Source: Chthoniobacter flavus
Lineage (GTDB): Bacteria > Verrucomicrobiota > Verrucomicrobiia > Chthoniobacterales > Chthoniobacteraceae
Direction of reading: 5' to 3'
DNA: 64,000 bases
NCBI GenBank assembly: GCA_945861435.1
Contig: CAMAUX010000002.1
Coordinates: 1 to 64,000 of the forward strand
Shown: piece after piece, positions 1-64,000 of the stretch
Numbering within the stretch: position 1 is the first letter of the stretch
Layout: the number at the start of each line of letters is the position of its first letter
The notes under the pieces: model-generated
Seen by the model: the letters and a program-made list of their open reading frames with translations, nothing else
Told to the model about the DNA's origin: nothing
The model's database searches: none
Position numbers and translations under genes: made by a program

Positions 1-213
1 GTAACGCCGACGAGGCCCTCCACGCCGCCCCTTCTCCCCAGCCACCGGCAGCTTCCCGCCCAGCAGCTTGATGGCGTGTTTGCGCCCGTATCCGCACAGT
101 TCGCACAACTCGTCGAGCAACCGGCTGCGCCCCTCCCGCCCGCGCCGCCCGTAGCGTTCCCGCATTTTCAATATCACTTCCCGCGTGGTGTTCTGACTCA
201 TTTTTGATGACAT
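1..213 (-). CDS. Transposase/integrase, N-terminal part (runs off left edge)
   Basis: A leftward open frame begins at ATG 213 (a second ATG lies at 201) and is still open at the window edge, giving 71 codons. The product is basic and has a helix-turn-helix-like segment, with residues such as RSRLLDELCELCGYGRKHAI at about positions 29-48. This resembles the N-terminus of DDE integrase/transposase proteins in which an 'LLDE..E..GY.RKHAI..L' pattern precedes the catalytic core. The catalytic core would lie outside the window, so activity cannot be judged. A GGGGGCG stretch just before ATG 213 favours that start. The repeats upstream of it look like element ends. Family assignment rests on pattern memory only. 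Confidence 0.6.
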   Translation of the reverse strand, partial: MSSKMSQNTTREVILKMRERYGRRGREGRSRLLDELCELCGYGRKHAIKLLGGKLPVAGEKGRRGGPRRRY

Positions 214-286
214 CGCCCCCGGTGTCATCAGTTGTGAGGCAACGTATCAATTGCCCACCCCTCCCGATTCCTTCCCCGGTGTCATT
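205..286. repeat. Inverted and direct repeats at the transposase start (likely IS end)
   Basis: TGATGACA (205-212) and TGTCATCA (223-230) form a perfect 8-bp inverted repeat around a 10-nt loop that covers the transposase start codon. The 12-bp word CCCCGGTGTCAT occurs at 217-228 and again at 275-286, 58 bp apart, each followed by a TTGAG-like word. Repeated sites of this kind are usual at the transposase-binding end of an insertion sequence. They could also serve as an operator. The outer boundary and any target-site duplication cannot be fixed from one end. Confidence 0.5.
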
Positions 287-386
287 TCATTTGAGTCAAT
301 TCGAGCACGAGATGTGTTGATTTTCAGTGTTTGCATTTTGGATCCAGCCGTTATGGTTTCGCCCCCCGTTTCACCTTTTTTCTATC

Positions 387-1724
387 ATGAACGCCGTCGT
401 TGAACCCCTTCCTAACTGTCTTGCCACCCTCCGCGTTGAGGTGGATCCGGAGAAAGTAATTCAGGTGCGCGAAGAACTGGTCCGGGATTTTGGGAAGAAT
501 GTCCGGGTGCCGGGCTTCCGTCAGGGGAAGGTGCCACGTGCGATGGTGGAGCGGCGTTTTGCCAAGCAAATCCGGGAGGAACTGGAGGGCAGGCTGCTGA
601 GGGAGACGAGCCGGGAGGCGATTCGTGATAAGAAGCTGCGCGTCCTGCAGATTTCGAATGTGGAGGACGTGCAGTTTGGTGAGGACAACAAACTCTCCTA
701 CACGGCCACCCTGGTGACCCATCCGGACTTTGAGCTGCCCGTGTACAAGGGGCTTGGGGTACAGCTTGGGACCGCGGAGGTGACCGATGCTGAGATCGGT
801 GAGTCCATTGACAGCCTTCGCGAGCAGGCTTCCGATTTCACGGATGTGCCGGAGCGTGCGGCTGAGATGGGAGACTACGTGGTGGTGGATTATGCCGGAG
901 CGATCGACGGCCAGCCCGTGCATGAGGTGTTTCCGAAGGCAGGAAAGCCGCTGACCGCCAATGACGACTTCTGGATCAAGATGACCGACGAGGCGTTTTT
1001 TCCGGGGTTTTGCAGCGCGCTGGTAGGGCTTAAGCCGGGCGAGGGGAAGGAGTTTGATGTGGAGGTGCCCGCCGATTTCCCCGTGGAGGGGATGCCTGGA
1101 AAGCAGATCCACTACCGGGTGACTTTGAAAGCGATCAAGGCGAGGCAGCTTCCTGAACTGGATGACGCGTTCGCTGGGACGGTGATCAAGGGGAAGACGC
1201 TGGCTGAGCTGAGGGAGATTGCTCGCGAGGAGCTTACCCGGCAGAAGCAAGCGGGGTTGGAGGCAGACAAGCGGCGCCAGATCATGAGGCAACTGTTGGC
1301 GTCGGTGGAGTGTGAGCTCCCGGCTGTGCTGCTGCGCAGTGAGACCCAGCGCATGGTCAACGAGATTGTTACTGAGAACCGTTCGCGCGGGGTAACCGAC
1401 GAGGTGATCAAGGGAAGCGAAAAGGAACTCGTTGGAGCTGCAGCGCAGAATGCGCGTGAGAAAGTGAAGGGCACTTTCATCCTGACGCGGATTGCGGAGG
1501 CAGAGGGGCTGAAGGTGGAGAGCGGTGAGATTTACGGGCGGGTGGCTGCCATGGCGGAGCGGTACCAGATGACCTTCGAGAAGATGTTCAAGGAGCTGGA
1601 CAAGCGCAACGCGCTGGACGAAATCCGGCAGGAATTGCTTTCCACCAAGGCCCTTGATTTCCTCGCGGTCAACGCTAGCGTTTCGGAGGCGCTGCAAGCG
1701 CCTGCGGAGAATCCGGCCGCCTGA
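387..1724 (+). CDS. tig: Trigger factor (ribosome-associated peptidyl-prolyl isomerase/chaperone)
   Basis: Trigger factor binds the ribosomal exit tunnel and protects nascent chains in the cytoplasm. The product is 445 aa, normal for the family. The N-terminal ribosome-docking signature VPGFRQGKVP lies at residues 41-50. A FKBP-type domain follows at roughly residues 160-250 (GDYVVVDYAGAI, then FCSALVGLKPGEG), and then the helical chaperone C-terminus. ATG 387 was chosen because the next upstream in-frame start (327) adds about 20 residues unlike the family N-terminus. The gene precedes clpP and clpX, the common tig-clpP-clpX order, which links folding to ATP-dependent proteolysis. Confidence 0.93.
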   Translation: MNAVVEPLPNCLATLRVEVDPEKVIQVREELVRDFGKNVRVPGFRQGKVPRAMVERRFAKQIREELEGRLLRETSREAIRDKKLRVLQISNVEDVQFGEDNKLSYTATLVTHPDFELPVYKGLGVQLGTAEVTDAEIGESIDSLREQASDFTDVPERAAEMGDYVVVDYAGAIDGQPVHEVFPKAGKPLTANDDFWIKMTDEAFFPGFCSALVGLKPGEGKEFDVEVPADFPVEGMPGKQIHYRVTLKAIKARQLPELDDAFAGTVIKGKTLAELREIAREELTRQKQAGLEADKRRQIMRQLLASVECELPAVLLRSETQRMVNEIVTENRSRGVTDEVIKGSEKELVGAAAQNAREKVKGTFILTRIAEAEGLKVESGEIYGRVAAMAERYQMTFEKMFKELDKRNALDEIRQELLSTKALDFLAVNASVSEALQAPAENPAA

Positions 1725-2027
1725 TTTTCGTGATTTTTGTGATCTGAGTCCATCCTGTTCAGCGCTGGCTCCCTGAGTGGGTGCTTGTGTTTTGAGGGAG
1801 GGGCCGGGTGTGAAGCAGGCCTTCTGATTGTTGGTCGAGGGCGTGACAATGATGAGTGCGGTTTGGAGATTTTTTGTAACCCTGCGGTCCGCCGCATGAG
1901 TCGAGTCCTGTGGCTGTTGAGTTTTTGCGTCCGGCGGATCTTCCGCGGGCAGAGCTTTTGACAGTAGGAGGACGGTTCAACTGAGAGAGCACATCGGAGC
2001 GATTTTGACCCACTTTCCCCTAAACTT
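1725..2027. other. Intergenic region between tig and clpP
   Basis: About 300 bases without a convincing gene. Just after the tig stop there is a short imperfect direct repeat (GTGATTTTTGTGAT, 1729-1742). I see no GC-rich hairpin followed by a T run and no strong sigma70 promoter. Short frames on the minus strand here have no recognisable features. The clpP promoter probably lies in this stretch. Confidence 0.5.
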
Positions 2028-2759
2028 ATGATCATCAGGCCTGACAACAGCATCGTTACCCCCCGCAATAACTACTACGTGCCCATGGTAGTGGAGCAGA
2101 CTGGGCGCGGGGAACGAAGCTACGACATCTACTCGCGGTTGCTTAAGGACCGCATCATTTTCCTTGGGACCGGGGTGGACGATGGAGTTGCTAATTCGGT
2201 CATTGCGCAGTTGCTCTTCCTCCAAATGGAGGACGGGAAAAAGGACATCAACCTCTACATCAACAGCCCCGGGGGTTCGGTGACTGCTGGGCTGGCGATC
2301 TACGACACGATGCAGTTTCTCACGTGCGACGTGAACACGTACTGCATCGGGATGGCTGCCTCGATGGGGGCCGTGCTGCTTGCTGCCGGGGCGAAGGGCA
2401 AGCGTTACGCACTGCCGAACTCCGACATCATGATCCATCAGGTCAGTGGTGGGGCGCAGGGGACTGCGAGCGATGTGGAACGCACGGTGGAGTTCATGTT
2501 CAAGCTCAAGAAGCGGTTGATCCGGCTCTTGGCTGAACACACGGGGAAGGACGAGAAGACCGTGCAGGCGGACTCAGACAGGGACTACTACATGACTGCG
2601 GATGAGGCGAAGGAGTACGGTCTTGTGGATGAGGTCGTCAGGAGTCGCAAAGAGGTGAGGGCGGCCGCTGAGGTGGTTGAGAAGGCGGCAGCAGAGGCTA
2701 AGGAGAAAGCTGAGACGAAGGATTCCAAGGAATCGAAAGAAACCAAGGAATCAAAGTAG
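2028..2759 (+). CDS. clpP: ATP-dependent Clp protease proteolytic subunit ClpP with extended charged tail
   Basis: ClpP forms the tetradecameric serine-protease barrel that degrades substrates unfolded by ClpX or ClpA. Catalytic Ser112 sits in GMAASMGA and His137 in MIHQVSGG; the third triad residue, an Asp, would be expected further on, near residue 185. The INSPGGSV strand (79-86) is also typical. At 243 aa the protein is about 40 residues longer than usual. The excess is a Lys/Glu/Ser/Thr tail (from about residue 210) with repeated K(D/E)SKE(S/T) units. The closely following clpX supports a working ClpXP pair. Confidence 0.95.
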
Positions 2760-3104
2760 GGTTGGGGACACGAGATCAGGGGGCCGATCATGGGCGAGTG
2801 GCACTGAAGCTTGGTCGTTTTTGGGCGGCTCGCGTCGGGGATGCGTTTCGAGTCCTACGGGCTTTATTGGTACTTGGTAGCGCTCGTCTGATGTGTTTCA
2901 CCGCCTTGCGGTGCATGCACTTCGTTGATCCAATTCCGATTTCCGATTTGCTCATGGAGGATCTCCTGCTAATGGGAGGAAGGCCGCAATCGGGTGGTCT
3001 GCTGAACTGCCTGCGGGTGGGGAAGTGGATTTGAAGGCGAGCTTCAGATAGAGATTGAGAAGACAGAGAAGACTTAAAAGACAGAGTGATCGACGAGTAA
3101 ATTT
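2760..3104. other. Intergenic region between clpP and clpX
   Basis: About 345 bases without a supported gene. Small frames on both strands show no conserved motif. Purine-rich AGA(C/G)AGA words repeat at about 3047-3087, just ahead of clpX. No clear terminator or riboswitch fold was found. A clpX promoter separate from clpP is likely, given the gap length. Confidence 0.45.
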
Positions 3105-4400
3105 ATGGCACGCGCATCCAATCTCACCATGTGCAGCTTCTGCGGCAAGAGCCACTCAGAGGTTCGCAAACTCATTGCCGGGCCTGGGGTTTATATTTGC
3201 GACAGCTGTATTACGGTATGCAAAGGGATCTTGGACAAGGAGTTGAGCGAGGATGTTAAACGGCAGTCGACGGCGTTGCGGGTGCCGAAGCCGATGGAGA
3301 TTCGCCGGCATTTGGATCAGTTCGTGATTGGTCAGGACCGAGCCAAGAAGGTGCTGAGCGTGGCGGTGCATAACCATTACAAGCGGATTCTCCACAATCA
3401 GAGTATCGGTTCCGGGGAGGCTGTGCAGGCGTTGCAGATGGATCCTTTGGCTGAAACGGAGATCGACAAGAGCAACGTGCTGCTGATTGGGCCAACGGGA
3501 TCGGGAAAGACCTTGCTGGCGCGCACACTGGCGAGGATCATCGATGTGCCCTTTTGCATCGCGGACGCGACGACGCTGACGGAGGCGGGTTATGTGGGGG
3601 AGGATGTGGAAAACATCATCCTCCGGCTTCTTCAGGCGGCGGATTACGACGTGAAGCGGGCGGAGATCGGGATCGTCTACATTGACGAGATCGACAAGAT
3701 TGGGCGGAAGACGGAGAACGTTTCGATTACGCGGGATGTGAGTGGCGAGGGGGTTCAGCAGGCGTTGCTGAAGATTCTTGAGGGGACGACCTGTAACGTG
3801 CCGCCGCAGGGGGGGAGGAAGCATCCGCATCAGGAGTACATCCAAGTGAGCACGGACAAGATTCTGTTCATCTGTGGTGGGGCTTTCGTGGGTTTGGACA
3901 AGATGATTCAGAAGAGGATGGGCAAGCAGGTGTTGGGGTTCCGTGCTGCGGAGCAGGATGCGGACAGTCAGGCTGAGATTCCGGCGAGCGAGGCGATTCG
4001 TTACACGGAGCCGGAGGACTTGCTGTCCTTTGGTATGATTCCGGAGTTCGTGGGGCGGTTGCCTGTGGTGACGGCGCTGGATCAGTTGTCGGAGGAGGAG
4101 TTGATGATGATCCTCACCGAAACAAAGAACGCGATGGTGAAACAGTTCACGAAGTTGTTCGCGATGGAGAACGTGGGACTGACGGTGACCAAGGATGGGT
4201 TGCGGGCGCTGGCGTCGCTTGCTGCGACCAAGGGAACGGGGGCGCGGGCGCTGCGTTCGATGCTGGAGCGGATCATGCTGGACCTCATGTACGAGATCCC
4301 GAGTCGGGATGACGTGTCGGAGGTGATCATCAACCGTGCGGTGGTGGAGGGGAAAAAGCAGCCGACGATCCGGCGCAAGCAGGATAAAGACGCGGCTTGA
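3105..4400 (+). CDS. clpX: ATP-dependent Clp protease ATP-binding subunit ClpX
   Basis: ClpX is the hexameric AAA+ unfoldase that feeds tagged proteins to ClpP. The 431-aa product starts with the zinc-binding domain: Cys10 and Cys13 (CSFC), then Cys32 and Cys35 (CDSC). It continues with Walker A GPTGSGKT near residue 129, a GYVGEDVE pore-loop segment, Walker [10 protein letters not shown], and sensor/arginine-finger regions (EFVGRLPVV). Length and domain order are normal. ATG 3105 gives the standard N-terminus directly before the zinc finger. Confidence 0.96.
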
Positions 4401-4621
4401 TCAACTCGGAAGGCTTTGGTTTCCGGATTGGCAATTGCGTTGCTCTTTTACGTTCAAGCGAGCCTTTGAGTTGGCCGTGGCGCGGTGATTGGCGTGGCGT
4501 GGTGGTGGGTAGGAATGGGTTGCTGCAATTTGGGTGGGCTTTGGTCCGGATGTGAAGTTCCGGCGGTGTGCGGGGAAGGGCCTTTGTTTACAAGGCGGCG
4601 GCTCGTGGTAGGTATTAAGGA

Positions 4622-5926
4622 ATGAAACGGCGCTTGCTGCATTGGATGTTTGCGCTTTTGGCGGTGCTGCACGTGGCTTTGGGATGGCATGTGTACACTG
4701 CGTGGGCGGCGGCGCCCGGGGAGGAGAAAGCGGATGCGGGCTACACGAATATGGCATTGTTTGCGAGGGCTCTGCAGTTGATCCGTCAGGACTACGTGGA
4801 CGAGAGGAAGGCGGATTATCAGCAGCTCACGCGTGCGGCTTTGAAGGGGATGCTTTCCAGTCTGGATCCGCACTCGCAGTTCATGGAGCCGGTGGACTTC
4901 AAGGGGATGCAGGAGGATACCAACAGCCGATTCGGGGGATTGGGGATCCACACGGTATGGAGGGATGGGGATCTGGTGATTGTCACTCCGATCGAAGGGA
5001 GTCCCGCGGCGCGAGCTGGTCTTCAGGCGGAAGATCAGATCGTGAAAATCGACGGAGTTGGGACCGAGAAGATGGAGCGAGGCGAGGCAGGTCGGCTGTT
5101 AAGGGGGGAGCCTGGACAGAAGGTGAAGCTGACGGTCCTGCGGCCCTCGACCCGTGATCTGAAGGATTACGAGTTGGTGCGGGAGAACATCACGGTGGCG
5201 AGTGTGAAGGATGCGGGGTTGTTGGGGGAGGGGCTGGCAGGGGACTTCAAGATCGGATATGCGCGGATCACGCAGTTCAATGTGCCGACGGTGGATGAGC
5301 TTTCTGCGTGTCTGGATGAACTGGAGCGGAAAGAGATGCAGGCGTTTATCTTGGACCTGCGGTATAACCCCGGAGGGCTGCTGGAATCGGCGGTGAAGGT
5401 GGCGGGACAATTCCTGCCGCCGAAGACGCTGGTGGTGTCCACTGAGGGGCGGGTGGCTTCTCAGAGCAAGGTGTACCGGACACCGGAGAACGGGCGAGCA
5501 CGGCCGAGGGTTCCCATGGTGATCCTTGTGAACGGAGGAAGTGCGAGTGGGTCGGAGATTGTGGCGGGGGCGCTGAAGGATTTACGAAGGGCGGTGATCC
5601 TTGGGGAAACTACTTTTGGGAAGGGTTCGGTACAGAGTGTGATTGAGCTTCAGGATGGATCTGCGCTGCGGCTGACGACGGCGAAGTACTACACGCCGAG
5701 CAAGCAGGTGATTCACGAGAAGGGGGTCGCGCCGAACATCCGGGCCCCGCTCTCGCAGGAGCAGGAACGGCTGTTGTGGATGAAGAAAGAGGAGGCCGGG
5801 TTGGGGGCGGAAGATCGTAAGCAGCTTGCGGGATTTAGGGATACGCAGCTGGAGAGGGCGGTCGACGTGCTCAAGGGGTTGCTGATTTACGGAGAACGCA
5901 CTGGGAGGAAAGCGTGGCTGGAGTAG
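4622..5926 (+). CDS. S41-family C-terminal processing protease (Ctp/Prc type)
   Basis: An envelope serine protease that trims or degrades periplasmic proteins. The 434-aa product has an N-terminal hydrophobic signal or anchor (about residues 8-25) and a PDZ domain (RFGGLGIHTVWRDGDLVIVT through GSPAARAGLQAEDQIVKIDG). The S41 catalytic domain has Ser309 in GGSASGSEI, Lys334 in FGKGSVQ and Gln338; the 25-residue Ser-Lys spacing is typical. The gene overlaps tsaD by 13 bases, implying co-transcription. The 221-bp upstream gap shows nothing distinctive. Confidence 0.93.
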   Translation: MKRRLLHWMFALLAVLHVALGWHVYTAWAAAPGEEKADAGYTNMALFARALQLIRQDYVDERKADYQQLTRAALKGMLSSLDPHSQFMEPVDFKGMQEDTNSRFGGLGIHTVWRDGDLVIVTPIEGSPAARAGLQAEDQIVKIDGVGTEKMERGEAGRLLRGEPGQKVKLTVLRPSTRDLKDYELVRENITVASVKDAGLLGEGLAGDFKIGYARITQFNVPTVDELSACLDELERKEMQAFILDLRYNPGGLLESAVKVAGQFLPPKTLVVSTEGRVASQSKVYRTPENGRARPRVPMVILVNGGSASGSEIVAGALKDLRRAVILGETTFGKGSVQSVIELQDGSALRLTTAKYYTPSKQVIHEKGVAPNIRAPLSQEQERLLWMKKEEAGLGAEDRKQLAGFRDTQLERAVDVLKGLLIYGERTGRKAWLE

Positions 5927-6927
5927 GCGGCCCTGTGGTGCTGGCGCTGGAGACGTCCTGTGACGAGACGGCGGTGGCCGTCTTGCGTGGGTGTGAATTG
6001 CTGTCGGCTGAGGTGGCGTCGCAAATCAGCATTCACCAAGCGTACGGAGGGGTGGTGCCTGAAGTGGCATCGCGCAATCATCTGCGCAGCATCCAACCCC
6101 TGCTGACTCGTGCTTTGGGATCGGCCGGTGTGGTGTTGGGGGAAGTGGATGCATTTGCGGCGACGGCGGGCCCGGGGTTGGCGAGTTCGTTGATGATCGG
6201 GACGTCGATGGCGAAGGGTTTGGCCGTTGCGTTTCGCAAGCCCTACCTGAGTGTGAACCATCTCGAAGGGCACCTTCTCTCGCCTTTCTTCGGGCTGCCA
6301 GGAGGGGTGCGCCCGGCCGTGGCGCTGGTGGTGAGCGGCGGGCATACGCTCCTTGTGGATTTGGATGGGTTCGGGCGGTACCGGATGATGGGGCAGACGC
6401 AGGACGATGCCGCTGGCGAGGCGTTTGACAAGGTGGGGAAGTTGCTCGGCCTGCCGTATCCCGGGGGGCCGCATGTGAATCGGTTGGCGAGGGAGGGGAA
6501 TGCGGCGCGGTTTGATTTTCCGCGGAGCATGCTGGATTCAGGGGACCTGCATTTCAGCTTCAGCGGTCTGAAGACGGCTGTGCGTTACCTGCTGCCGAAG
6601 CTGGTGCCGGGGGATGTGGCTGATGTCTGTGCGTCGTTTCAGGAGGCGGTTGTGGAGGTGCTGGTGAAAAAGACGCTGCGGGCTGCGGCCGATGAGGGGA
6701 GGGCGACCGTGGCGGTGAGCGGTGGTGTTAGCTGCAACTCTCGGTTGCGGGAGGCGCTGGAGGAGGCCTGTGTGCAGCGGGGTGTGGAATTGTTGCTGGC
6801 GGATCCCGGCGTGTGCACGGACAACGCGGCGATGATCGGTTTTGTGGCAGCCTTGAAACTTGCCGCCGGGCAGGTGGGCTCCTTGGAGAGCGACATTGAT
6901 CCCAACCTGAAGCTGGCGGTTCCCTGA
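5914..6927 (+). CDS. tsaD: tRNA N6-threonylcarbamoyladenosine transferase TsaD
   Basis: TsaD (Kae1 family) transfers threonylcarbamoyl from the TsaC product to A37 of ANN-decoding tRNAs. It has the N-terminal ETSCDET motif (residues 13-19), the metal site VNHLEGH (His116, His120), SGGH and the late DNAAMIG motif. At 337 aa it is full length. The start is GTG 5914, inside the end of the protease gene, with a GGGAGGA ribosome-binding site just before it. No other early in-frame start has a comparable site. Confidence 0.95.
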   Translation: MAGVGGPVVLALETSCDETAVAVLRGCELLSAEVASQISIHQAYGGVVPEVASRNHLRSIQPLLTRALGSAGVVLGEVDAFAATAGPGLASSLMIGTSMAKGLAVAFRKPYLSVNHLEGHLLSPFFGLPGGVRPAVALVVSGGHTLLVDLDGFGRYRMMGQTQDDAAGEAFDKVGKLLGLPYPGGPHVNRLAREGNAARFDFPRSMLDSGDLHFSFSGLKTAVRYLLPKLVPGDVADVCASFQEAVVEVLVKKTLRAAADEGRATVAVSGGVSCNSRLREALEEACVQRGVELLLADPGVCTDNAAMIGFVAALKLAAGQVGSLESDIDPNLKLAVP

Positions 6928-7008
6928 AAAAGCGCCGGGAGCGCAGACTGTGGCGTGGTTTGGAGGAAACGGCTTGTGCGGCTGCATTCAACGTGGTGGG
7001 GTCGGTGC

Positions 7009-7410
7009 ATGGAAATTCACAAGCAGCTCTCGGTTTTCCTGGATAACAAGCCCGGCACTTTGGCGCAGGTGTGTGAGGCGCTTTCGGCGAAGAAGATCAA
7101 CATCTACGCGCTGACGATTTCAGACACGATCGACCATGCGGTGGTGCGGATGGTGGTGAGCGAGCCCGTGACTGCGCTGCATCTTTTCGGAGAACGCGGA
7201 GTGCTGGTGGTGGAGAACGACGTTCTTGTGCTGGAGAACAGCAACAAACCCGGTGCGCTGGGGAGGATTGCCGAGAAACTCGCCAAGGCCCGCATCAACA
7301 TCGAGTACGCTTATCTAGCGACGAGCCCCGGTGCGAAGAACGGGTTGCTGGTGATCCGGGTGAAAAATCCGGAAAAAGCGCTGAAGGTGCTCAATAAAAA
7401 GGGCAGGTAG
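7009..7410 (+). CDS. Tandem ACT-domain protein (amino-acid-binding regulator)
   Basis: A 133-aa protein made of two ACT modules, roughly residues 1-66 and 67-133. Both carry the 'NKPGTL.Q..EAL...KINI.A' signature (DNKPGTLAQ, then NSNKPGALGRIAEKL). Proteins of this type sense amino acids or regulate biosynthetic enzymes, but no catalytic partner lies nearby, so the ligand is unknown. ATG 7009 opens directly into the first ACT strand (MEIHKQLSVF). It follows tsaD by about 80 bases and may share its transcript. Confidence 0.85.
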   Translation: MEIHKQLSVFLDNKPGTLAQVCEALSAKKINIYALTISDTIDHAVVRMVVSEPVTALHLFGERGVLVVENDVLVLENSNKPGALGRIAEKLAKARINIEYAYLATSPGAKNGLLVIRVKNPEKALKVLNKKGR

Positions 7411-7445
7411 CCTTTGGGATTGGAGTGGTGGCGGCGGGCCGGGTG

Positions 7446-8189
7446 CTAAGGTGTGGAGTCGAGTTGTTCGGCGTGGAGCCTTGCGACCTGCCACATATAG
7501 CCGGGGCCTCCGCCGACACCGAGGGTGGGAGCGAAGGTGGCTACCGCCTGACCTAGCTGCTCTTTTGCCGAGGTGATGTCGCCGTTCAGAGCGGCGTTGA
7601 GGCCGACGTAATAGGCGGCGAAGAAGCGGACGAGGGGGTCTTCGGCGAGCCCCTTGGACTGCACTTCTGCGAGGACTTCCGCGCCAGTCTTTTGGCCCGC
7701 GAACATCTCGTAGAGGCTTGGGAAGGGTTCGCGGTCGAATTGTTCGTAGGCGAGCATCTGGCGGCGGGCGGTTTCGACGCCGGACTGGCGAGCATCGGCG
7801 AGAAACTTCCAGACGCCGTTTTCGCGGTCGCGCCCGTCGAAGGCGTGGTATTTGGCGAACTGTTGCGAAGATTTTTCGTATTGCTTGGTGAAGTAGTAGG
7901 CGATGCCGAGGCGCCAGTGGCCCGGATCCTGGGCGGGATCAATGGAGATCATCTGTTCGAAATCTGCGACCGCCTCCTTGAAGTGGCCGAGGAAGAGGTG
8001 GTAGTCGCCGCGGCGGGAGAGCACGGCCATGGAGTTGGGGGAGCGTTCAAGGGCCTTGCCGAGGGTGGCAATCTGGGTGGTGAATTCAGCGAGCATTGCC
8101 TCGCGACGAGCGGGGTAATCGTCCGCCGCTCGGGCGGACGAGGCGAGGCTGAGCAGTGCAGCTAGCAGGAGAGAGAGAAGGGGGCGCAT
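7446..8189 (-). CDS. Exported TPR-repeat protein of unknown function
   Basis: A 247-aa product with a clear signal peptide (hydrophobic residues 4-17, Ala-x-Ala cleavage near residue 21). At least two TPR-like units follow, around residues 45-110 (SRRGDYHLFLGHFKEAVADF, then WRLGIAYYFTKQYEKS). The C-terminal part is helical and ends in a Gly-rich segment and a conserved-looking YMWQVARLHAEQ. TPR proteins act as interaction scaffolds; no partner is evident. ATG 8189 was picked because it gives an immediate signal peptide. The gene converges on the ACT gene and diverges from the heptose adenylyltransferase gene. Confidence 0.78.
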   Translation of the reverse strand: MRPLLSLLLAALLSLASSARAADDYPARREAMLAEFTTQIATLGKALERSPNSMAVLSRRGDYHLFLGHFKEAVADFEQMISIDPAQDPGHWRLGIAYYFTKQYEKSSQQFAKYHAFDGRDRENGVWKFLADARQSGVETARRQMLAYEQFDREPFPSLYEMFAGQKTGAEVLAEVQSKGLAEDPLVRFFAAYYVGLNAALNGDITSAKEQLGQAVATFAPTLGVGGGPGYMWQVARLHAEQLDSTP

Positions 8190-8297
8190 GAAGGGGGAGT
8201 ATGGGGGCGGCGGGTGACAAAAGCGAGAGTGTGAGGCGGCGTGCGCTGGAGATGCTGCGGGCTTGAGTTGAGGGGATGCGGCCGTAGGGTTGGGACG

Positions 8298-8786
8298 ATG
8301 GGCACTGAGAAAATCCAGAGAGCGGAGGCGCTTGCGGTTGTGAGCCAGGAGATGGCTGCCGGAGGGCGGCGGTTGGTTTTCACCAACGGATGTTTCGACC
8401 TGTTGCATGTGGGGCATGTGCGTTACTTGCAAGCGGCGCGTGCGCTGGGAGATGCGCTGGTGGTGGGGTTGAATTCGGATGCGTCGGTGCGGGCGCTCAA
8501 GGGGGACGGGCGTCCGGTCAACACGGAGGCGGATCGTGCGGAGGTGCTGGCAGCGTTGGAGTGCGTGGATTTTGTGACGATCTTTGGCGGGGAGCGTGTG
8601 ACGGGCTTGATTGGGCAGATCCGACCCCAAGTGTATGCGAAGGGGGGCGACTATACGATTGAGACTCTGGACCGGGGCGAGGTGGGGGCGCTGCGTGAAG
8701 TGGGCAGCGAGATTCGGATTCTCGCGCTGGTGGAAGGCAGGTCGACGACGGCCACCCTGCAGCGTGCGGGGCGCCTTGCGGGCTGA
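8298..8786 (+). CDS. rfaE2: D-glycero-beta-D-manno-heptose 1-phosphate adenylyltransferase (RfaE domain II type)
   Basis: A 162-aa stand-alone nucleotidyltransferase that would make ADP-heptose for lipopolysaccharide core. The cytidylyltransferase-fold signature [14 protein letters not shown] starts at residue 28 and includes the HxGH motif (37-40). KGGDYT and a late EGRSTT complete the family pattern. The kinase half found in bifunctional HldE is absent, so a separate HldA-type kinase would be needed. ATG 8298 gives the usual short N-terminal lead. It suggests a Gram-negative envelope with heptose. Confidence 0.9.
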
Positions 8787-8807
8787 TTGATTTTTCCCGT
8801 GAAAACG

Positions 8808-9389
8808 ATGGCTCCTTTGCGACTGGGCGTCTTGGGTTCGGGAAGGGGGTCGAACTTTGTTGCGATCGCGGATGCGATCACGCAGGGGCAACTGAATGCG
8901 GAGGTGGCGCTTGTGGTTGCGGATGTGGAGTCGGCGGCGATCTTGGAAACGGCGCGTGCGCGGGGGATGCGGGCGGAGTATGTGGCGCCGGGACGTTTTC
9001 GCACGAAGATGGAGCCGGAGGCGGAGCAGCGCGTGGTGGATTTGCTGCGCGAGGAACGGGTGGAATGGGTGGTCCTTGCCGGCTTTATTCGGATGATCAA
9101 GGCGCCGTTGCTGGAGGCGTTTCCGCGGCGGATCATCAACATTCATCCTTCGCTACTGCCTGCGTTTTCTGGGCTGGAGGCGTGGCGGCAGGCGGTGGAA
9201 GCAGGTGCAGCGGTGAGCGGGTGTACGGTGCACTACGTGGATGCTGGGATGGATACTGGCGCCGTGATCGCGCAGCGGGAGGTGCCTGTGATGGCTGGCG
9301 ACACTCCGGAGAGCCTGCACGCGAGGATTCAAGCGGCTGAGCACGTGCTTTATCCTGAGGTGCTGCGACGCATCGCCGATGGGCGTTGA
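8808..9389 (+). CDS. purN: Phosphoribosylglycinamide formyltransferase (GAR transformylase)
   Basis: PurN transfers formyl from 10-formyl-THF to GAR in purine synthesis. The 193-aa product has the phosphate loop GSGRGSN (10-16) and catalytic Asn111, His113 (NIHPSLLPAF) and Asp149 (DAGMDTG), in the spacing of the E. coli enzyme. ATG 8808 puts the first strand directly after the start; TTG 8787 and GTG 8799 are weaker options. The gene follows rfaE2 by about 20 bases. Confidence 0.95.
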   Translation: MAPLRLGVLGSGRGSNFVAIADAITQGQLNAEVALVVADVESAAILETARARGMRAEYVAPGRFRTKMEPEAEQRVVDLLREERVEWVVLAGFIRMIKAPLLEAFPRRIINIHPSLLPAFSGLEAWRQAVEAGAAVSGCTVHYVDAGMDTGAVIAQREVPVMAGDTPESLHARIQAAEHVLYPEVLRRIADGR

Positions 9390-9576
9390 GAAAGCGGGCG
9401 TGGGTCCACGGTGAGACTGGGTTCTGCGTGAGTGCGGTGCGGGCGCACTGATTGGAAGGCGACCCGGAGTCGAACAAAGCGCCTTGGGATATTGGAGGCG
9501 GCAGGGAGGGTGACCTTGAGGGGTTGAAGGTAGCCGTTATTGCTGATGATGGTGGCCTGCAGCGTGGAGGGGGATC

Positions 9577-10056
9577 CTAATCCCCATGACGGCGCCCGTG
9601 TTCCGCAGGATCTGGGATGTGGAATGCGTTGGTGAGGATGGTGATGGCTGGCGTGGCGCGGGCGAGGATGACTTCGACGATATCGAAGCGGAAGGGGGGT
9701 TCCGGATCGCCGAGGAGGTGCAGCCACGCGAGTGCGCCGCGCGCGATGAGGCGCTGCTTACGGCGGTGGACGGCGGCGGAGGGACGGCCGAAGCGGGAGG
9801 AGGAGCGGGTCTTCACTTCGACGAAGACGAGGGTGTCGCCGTGGCGGCAGACGAGATCGACCTCTCCCCCGTGTTTTGCGCGGAAGTTGCGGTAGAGGAC
9901 CTTGTACCCGTGCTTGCGGAGATGTTTGGCGGCGAGGTCTTCGCCATGGCGGCCGAGGTCGCGCGGGCTGGTGCTATGCGGAGGGCTGCTCGGCGAACGA
10001 GAAAAAGCTCTGGCGTACCGGGAGAAAAGTGCGGCGATGGATTGGGCAGGGTCCAT
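9577..10056 (-). CDS. yraN: YraN/UPF0102 nuclease-like protein
   Basis: A 159-aa protein of the YraN family, predicted endonuclease-like and related to archaeal Holliday-junction resolvases. The family core is clear: GRHGEDLAAKHL, GYKVLYRNFR, GGEVDLVC and FVEVKTR, giving the E...D...ExK metal-site pattern. If ATG 10056 is right, the gene overlaps the end of rnhB by 83 bases in another frame, and the first ~30 residues are extra. The pairing of yraN with rnhB is widespread. No function is firmly established for the family. Confidence 0.85.
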   Translation of the reverse strand: MDPAQSIAALFSRYARAFSRSPSSPPHSTSPRDLGRHGEDLAAKHLRKHGYKVLYRNFRAKHGGEVDLVCRHGDTLVFVEVKTRSSSRFGRPSAAVHRRKQRLIARGALAWLHLLGDPEPPFRFDIVEVILARATPAITILTNAFHIPDPAEHGRRHGD

Positions 10057-10609
10057 GCAACTCCAATCGTTGGAGGTGGAGGGCGGTGCCGTAGCCTTTG
10101 TGGCGTGCGAATTCGTAGCCGGGGTGGAGGCGGTCCATTTCGACCATGATGCGGTCGCGGGTGACCTTGGCGAGGATGCTTGCGGCGGCGATGCTGTAGC
10201 TGGATTGGTCGCCGCGGACGACGGCGGTGTGGGGGAGGGGGAAGTGGGGGACGGGGAGTCCGTCGATGAGGACGTGGTCTGGGGGCTGAGGGAGGGAGGT
10301 GGCCGCAAGGCGCATGGCCTGGTGGGTGGCGCGAAGGATGTTGATGCGGTCGATTTCCTCAGGGCTGACAGTCTGGACGTTCCAGAGGATATCGGCGCGT
10401 GCGGTGAGTTCAGAGTGGAGGGATTCGCGTTGTTTTTCGGAGAGCTGCTTGGAGTCGCGAAGGATGGGGTGGCGGAAGCGGGGGGGAAGGATGACTGCGG
10501 CGGCGACGACGGGGCCGGCGAGGGGCCCGCGGCCTGCCTCGTCGATGCCTGCGATGAGGCAGTGGCCGATGGCGCGGAGTTTATTTTCGAGTTTGAGGCT
10601 GCACCTCAT
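9974..10609 (-). CDS. rnhB: Ribonuclease HII
   Basis: RNase HII removes ribonucleotides misincorporated in DNA and RNA of RNA-DNA hybrids. The 211-aa product opens with the diagnostic GIDEAGRGPLAGPVVAAAV (Asp23 and Glu24 metal ligands). It continues with DSKQLS, VLIDGL (third acidic ligand), and the SIAAASILAKVTRD helix followed by HPGYEFARHKGYGT. ATG 10609 gives a short normal N-terminus. It lies downstream of rplS but is separated from it by a strong terminator, so it probably has its own promoter. Confidence 0.95.
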   Translation of the reverse strand: MRCSLKLENKLRAIGHCLIAGIDEAGRGPLAGPVVAAAVILPPRFRHPILRDSKQLSEKQRESLHSELTARADILWNVQTVSPEEIDRINILRATHQAMRLAATSLPQPPDHVLIDGLPVPHFPLPHTAVVRGDQSSYSIAAASILAKVTRDRIMVEMDRLHPGYEFARHKGYGTALHLQRLELHGPCPIHRRTFLPVRQSFFSFAEQPSA

Positions 10610-10649
10610 GGGAGGGGCGCGTGGGGGAGCAAGCGGGTGGATGGGTAGG

Positions 10650-10694
10650 AAAAAGAAAGCGCCTGCTCCCCGGGTGAGACCGGAGGGCAGGCGC
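10650..10694 (-). terminator. Intrinsic terminator downstream of rplS
   Basis: On the minus strand the arm GCGCCTGCCCTCCGG (10694-10680) pairs with CCGGGGAGCAGGCGC (10673-10659) around a 6-nt loop. This gives a 15-bp stem with one mismatch and one G-U pair. It is followed at once by TTTCTTTTT (10658-10650). This is a textbook Rho-independent terminator, 34 bases after the rplS stop. Confidence 0.88.
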
Positions 10695-10727
10695 CGGAAG
10701 GCATGAGATTGGGCGGCGGTAGCCGGA

Positions 10728-11084
10728 TCAGGATTTGCGAGCCTTTTCGCGGACGGCCATGGCTTGCTTGCCCTTGCGGTCGCGGAGGTAGTTGAGCTTG
10801 GCGCGGCGGACGCTGCCTGCGGTCTCGACCTCGATCTTGGCGACGCGAGGGGAGTGAACGGGAAATACGCGTTCGACGCCTTCACCGTAGGAGATACGGC
10901 GGACGGTGAACATGTCGTTGAGATGGGTGCCCTTGCGGCCGATGACGATGCCAGAGAAGATCTGGACGCGTTCTTTGTCCCCTTCCTTGACGATGGTGTG
11001 CACCTTGACGGAGTCGCCGATGTGGAAGGAGGTGACTTCCTTCTTCATCTGTTCCTGTTGAATCTTCTGAATGAGTTGGTTCAT
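10728..11084 (-). CDS. rplS: 50S ribosomal protein L19
   Basis: A 118-aa protein starting MNQLIQKIQQEQ, with the L19 core HIGDSVKVHTIVKEGDKER, FSGIVIGRKG, FTVRRISYGEGVERVFPVHS and RRAKLNYLRDRKGK. L19 sits at the 30S-50S interface. Length and start are as expected. The usual trmD/rimM neighbours are not adjacent; instead it is divergent from tadA and ends at a strong terminator, so it appears monocistronic. Confidence 0.97.
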   Translation of the reverse strand: MNQLIQKIQQEQMKKEVTSFHIGDSVKVHTIVKEGDKERVQIFSGIVIGRKGTHLNDMFTVRRISYGEGVERVFPVHSPRVAKIEVETAGSVRRAKLNYLRDRKGKQAMAVREKARKS

Positions 11085-11175
11085 AACGCAATACCTCTCG
11101 ACGTCTGGAGAAAGGGTGGAGAGAAGTATCGGAATTTCCGCCTTACGCAACTGCAAAATATCCCTTAGAGCGGCC

Positions 11176-11679
11176 ATGGACGAAATCATAGACCTGCACA
11201 GCGATCATTATTTCATGGGGGAGGCCTTGAGGCAGGCCCGGAAGGCGTGGGGGCAGGAGGAGGTGCCCGTGGGGGCGGTGGTGGTTTTTCAAGGGCAGGT
11301 GATTGCGAGGGCGTGCAATCAAGTGGAGGGGCTTAAGGATGCGACGGCGCATGCGGAGATGCTGGCGATCACCCAGGCTGAGGCTGCGGTGGGGGACTGG
11401 CGGTTGAATGAGTGCGATCTGTATGTGACGAAGGAGCCCTGTCCGATGTGCGCCGGGGCGATGGTCCATGTGCGTCTGCGGAGGGTGGTGTTCGGATGTC
11501 CGTCCACCAAGGATGGGGCGGGTGGGAGTTTGATGAATCTGCTGCAGCATCCGCAGTTGAACCATCGGTGCGAGGTGACGTCGGGCGTGCGTCACGACGA
11601 GTGCGTGCAGATGTTGCAGGCGTTTTTCCGGGAGCGCCGATCGGAGGCCCGCGGTGGTGGCGGCGGCGGAGGAGGGTAG
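11176..11679 (+). CDS. tadA: tRNA-specific adenosine deaminase (A34 to inosine)
   Basis: TadA deaminates the wobble adenosine of tRNA-Arg(ACG). The 167-aa product has the zinc-dependent deaminase motif with His59-Ala-Glu61 and PCPMC (Cys89, Cys92), plus MGEALRQARKAW near the start and a C-terminal LQAFFRERR helix. The last eight residues are all glycine, an unusual low-complexity end that is probably harmless. ATG 11176 is the first start giving the family N-terminus. The gene is divergent from rplS and convergent with queA. Confidence 0.93.
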   Translation: MDEIIDLHSDHYFMGEALRQARKAWGQEEVPVGAVVVFQGQVIARACNQVEGLKDATAHAEMLAITQAEAAVGDWRLNECDLYVTKEPCPMCAGAMVHVRLRRVVFGCPSTKDGAGGSLMNLLQHPQLNHRCEVTSGVRHDECVQMLQAFFRERRSEARGGGGGGGG

Positions 11680-11687
11680 GGCGGCGA

Positions 11688-12659
11688 TTAGAGGATGAGC
11701 ATGCAGTCGCCGTAGCTGTAGAAGCGGTACTGGGATGCGATGGCCTCGGTGTATGCGCGAAGGATGAATTCGCGTCCCGCAAAGGCGCTCACGAGCATGA
11801 GCAGGGTGGACTTGGGAAGATGGAAGTTGGTGAGCAGGAGGTCGACGGACCTGAACTGGTAGGGGGGGTGGAGAAAGATGTCGGTGGAGCCGCTGCGGGC
11901 TTGCAGAGGGCGGCCGCAGCTCTCGAGCACACGGGCGCTGGTGGTGCCGATGGCGAGGATGCGCTGGGCGGCGTTGACGGCCGCCGCGGTTTCTTCGGGG
12001 ACCACGAAGCGTTCGGCGTGCATCGTATGCTGGCTGAGGCTTTCGGCCTGAACGGGGCGGAAGGTGCCGGCACCCACATGGAGGGTGAGGAAGGCGTGCG
12101 GGATGCGCGCGAGGATATCCGGTGTGAAGTGGAGGCCTGCGGTTGGCGCGGCGACTGCGCCGGGGTGTTGCGCGTAGACGGTTTGGTAGCGTTCTTCGTC
12201 CGCCTTTTCGACTGCGCGCCCGAAGTAGGGGGGGAGGGGAAGTTGGCCGATGGATTGGAGGTCGACGGGGCGGTCGAAGCTGATGATGCGTTCGCCCTCC
12301 GGGCAGAGTTCGCGCACGGTGCCGGTGGTGCCCTGAAGGTGGACCTGGTGTCCGGGGCGCATGCGGCGTCCGGGTTTGACCATGCATTTCCAAGTGTTTT
12401 CGGCGACGGCCTCGAGGAAGAGGAGTTCGATGCGCTGGTCGTCGGAGAAGGCGCGAGCAGGGATGACGCGGGTGTTGTTGAGGACGGCGAGGTCCCCGGG
12501 GGAGAGGAGCGAGGGGAGGTCGGAGAAGTGGCGGTGCTCGAGGGTTTGCGAGGCACGGTGGAGCACCAGCATGCGGGACTGGTCGCGGTGGGGTGCGGGA
12601 TGGCGTGCGATGAGCGCGTCGGGCAGGGGATAGTCGTAGTCGCTGGTGAGCAGGCTCAT
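11688..12659 (-). CDS. queA: S-adenosylmethionine:tRNA ribosyltransferase-isomerase QueA
   Basis: QueA adds the cyclopentene ring precursor in queuosine synthesis at tRNA position 34. The 323-aa product has the family hallmarks: DYDYPLPDALIARHP, the DLAVLNNTRVIPAR segment, GAVAAPTAGLHFT, TLHVGAGTFRPV, IAIGTTSARVLES and LLTNFHLPKSTLLMLVSAFAG. It is slightly short for the family (about 340-350) without loss of a visible motif. ATG 12659 is the natural start. It ends 9 bases from the tadA stop on the other strand. Confidence 0.95.
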   Translation of the reverse strand: MSLLTSDYDYPLPDALIARHPAPHRDQSRMLVLHRASQTLEHRHFSDLPSLLSPGDLAVLNNTRVIPARAFSDDQRIELLFLEAVAENTWKCMVKPGRRMRPGHQVHLQGTTGTVRELCPEGERIISFDRPVDLQSIGQLPLPPYFGRAVEKADEERYQTVYAQHPGAVAAPTAGLHFTPDILARIPHAFLTLHVGAGTFRPVQAESLSQHTMHAERFVVPEETAAAVNAAQRILAIGTTSARVLESCGRPLQARSGSTDIFLHPPYQFRSVDLLLTNFHLPKSTLLMLVSAFAGREFILRAYTEAIASQYRFYSYGDCMLIL

Positions 12660-12754
12660 GGCACGTGGGTGCGGGAGGGGCAGGGGGGGGGCGTGGAGCG
12701 CCGGAGTGTGGTGGCGGTTGTGCGGCGGGCGGTGCAACCCGAATTCAGTCGCGA

Positions 12755-15343
12755 TTAGGTGGCGGCCTTGGGGCGGCTGCGTTCGCCTGAGACGCGCTGG
12801 AGTTGGCAGCGGTTGGCGGCGGCGGTGACGAGGTCGGCGACGCGGCGCTTGAGCCGTCGGGCGCGCAGGTAGAGCACGAAGACAAAGAATAAGTAAGCAG
12901 CCCACCAAGCATAGTTCTGGTGGCGGGTGAAGGCCTCGCGGTAGAGGAGTGCGGAGAGGATGATGAAGTTGGAGAGGAAGGTGGTGACGACCATCTTGTA
13001 TCCAAGGTGAACGCGGGTGAGGCACTTGGGGCCGCCGTGGTATTCGGTGACGGTGGCGAGTTTGATGATCCACCAGAAATTGCCGTAGATCTGGACGTCC
13101 CAGCGCTTCCAGCCGGTGTCGGCGGAGTAGCGCCAGCCTTCGGTTTCGAGTAGGGCGAAGATTTCGGTGAGCAGTTGTTCGCGGCCCTGTCCGGTTTCGT
13201 TCCAGAAATCGAGGCGCGCGATGCCGCCACCGCGGGTGACGCCTTGTTCTGGGGCAGCGATGACGGCGGATGGGGTGCGCTTGTATTTGAGCCAAGTGAA
13301 GTAGCGCGCCCAGCCTCGGCCTAAGGGTTGCATGAGGGCGAGGAAGCCGACGAGGAGGCGGGCGCCAATGGTGTCGAACTTGGGCTCGATGCGGGCGCCG
13401 ACCATGTGGCTGATGGCGACGAGGAACGTGCCACCGAACATGAGCAGCGGAACGATACGGAGGTTTGGGAAGGCGACTGTGACGACGAAGATGAAGGCGG
13501 TGAGGGCCACCCATTCGATGCTGCCGAGGTATGCGGCGATGGCGCTCTGTGGCACTGGGTAGATGGACTGGAAGAGGCCTTGGCCGAAGACGCCGTGGTA
13601 GATGATGGGCTCGTTGAAAAGCCAGCGGAAGCGGGGCCCTCCGTAGATCTGGCCCTTCCACTTGGCCTGACCGGTGGGGCCGAAGAAGATGAGGTGCTTG
13701 AAGCGGAGCATGGCCTCAGCTTCGCCGTAGCCTTCCTGCTGCTTGCGGAAGGCGTCGAGGGTGAAGCGGCGGTAGTGCCAGACGATGGCGCTTGGGCTGA
13801 AGGCGATGACGCCGCCCTGCGTCTGGAGGCGCCAGCAGAAGTCCACGTCGTCGCCGGCTTTGCGGTATTCGACATCGAAGCCGATGACGCTTTCGAATGC
13901 CCAGCGGTGGAAGGCCATGTTGCAGCCGGGGATGTGTTCGGCGACGACATCGGTGAGGAGTACGTGGCTGGGGCCGCCCGGTGCTGCGGAGACGGCGGCT
14001 TGGATCCAGTTGACTGCGGGGGGTGAGATGTTCGGGCCGCCGACGCCGGCGAAGTCGCCGCTCAGGAGGGTGCCGACAAGGTAGTAGAGCCAGTCCGGAT
14101 CCGGCATGCAGTCGGAGTCGGTGTAGGCGAAGATGTCGCCCTTGGCGGCCTTGGCGCCTGCGTTGCGGGCGTCGCTGAGGCCCATGTTGGGCTGGATGAT
14201 GTTTTGGAAGCTGGGGAGGTTGGCGCGGCCGGTTTGTGAGCGGCGCTGCAACCAGTCCGAGACGATTTGCTGGCTGTGATCCTTGGAGCCGTCGTCGACG
14301 AGGACGATTTCGAAGTCTGGGTAGGTGACTTTGTCGAGTGCGATGAGGCAGTCGCCGAGTGTCTTGCCGCCATTGTAGCTGCAGACGATGACGGAGACCT
14401 TCGGGTAGGAGCGGAGTTGGATTCGCTCGGTGATGGAGGCTGTTCCGGAGAGCTTTTCGCGGAGTCGGTGGAAGGCGAGCTTCGGCTTGCGGTCGCGGGT
14501 GACGAGGCCGAATTCCCAGTCGGTGATTTCGTGGCCACCGGTGAACCATTCATCGGTCCAAGAGAAGAAGATGGTGCCCGCGGCGCCGCCCTTGACGACG
14601 GTGTCGAGGTGCCAGTCGAGGACATCGGCCTGCATCTGTTCGCCCTTGCGGAGCGTGTCGAGGCCGAATTCGCCAAGGATGAGGGGTTTGTCCTCTGCGA
14701 GGTTTTGAAGACGTGCGATGTAGCGTTCGAAATCCGGCTGGCGCTCGAGGTAGACGTTGAAGGAGTAGAAGTCGACGTTGTGCGGCAGGAGGTATTCGGT
14801 GGGCGGATAACTGGCGTAGCTGTAGAGGGGGCGGGGATCAGTTTCGCGGGCGACGCTGATGAGTTTCTCTAGGAACTCGACGACGCGTGTGGCGCCGAGC
14901 CAGCGGACCATGGTCGTGGGGACTTCGTTGCCGACGAGGTAGGCGAAGATGGCTGGGTGGCCCTTGTGCCGTGCGACGGCATCGCGGACGGTCTGGATGA
15001 TCTGGCGGCGCAGCTTGCGGCTGTTGAGGAATTCGACGTGCTGGGTCCAGGGGATGGAGATGAGGACGCGGATGGCGAACTCGGCGGCCATGTCGAGCAG
15101 CCATGCGGGCGGGACGTGGTAGACGCGGATGAGATTTACCCCGAGCTCCTGCATGAGAGCGAAGTCGATGCGCGCCTGCTCCGGGGTGGCGGTGAGATCG
15201 CCGTCCGCATTGGGTTTGAAGGGGCCGTAGGTGACGCCCTTGAGAAACCACTTGCGGTCACCTTCAAAGAAGAACTTCGCCTGAATCTGGATGGGTTCCA
15301 GGGCTGTGGCGCTCGGGGCGCTTGGCAAAGGGGTGGCTGACAT
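12755..15343 (-). CDS. Fusion: glycoside hydrolase-like TIM barrel + GT2 glycosyltransferase + membrane domain
   Basis: An 862-aa protein with three parts. Residues 20-295 resemble clan-A glycoside hydrolases (GH2/GH5-like), with both expected glutamates: Glu140 in LVGNEVP (acid/base) and Glu225 in ILGEFGLD (nucleophile). Residues 313-570 are a GT2 domain (VSVIVCSYNGG, LVDDGS with Asp350-351, YTDSDC with Asp409-Asp411, GCNMAFHR, AGDDVDFCWRL). Residues 640-845 hold several membrane helices. GT2 proteins of this build make or export polysaccharide at the inner membrane; the barrel could edit or release the polymer. The substrate cannot be told. No partner polysaccharide operon surrounds it. Confidence 0.85.
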   Translation of the reverse strand: MSATPLPSAPSATALEPIQIQAKFFFEGDRKWFLKGVTYGPFKPNADGDLTATPEQARIDFALMQELGVNLIRVYHVPPAWLLDMAAEFAIRVLISIPWTQHVEFLNSRKLRRQIIQTVRDAVARHKGHPAIFAYLVGNEVPTTMVRWLGATRVVEFLEKLISVARETDPRPLYSYASYPPTEYLLPHNVDFYSFNVYLERQPDFERYIARLQNLAEDKPLILGEFGLDTLRKGEQMQADVLDWHLDTVVKGGAAGTIFFSWTDEWFTGGHEITDWEFGLVTRDRKPKLAFHRLREKLSGTASITERIQLRSYPKVSVIVCSYNGGKTLGDCLIALDKVTYPDFEIVLVDDGSKDHSQQIVSDWLQRRSQTGRANLPSFQNIIQPNMGLSDARNAGAKAAKGDIFAYTDSDCMPDPDWLYYLVGTLLSGDFAGVGGPNISPPAVNWIQAAVSAAPGGPSHVLLTDVVAEHIPGCNMAFHRWAFESVIGFDVEYRKAGDDVDFCWRLQTQGGVIAFSPSAIVWHYRRFTLDAFRKQQEGYGEAEAMLRFKHLIFFGPTGQAKWKGQIYGGPRFRWLFNEPIIYHGVFGQGLFQSIYPVPQSAIAAYLGSIEWVALTAFIFVVTVAFPNLRIVPLLMFGGTFLVAISHMVGARIEPKFDTIGARLLVGFLALMQPLGRGWARYFTWLKYKRTPSAVIAAPEQGVTRGGGIARLDFWNETGQGREQLLTEIFALLETEGWRYSADTGWKRWDVQIYGNFWWIIKLATVTEYHGGPKCLTRVHLGYKMVVTTFLSNFIILSALLYREAFTRHQNYAWWAAYLFFVFVLYLRARRLKRRVADLVTAAANRCQLQRVSGERSRPKAAT

Positions 15344-15400
15344 GGAGAGCGATCTCTTTAGGGGGTGCGATGGCGGATCGCAATCCTTTGGCGGGGGTGC

Positions 15401-16681
15401 TCAGGAGAGGAGCGCTTTGGTCGCGACTTCCGCCGTGCGTGCGAAGTCTGCTTCGGTATGGGCAAGGCACAGGAATCCGGCCTCAAATTGCGAGGGGGCG
15501 AAGTAGACGCCGTTTTCTCTGCAGACGTGGAAAAATCGGGCGAAGGCGGCCTTGTCGCTGCGCTGCGCGTCGGCGAGGTTCCAGACGGGCTGGTTGGTGA
15601 AGTAGAGGCAGAACATGGAGCCGATGCGCTGGAAGGTGTAATCGCGGCCGCTGCGGCGGAGTGCGTAGCGGACGCCTTCCTCGAATTCGGCGCCGAGTTG
15701 TTCGAGCTTGTTCCAGCCGTCGAGTCGCTGGAGTTCGCGCAACTGTGCGAGGCCCGCGCTGAGGGCGAGAGGGTTTCCGGAAAGCGTGCCGGCTTGATAA
15801 ACGGGGCCTTCCGGCGAGAGCAGGTCCATGATTTCAGCGCGGCCGCCAAACGCTCCGACTGGAAGCCCACCGCCGATGACCTTGCCGAGTGCGGTGAGGT
15901 CCGGGGTGATTCCGCAGAGTTGCTGGTAGCCGCCCCGGGCGAGGCGGAAGCCGGTCATCACCTCGTCGAAGATGAGCAGCGCACCGTTCTCGATGCAGAG
16001 TTTTTGGAGGAGTTCAAGGAAGCCGGGTCTGGGAAGGTAGAGGCCGGCGTTGGCCGGGACGGGTTCGAGGATGACGGCGGCAATCTCGCGTCCGTGCTGT
16101 GAGAAGGTGGCTTGGAGTGCCTTGGGATCGTTGAAGGGAAGGGTGAGGGTGAGGGCCGCGAGTGCGGCGGGGACGCCGGCGCTGTCGGGTTGGCCATTGG
16201 TGAGGGCGCCGCTGCCGGCCTTGACGAGGAGGGAGTCGACGTGCCCGTGGTAGCAGCCCTCGAATTTGACGAGTTTCTCGCGCTGGGTGAAGCCGCGGGC
16301 GAGACGGATGCAGGACATGGTGGCCTCGGTGCCGCTGTTCACCATGCGGACCTTTTGGACGGAGGGGACCCACTCGACGATGGTTTTGGCCATCTCCACC
16401 TCGAGGCTGTGTGGCGTGCCGAAGCTGACCCCGCGGGTGGCGGCGGATGCGATGGCTTGGGTGACTGCCTCCGGGGCGTGGCCAAGGATGGCGGGGCCCC
16501 AGGTTCCGACGTAGTCGATGTATTCGCGGTCGTCTGCGTCCCAGAGCCGCGCACCCTTTGCGCGGGAAACGAAGAAGGGGTCGCCGCCGACGCCGCGGAA
16601 TGCGCGTACCGGTGAGTTGACGCCTCCCGGGATGTAGAGGCGTGCTTGAGCGAGGAGTGCTTCGGAGGCTGGCTGCGTCAT
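15401..16681 (-). CDS. hemL: Glutamate-1-semialdehyde 2,1-aminomutase
   Basis: HemL makes 5-aminolevulinate from glutamate-1-semialdehyde in the C5 tetrapyrrole route. The 426-aa product has GGVNSPVRAF (19-28), MVNSGTEATMSCIRLAR, the PLP aspartate in LLIFDEVMTGFR and the Schiff-base Lys267 in TALGKVIGGGLPVG. ATG 16681 fits the family N-terminus; an open extension upstream would run into the tRNA gene and is rejected. Heme from this route would supply the many cytochromes encoded at 36-55 kb. Confidence 0.95.
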   Translation of the reverse strand: MTQPASEALLAQARLYIPGGVNSPVRAFRGVGGDPFFVSRAKGARLWDADDREYIDYVGTWGPAILGHAPEAVTQAIASAATRGVSFGTPHSLEVEMAKTIVEWVPSVQKVRMVNSGTEATMSCIRLARGFTQREKLVKFEGCYHGHVDSLLVKAGSGALTNGQPDSAGVPAALAALTLTLPFNDPKALQATFSQHGREIAAVILEPVPANAGLYLPRPGFLELLQKLCIENGALLIFDEVMTGFRLARGGYQQLCGITPDLTALGKVIGGGLPVGAFGGRAEIMDLLSPEGPVYQAGTLSGNPLALSAGLAQLRELQRLDGWNKLEQLGAEFEEGVRYALRRSGRDYTFQRIGSMFCLYFTNQPVWNLADAQRSDKAAFARFFHVCRENGVYFAPSQFEAGFLCLAHTEADFARTAEVATKALLS

Positions 16682-16818
16682 AGGAAGGAGACCTTCTGTA
16701 TGGCAGCGTGTGAGACGGCCCTCAACCTGTATGTGGAGATCGATTCGCTGGGAAAGCGCCGGGAGGGGCTTAGTCCATGGAGTGGGCGGGATCGGCCCGG
16801 GGCCAATGGACTGAGGAG

Positions 16819-16890
16819 AGGCGGGGGTGGGAATCGAACCCACGGATGCGGCTTTTGCAGAGCCGAGCCTTACCACTTGGCGACCCCGCC
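16819..16890 (-). tRNA. tRNA-Cys (GCA)
   Basis: The minus strand folds as a 72-nt cloverleaf. The acceptor stem pairs GGCGGGG (16890-16884) with CCCCGCC (16826-16820), with U as discriminator at 16819. The anticodon loop CTGCAAA carries GCA between CGGCT and AGCCG. The T arm is GTGGG-TTCGATT-CCCAC. CCA is not encoded. It lies just upstream of hemL on the same strand. Confidence 0.96.
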
Positions 16891-17014
16891 GGACGAAGGA
16901 CAGACGGAGCTATCCGAAGTTTGGTGCTGCGTCAACGCATGAACACGGGGTGGGGCTTTTTGCCTTCCCATCCCGAGTTCATGAGGTGAGTGCCGGTTCC
17001 CGGCCTGTCCGGGC

Positions 17015-17440
17015 TCAGGCGGCTAGTTTGAAGAGCGCCGGGCCGGCCTTCTGGACGTTGGGATTCTTTTTGCCCGTGGTCGCGAACCAGATGTAGATAT
17101 TGGCGTACTTGCGTCCGGTGCGTTCTGCGATTTGGGAGACGGAGATCCCCGACGGCCCAGCTGTTTTGAGTTCGTGGAGGATCTGTGCGGTGAGCGCGCC
17201 GCGGGCTCCGCGTTTGCGGGGCGAGGGCTGGAGGTTGCCGCGGTCCCGGTCCAAGGTCCATTCGCCATCTGTGACGAGGGTTGGCAGCGGGGCGGATCGC
17301 TCGGCGAGGAGGTGCTGCCGGAGTCGGTGGAGTTCCTCTCCCACCTTGCTCAGTTCGCTTTCCAATGTGGATCGTCGCTGCTCCAGATCCAGCATTTGGC
17401 GAAGGTGCAGGATGCGGGGATTGTGCGTTTTCATCAGCAT
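17015..17440 (-). CDS. Small coiled-coil protein with predicted winged-helix C-terminus
   Basis: A 141-aa product (ATG 17440; ATG 17434 is an alternative). Residues 10-55 are charged and heptad-like (LDLEQRRSTLESELSKVGEE), suggesting a coiled coil. Residues 75-138 look like a helix-turn-helix of the 'L...IL..L...G..G.SV..IA...G' type (LTAQILHELK, then SVSQIAERTGRKYANIYIWF), followed by a basic GKKNPNVQK turn. That layout suggests a dimeric DNA-binding protein. No specific family is recognised. A longer overlapping frame in another phase lacks these features. Confidence 0.65.
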   Translation of the reverse strand: MLMKTHNPRILHLRQMLDLEQRRSTLESELSKVGEELHRLRQHLLAERSAPLPTLVTDGEWTLDRDRGNLQPSPRKRGARGALTAQILHELKTAGPSGISVSQIAERTGRKYANIYIWFATTGKKNPNVQKAGPALFKLAA

Positions 17441-17544
17441 CCGTTTTGAGGGGTTTGGAAGGCTGGGCAAGTGCAAACTGAGGAAGTGAATATGCTGGAA
17501 GGAGTTGTTTGCCTGTTGCGCGTAGGTAGCTAAGTTTGCCCCTG

Positions 17545-18324
17545 ATGCAACGGCCAGTGACACACGCGATCCTCTTTGCCATTGGTTGTGTGGCTGCACT
17601 TGGGGGCTGCGTGGCGATTGGGAGCGTTAAAAAATCTGTTCCGAACGCCCAAGGCTCTGGTGTTCAGGTAGCCGGGGCCGCTGCGCCCGCCCCTGAACGG
17701 CCGAACTTCTGGAGGGGGGACTCCGTGAGGGGGGGCGCACGCATTTTGGTGAGTCTGCAGGATCAGCGCGCGTACTTTTTCAAGGGGGCATCGCTGGTGG
17801 GCGAATCGAGGGTGTCCACCGGGCGCGCGGGATTCGAGACGCCGCCAGGCAGGTTCCGGATCATAGAAAAGGATGCAGCGCATGTGTCCAACCTTTACGG
17901 GAGCTTTGTGGGCGAGGATGGCAAGGTGTTGCGCGCGTCGGTCGATATCAGCAAAGACAAGCCGCCGGAGGGGGCGAGTTTTGTGGGGTCGCCGATGCCG
18001 TGGTTTCTACGGTTTAGCCAAGGGTTCGGTTTTCACGCGGGTCAGGTTCCCCGGCGGCCCGCATCGCATGGATGCGTGCGTCTGCCGGCACCGATGGCGC
18101 GTCACTTCTTTGACAGCAGCGATGTGGGAACGCCGGTGCTGGTGCAGGAAGAGCCTTTTGATCCAGATGCGAGGGTGAACGGGGGACGGTGGCCATCCAT
18201 GGAAGTGCCAAGGGTGAAGGGGGCCGCGAGGAAGTTCATGTCGCTGATTTCCTTTGATCACGGGGCGGGGGCACCCATCCGACGTGGGGAACCGCCCAAG
18301 GGACGCGCAGCGGCCCCGAGGTGA
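17545..18324 (+). CDS. L,D-transpeptidase (YkuD domain) lipoprotein
   Basis: A 259-aa predicted lipoprotein: hydrophobic residues 8-21 end in a lipobox LGGC with Cys22. The YkuD domain (about 65-207) ends with the catalytic motif SHGCVRLP, with Cys177 as nucleophile and His164 and His175 nearby. Such enzymes form 3-3 peptidoglycan cross-links or attach lipoproteins to the wall. The C-terminal 50 residues are basic and lack a known motif. ATG 17545 is preferred over TTG 17536. Confidence 0.88.
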   Translation: MQRPVTHAILFAIGCVAALGGCVAIGSVKKSVPNAQGSGVQVAGAAAPAPERPNFWRGDSVRGGARILVSLQDQRAYFFKGASLVGESRVSTGRAGFETPPGRFRIIEKDAAHVSNLYGSFVGEDGKVLRASVDISKDKPPEGASFVGSPMPWFLRFSQGFGFHAGQVPRRPASHGCVRLPAPMARHFFDSSDVGTPVLVQEEPFDPDARVNGGRWPSMEVPRVKGAARKFMSLISFDHGAGAPIRRGEPPKGRAAAPR

Positions 18325-18350
18325 CTTCCGAAGGGAGGGGTTGTGGCCGT

Positions 18351-19505
18351 TCAAGAAGGGCGAGGAAGGAAGGATGTGCCACAGTGCCAACCGCTCTCGA
18401 GTTGGAAGAATTCGGCGAGCGTCCTAGCTACGTCGGCGAACGTTGTGCGTGTTCCAAGCGGAGAAGGCGCTCCATCGTGGAGGACGATTAGTGGGACTTC
18501 CTCGCGTGTATGGTTTGAACCGGGGAAGCCGGGATCATTGCCGTGGTCGGCGGTGAGAATGAGGAGGTCGTCGACTTCGACCCTGCGGAGAAAGTCGCCG
18601 AGCCATGCATCGAACTCGCGGAGGACCGCAGCGCAGCGCGCTGGATCACGGAGGTGGGTTTGCGGGGAGTCGAATTCACTGAGGTTGGCGAAGATCAGGC
18701 AGTCCTCGTTGCGTGTCCAAAGTCGTTCGATGAGGTTCATCGCTTCGGCGTTGGACGAGGAGGGGTGAGAGTGGGTGATGCCGCTTCCTGAAAAGAGTGC
18801 ATGGATTTTCCCCACGGATTCGACCATGTGCCCCGCATCAGCCAGGGCATTGAGTACGGTGGGGGGCGGTACCATTCCGAAGTCGTGGGTGTCCTTGCTC
18901 GGGCGGAGTGCGTCGGGTGGACCTGTGAGGGGGCGCGCAACAACCCGGGCGACTCTCCAGCGGTTGGCAAGCCTGCGGGTTTCCCTGCAGAGTTGGTCGA
19001 GACTGTGGCGAGGCAGCACCTGCTCATGCGCCGCGATCTGGATGGCAGAGTCTGGTAAGATTGAGAGGATGGGGCGCCCTGTGCGGAGGTGTGCTTCACC
19101 GAGTTTTTTGAGGACTCGCGCGGAGGCGAGGCTTTGGTTGCCGAGAAAGCGAGTGCCGGTTTCAGATTCCAGCTCGGCGAGGAATGGGCGGGGGAGTCGA
19201 CTGAAGGTTGCGAAGGGTTGTTTGAGAATGACCCCTGCCATCTCCCAGTGCCCCGTGATGCTGTTCTTGCCAGGGGAGAGCGGTTGCATTCTCCCGTGAC
19301 TTGCAAGTTGATGGTTGCGTCTGCCCGGGGAATTGCGCCCGGTGAGTATTCTCCTGAGCCCGAGCGAGAATAGCGTGGGCAGATCGAGGGTTGGGACGAG
19401 ACTGAAAATACGACCGAGGGTGTTAGCCCCGTCATCACCGTAGGCGTGTGCATCCGGCGCCGCGCCGCAGCCCATGCCGTCGAGAACCAGCAGCAGTGCC
19501 CGCAT
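18351..19505 (-). CDS. deoB: Phosphopentomutase (alkaline phosphatase superfamily)
   Basis: DeoB interconverts ribose-1- and ribose-5-phosphate (and the deoxy forms). The 384-aa product has Asp9 in LVLDGMGCG, the phosphorylated Thr84 in ITGHWEMAG, a metal pair in NLSEFDSPQTH (Asp then His five later), TADHGND, and the last ligand in SNHTREEVP, with ligand spacing as in characterised enzymes. The usual 'YGHRRD' reads QTHLRD here, so the metal ligand is kept but flanking residues differ. Divergent from the GDP-fucose synthase gene. Confidence 0.87.
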   Translation of the reverse strand: MRALLLVLDGMGCGAAPDAHAYGDDGANTLGRIFSLVPTLDLPTLFSLGLRRILTGRNSPGRRNHQLASHGRMQPLSPGKNSITGHWEMAGVILKQPFATFSRLPRPFLAELESETGTRFLGNQSLASARVLKKLGEAHLRTGRPILSILPDSAIQIAAHEQVLPRHSLDQLCRETRRLANRWRVARVVARPLTGPPDALRPSKDTHDFGMVPPPTVLNALADAGHMVESVGKIHALFSGSGITHSHPSSSNAEAMNLIERLWTRNEDCLIFANLSEFDSPQTHLRDPARCAAVLREFDAWLGDFLRRVEVDDLLILTADHGNDPGFPGSNHTREEVPLIVLHDGAPSPLGTRTTFADVARTLAEFFQLESGWHCGTSFLPRPS

Positions 19506-19697
19506 CGTTCAGGTGGTGGGAGGTGCGGAGGCGGGTGGGCTGCAGGAGTGGGGTAGGCAGGCAGGCATGGATCAAGGACACCATGGGTTGCCTCCGCGGA
19601 AAGTAGAATGCGGGGCGCTGATCGGGGGAGAGGTACTGAGGCGGGGCTCAGGTCTATGTGTTTGCCTCGCGAGGAGCGGGCTGTGTTAGGGTGCGGC

Positions 19698-20642
19698 GTG
19701 GATAAGAACCAGAGCATCCTAGTTGCAGGTCACCGTGGGCTAGCTGGAAGCGCCATTGTTCGCGAGTTGCTCGCCCATGGTTACGAAAACCTGCTCCGGC
19801 CGGATCGTAGTGATTTGGAATTGAGGGATCGCGAGGCTGTTCGCGCGTACTTTCAGGCGAAGCGTCCCGACTTGGTTGTTTTGGCGGCAGCCAAAGTGGG
19901 TGGCATCCGTGCCAACCAGCAGTACCCCGTGGAGTTCCTGCTGCAGAACCTGCAGATTCAAAACAATTTGATTGAGGCTGCTGCTGATTTTGGGGCCAGC
20001 AAGCTGCTTTTTCTGGGCAGTTCTTGCATTTATCCCAAATACGCTCCGCAGCCTATTCCGGAGTCTGCGCTCTTGGGCGGGGCGCTGGAGCCGACAAACG
20101 AGCCCTATGCGATTGCGAAGATCGCAGGGATCAAACTTTGCCAGGCCTATTCGCGTCAGCACGGCCGAAAGTTCATTTGTGCGATGCCCACCAACCTCTA
20201 TGGGCCAGGGGACAACTTTGATCTGGAAAATTCCCATGTACTTCCGGCGCTGATGCGCAAGGTGCATGAGGCGAAGTGCGCCGGATCCGCGAAGGTTCAG
20301 GTTTGGGGCAGCGGGAACCCGATGCGCGAGTTTCTTCACGTGGATGACTTGGCCTCGGCGTGCAGATTCCTGCTCGAGAACTACTCGGAGCCGGAAATTG
20401 TGAACGTGGGTTCCGGCGAAGAGGTGACTATCCGGGGGCTTGCGGAGGTGATCTGTGAGGTTGCCGGGTATTCTGGGAGTTTGAAGTTTGATCCGAGCGT
20501 GCCGGATGGGACGCCGCGAAAGCTTCTGGACAGCTCCCGGTTGGCGTCCCTTGGGTGGCGGGCTTCCATCGGGCTCCGGCAGGGCATCTTGAAAACCTAT
20601 GAGTGGTACTGCGAGAACACCGATGCGGGCCTCGCTCGATAG
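19698..20642 (+). CDS. fcl: GDP-L-fucose synthase
   Basis: An epimerase/reductase that converts GDP-4-keto-6-deoxymannose to GDP-L-fucose for surface glycans. The 314-aa SDR protein has the NADP loop VAGHRGLAGSAIVREL, the catalytic SSCIYP and YAIAKIAG (Tyr-x3-Lys), and the LYGPGDNFD segment typical of the family. GTG 19698 puts the start 7 residues before the first strand, as in homologs; ATG 19656 would add 14 residues and is possible. The partner GDP-mannose dehydratase gene is not in the window. Confidence 0.9.
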   Translation: MDKNQSILVAGHRGLAGSAIVRELLAHGYENLLRPDRSDLELRDREAVRAYFQAKRPDLVVLAAAKVGGIRANQQYPVEFLLQNLQIQNNLIEAAADFGASKLLFLGSSCIYPKYAPQPIPESALLGGALEPTNEPYAIAKIAGIKLCQAYSRQHGRKFICAMPTNLYGPGDNFDLENSHVLPALMRKVHEAKCAGSAKVQVWGSGNPMREFLHVDDLASACRFLLENYSEPEIVNVGSGEEVTIRGLAEVICEVAGYSGSLKFDPSVPDGTPRKLLDSSRLASLGWRASIGLRQGILKTYEWYCENTDAGLAR

Positions 20643-21300
20643 CACGGTGGAGAAGGTGTTGGTCCGGATTCTCCTCGTCGATGATCACGAGGTGGTGCGT
20701 CGGGGTGTGCGCGCCTTGCTGGAGGCGCAACCCGGTTTTTCCGTATGCGGGGAGGCGTGCGATGGGCGCACTGCCGTGGAACTCGCCCGGCTGACGACGC
20801 CAGACCTTGTGATCATGGACATCGGCCTGCCGTTGCTCAACGGGACGGAGGCTACGCGAAGGATCGTGCAGAAAATACCCGGGGTCCGGGTGATCATTCT
20901 CTCGATGCATCATTCCGAGCAGTTGGTGAGGGAGGCGCTCAGCGCGGGCGCGGCCGGGTACGTGCTCAAGTCGGACGCTGCCAAGGACCTTCTGGCGGCG
21001 ATTGAAGCGGTGCGGTCGGGAGTCCCGTTTTACTCGGCGCTCGTTGCGGAGCTGACAGGCGCGCTCCCCGAAGAGGGCGAGGAGTTGCATGGTAAAGTGC
21101 GCAGTCCGCTGACCCCTCGGGAGCGGGAGATTCTGCAGCTGCTTGCGGAGGGCTGCAGTAACAAGGATGTCGCGCTGGTGCTGGGAATCAGCGTCAAGAC
21201 GGCAGAAACCCACCGGGCGCGGATCATGCGCAAGCTGCAGGTGGATTCGTTGGCGGACCTTGTGCGGTACGCGATTCGCAACGGAGTGATTCAGGCCTGA
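20623..21300 (+). CDS. NarL/FixJ-family response regulator
   Basis: A two-component regulator of about 225 aa. The receiver domain has Asp20-Asp21 in LLVDDHE, phosphoacceptor Asp66 in VIMDIGLP and the conserved Lys in YVLKSD. The LuxR-type HTH (LTPREREILQLLAEGCSNKD, then VKTAETHRARIMRKL) ends the protein. The start is uncertain: ATG 20599 and ATG 20623 both lie inside fcl, and GTG or TTG codons after the fcl stop are also possible. No sensor kinase gene is adjacent, so its signal is unknown. Confidence 0.9.
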   Translation: MRASLDSTVEKVLVRILLVDDHEVVRRGVRALLEAQPGFSVCGEACDGRTAVELARLTTPDLVIMDIGLPLLNGTEATRRIVQKIPGVRVIILSMHHSEQLVREALSAGAAGYVLKSDAAKDLLAAIEAVRSGVPFYSALVAELTGALPEEGEELHGKVRSPLTPREREILQLLAEGCSNKDVALVLGISVKTAETHRARIMRKLQVDSLADLVRYAIRNGVIQA

Positions 21301-21310
21301 GCCTGGGCGG

Positions 21311-22402
21311 TCAGAGCCACTTGCGGCGCTTGAAGAGGACCAGTTGGCCGATGGTGATGGAGGCCATCAGTAGGAGGCAGGCGGGATAGCCCCAGGCCCA
21401 GTGCAGTTCGGGCATGTTGAGGGGGTTGGCAGGCGAGGGCGTGGATTCCTGGGAGAAGTTCATGCCGTAGACGCCGGCGATGAAGGTGAGCGGTATGAAG
21501 ATGGAGGAGATCACGGTGAGCACGCGCATGATCTCGTTGGTGCGGAGGCTGACACTGGAAAGATAGAGTTCCAAGAGGCCGGCGGCGACGTCGCGGTAGC
21601 TTTCCACCAGATCCATGATCTGTACGCTGTGGTCGTAGCAGTCGCGGAGGAACACTTTCGTTTGAGCGGAGATCAGTCCGCTCTCGTCGTGGAGCAGCGC
21701 GCTGATGACATCTCTTTCCGGCCAGACAAAGCGGCGCAACTGCATGAGGTTGCGGCGGTGATTGTGCAATTCGCGCACACAGTTGGAGCCCGGGTTGTCG
21801 AGCACTTGGGTCTCCATTTCCTCAAAGGCTTCGCCGAACTTTTCCAGCACGGGGAAGCAGTGGTCTACGATCGCGTCGAGCAGTGCGTAGGCGAGGTAAT
21901 CGGAGCCTGATTTTCGAATCAGCCCTCGGCCGGAGGTCAGCCGTTTGCGGACGGGGTCGAAGACATCCTCCTCAAGGTCCTCCTGAATGGTGATGAGAAG
22001 GTTTCGTTGCAGAAACATGCTGAGCTGCTCCCCTGTGAAATTACCCTCTTTGTCGCGGTAAAGCATTTGGGCGACGATGAAGAGGTGGGTGTCGTAGGAT
22101 TCGAACTTTGGACGCTGGCCGAGGTGGAGCACGTCCTCGAGGGCAAGGGGGTGGAGTTCGAAGCGTTCCCCAAGGAGCTTGAGGGCCTCCACGTCGCCGA
22201 GGCCGCACATGTCGATCCAGCGCACCTTGCCGTCGTCGGAGAATTGAGGGAGTTCTGCGAAGTTCTCGAACCGCGATTCAATGATTTCCTTTTCGCAATA
22301 CTCGATGATGCGGAAGACTGGCTTGGAGGCTTCCCCGGGCCCGAGGGGCAGAAGGGTGGCAGGTGCCGTGCCCGGATCGGAGAAGCGCTTTTTGAACATC
22401 AT
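21311..22402 (-). CDS. corA: CorA-type magnesium/cobalt transporter
   Basis: A 363-aa CorA family channel. The long cytoplasmic domain contains RPKFESYDTHLFIVAQML and ends in the stalk helix LRTNEIMRVLTVISSIFIPLTFIAGVYGMNF in the usual order. The selectivity motif GMN closes the first membrane helix, and a second helix (CLLLMASITIGQLVLF) ends with a basic KRRKWL tail. All are diagnostic. Starts ATG 22402 and 22399 are adjacent. It is divergent from the UVR-motif gene. Confidence 0.94.
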   Translation of the reverse strand: MMFKKRFSDPGTAPATLLPLGPGEASKPVFRIIEYCEKEIIESRFENFAELPQFSDDGKVRWIDMCGLGDVEALKLLGERFELHPLALEDVLHLGQRPKFESYDTHLFIVAQMLYRDKEGNFTGEQLSMFLQRNLLITIQEDLEEDVFDPVRKRLTSGRGLIRKSGSDYLAYALLDAIVDHCFPVLEKFGEAFEEMETQVLDNPGSNCVRELHNHRRNLMQLRRFVWPERDVISALLHDESGLISAQTKVFLRDCYDHSVQIMDLVESYRDVAAGLLELYLSSVSLRTNEIMRVLTVISSIFIPLTFIAGVYGMNFSQESTPSPANPLNMPELHWAWGYPACLLLMASITIGQLVLFKRRKWL

Positions 22403-22518
22403 GGCAGCCTAGCGGTACGGGCAGGGGAAGGGAAGTCGGTGGAATTGGTGGGGATGATGGGGCTGCATCTGCTGGGGCTTCCGTTGACAAGCTGGCATGG
22501 CGTTCGGATAATTTGCGC

Positions 22519-23271
22519 ATGAGTCTGGACTTGAATGAGCTGCTTGGGGACTGGCCGCACGAGCCCGGGATGATTCAGGTCCGCAAGATCCAAGGGCGCG
22601 ACGGCCGCGAGAAGCTGCAACTGCGCATTGATCTGGGACTTATTCAGATGGAGGTGGAGGGCAGGCCCGACGGTCACCAGCCTCATGGCTGCGAGTCGCT
22701 GTTTGAATACCAGCGCGGGCGGGCTGAAGCCGCATCGGTGAAGGGGGAGCCGTTCTCCCTCTCGGCGGAGGAAGTGAGCGATCTCCAGCAGGAGGGGCTG
22801 CAGTATTACCACCGCTACATCTCGCTCTTTCAACTGGAGGATTACCGAGAGGTCGTGCGCGACACCCAGCGCAACTTGGAAATGTTCGCCTTCGTCGGAG
22901 AGCACGCGCCCGATGATGATCTTGCATGGTCGGTTGAGCAGTTCACCCCGTACGTGCGGATGATGAACGCCCGCGCGAAGGCAAGTCTTGCGCTGCAGCG
23001 GGGGGATGTCGTGGAGGCAGCCCGCCTTGTCGAGAAAGGGATCACCAAAATCCGTGCGTTCTATTCCGAGGCCGAACTCGATGGGGAGTTGGATGCCGAA
23101 AGTCACGAACTCGGTTTTCTTTCCGAGTGGCTACGGGAACTCCGCGGCCAGCAGCCATTGAGCGAACTGCAGAAGATGCAGTTTGAAATGAACCAGGCCA
23201 TCGCGTCTGAGGCTTATGAGAGGGCCGCCCAGCTCAGGGACGCCATCCGTGCTTTCCAGAAGCCCTCCTGA
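22519..23271 (+). CDS. UVR-motif (UvrB/UvrC-like) protein of unknown function
   Basis: A 250-aa protein whose last 35 residues match the UVR coiled-coil motif (LQKMQFEMNQAIASEAYERA followed by AQLRDAIRA), the UvrB-UvrC contact element also found in McsA and ClpC-like proteins. The N-terminal 80 residues (MIQVRKIQGRDGREKLQLR, LGLIQMEVEG) form a strand-rich domain, and a TPR-like helical middle follows. I recall similar proteins in Planctomycetes and Verrucomicrobia but know no assigned role. ATG 22519 follows a TTG at 22513; the ATG is preferred. Confidence 0.8.
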   Translation: MSLDLNELLGDWPHEPGMIQVRKIQGRDGREKLQLRIDLGLIQMEVEGRPDGHQPHGCESLFEYQRGRAEAASVKGEPFSLSAEEVSDLQQEGLQYYHRYISLFQLEDYREVVRDTQRNLEMFAFVGEHAPDDDLAWSVEQFTPYVRMMNARAKASLALQRGDVVEAARLVEKGITKIRAFYSEAELDGELDAESHELGFLSEWLRELRGQQPLSELQKMQFEMNQAIASEAYERAAQLRDAIRAFQKPS

Positions 23272-23354
23272 ACCGTCGTCGCCTGTGTTGTTTTACTGTG
23301 TTTCCCCGTGGCGGGGGTTGCTGGATCGGCCGCCCGTGGCATAGTGGTGGCCCC

Positions 23355-25436
23355 ATGCGCCCTGACCGCCCCCAGACGGCCAAGTCTTTTCCAACGCCCT
23401 CCATCGGCGTTCACCTGGTGGTAAGCACGCATGGCCACAACTCTGCGCAGCGGTTCTGGAGCGTCGCGCGCGAAGTCTGTGTCTTGGCTCTGGCGTTGGC
23501 GTTCGTGATTGCGGGCGCCGGGTGCGGCAATGACCCAAACCCTCTTCCCTTGCAATCTCAGCGCGAGGACGGGTCCTCTTGGTTGGTGCGTTATGCAGGC
23601 ATGCCCACGGACCCGCGTTCCCTCGATCCGCAGAAGTCCTACGACCAGATGAGTCGTCGGTTGCTCGAACCCGTGGTGGAGACGCTACTCGAATATCACC
23701 CCTTCAAGACAGATCCCTACGAAGTGGTGCCTGCGCTGCTCGCCGAGATGCCCCGCGCGGAGAACCAGTCCGATGGGTCCGTGCTCTATACATGCACGCT
23801 CCGAGAGAACATCCACTTTACCGATGACCCCTGCTTCCCCGGTGGAAAGGGGCGGGAGTTGGTGGCGGCCGACGTGCAGTTCGCTTTCCAACGCCTGTGC
23901 GATCCCAAGGTCGAGAGCCCCGTGTTTGGAAACCTCGCTGACTATGTAGTGGGCATGACCGAGGCCTTTGAGGATGCAAAGAAGAACGGGCGTTTTGATT
24001 ACAGCAAGCCGGTCCGTGGAGTGGAGTTGCTGGGGGATCACTCCTTCCGCCTGCGTCTGACAAAGTCCTACCCCCAGATCATCTACTGGCTGGCGATGCA
24101 CTTCACCTCGCCGGTCGCCCGCGAGGCCGTTGCGTACTATGACGGGGCATCCCATCCGGATGGTCCCCGGGGCGCGATGCGCGTGCGGCCCAAGTTCGAG
24201 TGGCATCCGGTGGGTACGGGGCCGTTTGTTTTGCGCGAATATCATCCTGGGCATTCGGTTCGGTTGGTGCGCAACTCCGGCTACCGCACCACCGTGTTCC
24301 CGTCGGGTGGATGGTCTGCCGAGCGCGAGACGGAACTGCGTCCGCTGGCGGGAGCGGCATTGCCCCTGCTGGATGAGGTGATGATCACCATCTTTCGCGA
24401 AACCCTTCCCGTGATGCTGCTCACTCGGCAGGGATATTTGGACGGGATGGGGGTTTCCAAGGATGCGTTCAACGCGTTCATGACCGCCTCCAATGAGCTC
24501 ACCCCGAAGTACCGCGACCGCGGCATGCGTCTGGAAAAGGACGTGGAGCCGAGCACGTTTTACCTGAGCCTGAATCTTCAGGACCCGGTGCTTGGCTCGA
24601 ACAAGAAGCTGAGGCAGGCACTCTCGTGCGCCTTTGATGCGCAGGGCTGGCTCGACATCTTCTACAACAGCGTGCCCATCGTCGCCCAGCAGGTGATCCC
24701 GCCGGGCCTTTTCGGTCATCAAACTGATTTCCGCAACCCATACGGGCATGACCTGGAAAAGGGACGCCGACTCTTGGTCGAGGCGGGATATCCCGGCGGT
24801 CGGGATCCCAAAACTGGGCGTCCGCTGGAGCTTACGATGGATGTGAACGCAACCGGTGCCATGGAGCGCCAGATGGCGGAGTTCACACAACGTTCCTTAG
24901 AGCGCTTGGGCATCCGGGTGAAGGTGGTTGAAAACAACTTCGCGCGGATGCTTGAGAAGGAGGACCAGGGTAACTTCCAAATCGCATCGGGGACAGGGTG
25001 GGGGGCGGACTATCCTGATCCGGAGAACTTCCTGTTCCTCTTCTACAGCAAGAACGCTCCGCCGGTCGGCAAGAACGTGAGTAGGTATTCAAACCCGGAG
25101 TTTGACCGGCTCTTTGAGCGCATGGCGACAATGGAGAACAATGCGGAGCGCGGAGAGATCGTGAGTAAGATGAATGCGATCCTCGCTGAAGACTGCCCCG
25201 TGGTGTTGGAATTTCACCGAGCCATGTACGTTGTCGTCCAACCGTTTGCCCCCCGCACCCAATCCAACGCGATGCTTGAGGGAGGCTTGAAATACGCGCG
25301 TGTGGACCATGCGATGCGGGAGGCAATGCGCGCGGCATGGAACCCGGTGCCTCGCTGGCCGCTGGCGGTCGGCGTAATGTTTGCTGCCGCCGCCCTCTGG
25401 TATGCGGCGGCATGGAATAGGAGGCGCAATGTTTAG
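23355..25436 (+). CDS. Peptide ABC transporter substrate-binding lipoprotein (SBP family 5) with C-terminal membrane helix
   Basis: A 693-aa solute receptor (OppA/DppA type). A signal with a lipobox (IAGAGC, about Cys57 from ATG 23355) leads to the family-5 fold: SLDPQKSYD near the start, AADVQFAFQRL, the GTGPFVLREY signature and ASGTGWGADYPDPENF late. The last 25 residues hold an unusual hydrophobic helix (WPLAVGVMFAAAALWYAAAW) followed by RRR, so the mature protein could be membrane-held at both ends. A shorter start is possible, since the signal begins about 25 residues in. It overlaps the permease gene by 8 bases. Confidence 0.9.
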   Translation: MRPDRPQTAKSFPTPSIGVHLVVSTHGHNSAQRFWSVAREVCVLALALAFVIAGAGCGNDPNPLPLQSQREDGSSWLVRYAGMPTDPRSLDPQKSYDQMSRRLLEPVVETLLEYHPFKTDPYEVVPALLAEMPRAENQSDGSVLYTCTLRENIHFTDDPCFPGGKGRELVAADVQFAFQRLCDPKVESPVFGNLADYVVGMTEAFEDAKKNGRFDYSKPVRGVELLGDHSFRLRLTKSYPQIIYWLAMHFTSPVAREAVAYYDGASHPDGPRGAMRVRPKFEWHPVGTGPFVLREYHPGHSVRLVRNSGYRTTVFPSGGWSAERETELRPLAGAALPLLDEVMITIFRETLPVMLLTRQGYLDGMGVSKDAFNAFMTASNELTPKYRDRGMRLEKDVEPSTFYLSLNLQDPVLGSNKKLRQALSCAFDAQGWLDIFYNSVPIVAQQVIPPGLFGHQTDFRNPYGHDLEKGRRLLVEAGYPGGRDPKTGRPLELTMDVNATGAMERQMAEFTQRSLERLGIRVKVVENNFARMLEKEDQGNFQIASGTGWGADYPDPENFLFLFYSKNAPPVGKNVSRYSNPEFDRLFERMATMENNAERGEIVSKMNAILAEDCPVVLEFHRAMYVVVQPFAPRTQSNAMLEGGLKYARVDHAMREAMRAAWNPVPRWPLAVGVMFAAAALWYAAAWNRRRNV

Positions 25437-26403
25437 CTATCTGGTACGCCGCGTCCTTTACGCCGTCCCGATCCTGCTCGGGGTGATCCTCATCACCTTC
25501 GTGCTCTCCTTTGTGGTGCAGAGTCCGGAGGCGCGTGCGCGCGCCGTGCTGGGCCAGCGCGCAACTCCGCAGGCCGTCGCCACATGGCTCAGCAACCGCG
25601 GCTTCGACAAGCCAAGGTTCTTTAATACTCAGCCCGGGGAAGCTTGGCATGACTCCCAGTTCTTCCACCACGTCGTGAAGCTGGCCACCTTTGATCTTGG
25701 TGTTTCGGACGTGAGCGGGCGCGACCTGAAGGAGGTTTTCAAGCAGGGGGCTGTTCCCTCGCTGTTGCTCACGGTGCCCGCTTTCTTTGTGGGTCTGTTG
25801 ATGGCGGTCTGCCTTGCGCTTTATCAGGTCTTCGTGCGCGACTCGCTTCTGGACACGGCGGGCGTGCTCATCGCCGTGGCGCTCATGAGTATACCGTCCA
25901 TGGTCTACATCGTCTTCGGTCAGGCGGTGCTTGCTCTTCTCTTCAATTACTTCCCCGTCTTCGGTTTCGACATGGCGGGGTTTGGGACGCTCCGCTTCCT
26001 GCTGCTGCCGGTCGCTCTCATGGCGCTGATGGGGGTGGGCGGGGATGTCCGCCTGTACCGCGCCGTTTTTCTGGAGGAGATCGCACAGGACTATGTGCGC
26101 ACGGCTCAAGCCAAGGGGGTCCCCCAAGCGAGGCTGCTCTTTGTGCACGTGCTCAAGAACGGGATGATCTCGCTCATCACCCTTGTGGTGGCGCACCTTC
26201 CTCATTTGGTGATGGGCTCCCTGCTCGTGGAAAACTTCTTCGGAATCCCGGGGCTAGGGAACACGCTGTTCCTCGCCATCCAACAGAGCGACTATGCGAC
26301 GGTCTTCGCCTCGGTTTATCTTGGATCCCTGCTGTACATCGTGGGGCTCATCCTGACCGACATCTGTTACGCGCTGGCTGATCCGCGCATCCGCCTGAGC
26401 TGA
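25429..26403 (+). CDS. Peptide ABC transporter permease, OppB/DppB type
   Basis: A 324-aa inner-membrane permease starting MFSYLVRRVLYAVPILLGV, the usual OppB opening. It has six predicted helices and the EAA loop around QDYVRTAQAKGVPQARLLF (EAA---G pattern), which contacts the ATPase. The ending VGLILTDICYALADPRIRLS is family-typical. An AGGAGG ribosome-binding site (25419-25424) lies inside the end of the substrate-binding gene, indicating translational coupling. Confidence 0.94.
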   Translation: MFSYLVRRVLYAVPILLGVILITFVLSFVVQSPEARARAVLGQRATPQAVATWLSNRGFDKPRFFNTQPGEAWHDSQFFHHVVKLATFDLGVSDVSGRDLKEVFKQGAVPSLLLTVPAFFVGLLMAVCLALYQVFVRDSLLDTAGVLIAVALMSIPSMVYIVFGQAVLALLFNYFPVFGFDMAGFGTLRFLLLPVALMALMGVGGDVRLYRAVFLEEIAQDYVRTAQAKGVPQARLLFVHVLKNGMISLITLVVAHLPHLVMGSLLVENFFGIPGLGNTLFLAIQQSDYATVFASVYLGSLLYIVGLILTDICYALADPRIRLS

Positions 26404-26409
26404 TCGACC

Positions 26410-27423
26410 ATGAACACTCTGCTCGATAGCCTCTGGGTTCAAAACGCGCTGGTGTTCGCCGGACTCAGCCTCGTGGCGGGGCTCATCGCATCCGGTGCCC
26501 GCAACGAACGGTGGCGGAGGGCTCTTCGGCGCCTGCGACGCGATCGGATTGGCTTGTGCGCGGGGGCGGGGATTGCGGTTTATCTGTTGGTGGGATTGCT
26601 GGAGATGGTGCAGATACCGACTGGCGATGGGGGGCGGGTCAGCGTGCTAGTCCGGATGGCTGGTGGTGTGGTCGAGGAGAAGAGCTACAGCGCCCCGCTG
26701 GCATCGCACTCACTCTCTGTGGCGCGGCCCGAACCGCTTAAAGGGCGGCATCTTCTTGGCACGACGGCCCTCGGGAAAGACACCCTGCTTCAAGCGCTCC
26801 GGGCCTGCCGCACGGCGCTGATCATCGGCGGAGTTACCAGCCTGATCTATATCCCGCTGGGTACGCTTCTTGGGATCACGGCGGGCTATTACCGGAGGTG
26901 GGTCGACGACCTCATTAGTTACGTCTATAGCACTCTGGCCTCGATTCCGGAGATTCTCCTGCTCGTCTCCATCCTGATGGCGTTGGGAAAGGGACTTGGC
27001 ACCATGTCTCTCGCACTGGGGGTGACCAGTTGGGTGGGGCTTTGCAGGCTGATCCGCGGCGAGACGATGCGCCAGGCTGAGCGTCCGTATGTTACCGCGG
27101 CAAGGGCTCTTGGGCAGTCCCATTGGAAGATCATCACCAGCCACCTGCTGCCTAACGTGCTGCATCTGGTACTCATCAACTTCGTGCTCGGCTTTTCCGG
27201 CCTTGTACTCGCCGAGGCCATCCTTTCTTACCTCGGCGTGGGTTCTCCGGTGGGCACGCCCTCCTGGGGCGCAATGATCGATGGCGCGCGCGATGAACTC
27301 AGCCGCGATCCCGTGGTGTGGTGGAATCTCGCCGCTGCCACAGGCGCCCTCTTCGGTCTGGTGCTCTCGCTCAATGTATTTGGCGACGCGCTGCGCAGGG
27401 CTTTCGATCCCAAGCGCGGTTGA
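26410..27423 (+). CDS. Peptide ABC transporter permease, OppC/DppC type
   Basis: A 337-aa permease partner of the upstream OppB-type protein. The first 60 residues carry two hydrophobic segments and an RRLRRDRIG loop. HLLGTTALGKDTLLQAL is the OppC-type motif ahead of the permease core, and the EAA loop is at RPYVTAARALGQSHWKI. The C-terminus LNVFGDALRRAFDPKRG is diagnostic. The long soluble loop between helices 1 and 2 (about 65-110) is normal for OppC. It begins 6 bases after oppB. Confidence 0.94.
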   Translation: MNTLLDSLWVQNALVFAGLSLVAGLIASGARNERWRRALRRLRRDRIGLCAGAGIAVYLLVGLLEMVQIPTGDGGRVSVLVRMAGGVVEEKSYSAPLASHSLSVARPEPLKGRHLLGTTALGKDTLLQALRACRTALIIGGVTSLIYIPLGTLLGITAGYYRRWVDDLISYVYSTLASIPEILLLVSILMALGKGLGTMSLALGVTSWVGLCRLIRGETMRQAERPYVTAARALGQSHWKIITSHLLPNVLHLVLINFVLGFSGLVLAEAILSYLGVGSPVGTPSWGAMIDGARDELSRDPVVWWNLAAATGALFGLVLSLNVFGDALRRAFDPKRG

Positions 27424-27456
27424 TCGTCTTTCGATTTTCCCGACGTACTCCCGCCT

Positions 27457-28311
27457 ATGAATCCGCTCCTTGAACTGCGAAACCTCGCCATCGATTTTGC
27501 TACTGAGAACGGCATGGTGAATGCAGTTCGGGGTGTCTCACTCAGCATCCGTCCGGGCGAGGCGCTCGCAATCGTGGGTGAGAGCGGCAGTGGCAAAAGC
27601 GTCACCGGGCTCGCGCTCACGCGTCTTCTTCCTGAGCCGCCTGCGGTGTATCGCAGTGGCGAGATTCTACTTCACGGGCGAGACGTTCTCAGGATGAGCC
27701 CTCGCGAGCTGCGTGAGATTCGCGGACGCAGGATTGCCTACGTTTTTCAGGAGCCTTCGACTTCGCTGAACCCGGTTTTCACGATCCGCACCCAGATTGC
27801 CGAGGCGATCCGGCTGCACCGTCCCGAGGTGGTGGATGTGGATGCGGAGGTGGTGAAGTATCTCGACATGGTGGGTATTGTGGATCCGGCGCGCCGCATG
27901 GATGACTACCCGCACCAGCTCAGCGGTGGCATGCAGCAGCGCGCGATGATTGCGATGGCGCTGAGTTGTCAGCCAGACCTGCTGGTCGCTGACGAGCCGA
28001 CCACGGCGCTTGATGTGACCATCCAAGCTCAAATCATCGCGCAGCTCGCTGAGCTAAAGCAGCGTCTGAAGATGGCCATCGTGCTTATCACGCATAACTT
28101 CGGTATCATCGGGGGGATCGCGGAAAACGTGGCGGTCATGTTTCGCGGGCGAGTGGTCGAGACTGGGCCGACGCAGGAAGTGCTCCGCAATCCGCAGCAT
28201 CCTTACACCCGTGCACTGATCGACTGTATTCCAAGGTTGGGGGCACGCCGTCCCCGTCTGAGTACGATTGACCACGCTGCGCTCAGCGCATTCGAGTCCG
28301 GGCAGGGCTGA
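27457..28311 (+). CDS. Peptide ABC transporter ATP-binding protein, OppD/DppD type
   Basis: A 284-aa ATPase with Walker A GESGSGKS (about 46-53), Q-loop FQEPSTSLNP, signature LSGGMQQRAMIAMAL, Walker B LLVADEPTTALD and the switch His in LITHNFG. The C-terminus has the oligopeptide-importer tail (NPQHPYTRALIDCIP), cut somewhat short. OppD usually pairs with OppF, but no OppF gene follows; the next gene is on the other strand. Either this subunit works as a homodimer or a partner is encoded elsewhere. Confidence 0.92.
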   Translation: MNPLLELRNLAIDFATENGMVNAVRGVSLSIRPGEALAIVGESGSGKSVTGLALTRLLPEPPAVYRSGEILLHGRDVLRMSPRELREIRGRRIAYVFQEPSTSLNPVFTIRTQIAEAIRLHRPEVVDVDAEVVKYLDMVGIVDPARRMDDYPHQLSGGMQQRAMIAMALSCQPDLLVADEPTTALDVTIQAQIIAQLAELKQRLKMAIVLITHNFGIIGGIAENVAVMFRGRVVETGPTQEVLRNPQHPYTRALIDCIPRLGARRPRLSTIDHAALSAFESGQG

Positions 28312-28321
28312 GAATCTCGCG

Positions 28322-29536
28322 TCAGAGAGCCTCGCGAATGATCTCGAAGATGGCGGTGTTCTCCATGAAACCGCTCAACTTCTCGGAGCCGTCCCCCCGG
28401 CCAATTGCCACCACATCTTCCGCTGTGTTGAGCGCAGATGGAGTCTGGAAGGCGGACGGTTCGGTTTTTGCCTGTGGGCCGTTCGGGCCGGTGTTCCATG
28501 TAAGGGAGGGATAGCCCGCGGCAGTCCCGCCGATGAGCGCCACCCCGTGGTCGCCGCGGGGTGGATACCCATTGAGTGTAAGTCCGCCGATGGCATGCTT
28601 GCCCACCGCGACTATCAGACTGCTGGCGCCCGCGTACTTCGCCGCGGTGGTAATGGCGGTGTCTAGTGCAAGGGTTTCGATGAGGGCCTGTTCGCCGAGG
28701 TTGCCCTCGGTCGCTTGACTGCAGAGGGATGCGTCCACCACGAGGACGTAGCCCTTGTAGTTGGCTTGGAGAATTTCGACGGCTCGGCGGACCATGTCGG
28801 TCAGCGAGGGCTGTTGGCTTCCTGACTCCAGTTTGTTGCTGTAGGCGAGACCGTCGGGTCCGAAAAATCCCACCAGTGTCTTGGATCGGAAGGTGTCTGT
28901 GCGTTCCAGTTCCGCTTTGGTCTTTACTACTTCGCAGCGCTTCTTGTCGCGAAGTTCGGCGATCAAATCCCGCCCATCCTTGCGCCTTCCTCCAGTCGCC
29001 TCCGGTGTGAAGTCGGCTGCGCCGCCCCCGAGGGCCACGTCGAGAGCGGCATTGTCTACAAACTGGGAAGCGATCCGGTCGCGGTCGCGCGAGTCGGCCA
29101 CATGGGCGTAGAAAGCGCCGGGAGTAGAGTCGGCAAGCAGTCCTGTCGTCACCAAGCCCACGGAGCGCCCTTGAGCTCTGGCAAGTTCGAGGAGCGTTTT
29201 CAGCGCTGTGCCATCCGGAGCTGTGGCGACATTGCGGTGGTTGACCTTGGTGCCTGTGGAGAGGGCGGTTGCCGCCGATGCGCTGTCAGGCACCGCATAG
29301 TCCAGTGCGGTGTTGCGCACCAGCGCGAGGTGGGGAAAGCCATCCATCCCGAGTTTCTCAGCGCCCCCGCCCTGGTAGAGTCGCGCGGCGCTCAGATGGC
29401 TTACGACCATGCCGTCGCTTACGAAGAGAATGATGCCGAAGGGCTTTTGGACCACCCACAGCCGGATGTAGAAAAAGCCGAACGCGGCGAACAGGAGCAG
29501 GCAGAATAGCGCGAGGAGTTGGTTGCGGAGCTTCAT
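28322..29536 (-). CDS. Alkaline-phosphatase-like protein with degenerate metal site
   Basis: A 404-aa PhoA-superfamily protein with an N-terminal membrane anchor (about 7-27). The opening metal Asp (FVSDGM), the nucleophile loop VPDSASAATALSTG and the DSTPGAFYAH helix are all kept. By eye, later ligands are altered. The PhoA segment holding Glu322, Asp327 and His331 aligns with VDASLCSQATE, giving Asp, Ser and Glu. Asp369-His370 aligns with Lys-His in VGKHAIGG. A late RGDHG may supply the His412 equivalent. Activity is therefore doubtful or uses a different metal set. It converges on oppD. Confidence 0.82.
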   Translation of the reverse strand: MKLRNQLLALFCLLLFAAFGFFYIRLWVVQKPFGIILFVSDGMVVSHLSAARLYQGGGAEKLGMDGFPHLALVRNTALDYAVPDSASAATALSTGTKVNHRNVATAPDGTALKTLLELARAQGRSVGLVTTGLLADSTPGAFYAHVADSRDRDRIASQFVDNAALDVALGGGAADFTPEATGGRRKDGRDLIAELRDKKRCEVVKTKAELERTDTFRSKTLVGFFGPDGLAYSNKLESGSQQPSLTDMVRRAVEILQANYKGYVLVVDASLCSQATEGNLGEQALIETLALDTAITTAAKYAGASSLIVAVGKHAIGGLTLNGYPPRGDHGVALIGGTAAGYPSLTWNTGPNGPQAKTEPSAFQTPSALNTAEDVVAIGRGDGSEKLSGFMENTAIFEIIREAL

Positions 29537-29616
29537 CGGCTTTTGGATTCAACGGCGGGGGCGCGGTGCTTGGCAATGCCGATCTCGGCTGCTGTTTGAC
29601 ATACGCTCGAGCATTT

Positions 29617-30189
29617 TCAGTGGAGGAGGGGAAGAGGGTGCGGAGTCCGGATCAGTTCGGCGTCGAGGTCGAGGAAGAAGTCCAGGCGGCATTCGGTCTC
29701 CGCCAGGTCGATGCGGCGCGCCATGATGAGGTAGGTGGCGTAGTGGTTGCCCTCGCTTTCAACCAAGCTGGCGTAGAAGTCGGCGAGGCCGACGTCGAGG
29801 TCTCGAACGCCCTCGGAGAGAATCTGGAACTTCTCGCAGCTGCGCCCTTCGATCAGTGCGCAAACGACCAGATGGTCGATCACCTGCTGGCGGCGGCCCC
29901 GGCGGATCTGGCCCATCATGGCGGATATCCAAGGGCTGCGCATCGGCCCTGTGAATGGGATTCCGCGTTCGCGCAGCAATCCGAGGACCTGGCTGAAGTG
30001 CTGGAGTTCCTCGATGGCGATCGCGTTAAGGGCGTCGAGCTGGTCGAAAAGCTCGGTGTATTTCTCCAAGTTCAGGGCGGTCGTGGCTGCTTTCCGCTCA
30101 AGGTAAGCGTGGTCCACGAGCACCTTGTCCAGATGCTTGCGAACCTTCGGCAGCCAGCAGTCGGAGAGTTTCGATCGCCAGAGTAACAT
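29617..30189 (-). CDS. miaE: tRNA-(ms2io6A37) hydroxylase
   Basis: MiaE hydroxylates the isopentenyl group of ms2i6A37 in tRNA using O2 and a diiron centre. The 190-aa product has the ferritin-like four-helix ligand set: Glu31 (HAYLERKAA), Glu60/Glu61 and His64 (EELQHF), Glu113 (LIEGRSCEKF), and Glu145 with His148 (ESEGNHYATY). Length is right for the family. It sits between the phosphatase-like gene and tmk on the same strand. The oxygen requirement agrees with the aerobic respiratory genes nearby. Confidence 0.92.
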   Translation of the reverse strand: MLLWRSKLSDCWLPKVRKHLDKVLVDHAYLERKAATTALNLEKYTELFDQLDALNAIAIEELQHFSQVLGLLRERGIPFTGPMRSPWISAMMGQIRRGRRQQVIDHLVVCALIEGRSCEKFQILSEGVRDLDVGLADFYASLVESEGNHYATYLIMARRIDLAETECRLDFFLDLDAELIRTPHPLPLLH

Positions 30190-30219
30190 GGTGCGGGTAG
30201 TTAGTGCGGGCCGGTTTAG

Positions 30220-30861
30220 TTATCCCAGCAGGGGCTCGAAAAGGGCGAGCGCCTCGTTGCTCACGTCGTCCTGAGGCCGGCTGGCGTCGATGCGGCGGAA
30301 GTAGGGCCTTCGGATGTTGAGGAAAATCTGGCGCACCCGCTCTAGAGCGTCGAGAGCCTCAAAGTCGTCGGGAACGTCTCCACGCCCATGGATCCGGCTG
30401 CGGCCTTGCTTGGGATCGAGGTCCAGCAGCAGGACAAGGTCCGGCTGAGGCGCAAAGCGCTCGTTGGCCACGAGGATCGACTCTGGATCCGCTCCCCGTG
30501 CCCCTTGGTAGGCAGCGTTGGAGAAGTAATAGCGGTCAAGGAGTACCACGCTGCCTTTGTTGATCGCTGGTTGTATAATGGCCCCGACATGTTCGGCCCG
30601 GTCCTTCTGGAAAAGGCTGAGCTCCTCATCCAAGGGGAGTCGTCCCGTGCGGGCGGATTCGCGCAGCTTGCGGCCCCAAGGCCCGTTCGTCGGTTCGTGG
30701 CTGACGACACAGGGGCGGTCGTGCGCAAGGCAAGATGCCTCCAGCACCCTGAGGACGCTGCTCTTGCCGGCTCCGTCGATTCCTTCGACGACGACGAGCC
30801 TGCCTTGTTTCTGATTGTGCAGGTCGCGATGCATGGCGCCCTCTTCTGCCAAGATTTCCAT
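30220..30861 (-). CDS. tmk: Thymidylate kinase
   Basis: Tmk phosphorylates dTMP to dTDP. From ATG 30861 the product is 213 aa with the P-loop EGIDGAGKSS (26-35), the HEPTNGPWG dTMP-binding segment and DRYYFSNAAYQGARG (DR motif). ATG 30834 would remove nine residues and keep every motif. The C-terminus is diverged but of normal length. It is divergent from pyruvate carboxylase; the 115-bp gap should hold both promoters. Confidence 0.92.
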   Translation of the reverse strand: MEILAEEGAMHRDLHNQKQGRLVVVEGIDGAGKSSVLRVLEASCLAHDRPCVVSHEPTNGPWGRKLRESARTGRLPLDEELSLFQKDRAEHVGAIIQPAINKGSVVLLDRYYFSNAAYQGARGADPESILVANERFAPQPDLVLLLDLDPKQGRSRIHGRGDVPDDFEALDALERVRQIFLNIRRPYFRRIDASRPQDDVSNEALALFEPLLG

Positions 30862-30976
30862 TATTAGCCACCGATTTCCTCAGAAACGGCCTGTTGGGAT
30901 GGAAAGAATTTAGCCAACTGTAAGTCCGCACTGGCTTTGCCAAGGAGCCTTCATCTAAAAACGCCCCCCCTCGCGT

Positions 30977-33900
30977 ATGAGTACATCATCCCGCAACGCC
31001 TCTTCGACAAAGCCAAGGAAACTGTTGGTAGCCAACCGCTCCGAAATCGCCATCCGGGTGATGCGGGCGGCGACCGAGCTTGGACTGCGTACTGTCGCGA
31101 TCTATGCTGAGGAAGACCGCTTCTCCATGCATCGGTTTAAGGCCGACGAAGCCTACAGGGTGGGCGAGGGCAAGGGGCCCGTGGGTGCTTATCTAGACAT
31201 CGAGGGCATTATCGCTGTCGCCAAGGAACACGGGGTTAGCATGATTCACCCCGGTTACGGGTTCCTTTCGGAGAACGCCGGGTTTGCCAAGGCTTGCGCC
31301 GAGGCGGGGATCACATTCGTCGGCCCCAAGCCCGAGCTTCTCGAACTCATGGGCGACAAGGTTGCAGCCCGTGCGCTCACCAATCGGCTCAAGGTGCCCA
31401 CGCTGCCGGGCACGGAGGATCCCGTCTCAGACCGGCAAGAGGCGCTGCGTGTGGCGGCTCAGATTGGCTTTCCCCTCATCATCAAGGCGGCTTTCGGCGG
31501 TGGCGGACGCGGGATGCGGGTCGTCCATAAGGCGGGCGATTTGGACGCACTTCTGGACGAGGCGCAGGGAGAGGCTGAGCGTGCTTTTGGCAACGCGGCC
31601 GTGTTTTTGGAGAAGTACATTCCGCGCGCCAAGCACATCGAGGTTCAGATCTTGGGCGACAGGCATGGCAGCGTGCTCCACCTGCATGAGCGGGATTGTT
31701 CCGTGCAGCGTCGCCACCAGAAGGTCGTTGAGATCGCGCCCTCCATTGCACTAGACGAGAAGGTCCGTCGCGAACTCTGTGACGCGGCGGTGCGGATTGC
31801 CACGGAGATCGGCTACGACAACGCAGGAACTGTTGAGTTCCTCTACGACCTCGATACGAGGGACTGGTTCTTCATCGAGATGAACCCGCGCATTCAGGTC
31901 GAGCACACTGTTACCGAGGAGATCACCGGCATCGACTTGGTGCGTGGCCAGATCCTCGTCGCGCAGGGTGCCAAGCTGCACGGGCCGGAGCTGCAGTTGC
32001 CGTGTCAGGCGGATATTCCCCGCATGGGCTTCGCCGTCCAGTGTCGTGTCACGACTGAGGACCCCGAGAACAAGTTCACCCCGAACTACGGTAAGATCGT
32101 CACTTACCGGAGCGCCGGTGGCTATCGGCTGCGCCTCGATGCGGGGATGGGGGATGCAGGGGCCGTTATCACGCCTTTTTATGATTCGCTTTTGGTGAAG
32201 ATCACCGCCAGCGGCCAGACCTTCGAGATGGCCCTCCAGCGTATGGACCGGGCGCTGCGAGAATTTCGAATCCGTGGGGTGAAGACTAATATCCCCTTCC
32301 TCGAGAACGTTATCCATCATCCGGACTTCCGTGCAGGTGGGGCGACCACGACGATGATCGACACCTCTCCGGCGCTCTTCGAGTTCAAGCCGCGGCGCGA
32401 TCGGGCGACCAAGTTGCTCAGCTTCCTCGGCAACGTCGTGGTCAACGGGAACCCGCACGTCAAGGGTTACAAGCCGGCCGGGCCGATCAGTCCCGCACCG
32501 CTTCCTGTCTGGGACCGGAAGCAGGAGCCTTCCAATGGAACGCGCCAGCTGCTTTTGGAGCTTGGGCCCAAGAAGTTTGCTGAGTGGACGCTCAAGCAGA
32601 AGCGGCTTCTGGTGACCGACACAACTTTCCGCGACGCTCACCAGTCGCTCATGGCCACCCGCGTGCGCACCTTCGACATGGCCGCCGTGGCTTCTGCCGT
32701 TGCCCGGCGCACCCCGGAGTTGTTCAGTCTAGAAATGTGGGGCGGGGCCACCTTTGACACCGCCATGCGGTTCCTTAATGAGGACCCGTGGCAGCGCCTG
32801 CGTCTCCTCCGGGAGAAAGTGCCGAATATCTGCTTCCAAATGCTGCTGCGCGGCGCAAATGCGGTCGGGTACACCAGTTACCCTCCCAACGTGGTGGCTG
32901 GCTTTGTGAAGCATGCGGCCGCATGCGGCATGGATATCTTCCGCGTCTTTGATTCGCTCAATGACCTCAAGAATATGCGCGCAGCCATGGAGGCCGTTCA
33001 GGACACCCACGGCATCTGCGAGGGCGCAATCTGCTACACGGGAGACATTCTGGATCCGCAGCGCAGCAAGTATTCGCTCCGCTACTACGTGTCGCTCGCG
33101 AAGGAACTGGAGAAGATGGGAGCGCACATCCTAGCCATCAAGGATATGGCGGGTCTCTGCCGTCCGTTTGCAGCGAGCGCTCTCGTGAAGGCGCTCAAGG
33201 CCGAGGTCGGCATCCCTGTGCACTTTCACACGCACGACACGAGCGGCATCAATGCAGCCTCCATCCTCCGTGCGGCCGATGCGGGATGCGATGTGGTGGA
33301 TCTGGCGATCGCCTCCATGAGCGGATCGACCTCGCAGCCCAATCTCAACTCCATCGTGGCGGCCCTGCAGCATACGCCCCGCGAGACCGGCCTCGATCTC
33401 GACACCCTCAACTCGTTCTCTGATTACTGGGAGCAGGTGCGAACCTTCTACGCGCCTTTCGATACCGCACCCAAGAGTGGAAGTGCCGAGGTTTACCTTC
33501 ACGAAATGCCCGGGGGCCAATACACCAACCTCAAGGAGCAGGCGGCTGCAATGGGGATGGGACATCGGTGGCCTGAGATCGCCCGTACTTACGCGGAGGT
33601 GAACCTGCTTTTCGGGGATATTGTCAAGGTGACCCCCTCCAGCAAGGTCGTCGGCGACATGGCGCTGTTCCTCTTCTCTCGCGGTATCAAACCCGCAGAT
33701 GTCGTGAATCTGCCCCCGGGGACCGCATTTCCGGAGTCCGTCATCGACATGCTCAGCGGTGGCCTCGGCGAGCCCATGGGCGGCTGGCCAAAGCCTCTCT
33801 TAAAGGCTGTTCTCGGCTCCGGTAAGACTAAGCGCGTCAGGCCAGCGCCGATCAATCTTAAGGAGACCAGAGTTGAGCTCGCGGCGAAGACCAAGCGTGA

Positions 33901-34438
33901 ACCTAGTGAGGACGACCTGTATTCGCACCTCATGTATCCGGGGGTTTTTGCGGACTTTCTCCGCTTCGGCAAAGATTACGGGGATGTCAGCGCACTTCCC
34001 ACTCCTGCCTTCTTCTTCGGCCTTACGCCGGGCGAGGAAATCTCTGTCTCCATCGAGGAGGGCAAGGTGCTCTTCATTAAACTCATCAACATCGGTGCGC
34101 CGGACAAAGAGGGGCGTCGTGTGATTGGCTTTGAGTTGAATGGGATGCCCCGCGAAGTCGTCGTCGCCGACAAGTCGGTCGCCTCCAAGGCCAAGGCACG
34201 TATCAAGGCTGACGCCGCTGACCCGTTGCAGTTGGGGGCTCCAATCCCCGGGATGGTCACCGCTCTCAGCGCCACCGTTGGTGGAAAAGTGGCCAAGGGT
34301 GACAAACTTGCCACACTGGAGGCCATGAAGATGCAAACCACTCTCTACGCGCCGGATGATGGAGTGGTCGCCGAGGTGATGATCGCCGTCGGGGACGCGG
34401 TTGAGGCCGGGGATCTTTTGGTCAAGATCCGCGCCTAG
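30977..34438 (+). CDS. pyc: Pyruvate carboxylase (single-chain)
   Basis: A biotin enzyme that makes oxaloacetate from pyruvate and bicarbonate for anaplerosis and gluconeogenesis. The 1153-aa chain has the biotin carboxylase half (KLLVANRSEIAIRVMRAATE, MIHPGYGFLSENA, AFGGGGRGMRVV, FIEMNPRIQVEHTVTE). The carboxyltransferase follows (TDTTFRDAHQSLMATRVRT, FHTHDTSGI, the catalytic-Lys region AIKDMAGL), then a tetramerisation region, and a biotinyl domain with Lys1118 in LEAMKMQTT. Length and order match the undivided bacterial form. No truncation is seen. Confidence 0.97.
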   Translation: MSTSSRNASSTKPRKLLVANRSEIAIRVMRAATELGLRTVAIYAEEDRFSMHRFKADEAYRVGEGKGPVGAYLDIEGIIAVAKEHGVSMIHPGYGFLSENAGFAKACAEAGITFVGPKPELLELMGDKVAARALTNRLKVPTLPGTEDPVSDRQEALRVAAQIGFPLIIKAAFGGGGRGMRVVHKAGDLDALLDEAQGEAERAFGNAAVFLEKYIPRAKHIEVQILGDRHGSVLHLHERDCSVQRRHQKVVEIAPSIALDEKVRRELCDAAVRIATEIGYDNAGTVEFLYDLDTRDWFFIEMNPRIQVEHTVTEEITGIDLVRGQILVAQGAKLHGPELQLPCQADIPRMGFAVQCRVTTEDPENKFTPNYGKIVTYRSAGGYRLRLDAGMGDAGAVITPFYDSLLVKITASGQTFEMALQRMDRALREFRIRGVKTNIPFLENVIHHPDFRAGGATTTMIDTSPALFEFKPRRDRATKLLSFLGNVVVNGNPHVKGYKPAGPISPAPLPVWDRKQEPSNGTRQLLLELGPKKFAEWTLKQKRLLVTDTTFRDAHQSLMATRVRTFDMAAVASAVARRTPELFSLEMWGGATFDTAMRFLNEDPWQRLRLLREKVPNICFQMLLRGANAVGYTSYPPNVVAGFVKHAAACGMDIFRVFDSLNDLKNMRAAMEAVQDTHGICEGAICYTGDILDPQRSKYSLRYYVSLAKELEKMGAHILAIKDMAGLCRPFAASALVKALKAEVGIPVHFHTHDTSGINAASILRAADAGCDVVDLAIASMSGSTSQPNLNSIVAALQHTPRETGLDLDTLNSFSDYWEQVRTFYAPFDTAPKSGSAEVYLHEMPGGQYTNLKEQAAAMGMGHRWPEIARTYAEVNLLFGDIVKVTPSSKVVGDMALFLFSRGIKPADVVNLPPGTAFPESVIDMLSGGLGEPMGGWPKPLLKAVLGSGKTKRVRPAPINLKETRVELAAKTKREPSEDDLYSHLMYPGVFADFLRFGKDYGDVSALPTPAFFFGLTPGEEISVSIEEGKVLFIKLINIGAPDKEGRRVIGFELNGMPREVVVADKSVASKAKARIKADAADPLQLGAPIPGMVTALSATVGGKVAKGDKLATLEAMKMQTTLYAPDDGVVAEVMIAVGDAVEAGDLLVKIRA

Positions 34439-34467
34439 CAAGCCCTCCGCATCCAAGTTCGCTGCCC

Positions 34468-36171
34468 ATGCGTGAGATTACTCGGTTGCGGGCGCTGGGG
34501 ATCTTCCTGCTTCTCTGGGCGGTTATTTACCTCCCCGGTCTCGGCTCCATCGAACTCAAGGGGGAGGAGGCCCGGCGTGCGCTTCCGGCGGTGGCGATGC
34601 TCGATGACGGTCACTGGCTGGTGCCGTATTTGGGAGGCAAACCCTACCTGAGAAAGCCGCCATTGGTAAATTGGATGATCGCTGGCGCCTTCAAACTGAC
34701 TGGTCGGCGCAATGAGTGGGTGGCTCGTGCGCCTTCCGCCTTATGCATGTTATTTCTCGGTGCCGTGCTGATCGGGTTGGCTGGTCGAAGCGGTTGGCTG
34801 CAACCTTCCAGCGCGCTTGTTGCCGCACTTTTTTCCATCACTCTTTCGGGGGTTTTGGCGAAGGCGCGTTTTGCCGGCGCCGAGATCGATGCCATCTACA
34901 CAGCGCTCAGCGGGATCGCTGTGGCGGTCTGGCTCGCTTGGTGGCATCAAGGGCGGTCACCTTGGCTCACATGGACGGTCCCCTTCGTGTTTCTAGGGGT
35001 TGCCTCATTAGCTAAGGGGCCCTCCCTCCATCTTCTCTTTTTTTATGCCGTGGTCGCCGGAACGCTCGCGGCAAAGCACCGAATGCGTGAACTCCTGCAC
35101 CCATCTCACTGGGTCGGGGTCCTTATTGCCGGTGCGATTTTCGCCGCATGGGCTGTTCCCTACTTCCGCTCTCCTGAGTCAGCCCAAGCCGTGGCGGTCT
35201 GGAAGGCTCAGTCCTTGGGGCGCTTTTTTGACGCCGCCGGCGCGGGCGAGCCGAGGGAGGGAGGCTCTACTTTCCGATGGGCAAGTTGGTTGGTGAACTT
35301 CCCTCGGGCACTCCAAGATCTCCTTCCGTGGTTGTTTCTTCTCCCGGCGCTTCTCCGAGTCGCGCGGAATGGGATTCAGTCATCTGCGGGGGATGCTGCT
35401 CCGGCTCGCTGGATTCCAGACATAAAGGTGATGTCTTTCACGGGTGGGTGCTTCGTCGTGCTTCTTCTGGTCCCCGGCATGTTGCCTCGCTACCTATTGC
35501 CTCTGTATGTCCCTTTCTGCATTTTTCTCGCGGCTGCCGTGGAGGGTGCTCATTCGGACACCCGGTTGTTGGTCAGGTGGCATATCGTGAATCGCGTTTT
35601 TGCCGGAATACTTCTCGTTATTGCGCTCCTCATGCCTATCGCCGCAGGTGCGGACTCCCGCGCGGACGGCATCGCCTCTGCGTTGCGTGCCATGGATTTT
35701 GCCGCCGCCACGCTGGCCGCGCTGTGCGCGACCGCGGTTGCGGGAGTCTGCGTACTTATTCTTGCGCGAAAGCCGAGGGACCTTGCGCCGACGGCGTTGA
35801 CGATCTCAAGCTGCGCGTTAGTGGCGGGGGCAATGCTCGCCTATGCATTCAGCGTGGTGCCGTGGTTGCGCCGCGCGGAGGGTACACGGCCTTTGGCCGC
35901 GCAGATCGACTCGCACATCACTGAGGGGGCCAAGCTTTACCTCCTCGACCCTGGGTATCTGCCTCCGATTTTCTATCTAAAATCCGCATATGCGTATGCC
36001 GGAACATGGCGCGACGTGCCTGCTTCGGCGGGATTTGTGCTGGTCACCGGAGACGGACCGGCTGGGGGTGATAGTGCTGGATGGGCCGAAATTTGGTCGG
36101 GACGTGTGCGGCGTGGGCCGAGGATTCGCCTGCTCGGGCAGTCAACGGCCGTTAACCGGGCAGGCTTGTGA
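34468..36171 (+). CDS. ArnT/PMT-like membrane glycosyltransferase (GT-C fold)
   Basis: A 567-aa integral membrane protein with about 10-12 hydrophobic helices. The first periplasmic loop carries the ArnT-family block: GEEARRALPAVAMLDDGHWL, then VPYLGGKPYLRKPPLVNW. The usual Asp-Glu dyad reads Glu-Glu here. Such enzymes move lipid-linked sugars onto lipid A, glycans or proteins at the periplasmic face. The acceptor is unknown. Its stop codon lies within the CRP-like palindrome ahead of the respiratory operon. Confidence 0.85.
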   Translation: MREITRLRALGIFLLLWAVIYLPGLGSIELKGEEARRALPAVAMLDDGHWLVPYLGGKPYLRKPPLVNWMIAGAFKLTGRRNEWVARAPSALCMLFLGAVLIGLAGRSGWLQPSSALVAALFSITLSGVLAKARFAGAEIDAIYTALSGIAVAVWLAWWHQGRSPWLTWTVPFVFLGVASLAKGPSLHLLFFYAVVAGTLAAKHRMRELLHPSHWVGVLIAGAIFAAWAVPYFRSPESAQAVAVWKAQSLGRFFDAAGAGEPREGGSTFRWASWLVNFPRALQDLLPWLFLLPALLRVARNGIQSSAGDAAPARWIPDIKVMSFTGGCFVVLLLVPGMLPRYLLPLYVPFCIFLAAAVEGAHSDTRLLVRWHIVNRVFAGILLVIALLMPIAAGADSRADGIASALRAMDFAAATLAALCATAVAGVCVLILARKPRDLAPTALTISSCALVAGAMLAYAFSVVPWLRRAEGTRPLAAQIDSHITEGAKLYLLDPGYLPPIFYLKSAYAYAGTWRDVPASAGFVLVTGDGPAGGDSAGWAEIWSGRVRRGPRIRLLGQSTAVNRAGL

Positions 36172-36183
36172 AATTTTTCACAA
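36166..36183. promoter_or_regulatory. Perfect CRP-type palindrome upstream of the ACIII operon
   Basis: TTGTGAAA and TTTCACAA flank a central TT, giving a perfect 18-bp palindrome. It contains TGTGA-N6-TCACA (36167-36182), the consensus of CRP/FNR-superfamily regulators of the cAMP-binding type. It lies 118 bp before the actA start and overlaps the stop of the preceding gene. The stem is AT-rich with no T run, so it is unlikely to be a terminator. Which regulator binds is inference. Confidence 0.6.
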
Positions 36184-36190
36184 ACCGTCC

Positions 36191-36276
36191 TTGCATTCGT
36201 TTTCCGCGCCCCTCTATCCTTTGCCCCTGTCCCCGGGTCGGGGTCTTGCATTCCGCCCCAGCGGATTTTGTATCCT
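36191..36276 (+). promoter_or_regulatory. Two tandem promoter-like repeats ahead of actA
   Basis: TTGCATTC is followed 17-18 bp later by TATCCT twice: TTGCAT 36191-36196 with TATCCT 36215-36220, and TTGCAT 36246-36251 with TATCCT 36271-36276. The spacing of 18 and 19 bp resembles sigma70 -35/-10 pairs, and the copies are about 55 bp apart. They lie between the CRP-like site and the ActA start at 36301. Either or both may start the operon transcript. Confidence 0.45.
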
Positions 36277-36300
36277 ACCCCACTAATTTCTAAACCACGC

Positions 36301-36975
36301 ATGGCGAACATCTTTCCGCGCGGGAGTAATTTTCTCCCTCTTAAAATCGCCTTCTGCCTTCTAGTTCTAGGTGGTGCAACCTCAACGGGTCTTTGGTACT
36401 ACTTCACAAATAAGTATACCAATGTGGGCTACCAGCCCACCCAGCCGGTTCCCTTCTCCCACGAGATTCACGTCAAGCAGGTCGGTATGGATTGCCGTTA
36501 TTGCCACAGCTTTGTGGAGGTTGCTGCTCACTCCAATATCCCGACAACCCAAGTCTGCATGAACTGCCATCAGCAGATTCAGAAAGACAACCCCAAGCTC
36601 CAAGCGGTCCGGGACTCATGGACGACTGGCCAACCAATCCAGTGGGTGCAGATTCACAAAACTCCAGACTACGTCTATTTCAATCACTCTGCCCACGTGA
36701 ACCGAGGGGTGTCCTGTGTGAGTTGCCATGGTAAGGTTAACGAGATGGCGGAGGTCTACCATGCAAAGCCGCTCTCCATGTCTTGGTGCCTGGACTGTCA
36801 TCGCAACCCGGAGGAGGCACTCCGTCCGCTCAATCAAATTACCAACCTCGACTGGGAGCCAAAGACTAAGGAGGGACAGTCCGTTGCCGACGCGCAGCGT
36901 GAACTGGGCTCCAAGCTCAAGGCCGACTGGGCCATTAATCCTCCCGACAAGAATTGTTTTGGCTGCCACCGCTAA
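36301..36975 (+). CDS. actA: Alternative Complex III subunit A, pentaheme cytochrome c
   Basis: A 224-aa membrane-anchored multiheme cytochrome that receives electrons within ACIII, a quinol:cytochrome c (or oxidase) oxidoreductase. There is one N-terminal helix (about 12-33). Five CxxCH sites follow, with Cys65, Cys86, Cys139, Cys163 and Cys219 as first cysteines. Extra His residues (FSHEIHVKQ, FNHSAHVNRG) can be sixth ligands. ATG 36301 starts the family MANIFP-type N-terminus. It is the first gene of the long respiratory operon. Confidence 0.93.
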   Translation: MANIFPRGSNFLPLKIAFCLLVLGGATSTGLWYYFTNKYTNVGYQPTQPVPFSHEIHVKQVGMDCRYCHSFVEVAAHSNIPTTQVCMNCHQQIQKDNPKLQAVRDSWTTGQPIQWVQIHKTPDYVYFNHSAHVNRGVSCVSCHGKVNEMAEVYHAKPLSMSWCLDCHRNPEEALRPLNQITNLDWEPKTKEGQSVADAQRELGSKLKADWAINPPDKNCFGCHR

Positions 36976-36987
36976 CCGCTAATTTCG

Positions 36988-39900
36988 ATGAGCAAACGCG
37001 TCTTCCACCATCCTCAGGATTCGGCCAGCGGCAAGAAGTATTGGCGCAGTGTCGGCCAACTCTCCAATACGCCGGAATTCCGGGTGTGGCTCGAAAGAGA
37101 GTTTCCTCAGGGGGCTTCGGAATTTGATGGGGGCGATGTTTCTCGTCGCAATTTCCTTCAGTTGATGGGGGCTTCCATGGCCCTTGCCGGACTTAGCTTT
37201 GCCGGATGTCGCCGACCGGAAAAGCATCTCGTTCCCTTCACGAGGGGGGTGGAGTGGTCGATTCCTGGCAAGGCTCTGTTTTTCGCGAGCGCGATGCCCT
37301 CGCGCTCCGGGGCTCTTCCTTTGGTTGTCACAACACATGACGGGCGCCCGACCAAGGTGGACGGTAATCCGCTCCATTCGTTGAGCAAGGGTGCTGCCGG
37401 AGTTTTTGCTCAGGCCTCCATCCTCGATCTTTACGATCCCGATCGCTCGAGGCGTTTCCTTAGTGGCGGCGAGCCGTCGAGTTCCGCTCAGTTTGAGAAG
37501 GCTCTCGATGGGATTATCGCCTCTCTCGGTGATGGTTCGTCGCTTGCATTGCTTCTTGAGCCTGGGGATTCTCCCACGCGCGAACGGTTGCGCGCGGAGA
37601 TTGTGGCTAAGTTTCCGAAGGCGATGTGGGCCACTTACGACCCAATAGCCTCGCCCGCTGGCGATATATTCCAGTCTGGGGTGCAGCCGGTTCCTGTGAT
37701 TTCTGCAGCCGATGTGATTATGTCGCTGGACTGCGACTTCCTCGGAAGTGATGTGGCGGGTGATCAGGCGAGGCAATTTGCAGCCCGCCGCAAGCCCGAG
37801 GCCCAGGCTGGGATGAACCGCCTCTATGTGGTGGAAAATCGTTTTACCCTGACCGGTGGAATGGCGGACCACCGACTCCGCGTTCAGGCGAGCAGGGTGG
37901 GGGCTTTCGCGACTGCGATTGCTCGTCAGGTGGCGGATTCCACAGGGGACGCAGTACTCGCTCAGATGCTTCAGGGCGTATCCATCGATCCTGTGGAGTT
38001 TCCTGCTGACTGGGTTCGTGAGGCCGCGGCTGATCTGATTGCTAACCGTGGCAGGAGTTTGGTGATTGCCGGTCATCGCCAACCCGTGGCAGTTCAAGGA
38101 TTGGTGGCTGGAATCAATTCGGCCTTGGGGAATCTCGGAAAGACGCTTGTCGGAAAACCTGCGCAATCGGCTCCTTCCGCCGGTATCGCTGATGTCGCCA
38201 AGGCAGCAGGGGAGGGGCGACTGAAGACCCTCATCTTGATTGGCGGTAACCCTGCCTATGATGCCCCTTCGGACTTGGGGTGGGCCAAACTTCAAAAGGA
38301 TTTTCGCGAAGAAAAGGGTGGTGTTGTGATTCGTTTGTCTTCTCAGGAGGATGAGACCTCGAGGCTCGCCACCTGGCATGCCCCGTTGGCTCACTATCTT
38401 GAGTCATGGTCTGATGCGCGCGCTTTTGATGGAAGTTATCTCTCCGTCCAGCCGATGATTCTTCCGCTCTTCGGTGGCTGGTCCGAAATTGACGTTCTTG
38501 CAAAGCTCGCAGGGCGCCAGAAGCCTGAGGGGCCCGAGTTGGTTCAGGAGACATTCCGTTCCACAGTAAAGCCTTCCGATTTCACCGAGGCCTGGGGTAA
38601 GTTTCTTCACGATGGGTTCGTCTCAAAGAGTAAGTCTCAGCAAACTTCTCTTTCTCTCAGCCCGTCTATCTCGGGTGTTGTGAGTGCGGGATTGAATGCG
38701 GTGCGGTCCACGGGATTTGAGGTTGTGGTGGTTGCTGATTCCAAGGTTCTCGACGGCCGTTATGCTAACAACGGCTGGCTCCAGGAGTTGCCCGACCCAG
38801 TGACCAAGGTTTCTTGGGATAATACAGCTCAGATTAGCCCTGCGAGCGCTAAGCAACTTGGCGTATCCAATGGCGACATGCTGAGGGTGGAGGCCTCTGG
38901 TCGCTCCTTGGAAATTCCAGCCTTCATCACCCCTGGCCACGCAGATAACTCTCTCACGGTGGCGCTTGGTTATGGGCGGGACTTCGATGGGCGGGTGGGC
39001 GGTAAGGGTGTCGGGTTTAACGCCTATCCTTTGCTGACTTCTTCAGCGCCCTACTTTTTGGTCGGAGCCTCCGTTTCGCCATCAGGAAGAAAGCACAAAC
39101 TGGTGGTGACTCAGGAGCATGGCGCGCTCGAAGGCCGGGGCGGGGACATTTTGCGCGAGGGGACCATCGAACAGTTCAAGGCGCAGCCAGATTTTGCTAA
39201 AAATCTCGGTCTCGACGCTCATGCGGAGTGGATTGAGAAGGACGGGCGGAAGACCGAGGTGGTCAACAGGTCGCTTTATTCACATCCCCCGCTTGATGAT
39301 CCGCATCAGTGGGGCATGGCGGTAGATCTTACTGCCTGCACCGGATGCTCTGCGTGCATGGTCGCCTGCCAGGCGGAAAATAACATTCCGATCGTTGGCA
39401 AGGAGCAGGTTGGCTACGGGCGTGAGATGCATTGGATCCGGACAGACAGGTACTTTGCTAGTGAGCATGATGAGGTGGCCGATCCCGAGATGATTTACCA
39501 ACCGATGCTCTGTCAGCATTGCGAAAATGCCCCGTGTGAGACCGTGTGTCCGGTGAATGCAACGGTACACAGTGAGGACGGCCTCAATGTAATGGCTTAC
39601 AACCGCTGCATTGGAACACGCTATTGTGCGAATAACTGCCCGTTTAAAGTAAGGCGCTTTAATTTTTTCGACTACAATCAGCGTCAGATTGAAGACGGTG
39701 GTCTTTACAAGTGGAACCTGACGTCTCCTAAGGGGACTCCTGAAACTATCAAGTTGCAGAAAAACCCGAATGTTACCGTTCGCATGCGGGGCGTAATGGA
39801 GAAGTGTACATTCTGCGTGCAGCGCATTCAGGAGGCAAAGATTGCCACGAAGGTGGCGCGCAGGGGAACAGGTAACGTGAAGATCGAGGCCGACGCCTTC

Positions 39901-40176
39901 ACTGTTGCGTGTGCTCAAGCATGTCCAAGCGATGCGATTACTTTCGGTGATATCAGCAACGAGAAGAGTTCCGTTTCTAAACTCCGCGCTGCTGAAAGGG
40001 GTTATCGTCTGCTCGAGTATCTCAATGTCGGCGCGCGTGTCTGGTATCTGGCACGTATACGAAATCCAAATCCTAGGATGCCGGACGCCCAGAAAGCTGG
40101 ATCCCACTCTCGCCCGTCCCATCACGGGGGCGGACACGAAACCGCGAAACCCAATCACTCCGGAGGCAACGCTTAA
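36988..40176 (+). CDS. actB: Alternative Complex III subunit B, fused molybdopterin-like/iron-sulfur protein
   Basis: A 1062-aa peripheral subunit. A Tat-type signal ([18 protein letters not shown]) occurs about 50 residues in, as usual for ActB. The large middle part resembles molybdopterin oxidoreductases but is expected to lack the cofactor. The C-terminal ferredoxin-like part holds four cysteine clusters, beginning [11 protein letters not shown] at residues 784-794, then [26 protein letters not shown] and CTFCVQ...CAQACP, enough for three or four Fe-S clusters. It links quinol oxidation at ActC/F to the hemes. It shares one base with actC. Confidence 0.95.
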
Positions 40177-41621
40177 TGTCTGAGTCCACTACCGCCGCAG
40201 CCGAAGTGAGCCTCTCCACACCACCTGAGTTGGCGCGTGTACCGTTGGTTCAGAACCAGCGTTCCATAGGATGGATCACGGACAAGGTTTCCAAGATTGT
40301 TGAGGAGCGCACCCCACGCTGGTGGTGGGTGGCGTTCCTAATATGTTCGCCCGTTGCTCTCATGGGTTTGCTGTGCATCGGCTATCAGATATCCAACGGC
40401 GTAGGCATCTGGGGTGAGAATAAGACGGTCGGATGGGCGTGGGACATTACCAACTTCGTTTTTTGGATCGGTATCGGGCATGCAGGGACATTGATCTCGG
40501 CAATCCTTTTCCTCACTCGTCAGAAGTGGCGCACGTCCATCAATCGCGCAGCAGAGGCAATGACCCTATTTGCGGTTGTTTGTGCCGGGATCTTCCCGGG
40601 AATCCATGTGGGGCGTGTTTGGATGGCATGGTTCTTGGCTCCTGTGCCCAACATGCAGGGCATCTGGCCGAACTTCCGTTCCCCTCTGCTTTGGGACGTT
40701 TTTGCCGTATCCACTTATTTCATCGTGTCTGTTCTGTTTTGGTATACTGGTTTGGTGCCTGATCTTGCGTCGCTCCGGGACAGGGCTAAGGGGCGTGTAG
40801 CGAGGTTCATTTACGGAGTATTCGCTCTGGGGTGGCGGGGGTCCAACAGGCAGTGGCGTCACTATGAAATGGCGTACTTGCTTCTAGCGGGCCTATCAAC
40901 ACCCCTCGTGCTTTCGGTACACTCGGTGGTGTCCTTTGACTTTGCGACGTCGATTCTTCCCGGGTGGCACACCACCATCTTCCCACCATATTTCGTTGCA
41001 GGGGCGATCTTCGGTGGGTTCGCCATGGTGCTCACTATCATGCTTCCCGCCCGCCTTCTTTATCCTCAGGTGGACGATCTGATCACTCGTCAACATGTTG
41101 ATAAGATGGCTAAGATCATCCTGCTCACGGGGAGTATCGTAGGGTACGCCTACCTTACCGAACTCTTCATTGCATGGTATGGAGCCAACCCATACGAAAA
41201 ATTTACGTTCTTCAATGCTCGCCTTGGACTGGAGGGTAAGGGGTGGTACGCGTGGTCCTACTACGTGATGATGTTTTGCAACGTGATTTCGCCGCAGTTG
41301 TTTTGGATTAAGTCGATGAGGACAAATTACGTGGCCGTGTTTACCGTCTGCATGTTTGTCAATGTGGGGATGTGGTTTGAGCGTTTCGTGATCATCGTCA
41401 CGTCTCTTGCTCAGGACTTCCTTCCTTCATCTTGGCGTCATTACTCCCCCTCCTGGGTCGAGGTGCTTACCTTCGTGGGGACCTTTGGAATCTTCCTCTC
41501 TTTGTTCCTGCTGTTCATGCGTTTCCTTCCCATGATTGCGATGTCTGAGGTCAAGATTGTGACACCGGAAGCTGATCCCCACCACACCCCGCACGGTCCG
41601 GGCGCTGTGGCCAATCATTAA
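40176..41621 (+). CDS. actC: Alternative Complex III subunit C, NrfD-like membrane protein
   Basis: A 481-aa polytopic protein of the NrfD/PsrC family with about ten helices, one of two quinol-binding membrane subunits of ACIII. Diagnostic stretches are [31 protein letters not shown] and [13 protein letters not shown], together with the [20 protein letters not shown] loop. The start overlaps the actB stop (TAATG), indicating tight coupling. No redox cofactor is expected in this subunit. Confidence 0.94.
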
Positions 41622-41631
41622 ACTACTGCTC

Positions 41632-42177
41632 ATGGCTGAATACCGAAAAGTCTATGGTCTGGGAGCGGAGTTCGACAGCGCCGCCTCCCTTATGTCCGCA
41701 GCTGAAACGGTGCGCGACAAAAAGTTCACTCACTGGGATGTCCACACTCCATTCCCTGTTCATGGAATGGATGGAGCGATGGGTCTGGGTAAGTCTTGGT
41801 TGTCTGCTCCCGTCCTAATTGGAGGGGCCACCGGAACGCTTATTGCGGCACTGCTGACGTTTGTCCCTTCTTGGGGAATCTACCCAATGATCGTCAATGG
41901 AAAACCCTTTGACTGGAGGGTTCTTCCTGCTTTTTTCCCAATCTTCTTCGAATTGACCATTCTGTTCGCCGCGTTCAGCACAGTTTTTTCGCTGTTAATC
42001 ATGAACCAACTGCCCAAATGGTATCACCCCGTCTTCAACTGGGATCAGTTTAAGAAGGCGACCGATGATGGGTTCTTTATGGTCATCGAGGCGCGTGATC
42101 CTAACTTCTCCGAATCGAGAACACGCGAATTTCTAGAAAGCATTGGCGGCAAGAACGTGACCCTCATCCACGACTAA
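41632..42177 (+). CDS. actD: Alternative Complex III subunit D (DUF3341)
   Basis: A 181-aa protein with two membrane helices (about 60-80 and 100-120) between soluble ends. The N-terminal block EFDSAASLMSAAETVRDKKF, then HWDVHTPFPVHGMDGAMGL, is characteristic of the DUF3341 subunit. The C-terminus contains the family pattern FFMVIEARDPNFSESRTREF. It has a structural role in ACIII and no cofactor. Confidence 0.93.
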   Translation: MAEYRKVYGLGAEFDSAASLMSAAETVRDKKFTHWDVHTPFPVHGMDGAMGLGKSWLSAPVLIGGATGTLIAALLTFVPSWGIYPMIVNGKPFDWRVLPAFFPIFFELTILFAAFSTVFSLLIMNQLPKWYHPVFNWDQFKKATDDGFFMVIEARDPNFSESRTREFLESIGGKNVTLIHD

Positions 42178-42186
42178 CACATCGTC

Positions 42187-42879
42187 ATGCTCCGATATTT
42201 TTTCGCGATTTTTCTTTTGGGTTCCGCCGCAGTACTCTCTCTGGCGGGTTTTCGTGGACAGAAAGGAACCGAGCCTCCAATCGAGGTGTTCCCAGACATG
42301 GATCACCAGCCAAAGTTTCAGCCCCAGCATGTCAGTCATTTCTTCGCCGATGGAAGGGCCGCGCGGAATCCGGTTCAGGGAACAGTTCCCATGGGCTTCA
42401 ATCTCGACGGAAGATACCTTCAGGTGCCTGCTCGCAATTCCGGGTTTGGCGCTGGGTTCACGAATAGGCCCGACTATTCCGGGACTGGCCGTATTGGGGA
42501 GGTTTACGGCGATGGGATTCCGTCTGGAATGCTGAAGCAGGCTGATCGACTGATTGAACGGGGTGAGGAGCGTTACAACATCAATTGTGCTGTATGTCAC
42601 GGTAGGACCGGTGGTGGGAACGGAGTCGTCCAGCAGATAGGGTCATGGGCCTCCGTGGCTAATCTGCTAGATGACAGAATTCGTTCCATGCCGGACGGGC
42701 AGATATTTAGTACCATAACGAACGGAAAAAACACCATGGGTGCGTATGGTCCCCAGATCTGCGTGGAAGATCGTTGGGCGATCGTGGCGTATATTAGATC
42801 TCTCCAACGTAGTCAGTCCGGTATCGTTTCAGACCTCACGCCGGACCAACAGATTCAGCTTCAGAACGAAAAGAAGTAA
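42187..42879 (+). CDS. actE: Alternative Complex III subunit E, monoheme cytochrome c
   Basis: A 230-aa exported or lipid-anchored cytochrome with an N-terminal hydrophobic segment (5-20) and one heme site CAVCHG (Cys134-His138). The family features MDHQPKFQPQ and RNPVQGTVPMG precede the heme domain. It would carry electrons from ActA out of ACIII toward the oxidase. Its stop overlaps the actF start (TAATG). Confidence 0.93.
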   Translation: MLRYFFAIFLLGSAAVLSLAGFRGQKGTEPPIEVFPDMDHQPKFQPQHVSHFFADGRAARNPVQGTVPMGFNLDGRYLQVPARNSGFGAGFTNRPDYSGTGRIGEVYGDGIPSGMLKQADRLIERGEERYNINCAVCHGRTGGGNGVVQQIGSWASVANLLDDRIRSMPDGQIFSTITNGKNTMGAYGPQICVEDRWAIVAYIRSLQRSQSGIVSDLTPDQQIQLQNEKK

Positions 42880-44081
42880 TGAGCCACCCACACAACATCA
42901 CTCCTCCGACTGCAGAGAGGTTCGAGCCGAGGGATGCAGGATCAATTCCAATTATCTGCCTAGGGGTTGGCGTCATCGGAATAGGCCTGAGTATCTTAGG
43001 GCTTTTCTCAGATCAGTGGCGGGCGCAGATGGCTCATTCTTGGCTGTTCGGCTTTACCTACTTCTTCACAATCTGCATGGGCTGTCTGTTTTGGAACTGC
43101 CTCCACCATGCGACGGATTCCGACTGGTCGGTGGTGGTGCGCCGTCAGCTGGAGAACATCGCCAGTCTGATTCCGTACTTTGCGATTTTCTTCATTCCCG
43201 TCCTTGCGTCAGCAGGTGTTCTCTACAAGTGGTGGAGCATGGATCCCGCCTCTGAGCCGCTGTTGGCTGCCAAGCAGCCGTATCTATCTCAGCCCTTCTT
43301 CATCGCGCGTGCTATTGGTTACTTTGTGCTGGCTGGCTGGGTCGCATACTCTTTGAAAAGGCGTTCCATATCCCAGGATGCTGACGGATCCGCTGCTCAC
43401 AGCTTAGTGATGCGCAAGTTCGGTATCGGTGGAATTCCGGTTGTGGCGATAGCGATCACTTTTGCTGCCTTCGACTGGCTCATGGGCCTCGATTACAAGT
43501 GGTTTTCCACAATGTGGGGAGTCTACCTCTTCGCGGGCGCCGCCGGCAGCTCGATGTCTCTCTTGGTTCTAATCGTGAGCGCTCTCAAAAGGCGTGGCTA
43601 TCTCAGCGTTGTGAACCTCGAGCATTACCACACGATGGGAAAGTTCATGTTAGCTTTTACGATTTTCTGGGCTTACATCGGGTTCAGCCAGTACATGCTT
43701 ATTTGGTATGCTAATATTCCTGAGGAGACGGTGTACTACCAAATAAGAAATACGGGGTCCTGGTGGTACCTCAGCACTTTCCTTGTGGTTGGTCGTTTCT
43801 TTCTTCCTTTCCCTGTGCTTCTTCTGCAGTTCACTAAAAAGAAGCCCAAGTTACTTTGCGCTGTGGCGATCTGGATCCTGTTCATGCAACTCGTCGATGT
43901 GTATGTGATTGTCTTGCCGGCACTTCACCCATCAGGGATCGCGATCAGTCCTTTCGACCTGTCTTCGCTGCTAGGTATTGGCGGAATTCTGGGATGGTTA
44001 TTCTTCCGCAACCTCAAAAATAGCCCTCTTTACCCCATGCGCGACCCTAGGCTGGGTGCTTCGCTCAAACTCACCAACTGA
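42879..44081 (+). CDS. actF: Alternative Complex III subunit F, second NrfD-like membrane protein
   Basis: A 400-aa membrane protein of about ten helices, paralogous to ActC. Recognisable parts are WLFGFTYFFTICMGCLFWNC, the DWLMGLDYKWFSTMWGVYLF segment and HYHTMGKFMLAFTIFWAYIG-like helices leading to FSQYMLIWYANIPEE. That last motif is the usual 'ISFSQYMLIWYANIPEET' signature of ActF. It completes the six-gene ACIII set. Confidence 0.94.
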   Translation: MSHPHNITPPTAERFEPRDAGSIPIICLGVGVIGIGLSILGLFSDQWRAQMAHSWLFGFTYFFTICMGCLFWNCLHHATDSDWSVVVRRQLENIASLIPYFAIFFIPVLASAGVLYKWWSMDPASEPLLAAKQPYLSQPFFIARAIGYFVLAGWVAYSLKRRSISQDADGSAAHSLVMRKFGIGGIPVVAIAITFAAFDWLMGLDYKWFSTMWGVYLFAGAAGSSMSLLVLIVSALKRRGYLSVVNLEHYHTMGKFMLAFTIFWAYIGFSQYMLIWYANIPEETVYYQIRNTGSWWYLSTFLVVGRFFLPFPVLLLQFTKKKPKLLCAVAIWILFMQLVDVYVIVLPALHPSGIAISPFDLSSLLGIGGILGWLFFRNLKNSPLYPMRDPRLGASLKLTN

Positions 44082-44090
44082 TAAGAATCG

Positions 44091-44585
44091 ATGGACGAGA
44101 AACATTCATCCCCGCTAGGGGGCTTTCCCAGTCTTCTTTGGGCTCTTTTTTTCCTTGTAGCGGTCGCAATCGGGGTGGTCAGCATGGTTCGTCGGCAGCC
44201 TGCAGGAGTAACGGTCGAGGGTCAAAGGGCTGCTAATCGCGTCCAGAAACGAGAAGAGTTGGAGAAGGCCGACGTTGAGAAACTCACAACTCCTGCCTGG
44301 GTCGACAAGTCGAAACAGACTGTTCGAGTACCTCTTGACCGCGCGAAGAAAATCGTTGCCGCGGAACTGGTCGCAAAAAAAGTGGGGCCGAGTTCTGTGA
44401 AAGTCGAGTTGCCTCCGCCAACCTCCCCTGCCTCTGCCTCATCCGAGCCATCTCCTCTCCGGCTTCCTTCTGCGCCCTACGGTGCAGATTTGCTCCAGTT
44501 TGAAGTTTTCCGACCTGCTGGCGCAACCGGCGGAAGACCCCAAAATACCCAGCCTCCGGCCCAACCCTCAACGACCGCCCAATGA
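44091..44585 (+). CDS. Single-helix Pro/Ser-rich membrane protein within the respiratory operon
   Basis: A 164-aa protein of unknown function. One hydrophobic helix (about 14-32, LLWALFFLVAVAIGVVSMV) is followed by a charged segment (about 45-100, QKREELEKADVEKLTTPAWV) and a Pro/Ala/Ser-rich tail. The middle part around VDKSKQTVRVPLDRAKKIV resembles a short motif seen in small proteins beside cytochrome oxidase genes, but I cannot name a family. It overlaps the following gene by 4 bases, so it is surely translated with it; a role in assembly is inference. Confidence 0.7.
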   Translation: MDEKHSSPLGGFPSLLWALFFLVAVAIGVVSMVRRQPAGVTVEGQRAANRVQKREELEKADVEKLTTPAWVDKSKQTVRVPLDRAKKIVAAELVAKKVGPSSVKVELPPPTSPASASSEPSPLRLPSAPYGADLLQFEVFRPAGATGGRPQNTQPPAQPSTTAQ

Positions 44586-46078
44586 CCGCTGCTGCTGCCG
44601 CCATAGACTCGACAAGTGGACAAATGCCCCGGCCCGAATGGTCGGCGAGTCCGCAGGATGAAAAGGGTGTGCTTACGGAACGTGCCCGGATTGACAAAGC
44701 GGCTTCGGGGCCTGTCCTCGTCTTTTTCTCAACCGCCGTTGCGTGGCTCATTTTGAGCACCATTCTCGGGTTGGTTATTTCCATAAAGCATAACGCCCCC
44801 TCGTTCCTCGCCGACCTTGCTCCACTAACCTACGGGCGTCTAGTTCCTGCGTGCCGACTATGCCTCACCTATGGCTGGGCAAGCCTAGCCGGAATGGGAG
44901 TTGGAATTTGGATATTATCCAGACTATGCAGAGTACCTTTGCGCCTCCCCGGGGTTCTGATTTTTGGGGCAATTCTTTGGAATCTAGGGCTTGTTCTTGG
45001 AGTCGGAGCCGTGCTCTCCGGCAAGATGTCGACTTTGGACTCCTTGGAAATGCCCATTGGGCCGTCGGTCGTTCTGTTCTCGGGCTATCTCATCATCGGT
45101 GGTTGGGGGGCGGTGCTGTATCGTTCTCGGATTGGTGGGGCCGCGTATGTTTCAGTATGGTATATTCTCGGTGCCTTTTTTTGGTTTTCTTGGTACTTCG
45201 GCGTATCGCAGTTTCTCACTTCAATTTGCGACGTCCAGGGCGTGATGCAAAACGTCGTCGGCGCTTGGTACCATCAGGGTGTTTCGTTGTTGTGGTTGGG
45301 CGCGCTTGGTCTTGGAACTGCCTACTATTTGATTCCCAAGGTCATCAATCGACCAATCTACAGTTCCAACCTCGCATCCGTAGGATTTTGGACTTTCGTT
45401 GCCTTCGCTGGTTTGACCGGGCTGGCACGTCTTAGCGGCGGCCCCGTTCCCGCGTGGATTGTAAGCGTGGGTATCGCTGCGAATCTTCTGATGCTTGTCC
45501 CGTTGGCGACGGTTCTAACCAATCTCCTCTCTACAATCCGAAGCGGGGCAGGGGCGGTCTACTTTTCTCCTACTCTGCGCTTCACCACATTCGGTGTTGT
45601 ATCATTCGGGGTTTCAGGCGTGATTGCGTTGATGAGTTCGCTCAGAAGTGTCGATAGCGCGGTGCACTTCACTCAATTCGCCCCTGGGCAGGAGCACCTT
45701 TTCCTGTATTGCTTCTACTCAATGGTGATGTTTGGGGCGATCTACTACATCATGCCTCGTCTTGTAGGATGTGAGTGGCTCTCCTCCTCCCTGATTCGCC
45801 TTCACTTCTATGGTGCGGCATACGGCGGCGGATTCTTTTCGGGGTTGTTGCTCTTGGCAGGCGTTGCCACAGGGCTTTCGCTCCGGGACCCGGAGGCTTC
45901 ATTCCTTCAGGCGGTTCAGATCAGTCAATCCTACTATTTGGGACAGACCTTTGCGGTCTGCATGATCGCCGTCGGTCATCTGTTCTTTTTGCTGCACTTC
46001 CTTCTGATGCTCCTGCGCATCGGTCAACCGGGGGCGGATCCGACCTTATTTTCCAACCCAGGGGAGGAAAAACACTAA
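44582..46078 (+). CDS. CcoN-like heme-copper oxidase subunit I homolog lacking most cofactor ligands
   Basis: A 498-aa protein with about 12-13 helices, clearly related to cbb3 oxidase subunit I (TYGRLVP, PKVINRPIYSSNLASVGFW, FGAIYYIMPRL). By manual alignment the ligands are mostly gone. The low-spin heme His after 'GRLxP' is Cys91. The CuB pair 'HH' in helix VII is replaced around residues 280-284 (GLARL). The heme b3 His is Gln370. Only His372 (second low-spin position) and perhaps His231 (in AWYHQGV) remain. It should not reduce O2. It precedes a CcoO-like gene with an intact heme site. Confidence 0.85.
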   Translation: MTAAAAAIDSTSGQMPRPEWSASPQDEKGVLTERARIDKAASGPVLVFFSTAVAWLILSTILGLVISIKHNAPSFLADLAPLTYGRLVPACRLCLTYGWASLAGMGVGIWILSRLCRVPLRLPGVLIFGAILWNLGLVLGVGAVLSGKMSTLDSLEMPIGPSVVLFSGYLIIGGWGAVLYRSRIGGAAYVSVWYILGAFFWFSWYFGVSQFLTSICDVQGVMQNVVGAWYHQGVSLLWLGALGLGTAYYLIPKVINRPIYSSNLASVGFWTFVAFAGLTGLARLSGGPVPAWIVSVGIAANLLMLVPLATVLTNLLSTIRSGAGAVYFSPTLRFTTFGVVSFGVSGVIALMSSLRSVDSAVHFTQFAPGQEHLFLYCFYSMVMFGAIYYIMPRLVGCEWLSSSLIRLHFYGAAYGGGFFSGLLLLAGVATGLSLRDPEASFLQAVQISQSYYLGQTFAVCMIAVGHLFFLLHFLLMLLRIGQPGADPTLFSNPGEEKH

Positions 46079-46722
46079 TGAATCCGAAACCCCGCCTATT
46101 TACCGGCATTGTAGCTTGCTTCGCATCATCGGCTGTGGTGGCCCTTGTCGTTCCTAGCATTCAATTGAGCGGATTGGACTCTCACTTTGATCAAGACGCC
46201 AACCAAGTTTATCCGGTTAAGAATGATCAGGGTCGGGACGTTTACATTGCTGAGGGCTGTATTCAGTGCCATTCCCAGCAGGTTCGGGACCCCCAGAACG
46301 GACTCGATATCGAGCGTGGCTGGGGCGTGAGGAGGACTGTTGCACGCGATCATGTGCTGGAGTCTGCCCCGCTTCTTGGAAACTCCCGGATGGGGCCGGA
46401 TTTGTCCAATGTCGGATCGTCGGACTGGCGAAACGAACCTAAGGAGGATCCTCGGCGACCAAAGCGTAGGGATTCAGTTTGGCACTTGCTGCACCTTTAC
46501 CAACCGGACTCCCTCGTGAAGGAGTCGTCGATGCCGCCGTATAGATACTTGTTTGAGAGGCAGCAGATCTCCGGTGAGCGGTCGTCTGTGGCTTTGAATG
46601 TGCCCACAGAGGCTGGTTATCAGATCGTGCCCAAGCCCGAGGCGCTCCGGTTGGTTAAGTACCTCACGTCGCTTGATAGAAGTTATCCTCTGCAGGAGGC
46701 GAAAGCTCCCGCTGCAAAATAG
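46078..46722 (+). CDS. CcoO-like monoheme cytochrome c (cbb3 subunit II type)
   Basis: A 214-aa protein with an N-terminal membrane helix (about 8-28) and the CcoO-type heme block GRDVYIAEGCIQCHSQQVR (Cys61-His65). It continues with GNSRMGPDLSNVG and the likely Met ligand in ESSMPPYRYLF. All features of a working heme c are kept, unlike its CcoN-like partner. The start shares a base with the upstream stop (TAATG). It probably relays electrons between ACIII and downstream cytochromes. Confidence 0.88.
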   Translation: MNPKPRLFTGIVACFASSAVVALVVPSIQLSGLDSHFDQDANQVYPVKNDQGRDVYIAEGCIQCHSQQVRDPQNGLDIERGWGVRRTVARDHVLESAPLLGNSRMGPDLSNVGSSDWRNEPKEDPRRPKRRDSVWHLLHLYQPDSLVKESSMPPYRYLFERQQISGERSSVALNVPTEAGYQIVPKPEALRLVKYLTSLDRSYPLQEAKAPAAK

Positions 46723-46733
46723 AATTTCACAGA

Positions 46734-47894
46734 ATGAACGAAGGTCCTGAACGCATCGATTACCGGGAAGCTTCCGACGCCCCCGAAGTTCACTGCGCTG
46801 CGCAGCGAGAGCACCGCGACCCGGTCGCTGAAATCACGCCAATGCCGTTGTGGCTCACTGCCGTTTGTGGGGTCGCCTTGTGTTGGGCGGGTGCCTATTT
46901 GGGAGTATTTCATGGGGGTTTTTCCGGGAAAATCTATAACGAGTATGAGAGCTCGCCGTCGGCTTTATTTCCACTTCCGGCAAAGGAGGGTGCCAGAGTG
47001 GATGGCTCTGCGGTTGCGCAGACCTTGGCTCAGCTGGGGAAAACAGTATACGCGCAGTGCCAGCCTTGCCACCAGTCAACTGGCCTTGGCGTACCAGGGC
47101 AGTTCCCTCCTTTGGCTGGAGCGGAGCTCGTGGTCGGGGGGGAAAAGCGCTTGATAGCCATCCTTTTAAAGGGGCTTCAGGGGCCAATAACCGTAAGTGG
47201 CAAACCATTCAATGGAGCGATGCCCGCTTGGGAGAAAGTCCTCACCGACAAGAAGATAGCCGCAGTTGCTAGCTTCGTGAGGGCTGAATGGGGTAACGGC
47301 GCACCCGAGATTTCCGAATCGAAGGTGGCCGCCGCCCGCAAGGAGTTGGAATCGCAGTCCGCGCCCTATACGGAATCCCTGCTTTTGCAGATTCCTGCGG
47401 ACGCATCGTTGTCCGAAGGGGCGGTAGCGCCTTCCTCCCCCGCGCCGGTCCCTGATGTGCGGCCTTCCGGAGCACCCACGGCTTCTGCTTCGGGTCAGTC
47501 CGCAGACACCGAGCAGATCCAAATGGCGGCTGGAAAGCAGGTATATTCAACTATCTGCATGGCCTGTCATCAGCCGACGGGAGCCGGGCTTCCCCCAGTG
47601 TTCCCTCCACTGATCGGCACGGAATATGTGACCGGTTCACCGGAACGTCTGGCCGCGATGATTCTGAAAGGGAACGCCGGTCCCTTAACCGTCGACGGGA
47701 AGCTCTATAACAACGTCATGCCGGGGCAGGAGTCGGTTCTGACCGACGAAAAGATAGCTGCAGTGATGACCTATGTGAGGGCATCGTTCGGCAACAAGGC
47801 GCCATCGGTGTCCGCAGAAGTCGTTACAGCAGCACGCAAGAAATTTGCTGATCGGAAGACGCCGTGGACCGAGGCGGAACTCAAGTCGTTTTAA
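46734..47894 (+). CDS. Membrane-anchored diheme cytochrome c (CcoP position)
   Basis: A 386-aa protein with one helix (about 38-59) and two class-I cytochrome c domains with CQPCH (Cys109-His113) and CMACH (Cys275-His279). A Pro/Ala/Ser linker (about 220-260) joins them. Both domains follow the same pattern: GK.VY..C..CHQ.TG.G.P..FPPL, then LKG..GP..V.GK..N..MP, then VLTD.KIAAV. Domain 2 is very close to the next gene. By position it replaces CcoP, but its domains are of the oxidase-linked 'MPG' type rather than classical CcoP. Confidence 0.87.
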   Translation: MNEGPERIDYREASDAPEVHCAAQREHRDPVAEITPMPLWLTAVCGVALCWAGAYLGVFHGGFSGKIYNEYESSPSALFPLPAKEGARVDGSAVAQTLAQLGKTVYAQCQPCHQSTGLGVPGQFPPLAGAELVVGGEKRLIAILLKGLQGPITVSGKPFNGAMPAWEKVLTDKKIAAVASFVRAEWGNGAPEISESKVAAARKELESQSAPYTESLLLQIPADASLSEGAVAPSSPAPVPDVRPSGAPTASASGQSADTEQIQMAAGKQVYSTICMACHQPTGAGLPPVFPPLIGTEYVTGSPERLAAMILKGNAGPLTVDGKLYNNVMPGQESVLTDEKIAAVMTYVRASFGNKAPSVSAEVVTAARKKFADRKTPWTEAELKSF

Positions 47895-48365
47895 TTCCAT
47901 CGAATGCATTCACACATGACAAAGATCATCTCCTCCGCCTTGTTTTTGGTTTTCATCAGGATGGCCTCGGCGCAAGAGCCTTCCGACCAATCAGTTCTTG
48001 GGAAGCAGGTGTACATGACCGTGTGTTTCGCCTGCCATCAGCCGACGGGGCTTGGGCTGCCGCCTGTGTTTCCACCGATCGCGAGTTCCGAGTACGTCGT
48101 CGGCTCGCCGGAAAGGCTAGCGGCAATGATATTGAAGGGGAATGCAGGACCGATGACCGTGGACGGCAAACTTTACAACAACGTCATGCCCGGACAGGAG
48201 GCGATGTTGACGGACGATAAAATTGCGGCTGTGATGACTTACGTTCGCTCCAACTTCAACAACAAGGCTCCTGCTGTAGATGCGAGCGTTGTGGCCGCAG
48301 CCCGGAAGAAGTTCGAGGAACGAAAGACTCCCTGGACAGAGGCCGAGTTGAAGGCTTGGAAGGAG
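47034..48365 (+). repeat. Triplicated cytochrome c module (two domains plus next gene)
   Basis: Three copies of one module of about 115-120 residues lie in a row: 47034-47380 (domain 1 of the diheme protein), 47532-47891 (domain 2) and 48000-48365 (the monoheme gene). Copies 2 and 3 agree over long runs, for example RLAAMILKGNAGP, NNVMPGQE and the C-terminal KTPWTEAELK, and their DNA is alike too. Copy 1 is more diverged. The pattern suggests domain duplication, then a recent gene-domain duplication. Confidence 0.8.
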
Positions 48366-48368
48366 TAA
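47904..48368 (+). CDS. Periplasmic monoheme cytochrome c
   Basis: A 154-aa exported cytochrome. A signal peptide (to about ASAQ, residue 24; ATG 47916 is an alternative start) is followed by one heme site CFACH (Cys41-His45), a Met-containing NVMPGQE segment as probable axial ligand region, and a helical end. It is a near copy of the second domain of the upstream diheme protein. It may be the soluble carrier between ACIII and the CuA site, or a bound oxidase subunit. Confidence 0.87.
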   Translation: MHSHMTKIISSALFLVFIRMASAQEPSDQSVLGKQVYMTVCFACHQPTGLGLPPVFPPIASSEYVVGSPERLAAMILKGNAGPMTVDGKLYNNVMPGQEAMLTDDKIAAVMTYVRSNFNNKAPAVDASVVAAARKKFEERKTPWTEAELKAWKE

Positions 48369-48417
48369 TTTCCGGAACACCTTCCGAACGAAATAGTTTC
48401 AAAAACAAAACTCTATT

Positions 48418-50277
48418 ATGGTTTCTCACTCTGCCGATGCTGGTCATCACGAGCATCATGACGACGATCATCATGAGCTTGGATTCTGGAGGAAGTACGT
48501 TTTCTCGACGGATCACAAGGTGATTGGGATCCAGTATGGGATCACCGGGTTGCTATTCCTACTGTTTGGTTTTGCCCTGATGCTTGTGATGCGATGGCAG
48601 CTTGCGCATCCCGGGACGCCAATGCCTTACATCGGCAGTTTCCTCGGCAGCCTGCCCGTGATCAAGGATCACTTCCCTGGCGGGGTCATGTCCGCAGACG
48701 GTTACAATGAGTTTGGAGCGATGCACGGGACCATCATGGTTTTCTTTGGTATCGTACCCGTGGCATTCGCTGCATTCGGGAACTTCGCAGTTCCTCTCCA
48801 GATTGGTGCGCCGGACATGACATTTCCGCGTATTAACATGGGTAGCTACTGGTGTTTCTTTATTAGCTGCATCTTCATGCTAGTGAGCTTCTTGGTGCCC
48901 GGCGGGGCGGCGAAGTCGGGTTGGACTTCTTATCCACCGCTCTCGGGGATTGCCGACTCCGGGGTTGGATTTCATCAGTTCTTCAACGGGCAGACTCTCT
49001 GGCTGACGGGCATGATATTCAATATCACGGCGTCGTTGATGGGCTCTGTGAATTTTATTGCCACCATCATCCAGCTTCGTGCCCCCGGGATGACGTGGAT
49101 GAGGATGCCGTTCTTTGTCTGGACCCAGTTTGTCACCGCCTTCCTCCTGCTTCTGGCATTTCCGCCGTTGGAGGCTGCGGGGATCTTTCAGTTCATGGAC
49201 CGCGTATTTGGCACGAGCTTCTTTATGCCCACGGGTCTTGTGGTTGGGCAGCAGCTCACCCACTGGTCTGGTGGCGGGAGCCCGCTCCTATGGCAGCATC
49301 TCTTCTGGTTTCTTGCGCATCCTGAGGTTTACGTGCTGATCCTGCCGGGGATTGGCATTATTGCCGAGGTTGTAGCCAACAATACGCGGAAGCCAATATA
49401 CGGCTACAAGGCGATGGTGGGTGCGATCTTCGTGCTGGGTTTTCTTTCATTCATTGTCTGGGCGCATCACATGTACATGACTGGTATGGGCGCCAAAGTG
49501 GCCGCATTTTTCCAGACGACGACGATCATGATTTCAGTGCCTTCTGTGATTCTTATCACGGCGCTTCTGTTGTCGCTCTGGGGCGGGTCAATCCGCTTCA
49601 CGGTACCGATGATGTTTGCAACGGCTTTCCTGCCGATGTTCGGCATTGGGGGGCTTACGGGTATTCCCCTGGCCTTCAACGCTGTGGACATGTACCTCCA
49701 CGACACGTACTACATCATAGGTCACTTCCACTACATCGTGGCCCCAGGTACTATCTTTGCGATCTTTGCTGGGGTGTATTATTGGTTTCCCAAGGCGGCC
49801 GGGCGTTCCATGAATGATTTCCTCGGGCGTGTTCACTTTTGGGGATCGCTCATTTCGATCAACGGGATTTTCTTTCCCATGTTTTTGCAGGGCATGGCTG
49901 GTGTCCATCGGCGCTGGTACGATGGTGGCGGCGCATCGCTGGACCAGTTGACCTACCAGCTTGCCGGCCCAGTGCTCCATTGGAACAAGTTCATGAGCTA
50001 TTCGGCCTTTCTTCTCGCTCTTGCGCAGCTTCCGTTCATTTTCAATTTTTTCTACAGCATCTTTGCAGGCAAGAGGGTCGACAGGAACCCGTGGCAGTCC
50101 ACCACGCTGGAATGGGATGCGCCTTCGCCTCCTCCGCATGGAAATTTTGACCGGCCGGTGGCTGTTTACCGTGGCCCGTATGAGTACAGCGTGCCTGGCG
50201 CTCAGAGCGACTTCACCCCCCAGTCTGAGGTTCCCGAAGGCAAGGGCAATCAAGCGGCGACTGTATCAGCTCACTAG
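48418..50277 (+). CDS. ctaD: Cytochrome c oxidase subunit I (A-family heme-copper oxidase)
   Basis: A 619-aa catalytic subunit. All metal ligands are present: low-spin heme His103 (AMHGTIM) and His437, heme a3 His435 (GHFHY), CuB His301 (AHPEVY) with Tyr305, and His350-His351 (WAHHMY). D-channel Asp133 and Glu303 are kept. The K-channel lysine position reads Leu379 (SVPSVILIT where 'AVPTGIKVF' is usual). The N-terminus is His/Asp-rich (HHEHHDDDHHE, 10-20). It follows the cytochrome genes and heads the oxidase part of the operon. Confidence 0.96.
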   Translation: MVSHSADAGHHEHHDDDHHELGFWRKYVFSTDHKVIGIQYGITGLLFLLFGFALMLVMRWQLAHPGTPMPYIGSFLGSLPVIKDHFPGGVMSADGYNEFGAMHGTIMVFFGIVPVAFAAFGNFAVPLQIGAPDMTFPRINMGSYWCFFISCIFMLVSFLVPGGAAKSGWTSYPPLSGIADSGVGFHQFFNGQTLWLTGMIFNITASLMGSVNFIATIIQLRAPGMTWMRMPFFVWTQFVTAFLLLLAFPPLEAAGIFQFMDRVFGTSFFMPTGLVVGQQLTHWSGGGSPLLWQHLFWFLAHPEVYVLILPGIGIIAEVVANNTRKPIYGYKAMVGAIFVLGFLSFIVWAHHMYMTGMGAKVAAFFQTTTIMISVPSVILITALLLSLWGGSIRFTVPMMFATAFLPMFGIGGLTGIPLAFNAVDMYLHDTYYIIGHFHYIVAPGTIFAIFAGVYYWFPKAAGRSMNDFLGRVHFWGSLISINGIFFPMFLQGMAGVHRRWYDGGGASLDQLTYQLAGPVLHWNKFMSYSAFLLALAQLPFIFNFFYSIFAGKRVDRNPWQSTTLEWDAPSPPPHGNFDRPVAVYRGPYEYSVPGAQSDFTPQSEVPEGKGNQAATVSAH

Positions 50278-50288
50278 TTAAGTCTCAC

Positions 50289-51257
50289 ATGCAAATTCCC
50301 TACGAAGTTTCATCGCGTCCGGACACTGGTCTGTACAACGCCAAGCTCGGCATTTGGTTGTTTCTGGCGTCCGAGGTCATGCTGTTCGGTGGGTTGTTTT
50401 CCGGATATATCTTCCTCCGACTTGGGGCAGAGCCCGGTTACTGGCCGCACGGTCTTCTGAATGTGCCAGTGGGGACCATGAACACGGCGGTCCTAATCCT
50501 TTCTTCCGTGACGGTGGTGCTGGCGTGGGCAGCCCTGAAGATGAGGAATTGGTCTCAGTATCGGCTTTATATGCTGATAACGATCGTTTGTGGGGTGGTG
50601 TTCCTCGGGGTAAAGCTCAGCTACGAGTATCCTCAGAAGTTCACCCACTTCGGCGTGTTCATCCGGAAGGATTCTCTCGTCAAGTATGAGGCTTATCTTG
50701 GGAACGATTTTCTTAAGTCACGTGGGCTGGAGCCTCGGGTGGAGATTTCCGGACATCTGCTGGATGCTCCGAAGGGGTCGGAGTATGAAGGAGTCGCCAA
50801 ACGGAACGCAGAGCACTTCACGCACGTGCTGCACGAGGAGGGAGTTGGCGGGCATGGCGGGGGGCCAGTGGTTCAGACGGAAGCTGCCGATGACTTTGTG
50901 ATTCAGTTGGATCCCGCGAACGCAAGGCCGACCGATCCGACGAATGAGCATCCCAGCTTTCTTCCGAAGAAGCAGACCATGATGACTGCGGTGGTGAAGA
51001 GGGAGGATGTGGAGAGCGCAGGTATGTTTGTGCCGGGGCACAGCCCCTACTTCGCGATTTACTTCACCATCACCGGTCTTCACGGGTTGCACGTGCTTGG
51101 AGGGGTAATCGTGTTTGCGTATTTCTTCTTCTTTGGTGGGAAGCTTTACAAACGAAATCCCGAACACTTTGCCAACCGGGTTGAGGTGGCTGGCTTATTC
51201 TGGCACTTTGTCGACCTCGTCTGGATTTTTGTGTTTCCGCTCTTTTACCTGCTGTAA
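50289..51257 (+). CDS. ctaE: Cytochrome c oxidase subunit III with large hydrophilic insert
   Basis: A 322-aa subunit III homolog. The first half has the usual LGIWLFLASEVMLFGGLFSGY helix and GTMNTAVLILSS. The second half has FTITGLHGLHVLGGV and VEVAGLFWHFVDLVWIFVFPLFYLL, in that order. Between helices, residues about 112-245 form a soluble insert, rich in His/Gly/Glu and without a recognised motif (HVLHEEGVGGHGGG). Typical subunit III is about 200-260 aa. It begins 11 bases after ctaD. Confidence 0.93.
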   Translation: MQIPYEVSSRPDTGLYNAKLGIWLFLASEVMLFGGLFSGYIFLRLGAEPGYWPHGLLNVPVGTMNTAVLILSSVTVVLAWAALKMRNWSQYRLYMLITIVCGVVFLGVKLSYEYPQKFTHFGVFIRKDSLVKYEAYLGNDFLKSRGLEPRVEISGHLLDAPKGSEYEGVAKRNAEHFTHVLHEEGVGGHGGGPVVQTEAADDFVIQLDPANARPTDPTNEHPSFLPKKQTMMTAVVKREDVESAGMFVPGHSPYFAIYFTITGLHGLHVLGGVIVFAYFFFFGGKLYKRNPEHFANRVEVAGLFWHFVDLVWIFVFPLFYLL

Positions 51258-51281
51258 GATTTTACAAGACTCCAAATTTTT

Positions 51282-51641
51282 ATGAGTGACACGCATAGCC
51301 ACCCTTCCATGCCAGCGGCGTCCCACGGCCACGCGGGCGCACATGAGATGCACCTGAAGTTGTATTGGGGGATTGGTGGAGTGCTGATCGCGCTTACAGG
51401 CGTCACGGTTGCGCTCAGTTACATCGATTTCGGCTCGAGAGGGCTGAACATCTTAATTGGCATGCTACTTGCCACCTTCAAGGTTTGTCTGGTTGGTGCC
51501 ATTTTCATGCACTTGAAGGGGGAGAAGGCCACAATTTGGCGTTTCCTGTACTTCACGGCGTTTTTTGTTGCGGGTCTTTTCCTTCTGACACTGTTGGCTT
51601 GGGTGGATCCAATCTTTGGGACGAACCATAACATGCATTAG
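51282..51641 (+). CDS. ctaF: Cytochrome c oxidase subunit IV-like small membrane protein
   Basis: A 119-aa protein with three hydrophobic helices of the prokaryotic subunit IV type: VLIALTGVTVALSYIDF, GMLLATFKVCLVGAIFMHL and YFTAFFVAGLFLLTLLAW. The 'FMHLKGEK' and late 'DPIFGTNHN' motifs are family-typical. The first 24 residues are His-rich (HSHPSMPAASHGHAGAHEMH), echoing the ctaD N-terminus. It has a stabilising role in the oxidase. Confidence 0.88.
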   Translation: MSDTHSHPSMPAASHGHAGAHEMHLKLYWGIGGVLIALTGVTVALSYIDFGSRGLNILIGMLLATFKVCLVGAIFMHLKGEKATIWRFLYFTAFFVAGLFLLTLLAWVDPIFGTNHNMH

Positions 51642-51649
51642 CACCGGAT

Positions 51650-51835
51650 ATGTCGCTAAGAGCCTTCCATATTCTTTTCATTCTGTTGTCCGTGATTCTT
51701 TGTGTCGTTTGCTCCTACTGGGCGTTCGCAACGGGAGCAGGCTTTTACTTTGGAATTGGGTCGGCTCTTTCGGGGGTGATTCTGACGGTGTACGGGGTTC
51801 GTTTTGTGTCAAAGACAAGGGGTGTGATCCGATGA
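51650..51835 (+). CDS. 61-aa two-helix membrane protein in the oxidase cluster
   Basis: A very small protein of two hydrophobic helices (about 5-24 and 29-50) with a basic end (SKTRGVIR). It starts 8 bases after ctaF and overlaps the next start by 4 bases (ATGA), which argues that it is a real gene. No family is recognised. Location suggests an oxidase accessory subunit or assembly aid; this is inference. Confidence 0.7.
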   Translation: MSLRAFHILFILLSVILCVVCSYWAFATGAGFYFGIGSALSGVILTVYGVRFVSKTRGVIR

Positions 51836-52122
51836 GGCTCGGCGCTTTAAGTCTGCGGTTTCCATCGGTGTACATTCTGCTGCTGTGCTTGCTTACTCCC
51901 AGGATGATATTTGCGTGCGCGGTGTGTATGGGGGATGCGAACTCCCGGGAGGCTGGCGCGATGAACGCCGCGATATTCCTGATGCTGGGCTTCATTGGCG
52001 GGGTACTTGGGTTGATTGTTGCGGCCGGGGTTCACTTGGTGCGCAAGGCACGCTTGTCGGTGGGGCCGGATCTCGCGTTTGCAACGTCTGTCCCTGTTAA
52101 CAATCAAGACGAGGAAAAATAA
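51832..52122 (+). CDS. Small exported or membrane CxxC protein in the oxidase cluster
   Basis: A 96-aa product. A signal-like hydrophobic segment (about 11-26) is followed by a CAVCMGDANSREA motif (CxxC at 29-32), and then a second helix (about 46-66) and a polar tail. The CAVC motif next to a membrane helix suggests metal or thiol chemistry, perhaps copper handling for CuA or CuB assembly. I recall similar small proteins beside oxidase genes but know of no tested function. It lies immediately before subunit II. Confidence 0.72.
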   Translation: MRLGALSLRFPSVYILLLCLLTPRMIFACAVCMGDANSREAGAMNAAIFLMLGFIGGVLGLIVAAGVHLVRKARLSVGPDLAFATSVPVNNQDEEK

Positions 52123-52123
52123 G

Positions 52124-52882
52124 ATGCTAAACAAACTTCTAGGGATTGTTCCTGATGCTTCGGAGCATGGATATCTGGTGGATCACATGCTGGAGTTCTG
52201 CCACTGGTTCATGCTCCTTCTGTTCGTGGGTTGGATCGCCTACTTCCTGTACGCGATTGTGAGGTTCCACAGGTCCCGCAACCCGCGTGCGAGTTATCAC
52301 GGGGTCACCGGTCACTTATCCACGCATCTGGAGTTCACCGTGGTCATTGTGGAGGCGGTGCTGCTTTTGGGTTTCGGGCTTCCGCTGTGGGGGAAGCGAG
52401 TTACGGAGGAGTCTTTTCCTGACAAGGCGGAGGCATTGAGGATCCACGCTGTTGGCGAGCAGTTTGGATGGAACTTTCATTACCCGGGCGCGGACGGGGT
52501 TTTCGGGCGGCAGAGTGTCTTTCTGGTGAGTGGGAATAATCCGCTGGGGATTGATTGGTCGGATCCGGCAGCGGCAGATGACATCGTTTCCAAGAACGAG
52601 ATGCATCTGGTCAATTATCGGCCGACGGTTGTCGAGATCACCTCGAAGGACGTGATTCACAGTTTTGCGTTACACAACATGCGGATCACCCAAGATGCGA
52701 TGCCCGGCAGCCGGGTTCCCATGTGGTTCCGGCCGAAGCGCAATGGCACCTATGAAATCGTTTGCGCTCAGTTGTGCGGAGCTGGGCATTTTGCGATGAA
52801 GGCTTCGATGGTGGTGGAGGAAGTGAAGGACTTCGATTCTTGGTACAAGGACGCGATGGCATTGCTGCACCCGGCGAAGTAG
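52124..52882 (+). CDS. ctaC: Cytochrome c oxidase subunit II (CuA)
   Basis: A 252-aa subunit with two N-terminal helices (about 27-46 and 70-88) and a cupredoxin domain. The CuA ligands are complete: His179 (DVIHSF), Cys214 and Cys218 (CAQLC), His222 and Met225 (GHFAM). The electron-entry segment GEQFGWNFHYPG is present. No fused cytochrome c domain is seen, so a separate cytochrome must donate. Here it comes after subunits I, III and IV rather than first. Confidence 0.95.
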   Translation: MLNKLLGIVPDASEHGYLVDHMLEFCHWFMLLLFVGWIAYFLYAIVRFHRSRNPRASYHGVTGHLSTHLEFTVVIVEAVLLLGFGLPLWGKRVTEESFPDKAEALRIHAVGEQFGWNFHYPGADGVFGRQSVFLVSGNNPLGIDWSDPAAADDIVSKNEMHLVNYRPTVVEITSKDVIHSFALHNMRITQDAMPGSRVPMWFRPKRNGTYEIVCAQLCGAGHFAMKASMVVEEVKDFDSWYKDAMALLHPAK

Positions 52883-52883
52883 G

Positions 52884-53324
52884 ATGGATATGTCCCGCGT
52901 GGTTACGCCGGGGCAGAATAACTTGAAAGACCTTGGCATAACCGTGTCGGCGGACGTTCGGTTGGCGTGCTTTGCGAAGTACGTCGTGGCTGCTATGTTC
53001 GTTTTGGTGTTAACCGGCGGGCACACGACTACGTCCGTCGCTGGTATTGCTTTCGCCGACTGGCCGTTAAGTGACGGATCCGTGAATCATACCAGATGGT
53101 GGACTGACGTGATGCAGCGTTTGGAGCACGTTCATTGGTTTGCGGCCAAGACGGTTGGACTGATTGTTGCTGTTGTTTGCGCGAGGGTATGGCGGTGTCC
53201 GTGGGCTGTGCCAGTTGCTTCGGTGAGTTCGGCCGTACTGGCCGGGGCCGGGCTGCTGGCATCGGGGGTGTGGTTGAGTCTGCGTGCTACCATTCGCGCG
53301 GAATGTGAGGAGGGTGGGCAATGA
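52884..53324 (+). CDS. Half-length heme A synthase-like protein (CtaA/COX15 N-terminal repeat)
   Basis: A 146-aa protein matching only the first half of CtaA. It has TGGHTTTSVAGIAFADWPLS (the 'S.G...DWP' motif) and RLEHVHWFAAKTVGL with Glu81, His82 and His84 at the heme-site positions. Three hydrophobic helices are predicted (about 33-53, 88-106, 113-132). Full CtaA is about 300 aa with two such repeats. Compact versions exist in some lineages and may dimerise, so this could be functional. It overlaps ctaB by 4 bases. ATG 52890 is an alternative start. Confidence 0.75.
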   Translation: MDMSRVVTPGQNNLKDLGITVSADVRLACFAKYVVAAMFVLVLTGGHTTTSVAGIAFADWPLSDGSVNHTRWWTDVMQRLEHVHWFAAKTVGLIVAVVCARVWRCPWAVPVASVSSAVLAGAGLLASGVWLSLRATIRAECEEGGQ

Positions 53325-54235
53325 GTCGCGCTTCCGACGAGGTGATGTTGGGGGGTGCTGATGCCCGCGAGTCGGGCTTAGTGGGAGACCTCCTTGTTCT
53401 TACGAAGGCGCGGCTGAGCCTGCTTGTCATTGTGACGACCTTCGTGGGGTTCTGTATTGGAAGCGGGGACGTGTTGGATTGGTGGGCGCTTGTGAACACC
53501 TGTGGGGGGACTGCGCTTGCTGCCGCGGCAGCGGCGGTTCTTAACCAGTGGGCCGAGGTTCATGTCGATCGGTTGATGGAGCGTACGAAGGCGAGGCCCC
53601 TGCCTGCGGGAAGGATGCGCTCGAGGAGTGCGCTCATTTTGGGGCTGGGTTTGCTGGTGGCGGGTATGAGTTGGTTGTGGGCATCGACGAACGCATTGAG
53701 CGCGCTACTGGCTGGAGCGACGGTTTTCATTTACATCTTGATTTACACGCCGATGAAGCGACGGACGGCGGCGTGTACGTTCGTGGGGGCGGTATCTGGG
53801 GCAATTCCGCCGGTGATTGGCTGGGCGGCTGCATCCGGTGCAGATCCTCTGCTTGCGCCGTCTGCGTGGATTTTGTTCGGCATTTTGTTTGCGTGGCAGA
53901 TGCCTCATTTTCTTGCGATTGCGTGGATGTACCGGGATGAGTACGCGCAGGCTGGGTTTGTGATGCTCAAGAGGGATGATGTCACTGGGGTCGTGACGGC
54001 GATGACTAGCCTGCTGTTTACCGTTGTCCTTTCCGGAGTTTGCCTGACGGCTTGGCGCCTTCAGGTGAGCGGTATTGGTTTTCTTGTAGGGGCTTCGGTT
54101 TTGAATGCGTGCCTGATGGTGATGGCTGTGCGTTTTCTTCTGGTGAGGTCGAGGAGTGCGGCTCGTCTGCTTTTTTTCGGGTCGATATTTTATCTGCCGT
54201 TGGTGCTTGGGTTGATGGTTTTCACCAAGAAATGA
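53321..54235 (+). CDS. ctaB: Protoheme IX farnesyltransferase (heme O synthase)
   Basis: CtaB prenylates heme B to heme O, the step before heme A. The 304-aa UbiA-family membrane protein has TKARLSLLVIVTTFVGF, the first allylic-binding motif (NQWAEVHVDRLMERTKARPL), YTPMKRRT, the GAIPPVIGW loop and AWQMPHFLAIAWMYRDEYAQ with the second acidic cluster. Nine or so helices are expected. The start overlaps the CtaA-like stop (ATGA) and its own stop overlaps the Sco gene. Confidence 0.95.
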   Translation: MSRASDEVMLGGADARESGLVGDLLVLTKARLSLLVIVTTFVGFCIGSGDVLDWWALVNTCGGTALAAAAAAVLNQWAEVHVDRLMERTKARPLPAGRMRSRSALILGLGLLVAGMSWLWASTNALSALLAGATVFIYILIYTPMKRRTAACTFVGAVSGAIPPVIGWAAASGADPLLAPSAWILFGILFAWQMPHFLAIAWMYRDEYAQAGFVMLKRDDVTGVVTAMTSLLFTVVLSGVCLTAWRLQVSGIGFLVGASVLNACLMVMAVRFLLVRSRSAARLLFFGSIFYLPLVLGLMVFTKK

Positions 54236-54861
54236 GAGTGTGGAATGCTCGTGTGGCTGCCGGGGTTTTGGTTTTCTGCACTGGAGTTTGGACTGGTGGA
54301 TGCAGGAAGTCGGACGATGCGTTTGATGTGATCAATCCGCCGGTGCCGCAGCGCTTGAGGGTCTACTGGCAGGTGCCTCCGTTCTCTTTGACGGAACGGA
54401 GCGGGCGAGTGGTGGGTTTGGGGGATCTGGAGGGGAAGGTGTGGGTGGCAGACTTCTTCTACACTACTTGCCCCGGGCCGTGTCCGATGCTTACCAGCAG
54501 GCTGAGTGAATTGCACCGTGCAGCCAAGTTGCTACCGAATGTGGCGTTTGTCTCGATTTCCGCTGATCCTGAGAAGGACACACCCGAGGTACTTGGGAAA
54601 TATGCGGAGAAATTCGGGGCTGATGAGCGGTGGCTATTTTTGACGGGCACCAAGGATGCTGTCTACGGGTTGGCGAATCTTGGGTTCAAGCTGGGTTTGA
54701 GCGAGGACCTGGCGAACGAGCGGGAGCCAGTGACGCACAGCACGAAACTTGTGCTGGTGGACAGAAATGCGAATGTGAGAGGGTTCTATGAGGGGTTGAC
54801 TCCGGAGGGGGCGAGTCTTCTTCTGAGCGACATGGAACTTTTGCTGAAGGAGAGCCGATGA
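54232..54861 (+). CDS. Sco1/SenC-family copper chaperone lipoprotein
   Basis: A 209-aa lipoprotein (lipobox TGGC, Cys24) with a thioredoxin fold. The copper site is Cys80 and Cys84 in TTCPGPCP and His169 in PVTHSTKLVLVD. ISADPEKDTPEVLGKYAEKF is the conserved SenC block. It delivers copper to CuA of subunit II. ATG 54232 overlaps the ctaB stop by 4 bases; an upstream open extension lies inside ctaB and is rejected. Confidence 0.93.
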   Translation: MRVWNARVAAGVLVFCTGVWTGGCRKSDDAFDVINPPVPQRLRVYWQVPPFSLTERSGRVVGLGDLEGKVWVADFFYTTCPGPCPMLTSRLSELHRAAKLLPNVAFVSISADPEKDTPEVLGKYAEKFGADERWLFLTGTKDAVYGLANLGFKLGLSEDLANEREPVTHSTKLVLVDRNANVRGFYEGLTPEGASLLLSDMELLLKESR

Positions 54862-55292
54862 AAGCGACAGATCTACCTTTGTTGAATGCTAGTCTGAACG
54901 GGTTGAGTGCGTGTCTTATCATTGCGGGCCTCATTGCGGTCAAGAGGGGGATGCAGCGGTTGCACGTGTGGTTGATGAGTTTGGCGTTAGTGACTTCGGC
55001 GCTGTTTTTGTGCAGTTATCTGACCTACCATTATATTACTGCCGGGCTGGTGACGAAGTTCGCGCATCCCGGGGCGCCGAAACTGGTGTACTACGTGATT
55101 CTTTTCACGCATATCCCGCTGGCGGCGCTCACGCTGCCGCTGGTTTTCATGACGGTTGTCCCTGCGATCCGGGACCAGTTGGACAAGCACCGGAGGCTGG
55201 CGAAATTGACCGTTCCGGTTTGGCTTTACGTCTCGGTCACTGGCGTTCTTGTTTATCTAATGCTTTACGTCTGGTTTCCCGGGCAGGGGTGA
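54858..55292 (+). CDS. DUF420 membrane protein (CtaM-like oxidase assembly factor)
   Basis: A 144-aa protein with four helices and the DUF420 pattern: PLLNASLNGLSACLIIAGLI, then H-containing CSYLTYHYIT, FTHIPLAALTLPLVF and DKHRRLAKLTVPVWLYVSVT. Members are found beside oxidase genes, and one, CtaM, is needed for oxidase function in Gram-positives. It closes the operon; the next gene is convergent, 33 bases on. Confidence 0.88.
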   Translation: MKATDLPLLNASLNGLSACLIIAGLIAVKRGMQRLHVWLMSLALVTSALFLCSYLTYHYITAGLVTKFAHPGAPKLVYYVILFTHIPLAALTLPLVFMTVVPAIRDQLDKHRRLAKLTVPVWLYVSVTGVLVYLMLYVWFPGQG

Positions 55293-55325
55293 TGGCCGCG
55301 GGTGAGGGTTCGGGTTTGGAGCTGG

Positions 55326-56399
55326 TTAGAGTCCTTGGGCTTCGGCGGGGAGGAATGGACGGAAGCGGTTTTTATCGATGGCCTTCATGTAGGCTTCCTG
55401 TGGGGTGACGATGCCCTGCTGGAGGACCTGCCAGATGGCGTCATCCATGAACTGCATCCCCTGCGCTTTTCCACTGACGATGACGTCCTGAAGCTTCTGG
55501 GTGGCGCCCTCGCGGATGATGGAGCTAGCGGCGCTGTTGACGACAAGGATTTCGTTGACTGCGATGCGGCCGGTGCCGTCAGCTTTCTTGAGGAGGAGCT
55601 GGGCGACGACGCCGCGGAGCGAGTTGGCTAGCATGGTGCGAACTTGGGCCTGCTGGTCGCTGGGGAAGACGTCGATCATGCGGTCGACGGTTTTCCGTGC
55701 GTTATTGGTGTGGAGGGTGCCGAAGACGAGGAGGCCTGTTTCTGCGGCTGTGAGAGCCAGCTGGATTGTTTCGAGGTCGCGCATTTCGCCGACGAGGACG
55801 ATGTCGGCGTCCTCTCGAAGGGCTGCCTTGAGCCCGGCTGGGAAGTGGACGGCGTGCTCCGGGACCTCGCGCTGGGTGATGATGGAGCGTTTGTTTCGAT
55901 GGACGAACTCGATGGGTTCCTCGACTGTGACGATGTGGCGGCCAAAGTTCGTGTTGATGTAGTCGATGAGGGCGGCGAGGGTGGTGGACTTTCCTGAGCC
56001 CGTGGGGCCGGTGATGAGGACGAGGCCGCCGCGGAGATGGCCGAACTCTTTGATGATGCTGGGAACACCGAGTTGGTCGAGGGTCAGAATTTTGGTGGGG
56101 ATGAGACGGAAGACGGCGCCGTATCCGTTGGTCTGCTTGAGGAAGTTGCAGCGGAAACGGGAGTCCTCGTTCATCTCGTAGGCGAAGTCGAGGTCGCCGG
56201 ACTGTTCGTAGCGCTCCCAGCGTTCAGGCCCCGCGATTTCGCTGAGCATGAATGCCATTTCTTCGACGGTGAGGGGTTCCTGTCGGATGGGGATGATTTC
56301 CCCGTGTCTGCGGATCTTCGGGGGTTCGCTCTGGCCGAGGTGCAGGTCGGATGCGCCTGCGGTGACGAGCACTTCGAAGAATTGGTCGATGTAAGGCAC
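55326..56399 (-). CDS. pilT: Type IV pilus retraction ATPase PilT
   Basis: A 357-aa secretion-type hexameric ATPase. SDLHLGQSEPPKIR near the start is the N-terminal PilT signature. Walker A GPTGSGKS is at 131-138, the Asp box at HIVTVEEPIEFVH, Walker B DIVLVGEMRDLETI and the His box GLLVFGTLHTNNA. A C-terminal SSIIREG matches the PilT-specific AIRNLIRE motif. It powers pilus retraction or twitching. It lies 17 bases after its paralog, likely co-transcribed. Confidence 0.95.
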   Translation of the reverse strand: MPYIDQFFEVLVTAGASDLHLGQSEPPKIRRHGEIIPIRQEPLTVEEMAFMLSEIAGPERWERYEQSGDLDFAYEMNEDSRFRCNFLKQTNGYGAVFRLIPTKILTLDQLGVPSIIKEFGHLRGGLVLITGPTGSGKSTTLAALIDYINTNFGRHIVTVEEPIEFVHRNKRSIITQREVPEHAVHFPAGLKAALREDADIVLVGEMRDLETIQLALTAAETGLLVFGTLHTNNARKTVDRMIDVFPSDQQAQVRTMLANSLRGVVAQLLLKKADGTGRIAVNEILVVNSAASSIIREGATQKLQDVIVSGKAQGMQFMDDAIWQVLQQGIVTPQEAYMKAIDKNRFRPFLPAEAQGL

Positions 56400-56416
56400 T
56401 GGGGTGACGGTTGGGG

Positions 56417-57517
56417 TTAGTTCTTCTGAGTCTTGAAGAGGTTTTTTTGTTCGGCTCTGGCGACGGCCTCCTCTTGGGAAATGATGCCCTTCTGAAAAAG
56501 ATCGAGAAGGGAGTCATCCATGAGGCGCATGCCGTTTTTGCGTCCGGTCTGGATGATGCCCGGAAGCATAAAAGTCTTGGCTTCGCGGATGACGTTGCCG
56601 ACGGCCGGCGTGTTGGTGAGGATTTCCATGGCGAGGGCGCGGCCTTTGCCGTCCTTGCGCGGAACGAGTTGCTGGGAGACGATGCCGCGGAGGCTTTCGC
56701 TGACCATGACGCGGATTTGCTCGCGCTGGTCGACGGGGAAGACGTCCAGGACTCGGTCTAGAGTGCGTGCGGCGGTGCCTGTGTGGAGTGTGCCGAGGAC
56801 GAGGTGACCGGTCTCTGAGGCTGTGATGGCGAGCTGGATGGTTTCGAGGTCGCGCATTTCGCCGACCATGATGACATCGGGGTCCTCGCGCAGGGCGCCT
56901 CGAAGTGCGGCACCAAAGGATCGTGTGTGTGTGTGGACTTCGCGCTGGGTGACGTGGCAGCCCTTGGAGGTCATCACGTATTCGATGGGGTCTTCGAGTG
57001 TGATGATGTGGTCGTGCCTGTGGATATTGATTTCCTCCACGAGCGCGGCGAGGGTGGTGGATTTTCCGCTGCTCATTGAGCCGGTGACGAGGACGAGGCC
57101 GTTTTGGTACTGGGTGAGGAGTTTTAGGGACTCAGGGAGTCCGAGTTCGTCCATTGTGCGCACACCGCGTTTGATGACACGGAAGACCATGTCGATGCCG
57201 AGACGCTGGCGAACGACGCTAGCCCGGAAGCGCCCGAGAGCGTTGGCATAGGCAAAATCGACGTCGCCCCGCTCGTGAAGGGTTGCTTTCTGGGGTTCGG
57301 GGAGGAAAGAGAGTGCGAGGGTCTCGGTTTGGGCGGCGGAGAAGGGTTGTGCCTCCTGCCACATGGGCTCGAGGGCACCGAATCTGCGCCACGTTGGAGG
57401 GGCACCGACGCCGAGGTGGATGTCTGATGCTTCCGAATCCACCCCCATCTGCAGGTAGTGATCGACGTGGTCGAAGGCTTGGGATTCGGCCGTCTGTGGG
57501 GTGGGTATGTCAGCCAT
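56417..57517 (-). CDS. Second PilT/PilU-type ATPase
   Basis: A 366-aa paralog of the neighbouring PilT. SDIHLGVGAPPTWRRFG gives the N-terminal domain. Walker A reads GSMSSGKS, a variant but still GxxxxGKS. IITLEDPIEYVMTSKG, VIMVGEMRDLETIQLAI and LVLGTLHTGTAARTLDR follow. VGNVIREAK sits in the AIRNLIRE position. PilT-PilU pairs act together in retraction, so a PilU-like role is likely. ATG 57517 is chosen; a longer open frame upstream shows no homology-like sequence. Confidence 0.92.
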   Translation of the reverse strand: MADIPTPQTAESQAFDHVDHYLQMGVDSEASDIHLGVGAPPTWRRFGALEPMWQEAQPFSAAQTETLALSFLPEPQKATLHERGDVDFAYANALGRFRASVVRQRLGIDMVFRVIKRGVRTMDELGLPESLKLLTQYQNGLVLVTGSMSSGKSTTLAALVEEINIHRHDHIITLEDPIEYVMTSKGCHVTQREVHTHTRSFGAALRGALREDPDVIMVGEMRDLETIQLAITASETGHLVLGTLHTGTAARTLDRVLDVFPVDQREQIRVMVSESLRGIVSQQLVPRKDGKGRALAMEILTNTPAVGNVIREAKTFMLPGIIQTGRKNGMRLMDDSLLDLFQKGIISQEEAVARAEQKNLFKTQKN

Positions 57518-57611
57518 GGGGGTAAGAGCACCCGATGATTTCCGGCAATTCAAGCCGGAGTTGGCGGGGCGGAGCGGGAGGGCGAGGCGAGGAGGTTCTT
57601 GACCGGAGCGG

Positions 57612-58022
57612 CTATCGAGTGTCAGCCGAGTCGCTCTGCGCCGCGTGTTCTTGGAACTGTGTAAGGCGGATTTCCATCCACTCTTGAAGCTTGTGTCCGG
57701 CCCAAGACATGAGGAGTGGCTTTGCGGCGTTGAAGGCCAGTTTGAGTGCGATGAGGGTGATGCCGGTGCTGGTCTTGTGGGAGGAGTCTTGGCGATCCGA
57801 GGCTGGGCATGGAGCTCGGCGTCGGAGGATGAGTCGGGCAGCGATGAGGCAGAGGGTGGAGGTGGCACCGATCCATACCCAGCGGTGGGATCGGAAGTTG
57901 GACTGGATCCTTGATGGGATGTCGATTGCGCGCCGGACTGCGCGTCCGTTGGATTGAAGGCTCTCGCGGGCTTCCTGAAGTTCGCGGATTAGTGCCAGTT
58001 TTCGGTTGTCTGGCTGAGCCAT
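57612..58022 (-). CDS. Small membrane-associated protein, function unknown
   Basis: A 136-aa protein. A helical charged N-terminus (ALIRELQEARESLQSNGRAV) is followed by a hydrophobic helix (about 48-67) and a second weaker one (about 88-108), and an amphipathic end. It overlaps the next upstream gene by 34 bases and belongs to a three-gene set of small envelope proteins. It resembles DUF3618-like companions of holin-type and ElaB-type proteins, but only in size and context. Confidence 0.6.
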   Translation of the reverse strand: MAQPDNRKLALIRELQEARESLQSNGRAVRRAIDIPSRIQSNFRSHRWVWIGATSTLCLIAARLILRRRAPCPASDRQDSSHKTSTGITLIALKLAFNAAKPLLMSWAGHKLQEWMEIRLTQFQEHAAQSDSADTR

Positions 58023-58423
58023 TGTTGGTCCTTCCTAAATTCCTCCCTTGTGGATTCGAACATCGGGCGGGCGAGTTGACGTTTGCACCAAAGGAGAAGG
58101 AGAGCAGCGACAGTGAGATGAACGGCGCCGACGCCGAGGGTGATCCAGGCCCATGCGTGGGGGGTGTCGAAGGCTCTGGCAATGAGGAAGACGAGAGCGA
58201 GCCAGAAGAAGAGGTAGCCGAGAGCGAGAAGCAGGCCTGCACCCAAAAAGATGGCAAGGATGACTGTGTAGTGGGACGCGGCGTCGCGCGTTTCGATTCC
58301 TGCGAGGTCGAGTCGTGCGCGCAGGTACTGGGACCCGGCTGCGAGGAATGAGAGACCGCTGTGCCAGAAACCGGCTTGCGGGTCTGAGGGTCTGCGTGGT
58401 TGGCCCGAGTCCGCCGAAGCCAT
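57989..58423 (-). CDS. Putative holin-superfamily (YqjE-like) inner-membrane protein
   Basis: A 144-aa protein with two adjacent strong helices (about 55-80 and 85-112: VILAIFLGAGLLLALGYLFF, then ITLGVGAVHLTVAALLLL). They follow an amphipathic LRARLDLAGIETRDA stretch that fits the actinobacterial holin/YqjE family. The tail is charged. YqjE-type proteins occur beside YqjD/ElaB-type proteins, as here. Its start overlaps the stop of the ElaB-like gene (ATGA). Confidence 0.72.
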   Translation of the reverse strand: MASADSGQPRRPSDPQAGFWHSGLSFLAAGSQYLRARLDLAGIETRDAASHYTVILAIFLGAGLLLALGYLFFWLALVFLIARAFDTPHAWAWITLGVGAVHLTVAALLLLWCKRQLARPMFESTREEFRKDQQWLSQTTENWH

Positions 58424-58782
58424 CAGCGCCGGATGATGAGGCCGAGGACGAACCCTGCGGCTAGGGCGGTGAGGACGGACTTGGTGGGGTTTTGGCGGAT
58501 GTATTGCTCCCCCTCGTTCTGCCAAGTTTGCGCTTTCTGGCGGACCTCATCGAGGGCCGTCTCAGCTTTTGTGCGGAAATCCTCCGCGGTGGATTGGGCG
58601 GCGGTGCGGAGATCCTCGGCGGCCAACTTCACATGTTCCTTGGAGGTGGAGAGATTAGAGCGGAGGCTTTCGCTGGCCTCGCGCATGTGCTGGCGGGAGC
58701 TTTCGAGGCTTTTCCGGGCGGAGGCCTGACTAGGGTCTGCTTCCGAGGGAATATTTGTAGGGTTGGCGGTTTCGTGGCTCAT
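58423..58782 (-). CDS. ElaB/YqjD (DUF883)-like tail-anchored protein
   Basis: A 119-aa protein: a polar N-terminus, a long amphipathic helix region (about 25-90, with SRQHMREASESLRSNL and AAEDLRTAAQSTAEDFRTKA), then one C-terminal helix PTKSVLTALAAGFVLGLIIRR. That is the DUF883/YqjD layout; YqjD binds ribosomes at the membrane in stationary phase in E. coli. ATG 58782 excludes a basic upstream extension. First gene of the three-gene set. Confidence 0.8.
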   Translation of the reverse strand: MSHETANPTNIPSEADPSQASARKSLESSRQHMREASESLRSNLSTSKEHVKLAAEDLRTAAQSTAEDFRTKAETALDEVRQKAQTWQNEGEQYIRQNPTKSVLTALAAGFVLGLIIRR

Positions 58783-58911
58783 GTTAGTGGGTCGTCGAAG
58801 GCGGCTTGGGGCGGAGGAGGATTGGAGGGACGTTGGTTTGCTGGGGAATCGGAGCCGGTGGTGCAAGTGCGCTTGAAGCTGGGAAGCTTTGTGATTGGGG
58901 CGTGTTGGCTC

Positions 58912-59130
58912 TTACTTTGGGCGGAAGGTGATGCGTGCTTTGCTGAGGTCGTAAGGGGAGAGTTCGAGGTCGACGGAATCGCCCGGAACGATTCGGGTGA
59001 AGTGTTTGCGCATCTTGCCGGCGATGTGTGCTAGGACGAGGGCTCCGTTGGGGAGTTCGACCTTGAAGAGGGTGCCCGGGAGGACTTCGCGGACGACTCC
59101 CTGAGTCTTGATCGGCTCCTCGCAGTTCAT
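58912..59130 (-). CDS. infA: Translation initiation factor IF-1
   Basis: A 72-aa OB-fold protein, exactly the usual IF-1 length, with [37 protein letters not shown] and [21 protein letters not shown]-1 binds the 30S A site in initiation. The N-terminus MNCEEPIK differs from the common 'AKEDxIE' but the core is intact. ATG 59130 is preferred over an upstream ATG at 59166. It stands alone, divergent from the pseudopilin operon. Confidence 0.94.
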
Positions 59131-59220
59131 GATTCGAGAATGGCTGGGGATGGGGCTGGAAGGCAACCGGAATTGGGGTTTTCAGCCCGATGGATGGGCC
59201 GGGGGGGTGGGAAACTTTGC

Positions 59221-59730
59221 ATGGCAAACGGTGCGTTTTTGGGGGATAATTGGGATGTGTTGAGGACCCGGGCGTTCACCCTGTTGGAGTTGTGCCTTGC
59301 TATTGCTATTGGCGTGCTGCTGCTTGGGCTGGTGGTGCCGAGTGTGGCTGGGTTGTTTTCCGAGCAGAAGCGTCGGGCGAGCTTTGATCGGTTGGAAGAG
59401 TTGGTGGTGAAGGCGCAAAAACTGAGTGTGGAGGAGCGGCGGGGTTTCGTTTTGGTATGGGAGGAGGGGGCGGTGGTGCTCCAACCCGACCAACCTGTTG
59501 CTGAAGATGCGGGGCGGGAGTGGCCTCGGATCGGGGTGACATCCAAGGAGGCCTACCTGTTGGAGCGGCCGGCTGCCCTGGAGCAGAAACCCGTGCAGGA
59601 GTGGCCGTTTTGGAGGGGGGGGACTTGCGAGCCTGTGATTGTCCGGTATGAGGGGCCGGAAGGGCGGTGGCGGGCGGAGTTCAATGCGCTTACTTGCAGG
59701 GCGGTGTTTTCTGAGGAGGAGGGGCGATGA
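59221..59730 (+). CDS. Type II secretion pseudopilin, GspH-like
   Basis: A 169-aa protein with a prepilin signal: basic LRTR, then A|FTLLELCLAIAIGVLLLGLV with Glu at +5. The residue before the cleavage point is Ala18 rather than the near-universal Gly. The C-terminal domain is strand-rich (GFVLVWEEGAVVLQPDQP) as in GspH. It starts the operon; ATG 59221 (or GTG 59257) fits. A single Ala at -1 may slow processing. Confidence 0.75.
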   Translation: MANGAFLGDNWDVLRTRAFTLLELCLAIAIGVLLLGLVVPSVAGLFSEQKRRASFDRLEELVVKAQKLSVEERRGFVLVWEEGAVVLQPDQPVAEDAGREWPRIGVTSKEAYLLERPAALEQKPVQEWPFWRGGTCEPVIVRYEGPEGRWRAEFNALTCRAVFSEEEGR

Positions 59731-60155
59731 GGGGTTCACTGGTTAGCCGAGGGGAAGTGGTGCGGAGGTCGTTCCGGGGGTTTGCTCTCTTTGAGGTGCT
59801 GCTTGCGGTGACGATTTTTGCGGTGGGGGTGCTGGGCTTGGGGCGTTGTGTGGAGAGGATGGTTTCCGCGCAGGCGCTGACGGTGGAGGAGGGGCGCGCA
59901 TGCCAGGCGTTGTCGAATGCGATGGCGATGGTTGAGTCCGGGGCGGTGGTGCCCGGGGATTCGAGCCGTGAGAAGTTGCAGGGGATGTTTGAGGGGATGG
60001 AGCTGAGGACAACACGCAAGCTCTTGCAGGAGAAGAACGAGAGTCGACAGGATGTATTCGGTGTGTATCAGGTCACGCTGGAGGTGAGTTGGAAGCGCGG
60101 GGGCGAGGTGCGCAAGAGGGAGTTGGTATTTTACCATTATCCGCGGCGCCGATGA
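59727..60155 (+). CDS. Type II secretion pseudopilin, GspI-like
   Basis: A 142-aa pseudopilin. The prepilin motif SFRG|FALFEVLLAVTIFAVGV has Gly18 before the cut and Glu23 at +5. The 'A....L.N......G' region (ACQALSNAMAMVES) and a strand-rich C-terminus (VYQVTLEVSWKRGG) match GspI. It overlaps both neighbours by 4 bases (ATGA), so the operon is translationally coupled. Confidence 0.78.
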   Translation: MRGSLVSRGEVVRRSFRGFALFEVLLAVTIFAVGVLGLGRCVERMVSAQALTVEEGRACQALSNAMAMVESGAVVPGDSSREKLQGMFEGMELRTTRKLLQEKNESRQDVFGVYQVTLEVSWKRGGEVRKRELVFYHYPRRR

Positions 60156-60778
60156 GAACGACTACGACGACACGCAGTGGGGGGGGCGGGTTTACTTTGC
60201 TGGAAGTAATTCTGGCCGTTGCGATGCTGGCGATGCTGACGATCAGCCTTCATCGGTTTGTGGGGTCTGTGATTCGGGGGCTGCGCGTTTCGAACGAGTT
60301 GTCCTTGGAGCGTGCGGAGGTGGGAGGTGTGCTGAGTCTTTTGCAGGTGCAGTTGGATGAGTTGCCTGCGAATGGGCCTCGGTGGTTTGCTGCGCAGCCG
60401 CATCGGTTTGGGGGAGCTTCGGCGGATACGATGGAGTGGGAGTGTTCGGCGGGGCCTGGGGTGATGACCTCCGCTGCGCCGGGGATGTATCGGGTGGCGT
60501 TGGAGTTGCGTCCGGTGAAAGGGGGGCGTGAGCAGGAGTTGGGATTGCGCAGGCGACCTGTGGAGGGGACATCGCAGGAGGAGAACTGGCTGCCGCTTCT
60601 GAGGCCGGTGCAGGCGGTGGAGTTCCGGTACTATCACGCCGCCCTTAATTCGAAGGTGGATCGGTGGACGGACAACCAGACGGTGCCGACGTTGGTGTAT
60701 GTGAGCATTCAGCGGCGGGACGGGGATGCGCCCGTGGATTCGGTGCTTACGGTGCGTGCGGCCAAGGTTCAGAAGTGA
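60152..60778 (+). CDS. Type II secretion pseudopilin, GspJ-like
   Basis: A 208-aa pseudopilin with GGG|FTLLEVILAVAMLAMLTI (Gly13 before the cut, Glu18 at +5). The C-terminal domain is large, as in GspJ, with VEFRYYHAALNSKVDRWTDN and LVYVSIQRRDGDAP (compare 'FRYLD....W...W......LP..V'). It overlaps gspI by 4 bases and shares the TGATG junction with gspK. Confidence 0.78.
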   Translation: MRTTTTTRSGGGGFTLLEVILAVAMLAMLTISLHRFVGSVIRGLRVSNELSLERAEVGGVLSLLQVQLDELPANGPRWFAAQPHRFGGASADTMEWECSAGPGVMTSAAPGMYRVALELRPVKGGREQELGLRRRPVEGTSQEENWLPLLRPVQAVEFRYYHAALNSKVDRWTDNQTVPTLVYVSIQRRDGDAPVDSVLTVRAAKVQK

Positions 60779-61686
60779 TGCGCGCGACTTTATCCAAGCG
60801 GGGGGCGGGAGCGGCGCTGCTGCTGGTGCTGTGGGCGATGCTGCTTTTGACGGGGGCGGTGCTGGGATGGGCGCGCTGGGTGCGGCAGGATTTGGAGCGG
60901 GGTACGCAGGCGCAACTGGGTATGGAAGCGACGGCTATGGCGCACTCCGGGGTGGCGATGGCACTCCATCCCAACGTGTCGCGGATTTCGCCCCAACTAC
61001 AGCGGGAGATTGGAGCGCAGCTGGGGTATCAGGTGCGGATGGAGGGAGAAGGCGGTCGATTGAATCTGAACTGGCTTCTTGCGGGTGAGGATCCGAGGAA
61101 AATCCAGCTTCTGAAGCGCTGGCTGGAGGAGATGGGATTGGATTTTCAGGAACGGGAGGTGCTGGTGGACTGTCTCCTGGACTACGTGGATGCGGACAAT
61201 CTGAAACGGCTGAACGGGGTGGAGGAGGCTCCCGGTTACCGGGCGCCGAACCGACCGTTTCTGAGTTTGGACGAGGTGGCTAAGGTGCCGGGGAGCGAGG
61301 CGTTGCTTCGTGCGCCCGGATGGCGGGAGATGCTTACGCTTTACAGTGACGGGCCTGTGGACCTGAGCTCCGCTTCCCCGGAGGTGCTGCGGTTGCTGCC
61401 GGGGGTTGGGGATGACCGGGTGCAGCGTTTTGTGATGTTCCGGAATGGGCGTGATGGTGTTTTGGGTACGGAGGATGACATGGTGCTGAAGAGCGTGGAG
61501 GAGGTTTCGCTGCAGTTTTTTGGGATGAACGCGAAGCAGTCCGGGCAGTTGAAGGCGTTGGCGATGGTGAAGGATCCCGTGGTGAGGATCACTGCGCGTG
61601 GGAATTCCGGAAAAGTCATTCGACAAGTCGAGGTTGTTGTCCGAAAAGGGGGTGGAAACCCGGCTATCCTCTACTGGAACGAATGA
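60778..61686 (+). CDS. Type II secretion protein GspK (minor pseudopilin)
   Basis: A 302-aa protein with a GspK-type N-terminal helix (GAALLLVLWAMLLLTGAVLG). The helical-domain signature is CLLDYVDADNLKRLNGVEEA, then YRAPNRPFLSLDEVAKVPG. A helix-hairpin-helix-like LRLLPGVGDDRVQRFV also occurs. GspK caps the pseudopilus tip with GspI and GspJ. Length is normal. It shares 4 bases with the following gene. Confidence 0.85.
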   Translation: MRATLSKRGAGAALLLVLWAMLLLTGAVLGWARWVRQDLERGTQAQLGMEATAMAHSGVAMALHPNVSRISPQLQREIGAQLGYQVRMEGEGGRLNLNWLLAGEDPRKIQLLKRWLEEMGLDFQEREVLVDCLLDYVDADNLKRLNGVEEAPGYRAPNRPFLSLDEVAKVPGSEALLRAPGWREMLTLYSDGPVDLSSASPEVLRLLPGVGDDRVQRFVMFRNGRDGVLGTEDDMVLKSVEEVSLQFFGMNAKQSGQLKALAMVKDPVVRITARGNSGKVIRQVEVVVRKGGGNPAILYWNE

Positions 61687-62909
61687 AGAAGCTCCCTGCG
61701 CTTGGAACGCTGATCATTCCGACGACTGAGGGATGGATTGTGAGGGTTGCTGGAGCCGAAGAACAGAGAGCTGCCGGGCTTGCTGAAGTGGTGCTGCTGC
61801 TGCCTCTGGCTGGGGAGATCGTGCTGGCGCTGCCGGAGCGGTTTTTGGTGAGCGAGCGGATGACGCTTCCGAGTGTGGACGCTGCGGAACTGGAGGGGAT
61901 GGTTGAGCTGCAATTGGAGAAGAGTCTGCCGTACGGAATCGAGGAGGTGGCGTTCGAGTTTGAGGTGGTGCGCCGAGGGGAGGCGGAGTCTGAGGTTTTT
62001 GCGGTGGTGGCGCAGGCTTCGCAGTTGGAGGAGTTGTGCGAACCGTTGAGGGCGGGAGGGCGGCTGCCCAGCCGCATTGGACTGTTTGCGAAGCAGGCCG
62101 TGGCGTCGACGAGCGGTGTGTGCCTTTGTGTGTGGGTGGAGCTCGGACAGGTGGTGCTGGCGGTGGCGGAGTCCGGTTTGTTGGGCTTTGTGCATTCGCT
62201 GCCTGATGCTTCGGAGGAAACGTTGCGTCAGGAATTGCCCCGGGTGCTTTTGGAGGCGGAGATGGCTGGCGCTTCGGGAGCGTTTGAAATGGTGCGCCTC
62301 GACCCTGCATTGTCGGAGTGGGAGGGCGCGCTAGGGGAGTTGATGGCGGTGCATGTCAAGGTGGGGGCTTTCTTGGCTCCGACGGTTTCCGCTGAGACGG
62401 CAGGGGCTGGGAGTCTTGCTCCGGCGCGCTGGCAGGCAGAGGTGGAGCAGATGCAACGCAGGGGACAGCTCCGGCAGAGGTTGCAGGTGGGAGCCTTGGT
62501 ATACCTGCTCTTTGTTGCGTGCGCCTTTCTGTATCTTGGGTGGATGCAGTATCATGTGAGGCAGCTGGATGTGCGTCTTGCCCAGACGCAACCGCTAATG
62601 GATTTTGTGAGCAAGCATCAGACGCAGTGGAACCAGCTTGCGCCGGCGATTGATCCGGACCGGTACTTGGTGGAGGTGCTGCGTCAGGTGCATCGGTCGC
62701 GTCCGTCTGGGGAGGTGAAGATCACGGTGTTCGAGGCGGGCCCAGGTCAGTTCAAGGTGGAGGGGGAGGCGCCTTCGGCGAATCTGGCCATCGAGTTCAA
62801 GGAGAAGCTGCGCGCGGAGCAGGCGCTGGAGCCGTATCGGATTGAGGGGCCGCCACCGAACATCCTGCCTACGGGCGGGGCGCGGTATGTGATTTTTGGA
62901 AAGCCATGA
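61683..62909 (+). CDS. Secretion assembly protein, GspL/PilM-PilN-like
   Basis: A 408-aa protein. Residues 1-230 have an actin-like (PilM/GspL) layout (LPERFLVSERMTLPSVDAAE, LEGMVELQLEKSLPYGIEEV, VVAQASQLEEL). A single helix lies at about 262-283 (VGALVYLLFVACAFLYLG), and the periplasmic end is PilN/GspL-like with KITVFEAGPGQFKVEGEAPS. It links the cytoplasmic ATPase to the periplasmic complex. Assignment is by layout and position. Confidence 0.7.
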   Translation: MKKLPALGTLIIPTTEGWIVRVAGAEEQRAAGLAEVVLLLPLAGEIVLALPERFLVSERMTLPSVDAAELEGMVELQLEKSLPYGIEEVAFEFEVVRRGEAESEVFAVVAQASQLEELCEPLRAGGRLPSRIGLFAKQAVASTSGVCLCVWVELGQVVLAVAESGLLGFVHSLPDASEETLRQELPRVLLEAEMAGASGAFEMVRLDPALSEWEGALGELMAVHVKVGAFLAPTVSAETAGAGSLAPARWQAEVEQMQRRGQLRQRLQVGALVYLLFVACAFLYLGWMQYHVRQLDVRLAQTQPLMDFVSKHQTQWNQLAPAIDPDRYLVEVLRQVHRSRPSGEVKITVFEAGPGQFKVEGEAPSANLAIEFKEKLRAEQALEPYRIEGPPPNILPTGGARYVIFGKP

Positions 62910-63424
62910 CACCCAGAGAGAAGAAAATGGCCCTGATCGTGGGGGTGATTGTGGCGTTGCTTGGGAACTATTTCCTTGTGGAGTTTTTCTTTCAAAACCG
63001 TAGCCGATTGGGTCAGGAGCATGCGCGAAAGGTGGGTGAGTTGAAGGTCCGGGATAAGATCGCCTCGGAAAAGGATCTCTGGGAACAACGCAGTACGTGG
63101 GCGAGGGAGCACCAGCCCCGCATGGAGAAGGAGGATCGTGCCGGGGCGGATCTTCTGGAGGTAGTCAATCAGGCGGCGAGTCGGCATTCGGTGACGACGC
63201 TTTCACCTTTGATCGAAAAGCCCGACAAGCGGCCCCATTGCGCCGCAGCGATCGTGCGCTTGGAAACCAAGAGCAGTTGGGAGGCGCTCTGCGCTTTTTT
63301 GCGGGATATTCAAGCGCCTGAGCAGTTCATGGTTTTTGAGTCTGCGCAGATTCAGGTGGATGCGGCAGACAAGACGCAGATGCACGGGGTGTTCCGTGTG
63401 GCCAAATGGTACGCGCCGAAATGA
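62906..63424 (+). CDS. Secretion assembly protein, GspM/PilO-like
   Basis: A 172-aa protein with one N-terminal helix (about 8-28, MALIVGVIVALLGNYFLVEF), a charged coiled-coil-like stretch (35-75) and a ferredoxin-like C-terminal domain (AAIVRLETKSSWEALCAFLR, then APEQFMVFESAQIQV) as in GspM/PilO. It overlaps the genes on both sides by 4 bases. The GspL partner lies directly upstream. Confidence 0.68.
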   Translation: MTPREKKMALIVGVIVALLGNYFLVEFFFQNRSRLGQEHARKVGELKVRDKIASEKDLWEQRSTWAREHQPRMEKEDRAGADLLEVVNQAASRHSVTTLSPLIEKPDKRPHCAAAIVRLETKSSWEALCAFLRDIQAPEQFMVFESAQIQVDAADKTQMHGVFRVAKWYAPK

Positions 63425-64000
63425 AACCCGATTTTTGGATGACTGACGGTGCGGTCGGTCGGTTGACAGGGGGGTGTTCTGGGGCGTTAGATGCGGGGAT
63501 GCGTGTGGTGCGTACCGGATGCTTTGCAGTCAGCCTTGCGGTGTTCCTGAAGGCGGGAGCGTTTGCGGAGTTGCGCGCCGTGCCGGAATCATTTCCGGCG
63601 GAGCGTTACAAGGAGCTGATCGAAGATTCGCCGTTCTCTTTAGCGACTCCTGTGGCAGCGGTGGTGGAGGATGCGCCCGGGTTTGCATCGAGCCTGTACG
63701 TGGTGGGCGTGATGAAGATGCGGGACGGTGAGGGGCGGGAGGTGGATTATGTGAGCATCAAGTCGCGTACGGATAACACGACGTTCAGTCTTTCGGGTTC
63801 AGCGGCCAATAAGGACGGGATATCGCTCGTGGGAGTGGAGTGGAACGAGAAGGTGGGCAAGAGCAAGGTGAGTTTAAAAAAGGGCTCGGAGGCTGGGACG
63901 TTGGAGTTTGACGAGGCCATCTTGAAGACACCCGGTCCCGCACCGCAGGTTGCTGTGCGGCCTCAGAACGGACAGGTGCCGCCGGCGGTTCCCCTGCGGG
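63421..64000 (+). CDS. Partial gene after GspM-like, exported protein (runs off right edge)
   Basis: An open frame starts at ATG 63421 (ATGA overlap with the previous stop) and is still open at the window end, 193 codons on. A hydrophobic stretch occurs at about 34-50 (CFAVSLAVFLKAGAFA), so a signal or anchor is likely; a later start (ATG 63499) would sit closer to it. The segment PAERYKELIEDSPFSLATP is followed by strands (YVVGVMKMRDGEG, DYVSIKSR) and a Pro-rich end. By position it could be GspC-like, but no firm family is seen. Confidence 0.65.
   Translation, partial: MKPDFWMTDGAVGRLTGGCSGALDAGMRVVRTGCFAVSLAVFLKAGAFAELRAVPESFPAERYKELIEDSPFSLATPVAAVVEDAPGFASSLYVVGVMKMRDGEGREVDYVSIKSRTDNTTFSLSGSAANKDGISLVGVEWNEKVGKSKVSLKKGSEAGTLEFDEAILKTPGPAPQVAVRPQNGQVPPAVPLR

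Follow-up and report, generated by a model that had tools for sequence, protein, structure and literature searches.

A conserved fusion of a GH157-like hydrolase barrel and a GT2 glycosyltransferase, linked to an ABC exporter, in the Verrucomicrobiota

Introduction

Why would a bacterium place a domain that builds a sugar chain and a domain that cuts one in the same polypeptide? The question is raised by a gene at positions 12755-15343 of a 64,000-nucleotide stretch of DNA from Chthoniobacter flavus, referred to here as the window. An earlier note, made from the sequence, had read its product as a glycoside hydrolase barrel fused to a processive-type GT2 synthase with membrane helices. It had proposed that making and cutting in one protein serve length control or release of a polysaccharide, and had remarked that the gene stands apart from any polysaccharide operon. 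We examined the protein domain by domain, and then its relatives and their gene neighbourhoods.

Results

The coordinates were correct, and the gene lies on the minus strand. A single 862-aa open reading frame starts with an ATG at 15343 and its stop ends at 12755; the plus strand across 12755-15343 is interrupted by stops. The source genome holds a single copy. The open reading frame, Pfam matches, alignments and an AlphaFold model (46 sequences, mean pLDDT 81) divide the product into a GH157-like barrel, a GT2 domain and, behind them, two hydrophobic hairpins together with a small C-terminal domain.

The N-terminal part (residues ~14-300; 14444..15304, minus strand) is a clan-A (beta/alpha)8 barrel of GH157/GH2-like type, as indicated by Pfam, profile and structure matches. 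Two Pfam models scored over their curated cut-offs, Glyco_hydro_2_C at residues 56-297 (E 6.7e-9) and Glyco_hydro_72 at residues 12-142 (E 5.4e-9). A profile built from 26 diverse barrels matched the GH157 enzyme LaGH157 at E 3.3e-26 (positions 10-268 of 300), followed by the best GH2 protein at E 5.6e-13. The modelled barrel superposed on the solved structure of LaGH157 (9g4n) with a Z score of 30.4 and an rmsd of 2.9 over 299 residues. In the same structure search GH2 glucuronidases trailed LaGH157 by about one Z unit, and the fold alone therefore cannot choose between GH157 and GH2. GH2 enzymes carry beta-sandwich domains ahead of the barrel. Here the barrel begins at about residue 14 with no such domain before it, and of GH2 models hmmscan to E 1 returned GH2_C only. 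Judged by sequence, the barrel is nearer to the GH157 endo-beta-1,3-glucanases than to GH2. We rejected a plain GH2 or GH5 barrel because, although GH2_C matches, GH157 is far closer by profile; the domain check suggested for residues 1-300 upheld a hydrolase barrel, with GH157 rather than plain GH2/GH5 as the nearest family.

The two glutamates previously singled out as catalytic, Glu140 in a GNE motif (codon 14924..14926, minus strand) and Glu225 in GEFG (codon 14669..14671, minus strand), are the predicted acid/base and nucleophile, respectively. Both align with residues changed from Glu to Asp in 5c71 compared with 5c70, entries of an A. oryzae glucuronidase. Glu140 also aligns with the Asn-Glu motif of LaGH157, and Glu225 with its E224, which is mutated in 9g4n. 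The pair is assigned by sequence alignment to catalytic residues and by superposition of the whole barrel, and both positions are Glu in 119/119 rows of the family alignment described below. Among solved structures, that of LaGH157 is the nearest to the barrel, and its catalytic Glu aligns. The window barrel differs from it in being fused and probably cytosolic, at about 20% identity. GH157 enzymes cleave linear beta-1,3-glucan (PMC10229575). The Bacteroides member BcellWH2_01931 is predicted to be a degradative enzyme of the cell surface, unlike the fused barrel of the window.

The GT2 domain follows at residues ~314-550 (13694..14404, minus strand) and is supported by Pfam, NCBIfam and the invariance of its motifs. 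Glycos_transf_2 (PF00535) matched residues 317-480 at E 7.8e-27, over the curated cut-off, and the DDG and DSD motifs reported earlier were found at residues 350-352 and 409-411, together with GDD at 497-499 and QQxGYG at 535-540. The term processive-type proved doubtful. Processive GT2 synthases of the BcsA/HAS/NodC type carry a QxxRW motif. The fusion has no QxxRW at the aligned place, where an invariant QQxGYG stands instead in 119/119 rows; beyond residue 500, 5 of 120 rows do contain a QxxRW, outside the invariant QQxGYG columns. Because the motif is missing at the aligned place, processivity is not shown by the sequence. We also modelled residues 300-862 separately (mean pLDDT 79, with residues 551-599 of the protein below 50). 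This model superposed on PcManGT (Z 23.3, rmsd 4.2, 292 residues aligned), hyaluronan synthase (Z 22.2, rmsd 4.9, 321 aligned) and BcsA (Z 21.3, rmsd 4.2, 292 aligned); homologues of one family, f15, are without the helices. The domain shares its GT2 fold with processive synthases, but not the QxxRW motif.

Among NCBIfam models the nearest was MftF (TIGR03965), at E 3.6e-40 and 138 bits against a cut-off of 280. The score is half of what membership in MftF takes, and the MftC model did not score over its cut-off in the source genome; on these two results we rejected mycofactocin glycosylation as the function. A search of plasmids gave five matching records, all to the GT2 part only and none covering 80% of the fusion, which is thus absent from the plasmids searched. 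Two of the five are annotated mftF.

Behind the GT2 domain, a hydrophobicity scan found hydrophobic segments at about residues 606-646 and 782-835, in line with the membrane helices named in the earlier note. With the models, the scan delimits a first hydrophobic hairpin at residues ~601-649 (13397..13543, minus strand) and a second at ~786-840 (12824..12988, minus strand), the latter followed by a basic tail. Between them, alignment and model place a basic helix at residues 659-687 (13283..13369, minus strand), whose R676 and R680 are invariant across 26 sequences, and then the small C-terminal domain at ~707-785 (12989..13225, minus strand), predicted to fold as b-a-b-b-b-b. This domain, about 80 conserved residues including W714, G718, R721, D749 and E767, had zero matches in PDB sequences or NCBIfam, and the fold search barely probed it, as the preceding domains fill the match lists.

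On which side of the membrane do the two active sites lie? The scan, a plain Kyte-Doolittle threshold (19-mer at least 1.5) rather than a trained topology predictor, found no hydrophobic 19-mer ahead of the GT2 domain in 117/119 rows, the exceptions being G107 and G095. In f15, 8/8 homologues (L064-L071) had no hydrophobic segment at all. These proteins stop about 150 residues early and appear to be soluble versions of the fusion. Both catalytic sets are intact in the three that entered a 26-row alignment, which also retain part of the small C-terminal domain, and in the five of the 119-row alignment. With no membrane segment between barrel and GT2 domain and with membrane-free relatives, both active sites are probably cytosolic; taken at face value, the same scan would have the barrel, the GT2 domain and the C-terminal domain all face the cytosol. 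Cutting on that side would make release of an already exported polysaccharide unlikely.

We then assessed how strongly the two domains are constrained in an alignment of 119 rows from 118 genomes of the class. In the barrel, E140, E225, D264, W266, R73, W99 and W276 were identical in 119/119 rows, as were D351, D409, D411, D498, D499, Q535, Q536, G538, Y539 and G540 in the GT2 domain. N139 was present in 118 of the rows and D350 in 114, and Y176 was replaced by Phe in 37. By this measure of sequence, both active sites are strongly constrained, and since the catalytic residues of both domains are identical throughout, neither domain looks decayed.

The fusion proved to be conserved in the greater part of a large bacterial class. 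The search for fused homologues that the earlier note had suggested returned matches at E<=1e-40 in 119 of the 188 class genomes sampled, and in a draw from the whole phylum all 27 positive genomes (out of 288) belonged to that class. Among the best 80 of 558 relatives, the nearest were Chthoniobacter and other Spartobacteria/Chthoniobacterales; the few labelled as other groups were taken as mislabelled metagenome bins.

In the window, the gene lies between hemL, 57 bp upstream (15401..16681, minus strand), and queA, 95 bp downstream (11688..12659, minus strand). The further genes identified around it, purN, rplS, tadA and phosphopentomutase, are housekeeping genes, and no glycan gene was found among these named flanking genes, which cover part of the 64 kb. 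The remark that the fusion stands apart from any polysaccharide operon is therefore accurate for the named genes of the window. It does not extend to the family, where a glycan and export cluster occurs in many relatives; we dropped the idea that there is no operon anywhere because loci of relatives place the fusion beside an exporter and a putative glycosyltransferase. In a set of 71 loci from public records and further genomes, which leaves out loci under 11 kb and may count some genomes twice, hemL lay upstream in 27 and queA downstream in 14, and a GT87-like membrane protein or an ABC exporter was found downstream in 16 and 9, respectively. The GT87 match of the former was just under the cut-off (24.8 of 25 bits), and its gene adjoined the fusion in only 2 of the 118 class genomes.

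The link with the exporter was widespread. An ABC exporter was encoded directly downstream on the same strand in 34/118 genomes, from 12/43 families (tblastn E<=1e-40, at least 350 aa, within 900 bp); 105 of the 118 had enough flank or a link, and 13, whose contigs end within 1.5 kb downstream, could not be scored. Two genomes in which an exporter cluster lies upstream on the opposite strand (G212 and G224) were left out of this count. The exporter was often accompanied by a putative glycosyltransferase, and in 4 additional genomes a gene for a 390-aa protein stood beside the fusion without the exporter. As eight sampled genomes each hold only 2-8 ABC_membrane exporters, the adjacency is far above random placement. 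The 390-aa protein is a putative glycosyltransferase with weak GT-B-type matches (Glyco_trans_1_2 in 6/11 members, best 1.2e-6; WbaZ-1 at E 8e-4). At one locus (L149, apparently the same contig as L183), the fusion, the exporter and the 390-aa protein follow in this order with overlapping frames. A second arrangement occurs at L173, L174 and L175, where a separate operon groups the exporter orthologue with the 390-aa protein and a hexapeptide acyltransferase. The source genome keeps the exporter, on another contig than the fusion, and the acyltransferase (L172), but has neither the 390-aa protein nor the GT87-like neighbour.

Several loci held further variants. Three genus mates of the source genome G000 (G001-G003) keep the 390-aa glycosyltransferase that it is without, and in G001 the GT87-like gene, missing in G000, comes immediately after the fusion. 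In L182 (G224) and L188 (G212) the fusion lies near large clusters that contain two ABC exporters, two hexapeptide acyltransferases and two 390-aa putative glycosyltransferases, as well as pairs of secreted-looking proteins that have a GSNVNLT-like or GTNVNLT-like N-terminal stretch in common. At L181:12023-14476 the 390-aa putative glycosyltransferase forms part of an 818-aa protein, which adjoins a GT2 protein and, by eye, a small methyltransferase-like protein.

Co-occurrence gave a similar picture, in counts uncorrected for phylogeny whose P-values cannot be taken as probabilities: 66/66 genomes with an exporter orthologue (E<=1e-140) and 79/79 with the 390-aa protein (E<=1e-40) also have the fusion. 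Within the order, the exporter was present in 25/25 fusion-bearing genomes, and both it and the 390-aa gene were absent from 5/5 genomes without the fusion. At the thresholds used, 36 of the 119 fusion genomes had neither partner, and in families f15 and f35 the fusion occurs with no close exporter orthologue.

Is the linked exporter simply MsbA? Three linked exporters scored 373-430 bits with the MsbA model TIGR02203, against a cut-off of 602. Unlinked exporters in G108 and G184 scored 445 and 433 bits with MsbA as their top model, likewise below 602. G108 has two ABC_membrane exporters, of which one is the linked exporter and the other the better MsbA candidate by model ranking. We rejected the identification with MsbA because in these two genomes MsbA tops the unlinked exporter and not the linked one; with all scores below the cut-off and only G108 and G184 compared, this result is suggestive.

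Discussion

These data directly support the domain make-up of the fusion, its catalytic residues and their conservation, the lack of any membrane segment separating barrel and GT2 domain, and the linkage and co-occurrence with an exporter. As far as we have searched, the family is a real, conserved and undescribed bifunctional synthase; a literature search, with most subscription journals outside it, found no published description of a GH157-GT2 fusion or its gene cluster. The linkage to an export pump in many relatives suggests that a trimmed sugar chain is made and exported by a system not yet characterised.

Taken as a whole, the best explanation is a glycan synthase at the cytosolic face whose hydrolase-like barrel processes the product before ABC export, and we put its probability at about one half. 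The fusion would be a bifunctional enzyme anchored at the cytosolic face of the inner membrane. Its MftF-like GT2 domain would extend a probably short, beta-linked chain from a nucleotide sugar, and the GH157-like barrel, also on the cytosolic side, would cleave or transfer this chain by a retaining double displacement through Glu140 and Glu225. The action of the barrel may set the length of the chain, or may close or branch it. The finished glycan would leave by the MsbA-like ABC exporter, and in many lineages the second glycosyltransferase and the hexapeptide acyltransferase would modify it. We infer activity of both domains, a common product, a cytosolic location and export. What the chain consists of can only be guessed; the resemblance of the barrel to GH157, GH72 and GH158 speaks for beta-1,3-glucan.

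Other readings explain parts of the data. One, implied by the earlier note, is a processive synthase with its own channel, whose barrel would cut the chain for release; in its favour, the GT2 domain with the helices next to it matches the structures of PcManGT, hyaluronan synthase and BcsA at Z scores of about 20-23. The substitution of QQxGYG for QxxRW throughout the family, the presence of only about four hydrophobic segments (zero in f15) and the apparent location of the barrel on the same membrane side as the GT2 domain make such a synthase quite improbable. Fused hydrolase folds can decay to non-catalytic forms, and decay of this sort might have left the barrel as a carbohydrate-binding remnant that only positions the chain. 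Against this stand the glutamate pair, R73, D264 and the three tryptophans W99, W266 and W276, invariant in every row, and we consider a remnant highly improbable.

Assembly on a lipid is harder to set aside. At the membrane, the GT2 domain would then extend a sugar bound to polyprenyl or another lipid, with the barrel as a proofreading or trimming glycosidase, the ABC protein as a PglK/MsbA-like flippase and the GT87-like neighbour using the lipid-linked sugar on the outer face. The hydrophobic hairpins behind the GT2 domain, the MsbA-like superfamily of the exporter and the GT87-like protein directly downstream in 16/71 loci would all fit. The f15 homologues, however, are membrane-free, no polyprenyl-phosphate-specific family matches, and the GT87 assignment is both marginal in score and adjacent to the fusion in few class genomes; we regard lipid-linked assembly as unlikely, though with a real chance of being right. 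It is improbable that the GT2 domain oligoglycosylates a soluble small molecule in the manner of MftF, with the barrel trimming the chain. MftF is the nearest model and two of the GT2-only plasmid matches carry its name, and the cited passages describe it as attaching up to nine beta-1,4-glucose units (PMC7491314). The score nevertheless falls far below the MftF cut-off, the radical-SAM protein MftC is not over its cut-off in the source genome, and the fusion is linked instead to exporters and other glycosyltransferases.

The simplest account has the chain made and processed on the cytosolic face and then exported by the ABC protein, as in the agrobacterial cyclic glucan synthase Cgs, where none of the transferase, cyclisation and phosphorylase domains lies outside the cytoplasm (PMC10901819). 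Cgs resembles the fusion as a single membrane-anchored chain that joins a GT2-like transferase to domains that cut or cyclise the product. A further likeness may lie in the cytoplasmic topology that the hydrophobicity scan suggests for the fusion and in the exporter adjacent to it in 34/118 genomes; in Brucella, an ABC exporter of cyclic beta-glucan, Cgt, is known (cited in PMC11842490). Cgs and the fusion differ in composition: Cgs has GT84, GH144-like and GH94 domains, whereas the fusion has a GH157-like barrel and an MftF-like GT2 domain. They also differ in size, with cited Cgs residue numbers above 2500 against 862 aa. By hmmscan the fusion has no GH94 phosphorylase or cyclisation domain, and its chain is too short for them.

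The pseudomonad GH17-GT2 protein ('Orphan'/NdvB), a proposed cyclic beta-1,3-glucan synthase, is like the fusion in its N-terminal hydrolase barrel of beta-1,3-glucan type, its GT2 domain and its membrane helices (PMC10237404). In the cited passages, a signal peptide and three membrane helices put the GH17 domain in the periplasm. The fusion has neither a GH17 match in Pfam nor a signal peptide, and nearly all rows lack a hydrophobic segment before the GT2 domain; from both Cgs and the GH17-GT2 protein it differs in hydrolase family and in architecture. MftF, for its part, is the nearest curated GT2 family and makes a short beta-glucan chain, but it has 470 aa, and the cited passages report no hydrolase domain for it (PMC7491314). 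By analogy with Cgs and the GH17-GT2 protein, making and cutting in one protein is the natural reading of the fusion, as first proposed, and release of an already exported polymer is unlikely.

A bolder and unlikely extension, which we offer tentatively, is that the Verrucomicrobiota own a cytosolic glucan factory independent of the rhizobial and pseudomonad ones. The GH157-like/GT2 chain would make a glucan of beta-1,3 type there and cyclise it or set its length. An ABC exporter of its own, an acyltransferase and a second glycosyltransferase would serve this factory, yielding a class-wide and so far undescribed periplasmic or surface glucan.

If the cytosolic synthase with ABC export is the right explanation, a widely conserved envelope glycan system would be named in an abundant and poorly understood bacterial class. 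The 862-aa fusion would provide a compact model for synthases that process their own chain, at about one third the size of Cgs, and the membrane-free f15 homologues would open it to direct testing as a soluble enzyme.

Follow-up and report, generated by a model that had tools for sequence, protein, structure and literature searches.

The transfer of electrons from Alternative Complex III (ACIII) to a terminal oxidase has been described in two forms: in R. marinus, the acceptor of the ACIII electrons is a cytochrome c domain that forms part of the oxidase subunit CtaC, and in F. johnsoniae an extra cytochrome c domain on ActA replaces the CtaC-fused domain (PMC5928083). A C-type oxidase located beside ACIII in verrucomicrobial methanotrophs and Opitutaceae was described by Refojo 2010, as cited in PMC8498564, and the ACIII-adjacent cbb3 oxidase of Kam1 has been treated as a working enzyme and tied to oxygen affinity (PMC6688271). 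A standard survey of heme-copper oxidases discarded ligand-less sequences on entry (PMC3084760). The proximity of ACIII and a C-type oxidase in these groups is already known; as far as the literature was searched, no report was found of a ligand-less heme-copper subunit or of ligand loss in ACIII-linked CcoN. Here the ACIII operon was analyzed within a stretch of 64,000 nucleotides from Chthoniobacter flavus, hereafter referred to as the window.

The ACIII operon of the window and its CcoN homolog

All the genes of the operon are located on the plus strand. The first is actA (36268-36975), encoding the ACIII pentaheme cytochrome c of 235 residues with five CXXCH motifs and no extra cytochrome c domain, as identified with orthologs, followed by actB (36988-40176; molybdoenzyme-like/Fe-S subunit, from sequence and orthologs), actC (40176-41621; NrfD-type membrane subunit, PF03916, E 7e-21), actD (41632-42177; from the order of orthologs), actE (42187-42879; monoheme cytochrome c with a Pfam match and one CXXCH), and actF (42879-44081; membrane subunit without Pfam match, recognized as a class-wide ortholog). 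The small protein of 44091-44585 has no match in Pfam or NCBIfam and belongs to no assigned family; many relatives have its gene at the same place, after actF and before ccoN, and in the window it is ATGA-coupled to ccoN. Downstream of the ccoN homolog (44582-46078) are the genes for a CcoO-like membrane-anchored monoheme cytochrome c (46078-46722; FixO PF02433, E 1e-20), a diheme CcoP-like cytochrome c (46734-47894; Pfam, NCBIfam, and CXXCH motifs), and a monoheme cytochrome c (47904-48368; sequence and Pfam). The sequence of the last closely repeats the C-terminal domain of the diheme protein, which suggests a duplication within 46734-48368. The aa3-type oxidase follows, with CtaD as subunit I (48418-50277; TIGR02891, E 4e-169), in which the ligands H103, H301, H350/H351, H436, and H438 are present by motif, CtaE as subunit III (50289-51257; Pfam and NCBIfam), CtaF-like subunit IV (51282-51641; from the order of orthologs), and CtaC as subunit II (52124-52882), which contains no CXXCH and thus no cytochrome c domain. 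In the genome of the window (96% complete), searches detected no COX1 protein besides CtaD and the CcoN homolog of the operon, and no cytochrome bd, which leaves, by exclusion, the aa3 of the operon as the sole oxidase of the heme-copper or bd type detected in this genome.

The ccoN homolog is an uninterrupted reading frame for 498 amino acid residues, coupled upstream to the small gene by an ATGA overlap and downstream to ccoO by a 1-base TAATG overlap, in agreement with the preliminary description of an intact frame coupled on both sides. The CcoO-like cytochrome with intact heme site that had been placed after it is also present, and its start is the ATG at 46078 instead of the mechanical ORF start at 45775. 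The 498-residue protein matches Pfam COX1 (PF00115) with E 4.4e-44 over residues 45-458, which is the full core, and the solved relatives ranking best are all CcoN (9g6b and 3mk7). Against the NCBIfam ccoN model TIGR00780 it scores 90.6 bits and does not pass the curated cut-off of 583. The genes adjoining it give the FixO and cytochrome c matches that are expected of cbb3 partners. The nitric oxide reductase NorB would call for six ligand His as in the oxidases, of which the protein has one, and its match to NorB is weak and local (E 0.007). Structure prediction of the monomer gave a poor model (pLDDT 42).

Ligand positions were read from the alignment to P. stutzeri CcoN, using its numbering for the reference and that of the 498-residue protein for the query; the assignment of each His to low-spin heme, heme b3, or CuB is that established for CcoN. 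Among the six ligand His of a C-type (cbb3) CcoN, the second low-spin ligand H347 alone is retained, as H372. The first low-spin column H60 is C91, the CuB ligand column H207 is Q232, the CuB pair H257/H258 is A282/R283, the heme b3 ligand column H345 is Q370, and the cross-linked Tyr251 of helix VII is A276. The alignment of Cys91 and Gln370 with heme ligands, the absence of the helix VII His-His pair from residues 280-284 (GLARL), and the retention of His372 had all been proposed beforehand and were reproduced; His231, offered as a possible remaining ligand, is out of register by one residue from the CuB column. In an alignment-free count, the protein contains eight His (positions 70, 231, 362, 372, 408, 466, 472, and 498), and H231 is the only one between residues 71 and 361 and likewise the only one in helices VI-VII. 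Irrespective of any alignment, one His in these helices cannot make up a displaced CuB site of three His, and the presence of six ligand His at shifted positions, by which the preliminary description was to be judged, is excluded. As read from its residues, the protein is a homolog of CcoN (cbb3 subunit I), from which five of the six ligand His and the catalytic Tyr are gone.

Distribution of intact and ligand-less copies

A total of 32 among 40 genomes of the same family gave a match, and none of the 28 copies that could be read has the active site, indicating that the ligand loss in the window is not due to chance. In a phylum-wide draw of 388 genomes, 93 members of the class showed a strong ActF match, and 92 of these 93, by manual count, also carry an orthologous CcoN. 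In every operon read, CcoN and CcoO are linked to actABCDEF, the conserved linkage that is expected of an ACIII operon member, and the CXXCH of CcoO is retained in 41 of 41 operons. With G329 left unread, the ligand state was scored for 92 CcoN from the class: 28 keep all six ligands and Tyr, and 64 have lost the active site. The preliminary description would have been contradicted if homologs at the same locus mostly retained the ligands; the outcome was mixed, as none does so in the family of the window and 28 of 92 over the class keep all six, which means that a real oxidase has lost its ligands repeatedly. The ligand-less CcoN is not an oddity of a single genome and is found class-wide. 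The helix-VII Tyr follows the same division, being present in 41 of 41 intact rows and in one of 56 lost rows.

The intact ACIII-linked CcoN has the appearance of a real oxidase, with its six ligands and Tyr, and in G185, a genome of 1.3 Mb with no cytochrome bd, it is the only COX1 protein. Each of the lost-site genomes checked has at least one further COX1 protein. The ACIII operons read outside the class contain no CcoN and lead into a caa3-type cluster. In several lineages, ligand-less copies are also found in ACIII operons without adjoining aa3 genes.

Some copies depart from these two states. L034 and L035 (family f2, order-level relatives) represent an intermediate, in which both low-spin His are kept and the CuB and b3 ligands are lost. 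Two more branches of CcoN homologs (L104-L110 and L111-L113) have all the ligands and a CcoO-like neighbor, with no ACIII genes detected. In the pmo-bearing genome G047 (L133), the ACIII operon is intact except that the interval from the small ORF to ctaE contains neither ccoN nor ccoO, cytochrome c, or ctaD. One or two in-frame stops, due to either sequencing error or decay, are present in the lost-site homologs L009 and L061 and in the copies of G161 and G385. The graded series of intact copies, copies with the low-spin pair only, and copies with all ligands lost provides a natural experiment on the conversion of a respiratory enzyme into a scaffold.

Since the regain of six ligands is implausible, the intact state was taken as ancestral. 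On the ActB+ActC tree of 41 operons, at least nine irreversible losses are required, on branches with 95% support, and this count holds provided that the genes of the operon have been inherited together. A single loss was considered from the CcoN tree, in which nearly all the lost copies group together and two changes are needed, and was set aside, because long branches meet in this grouping and the operon tree requires many more losses. When the CcoN data were constrained to place lost copies with their operon relatives, two implied groupings were not rejected (p-AU 0.13 and 0.77, the latter with the better likelihood), and long-branch attraction is therefore taken to account for the clustering of lost copies. 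The shape of the CcoO tree is in line with this, with weak support. L042, which is absent from the Act tree, groups with intact relatives on the CcoN tree and would count as a further loss.

The ACIII-adjacent CcoN of the pmo-bearing family f10 (L103, L114, L115, and L116) is ligand-less and has no active site, and a search of six pmo-bearing genomes detected no ccoN above the curated cut-off. These genomes are presumed, from pmo and synteny, to be of the SolV or Kam1 type. The pmo-bearing verrucomicrobial methanotrophs credited with an ACIII-adjacent "cbb3 oxidase" carry, in the genomes read, the ligand-less version. In L116, about 7 kb of extra sequence lies between actF and ccoN. All the copies tested clear the Pfam COX1 cut-off, and annotation labels ligand-less copies as oxygen reductases; given that such sequences pass this cut-off and were discarded by the heme-copper oxidase survey, the proteins have probably been miscalled and overlooked.

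Selection on the lost copies and their possible role

The lost copies are under purifying selection, the dN/dS ratio between close pairs being about 0.05-0.25. At about 60 positions the same residue is found in at least 90% of the ACIII-linked intact copies and at least 75% of the lost copies, and 21 positions common to the intact and true cbb3 copies are relaxed in the lost copies, including the six ligand columns, R57, E122, and Y251. Judging from this pattern, the lost copies keep the fold and not the cofactor chemistry. The class-wide conservation, the low dN/dS, and the retained fold-core signature lend good support to the earlier proposal of a maintained non-catalytic homolog.

On balance, the ACIII-linked cbb3 oxidase has probably become a largely cofactor-free membrane scaffold for the heme-bearing CcoO and cytochrome c, through which electrons would reach aa3. 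According to this scheme, genes of a cbb3-like oxidase would have been built into the ACIII operon of the class, in the order actABCDEF, small ORF, ccoN, ccoO, and cytochrome c. In some lineages the ACIII-linked CcoN would still act as a full oxidase, and in many others, including that of the window, an aa3-type oxidase would take over the oxygen chemistry. The CcoN homolog would then lose copper, heme b3, and, in the window, the low-spin heme pair as well, and its fold would stay. We infer that the ligand-less CcoN docks on the membrane arm of ACIII and holds the CcoO cytochrome, and that CcoO and the diheme and monoheme cytochromes c may link ActA/ActE with the CuA subunit of aa3 in electron transfer.

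This scaffold reading agrees with the distribution of CtaC types. CtaC is without CXXCH or cytochrome c domain in all 25 ACIII operons having CcoN/CcoO and CtaC, and carries a fused cytochrome c domain in all seven ACIII operons of the phylum without CcoN, a contrast that is confounded by phylogeny (class versus non-class) and hence represents few independent events. With a CtaC lacking the c domain and an ActA of only five hemes, the natural bridge would be CcoO and the cytochromes encoded after it, kept in place by the ligand-less CcoN. The genome G047 is an unexplained exception, as ActF and a c-less CtaC are kept there despite the joint loss of ctaD and the module of ccoN, ccoO, and cytochrome c. 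The adaptor between ACIII and aa3 suggested in the preliminary description is plausible and is supported by the CtaC distribution, but is too narrow, because ligand-less copies without adjoining aa3 indicate that the constant partner is more likely ACIII/CcoO than aa3 specifically.

It is unlikely that the protein serves in the assembly or maturation of CcoO, aa3, or ACIII instead of being a structural subunit: its conservation in the operon without cofactor ligands is compatible with such a role, but the descent from a stoichiometric oxidase subunit and the tight 1-base coupling with CcoO fit a structural subunit better. Slightly less likely still is a subunit that binds one low-spin heme through unusual axial ligands (H372 with Tyr or Cys at 91) and joins in electron transfer. 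In the lost set, all 16 rows with Tyr or Cys at column 60 have His at column 347, which is never the case for Phe, Ala, or Ser at the former column, and L034 and L035 keep both low-spin His without an active site, all as a retained heme would predict; however, the pair is missing in g2 of the same family (Ala/Ser with Ser/Ala/Thr), where the operon is the same in all other respects, R57, which is conserved in intact copies, is lost, and the co-variation is phylogenetically clustered and could be a packing contact. It is improbable that the protein has acquired a new function unrelated to bridging, such as a quinone/lipid site, oxygen/redox sensing, or a proton path. The replacement residues are conserved within sublineages, and Arg or Lys occupies the CuB His258 column in 58 of 91 lost copies (257 or 258 in 70 of 91), as might be expected of a new site, but the length is that of the plain CcoN core and nearly all the positions conserved in lost copies are conserved in intact ones as well. 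A decaying pseudogene of a redundant oxidase is very improbable, because, despite the many losses of ligands and the in-frame stop in a few homologs, the vast majority of homologs have an open frame, as in the window, decay is contradicted by a dN/dS well below 1, and the gene is retained across families. An alignment error concealing an ordinary oxidase or NO reductase with ligands at shifted positions is hardly conceivable, since H231 does lie next to the CuB column but the His count refutes it, the catalytic Tyr is absent, and the flanking motifs of the displayed relatives align gap-free.

Comparison with known systems

The CcoN homolog of the window belongs to the same COX1 fold family as P. 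stutzeri cbb3 CcoN (3mk7/5djq) and the solved CcoNs 9g6b and 8smr, with a near whole-length match, and as in cbb3 operons it is followed by CcoO-like and CcoP-like cytochromes. It differs from the solved CcoNs in having one of the six ligands only and no catalytic Tyr, and in a score far below the cut-off of the ccoN model. The "C-type oxidase" of methanotrophs and Opitutaceae occupies the same operon position, and the pmo-bearing relatives carry the CcoN family of the window; this oxidase is treated as working in PMC8498564 and PMC6688271, whereas the copies L103 and L114-L116 have no active site. The R. marinus ACIII-caa3 supercomplex (PMC5928083) likewise couples an ACIII operon to an A-type oxidase, but the CtaC of the window has no fused c domain and the CcoN/CcoO module is present instead. 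In the F. johnsoniae ACIII-aa3 supercomplex (PMC5928083, PMC8361435), aa3 is encoded together with ACIII, as in the window, and is docked directly on ACIII; the ActA of the window differs from that of F. johnsoniae in having five hemes only and no extra c domain. We tentatively propose, in a reading that could about as easily prove wrong, that the catalytic subunit of an oxidase may have been converted into a cofactor-free structural subunit of ACIII at least nine times in one class, which would add a third mode of ACIII-oxidase wiring to the c domain on CtaC and that on ActA.
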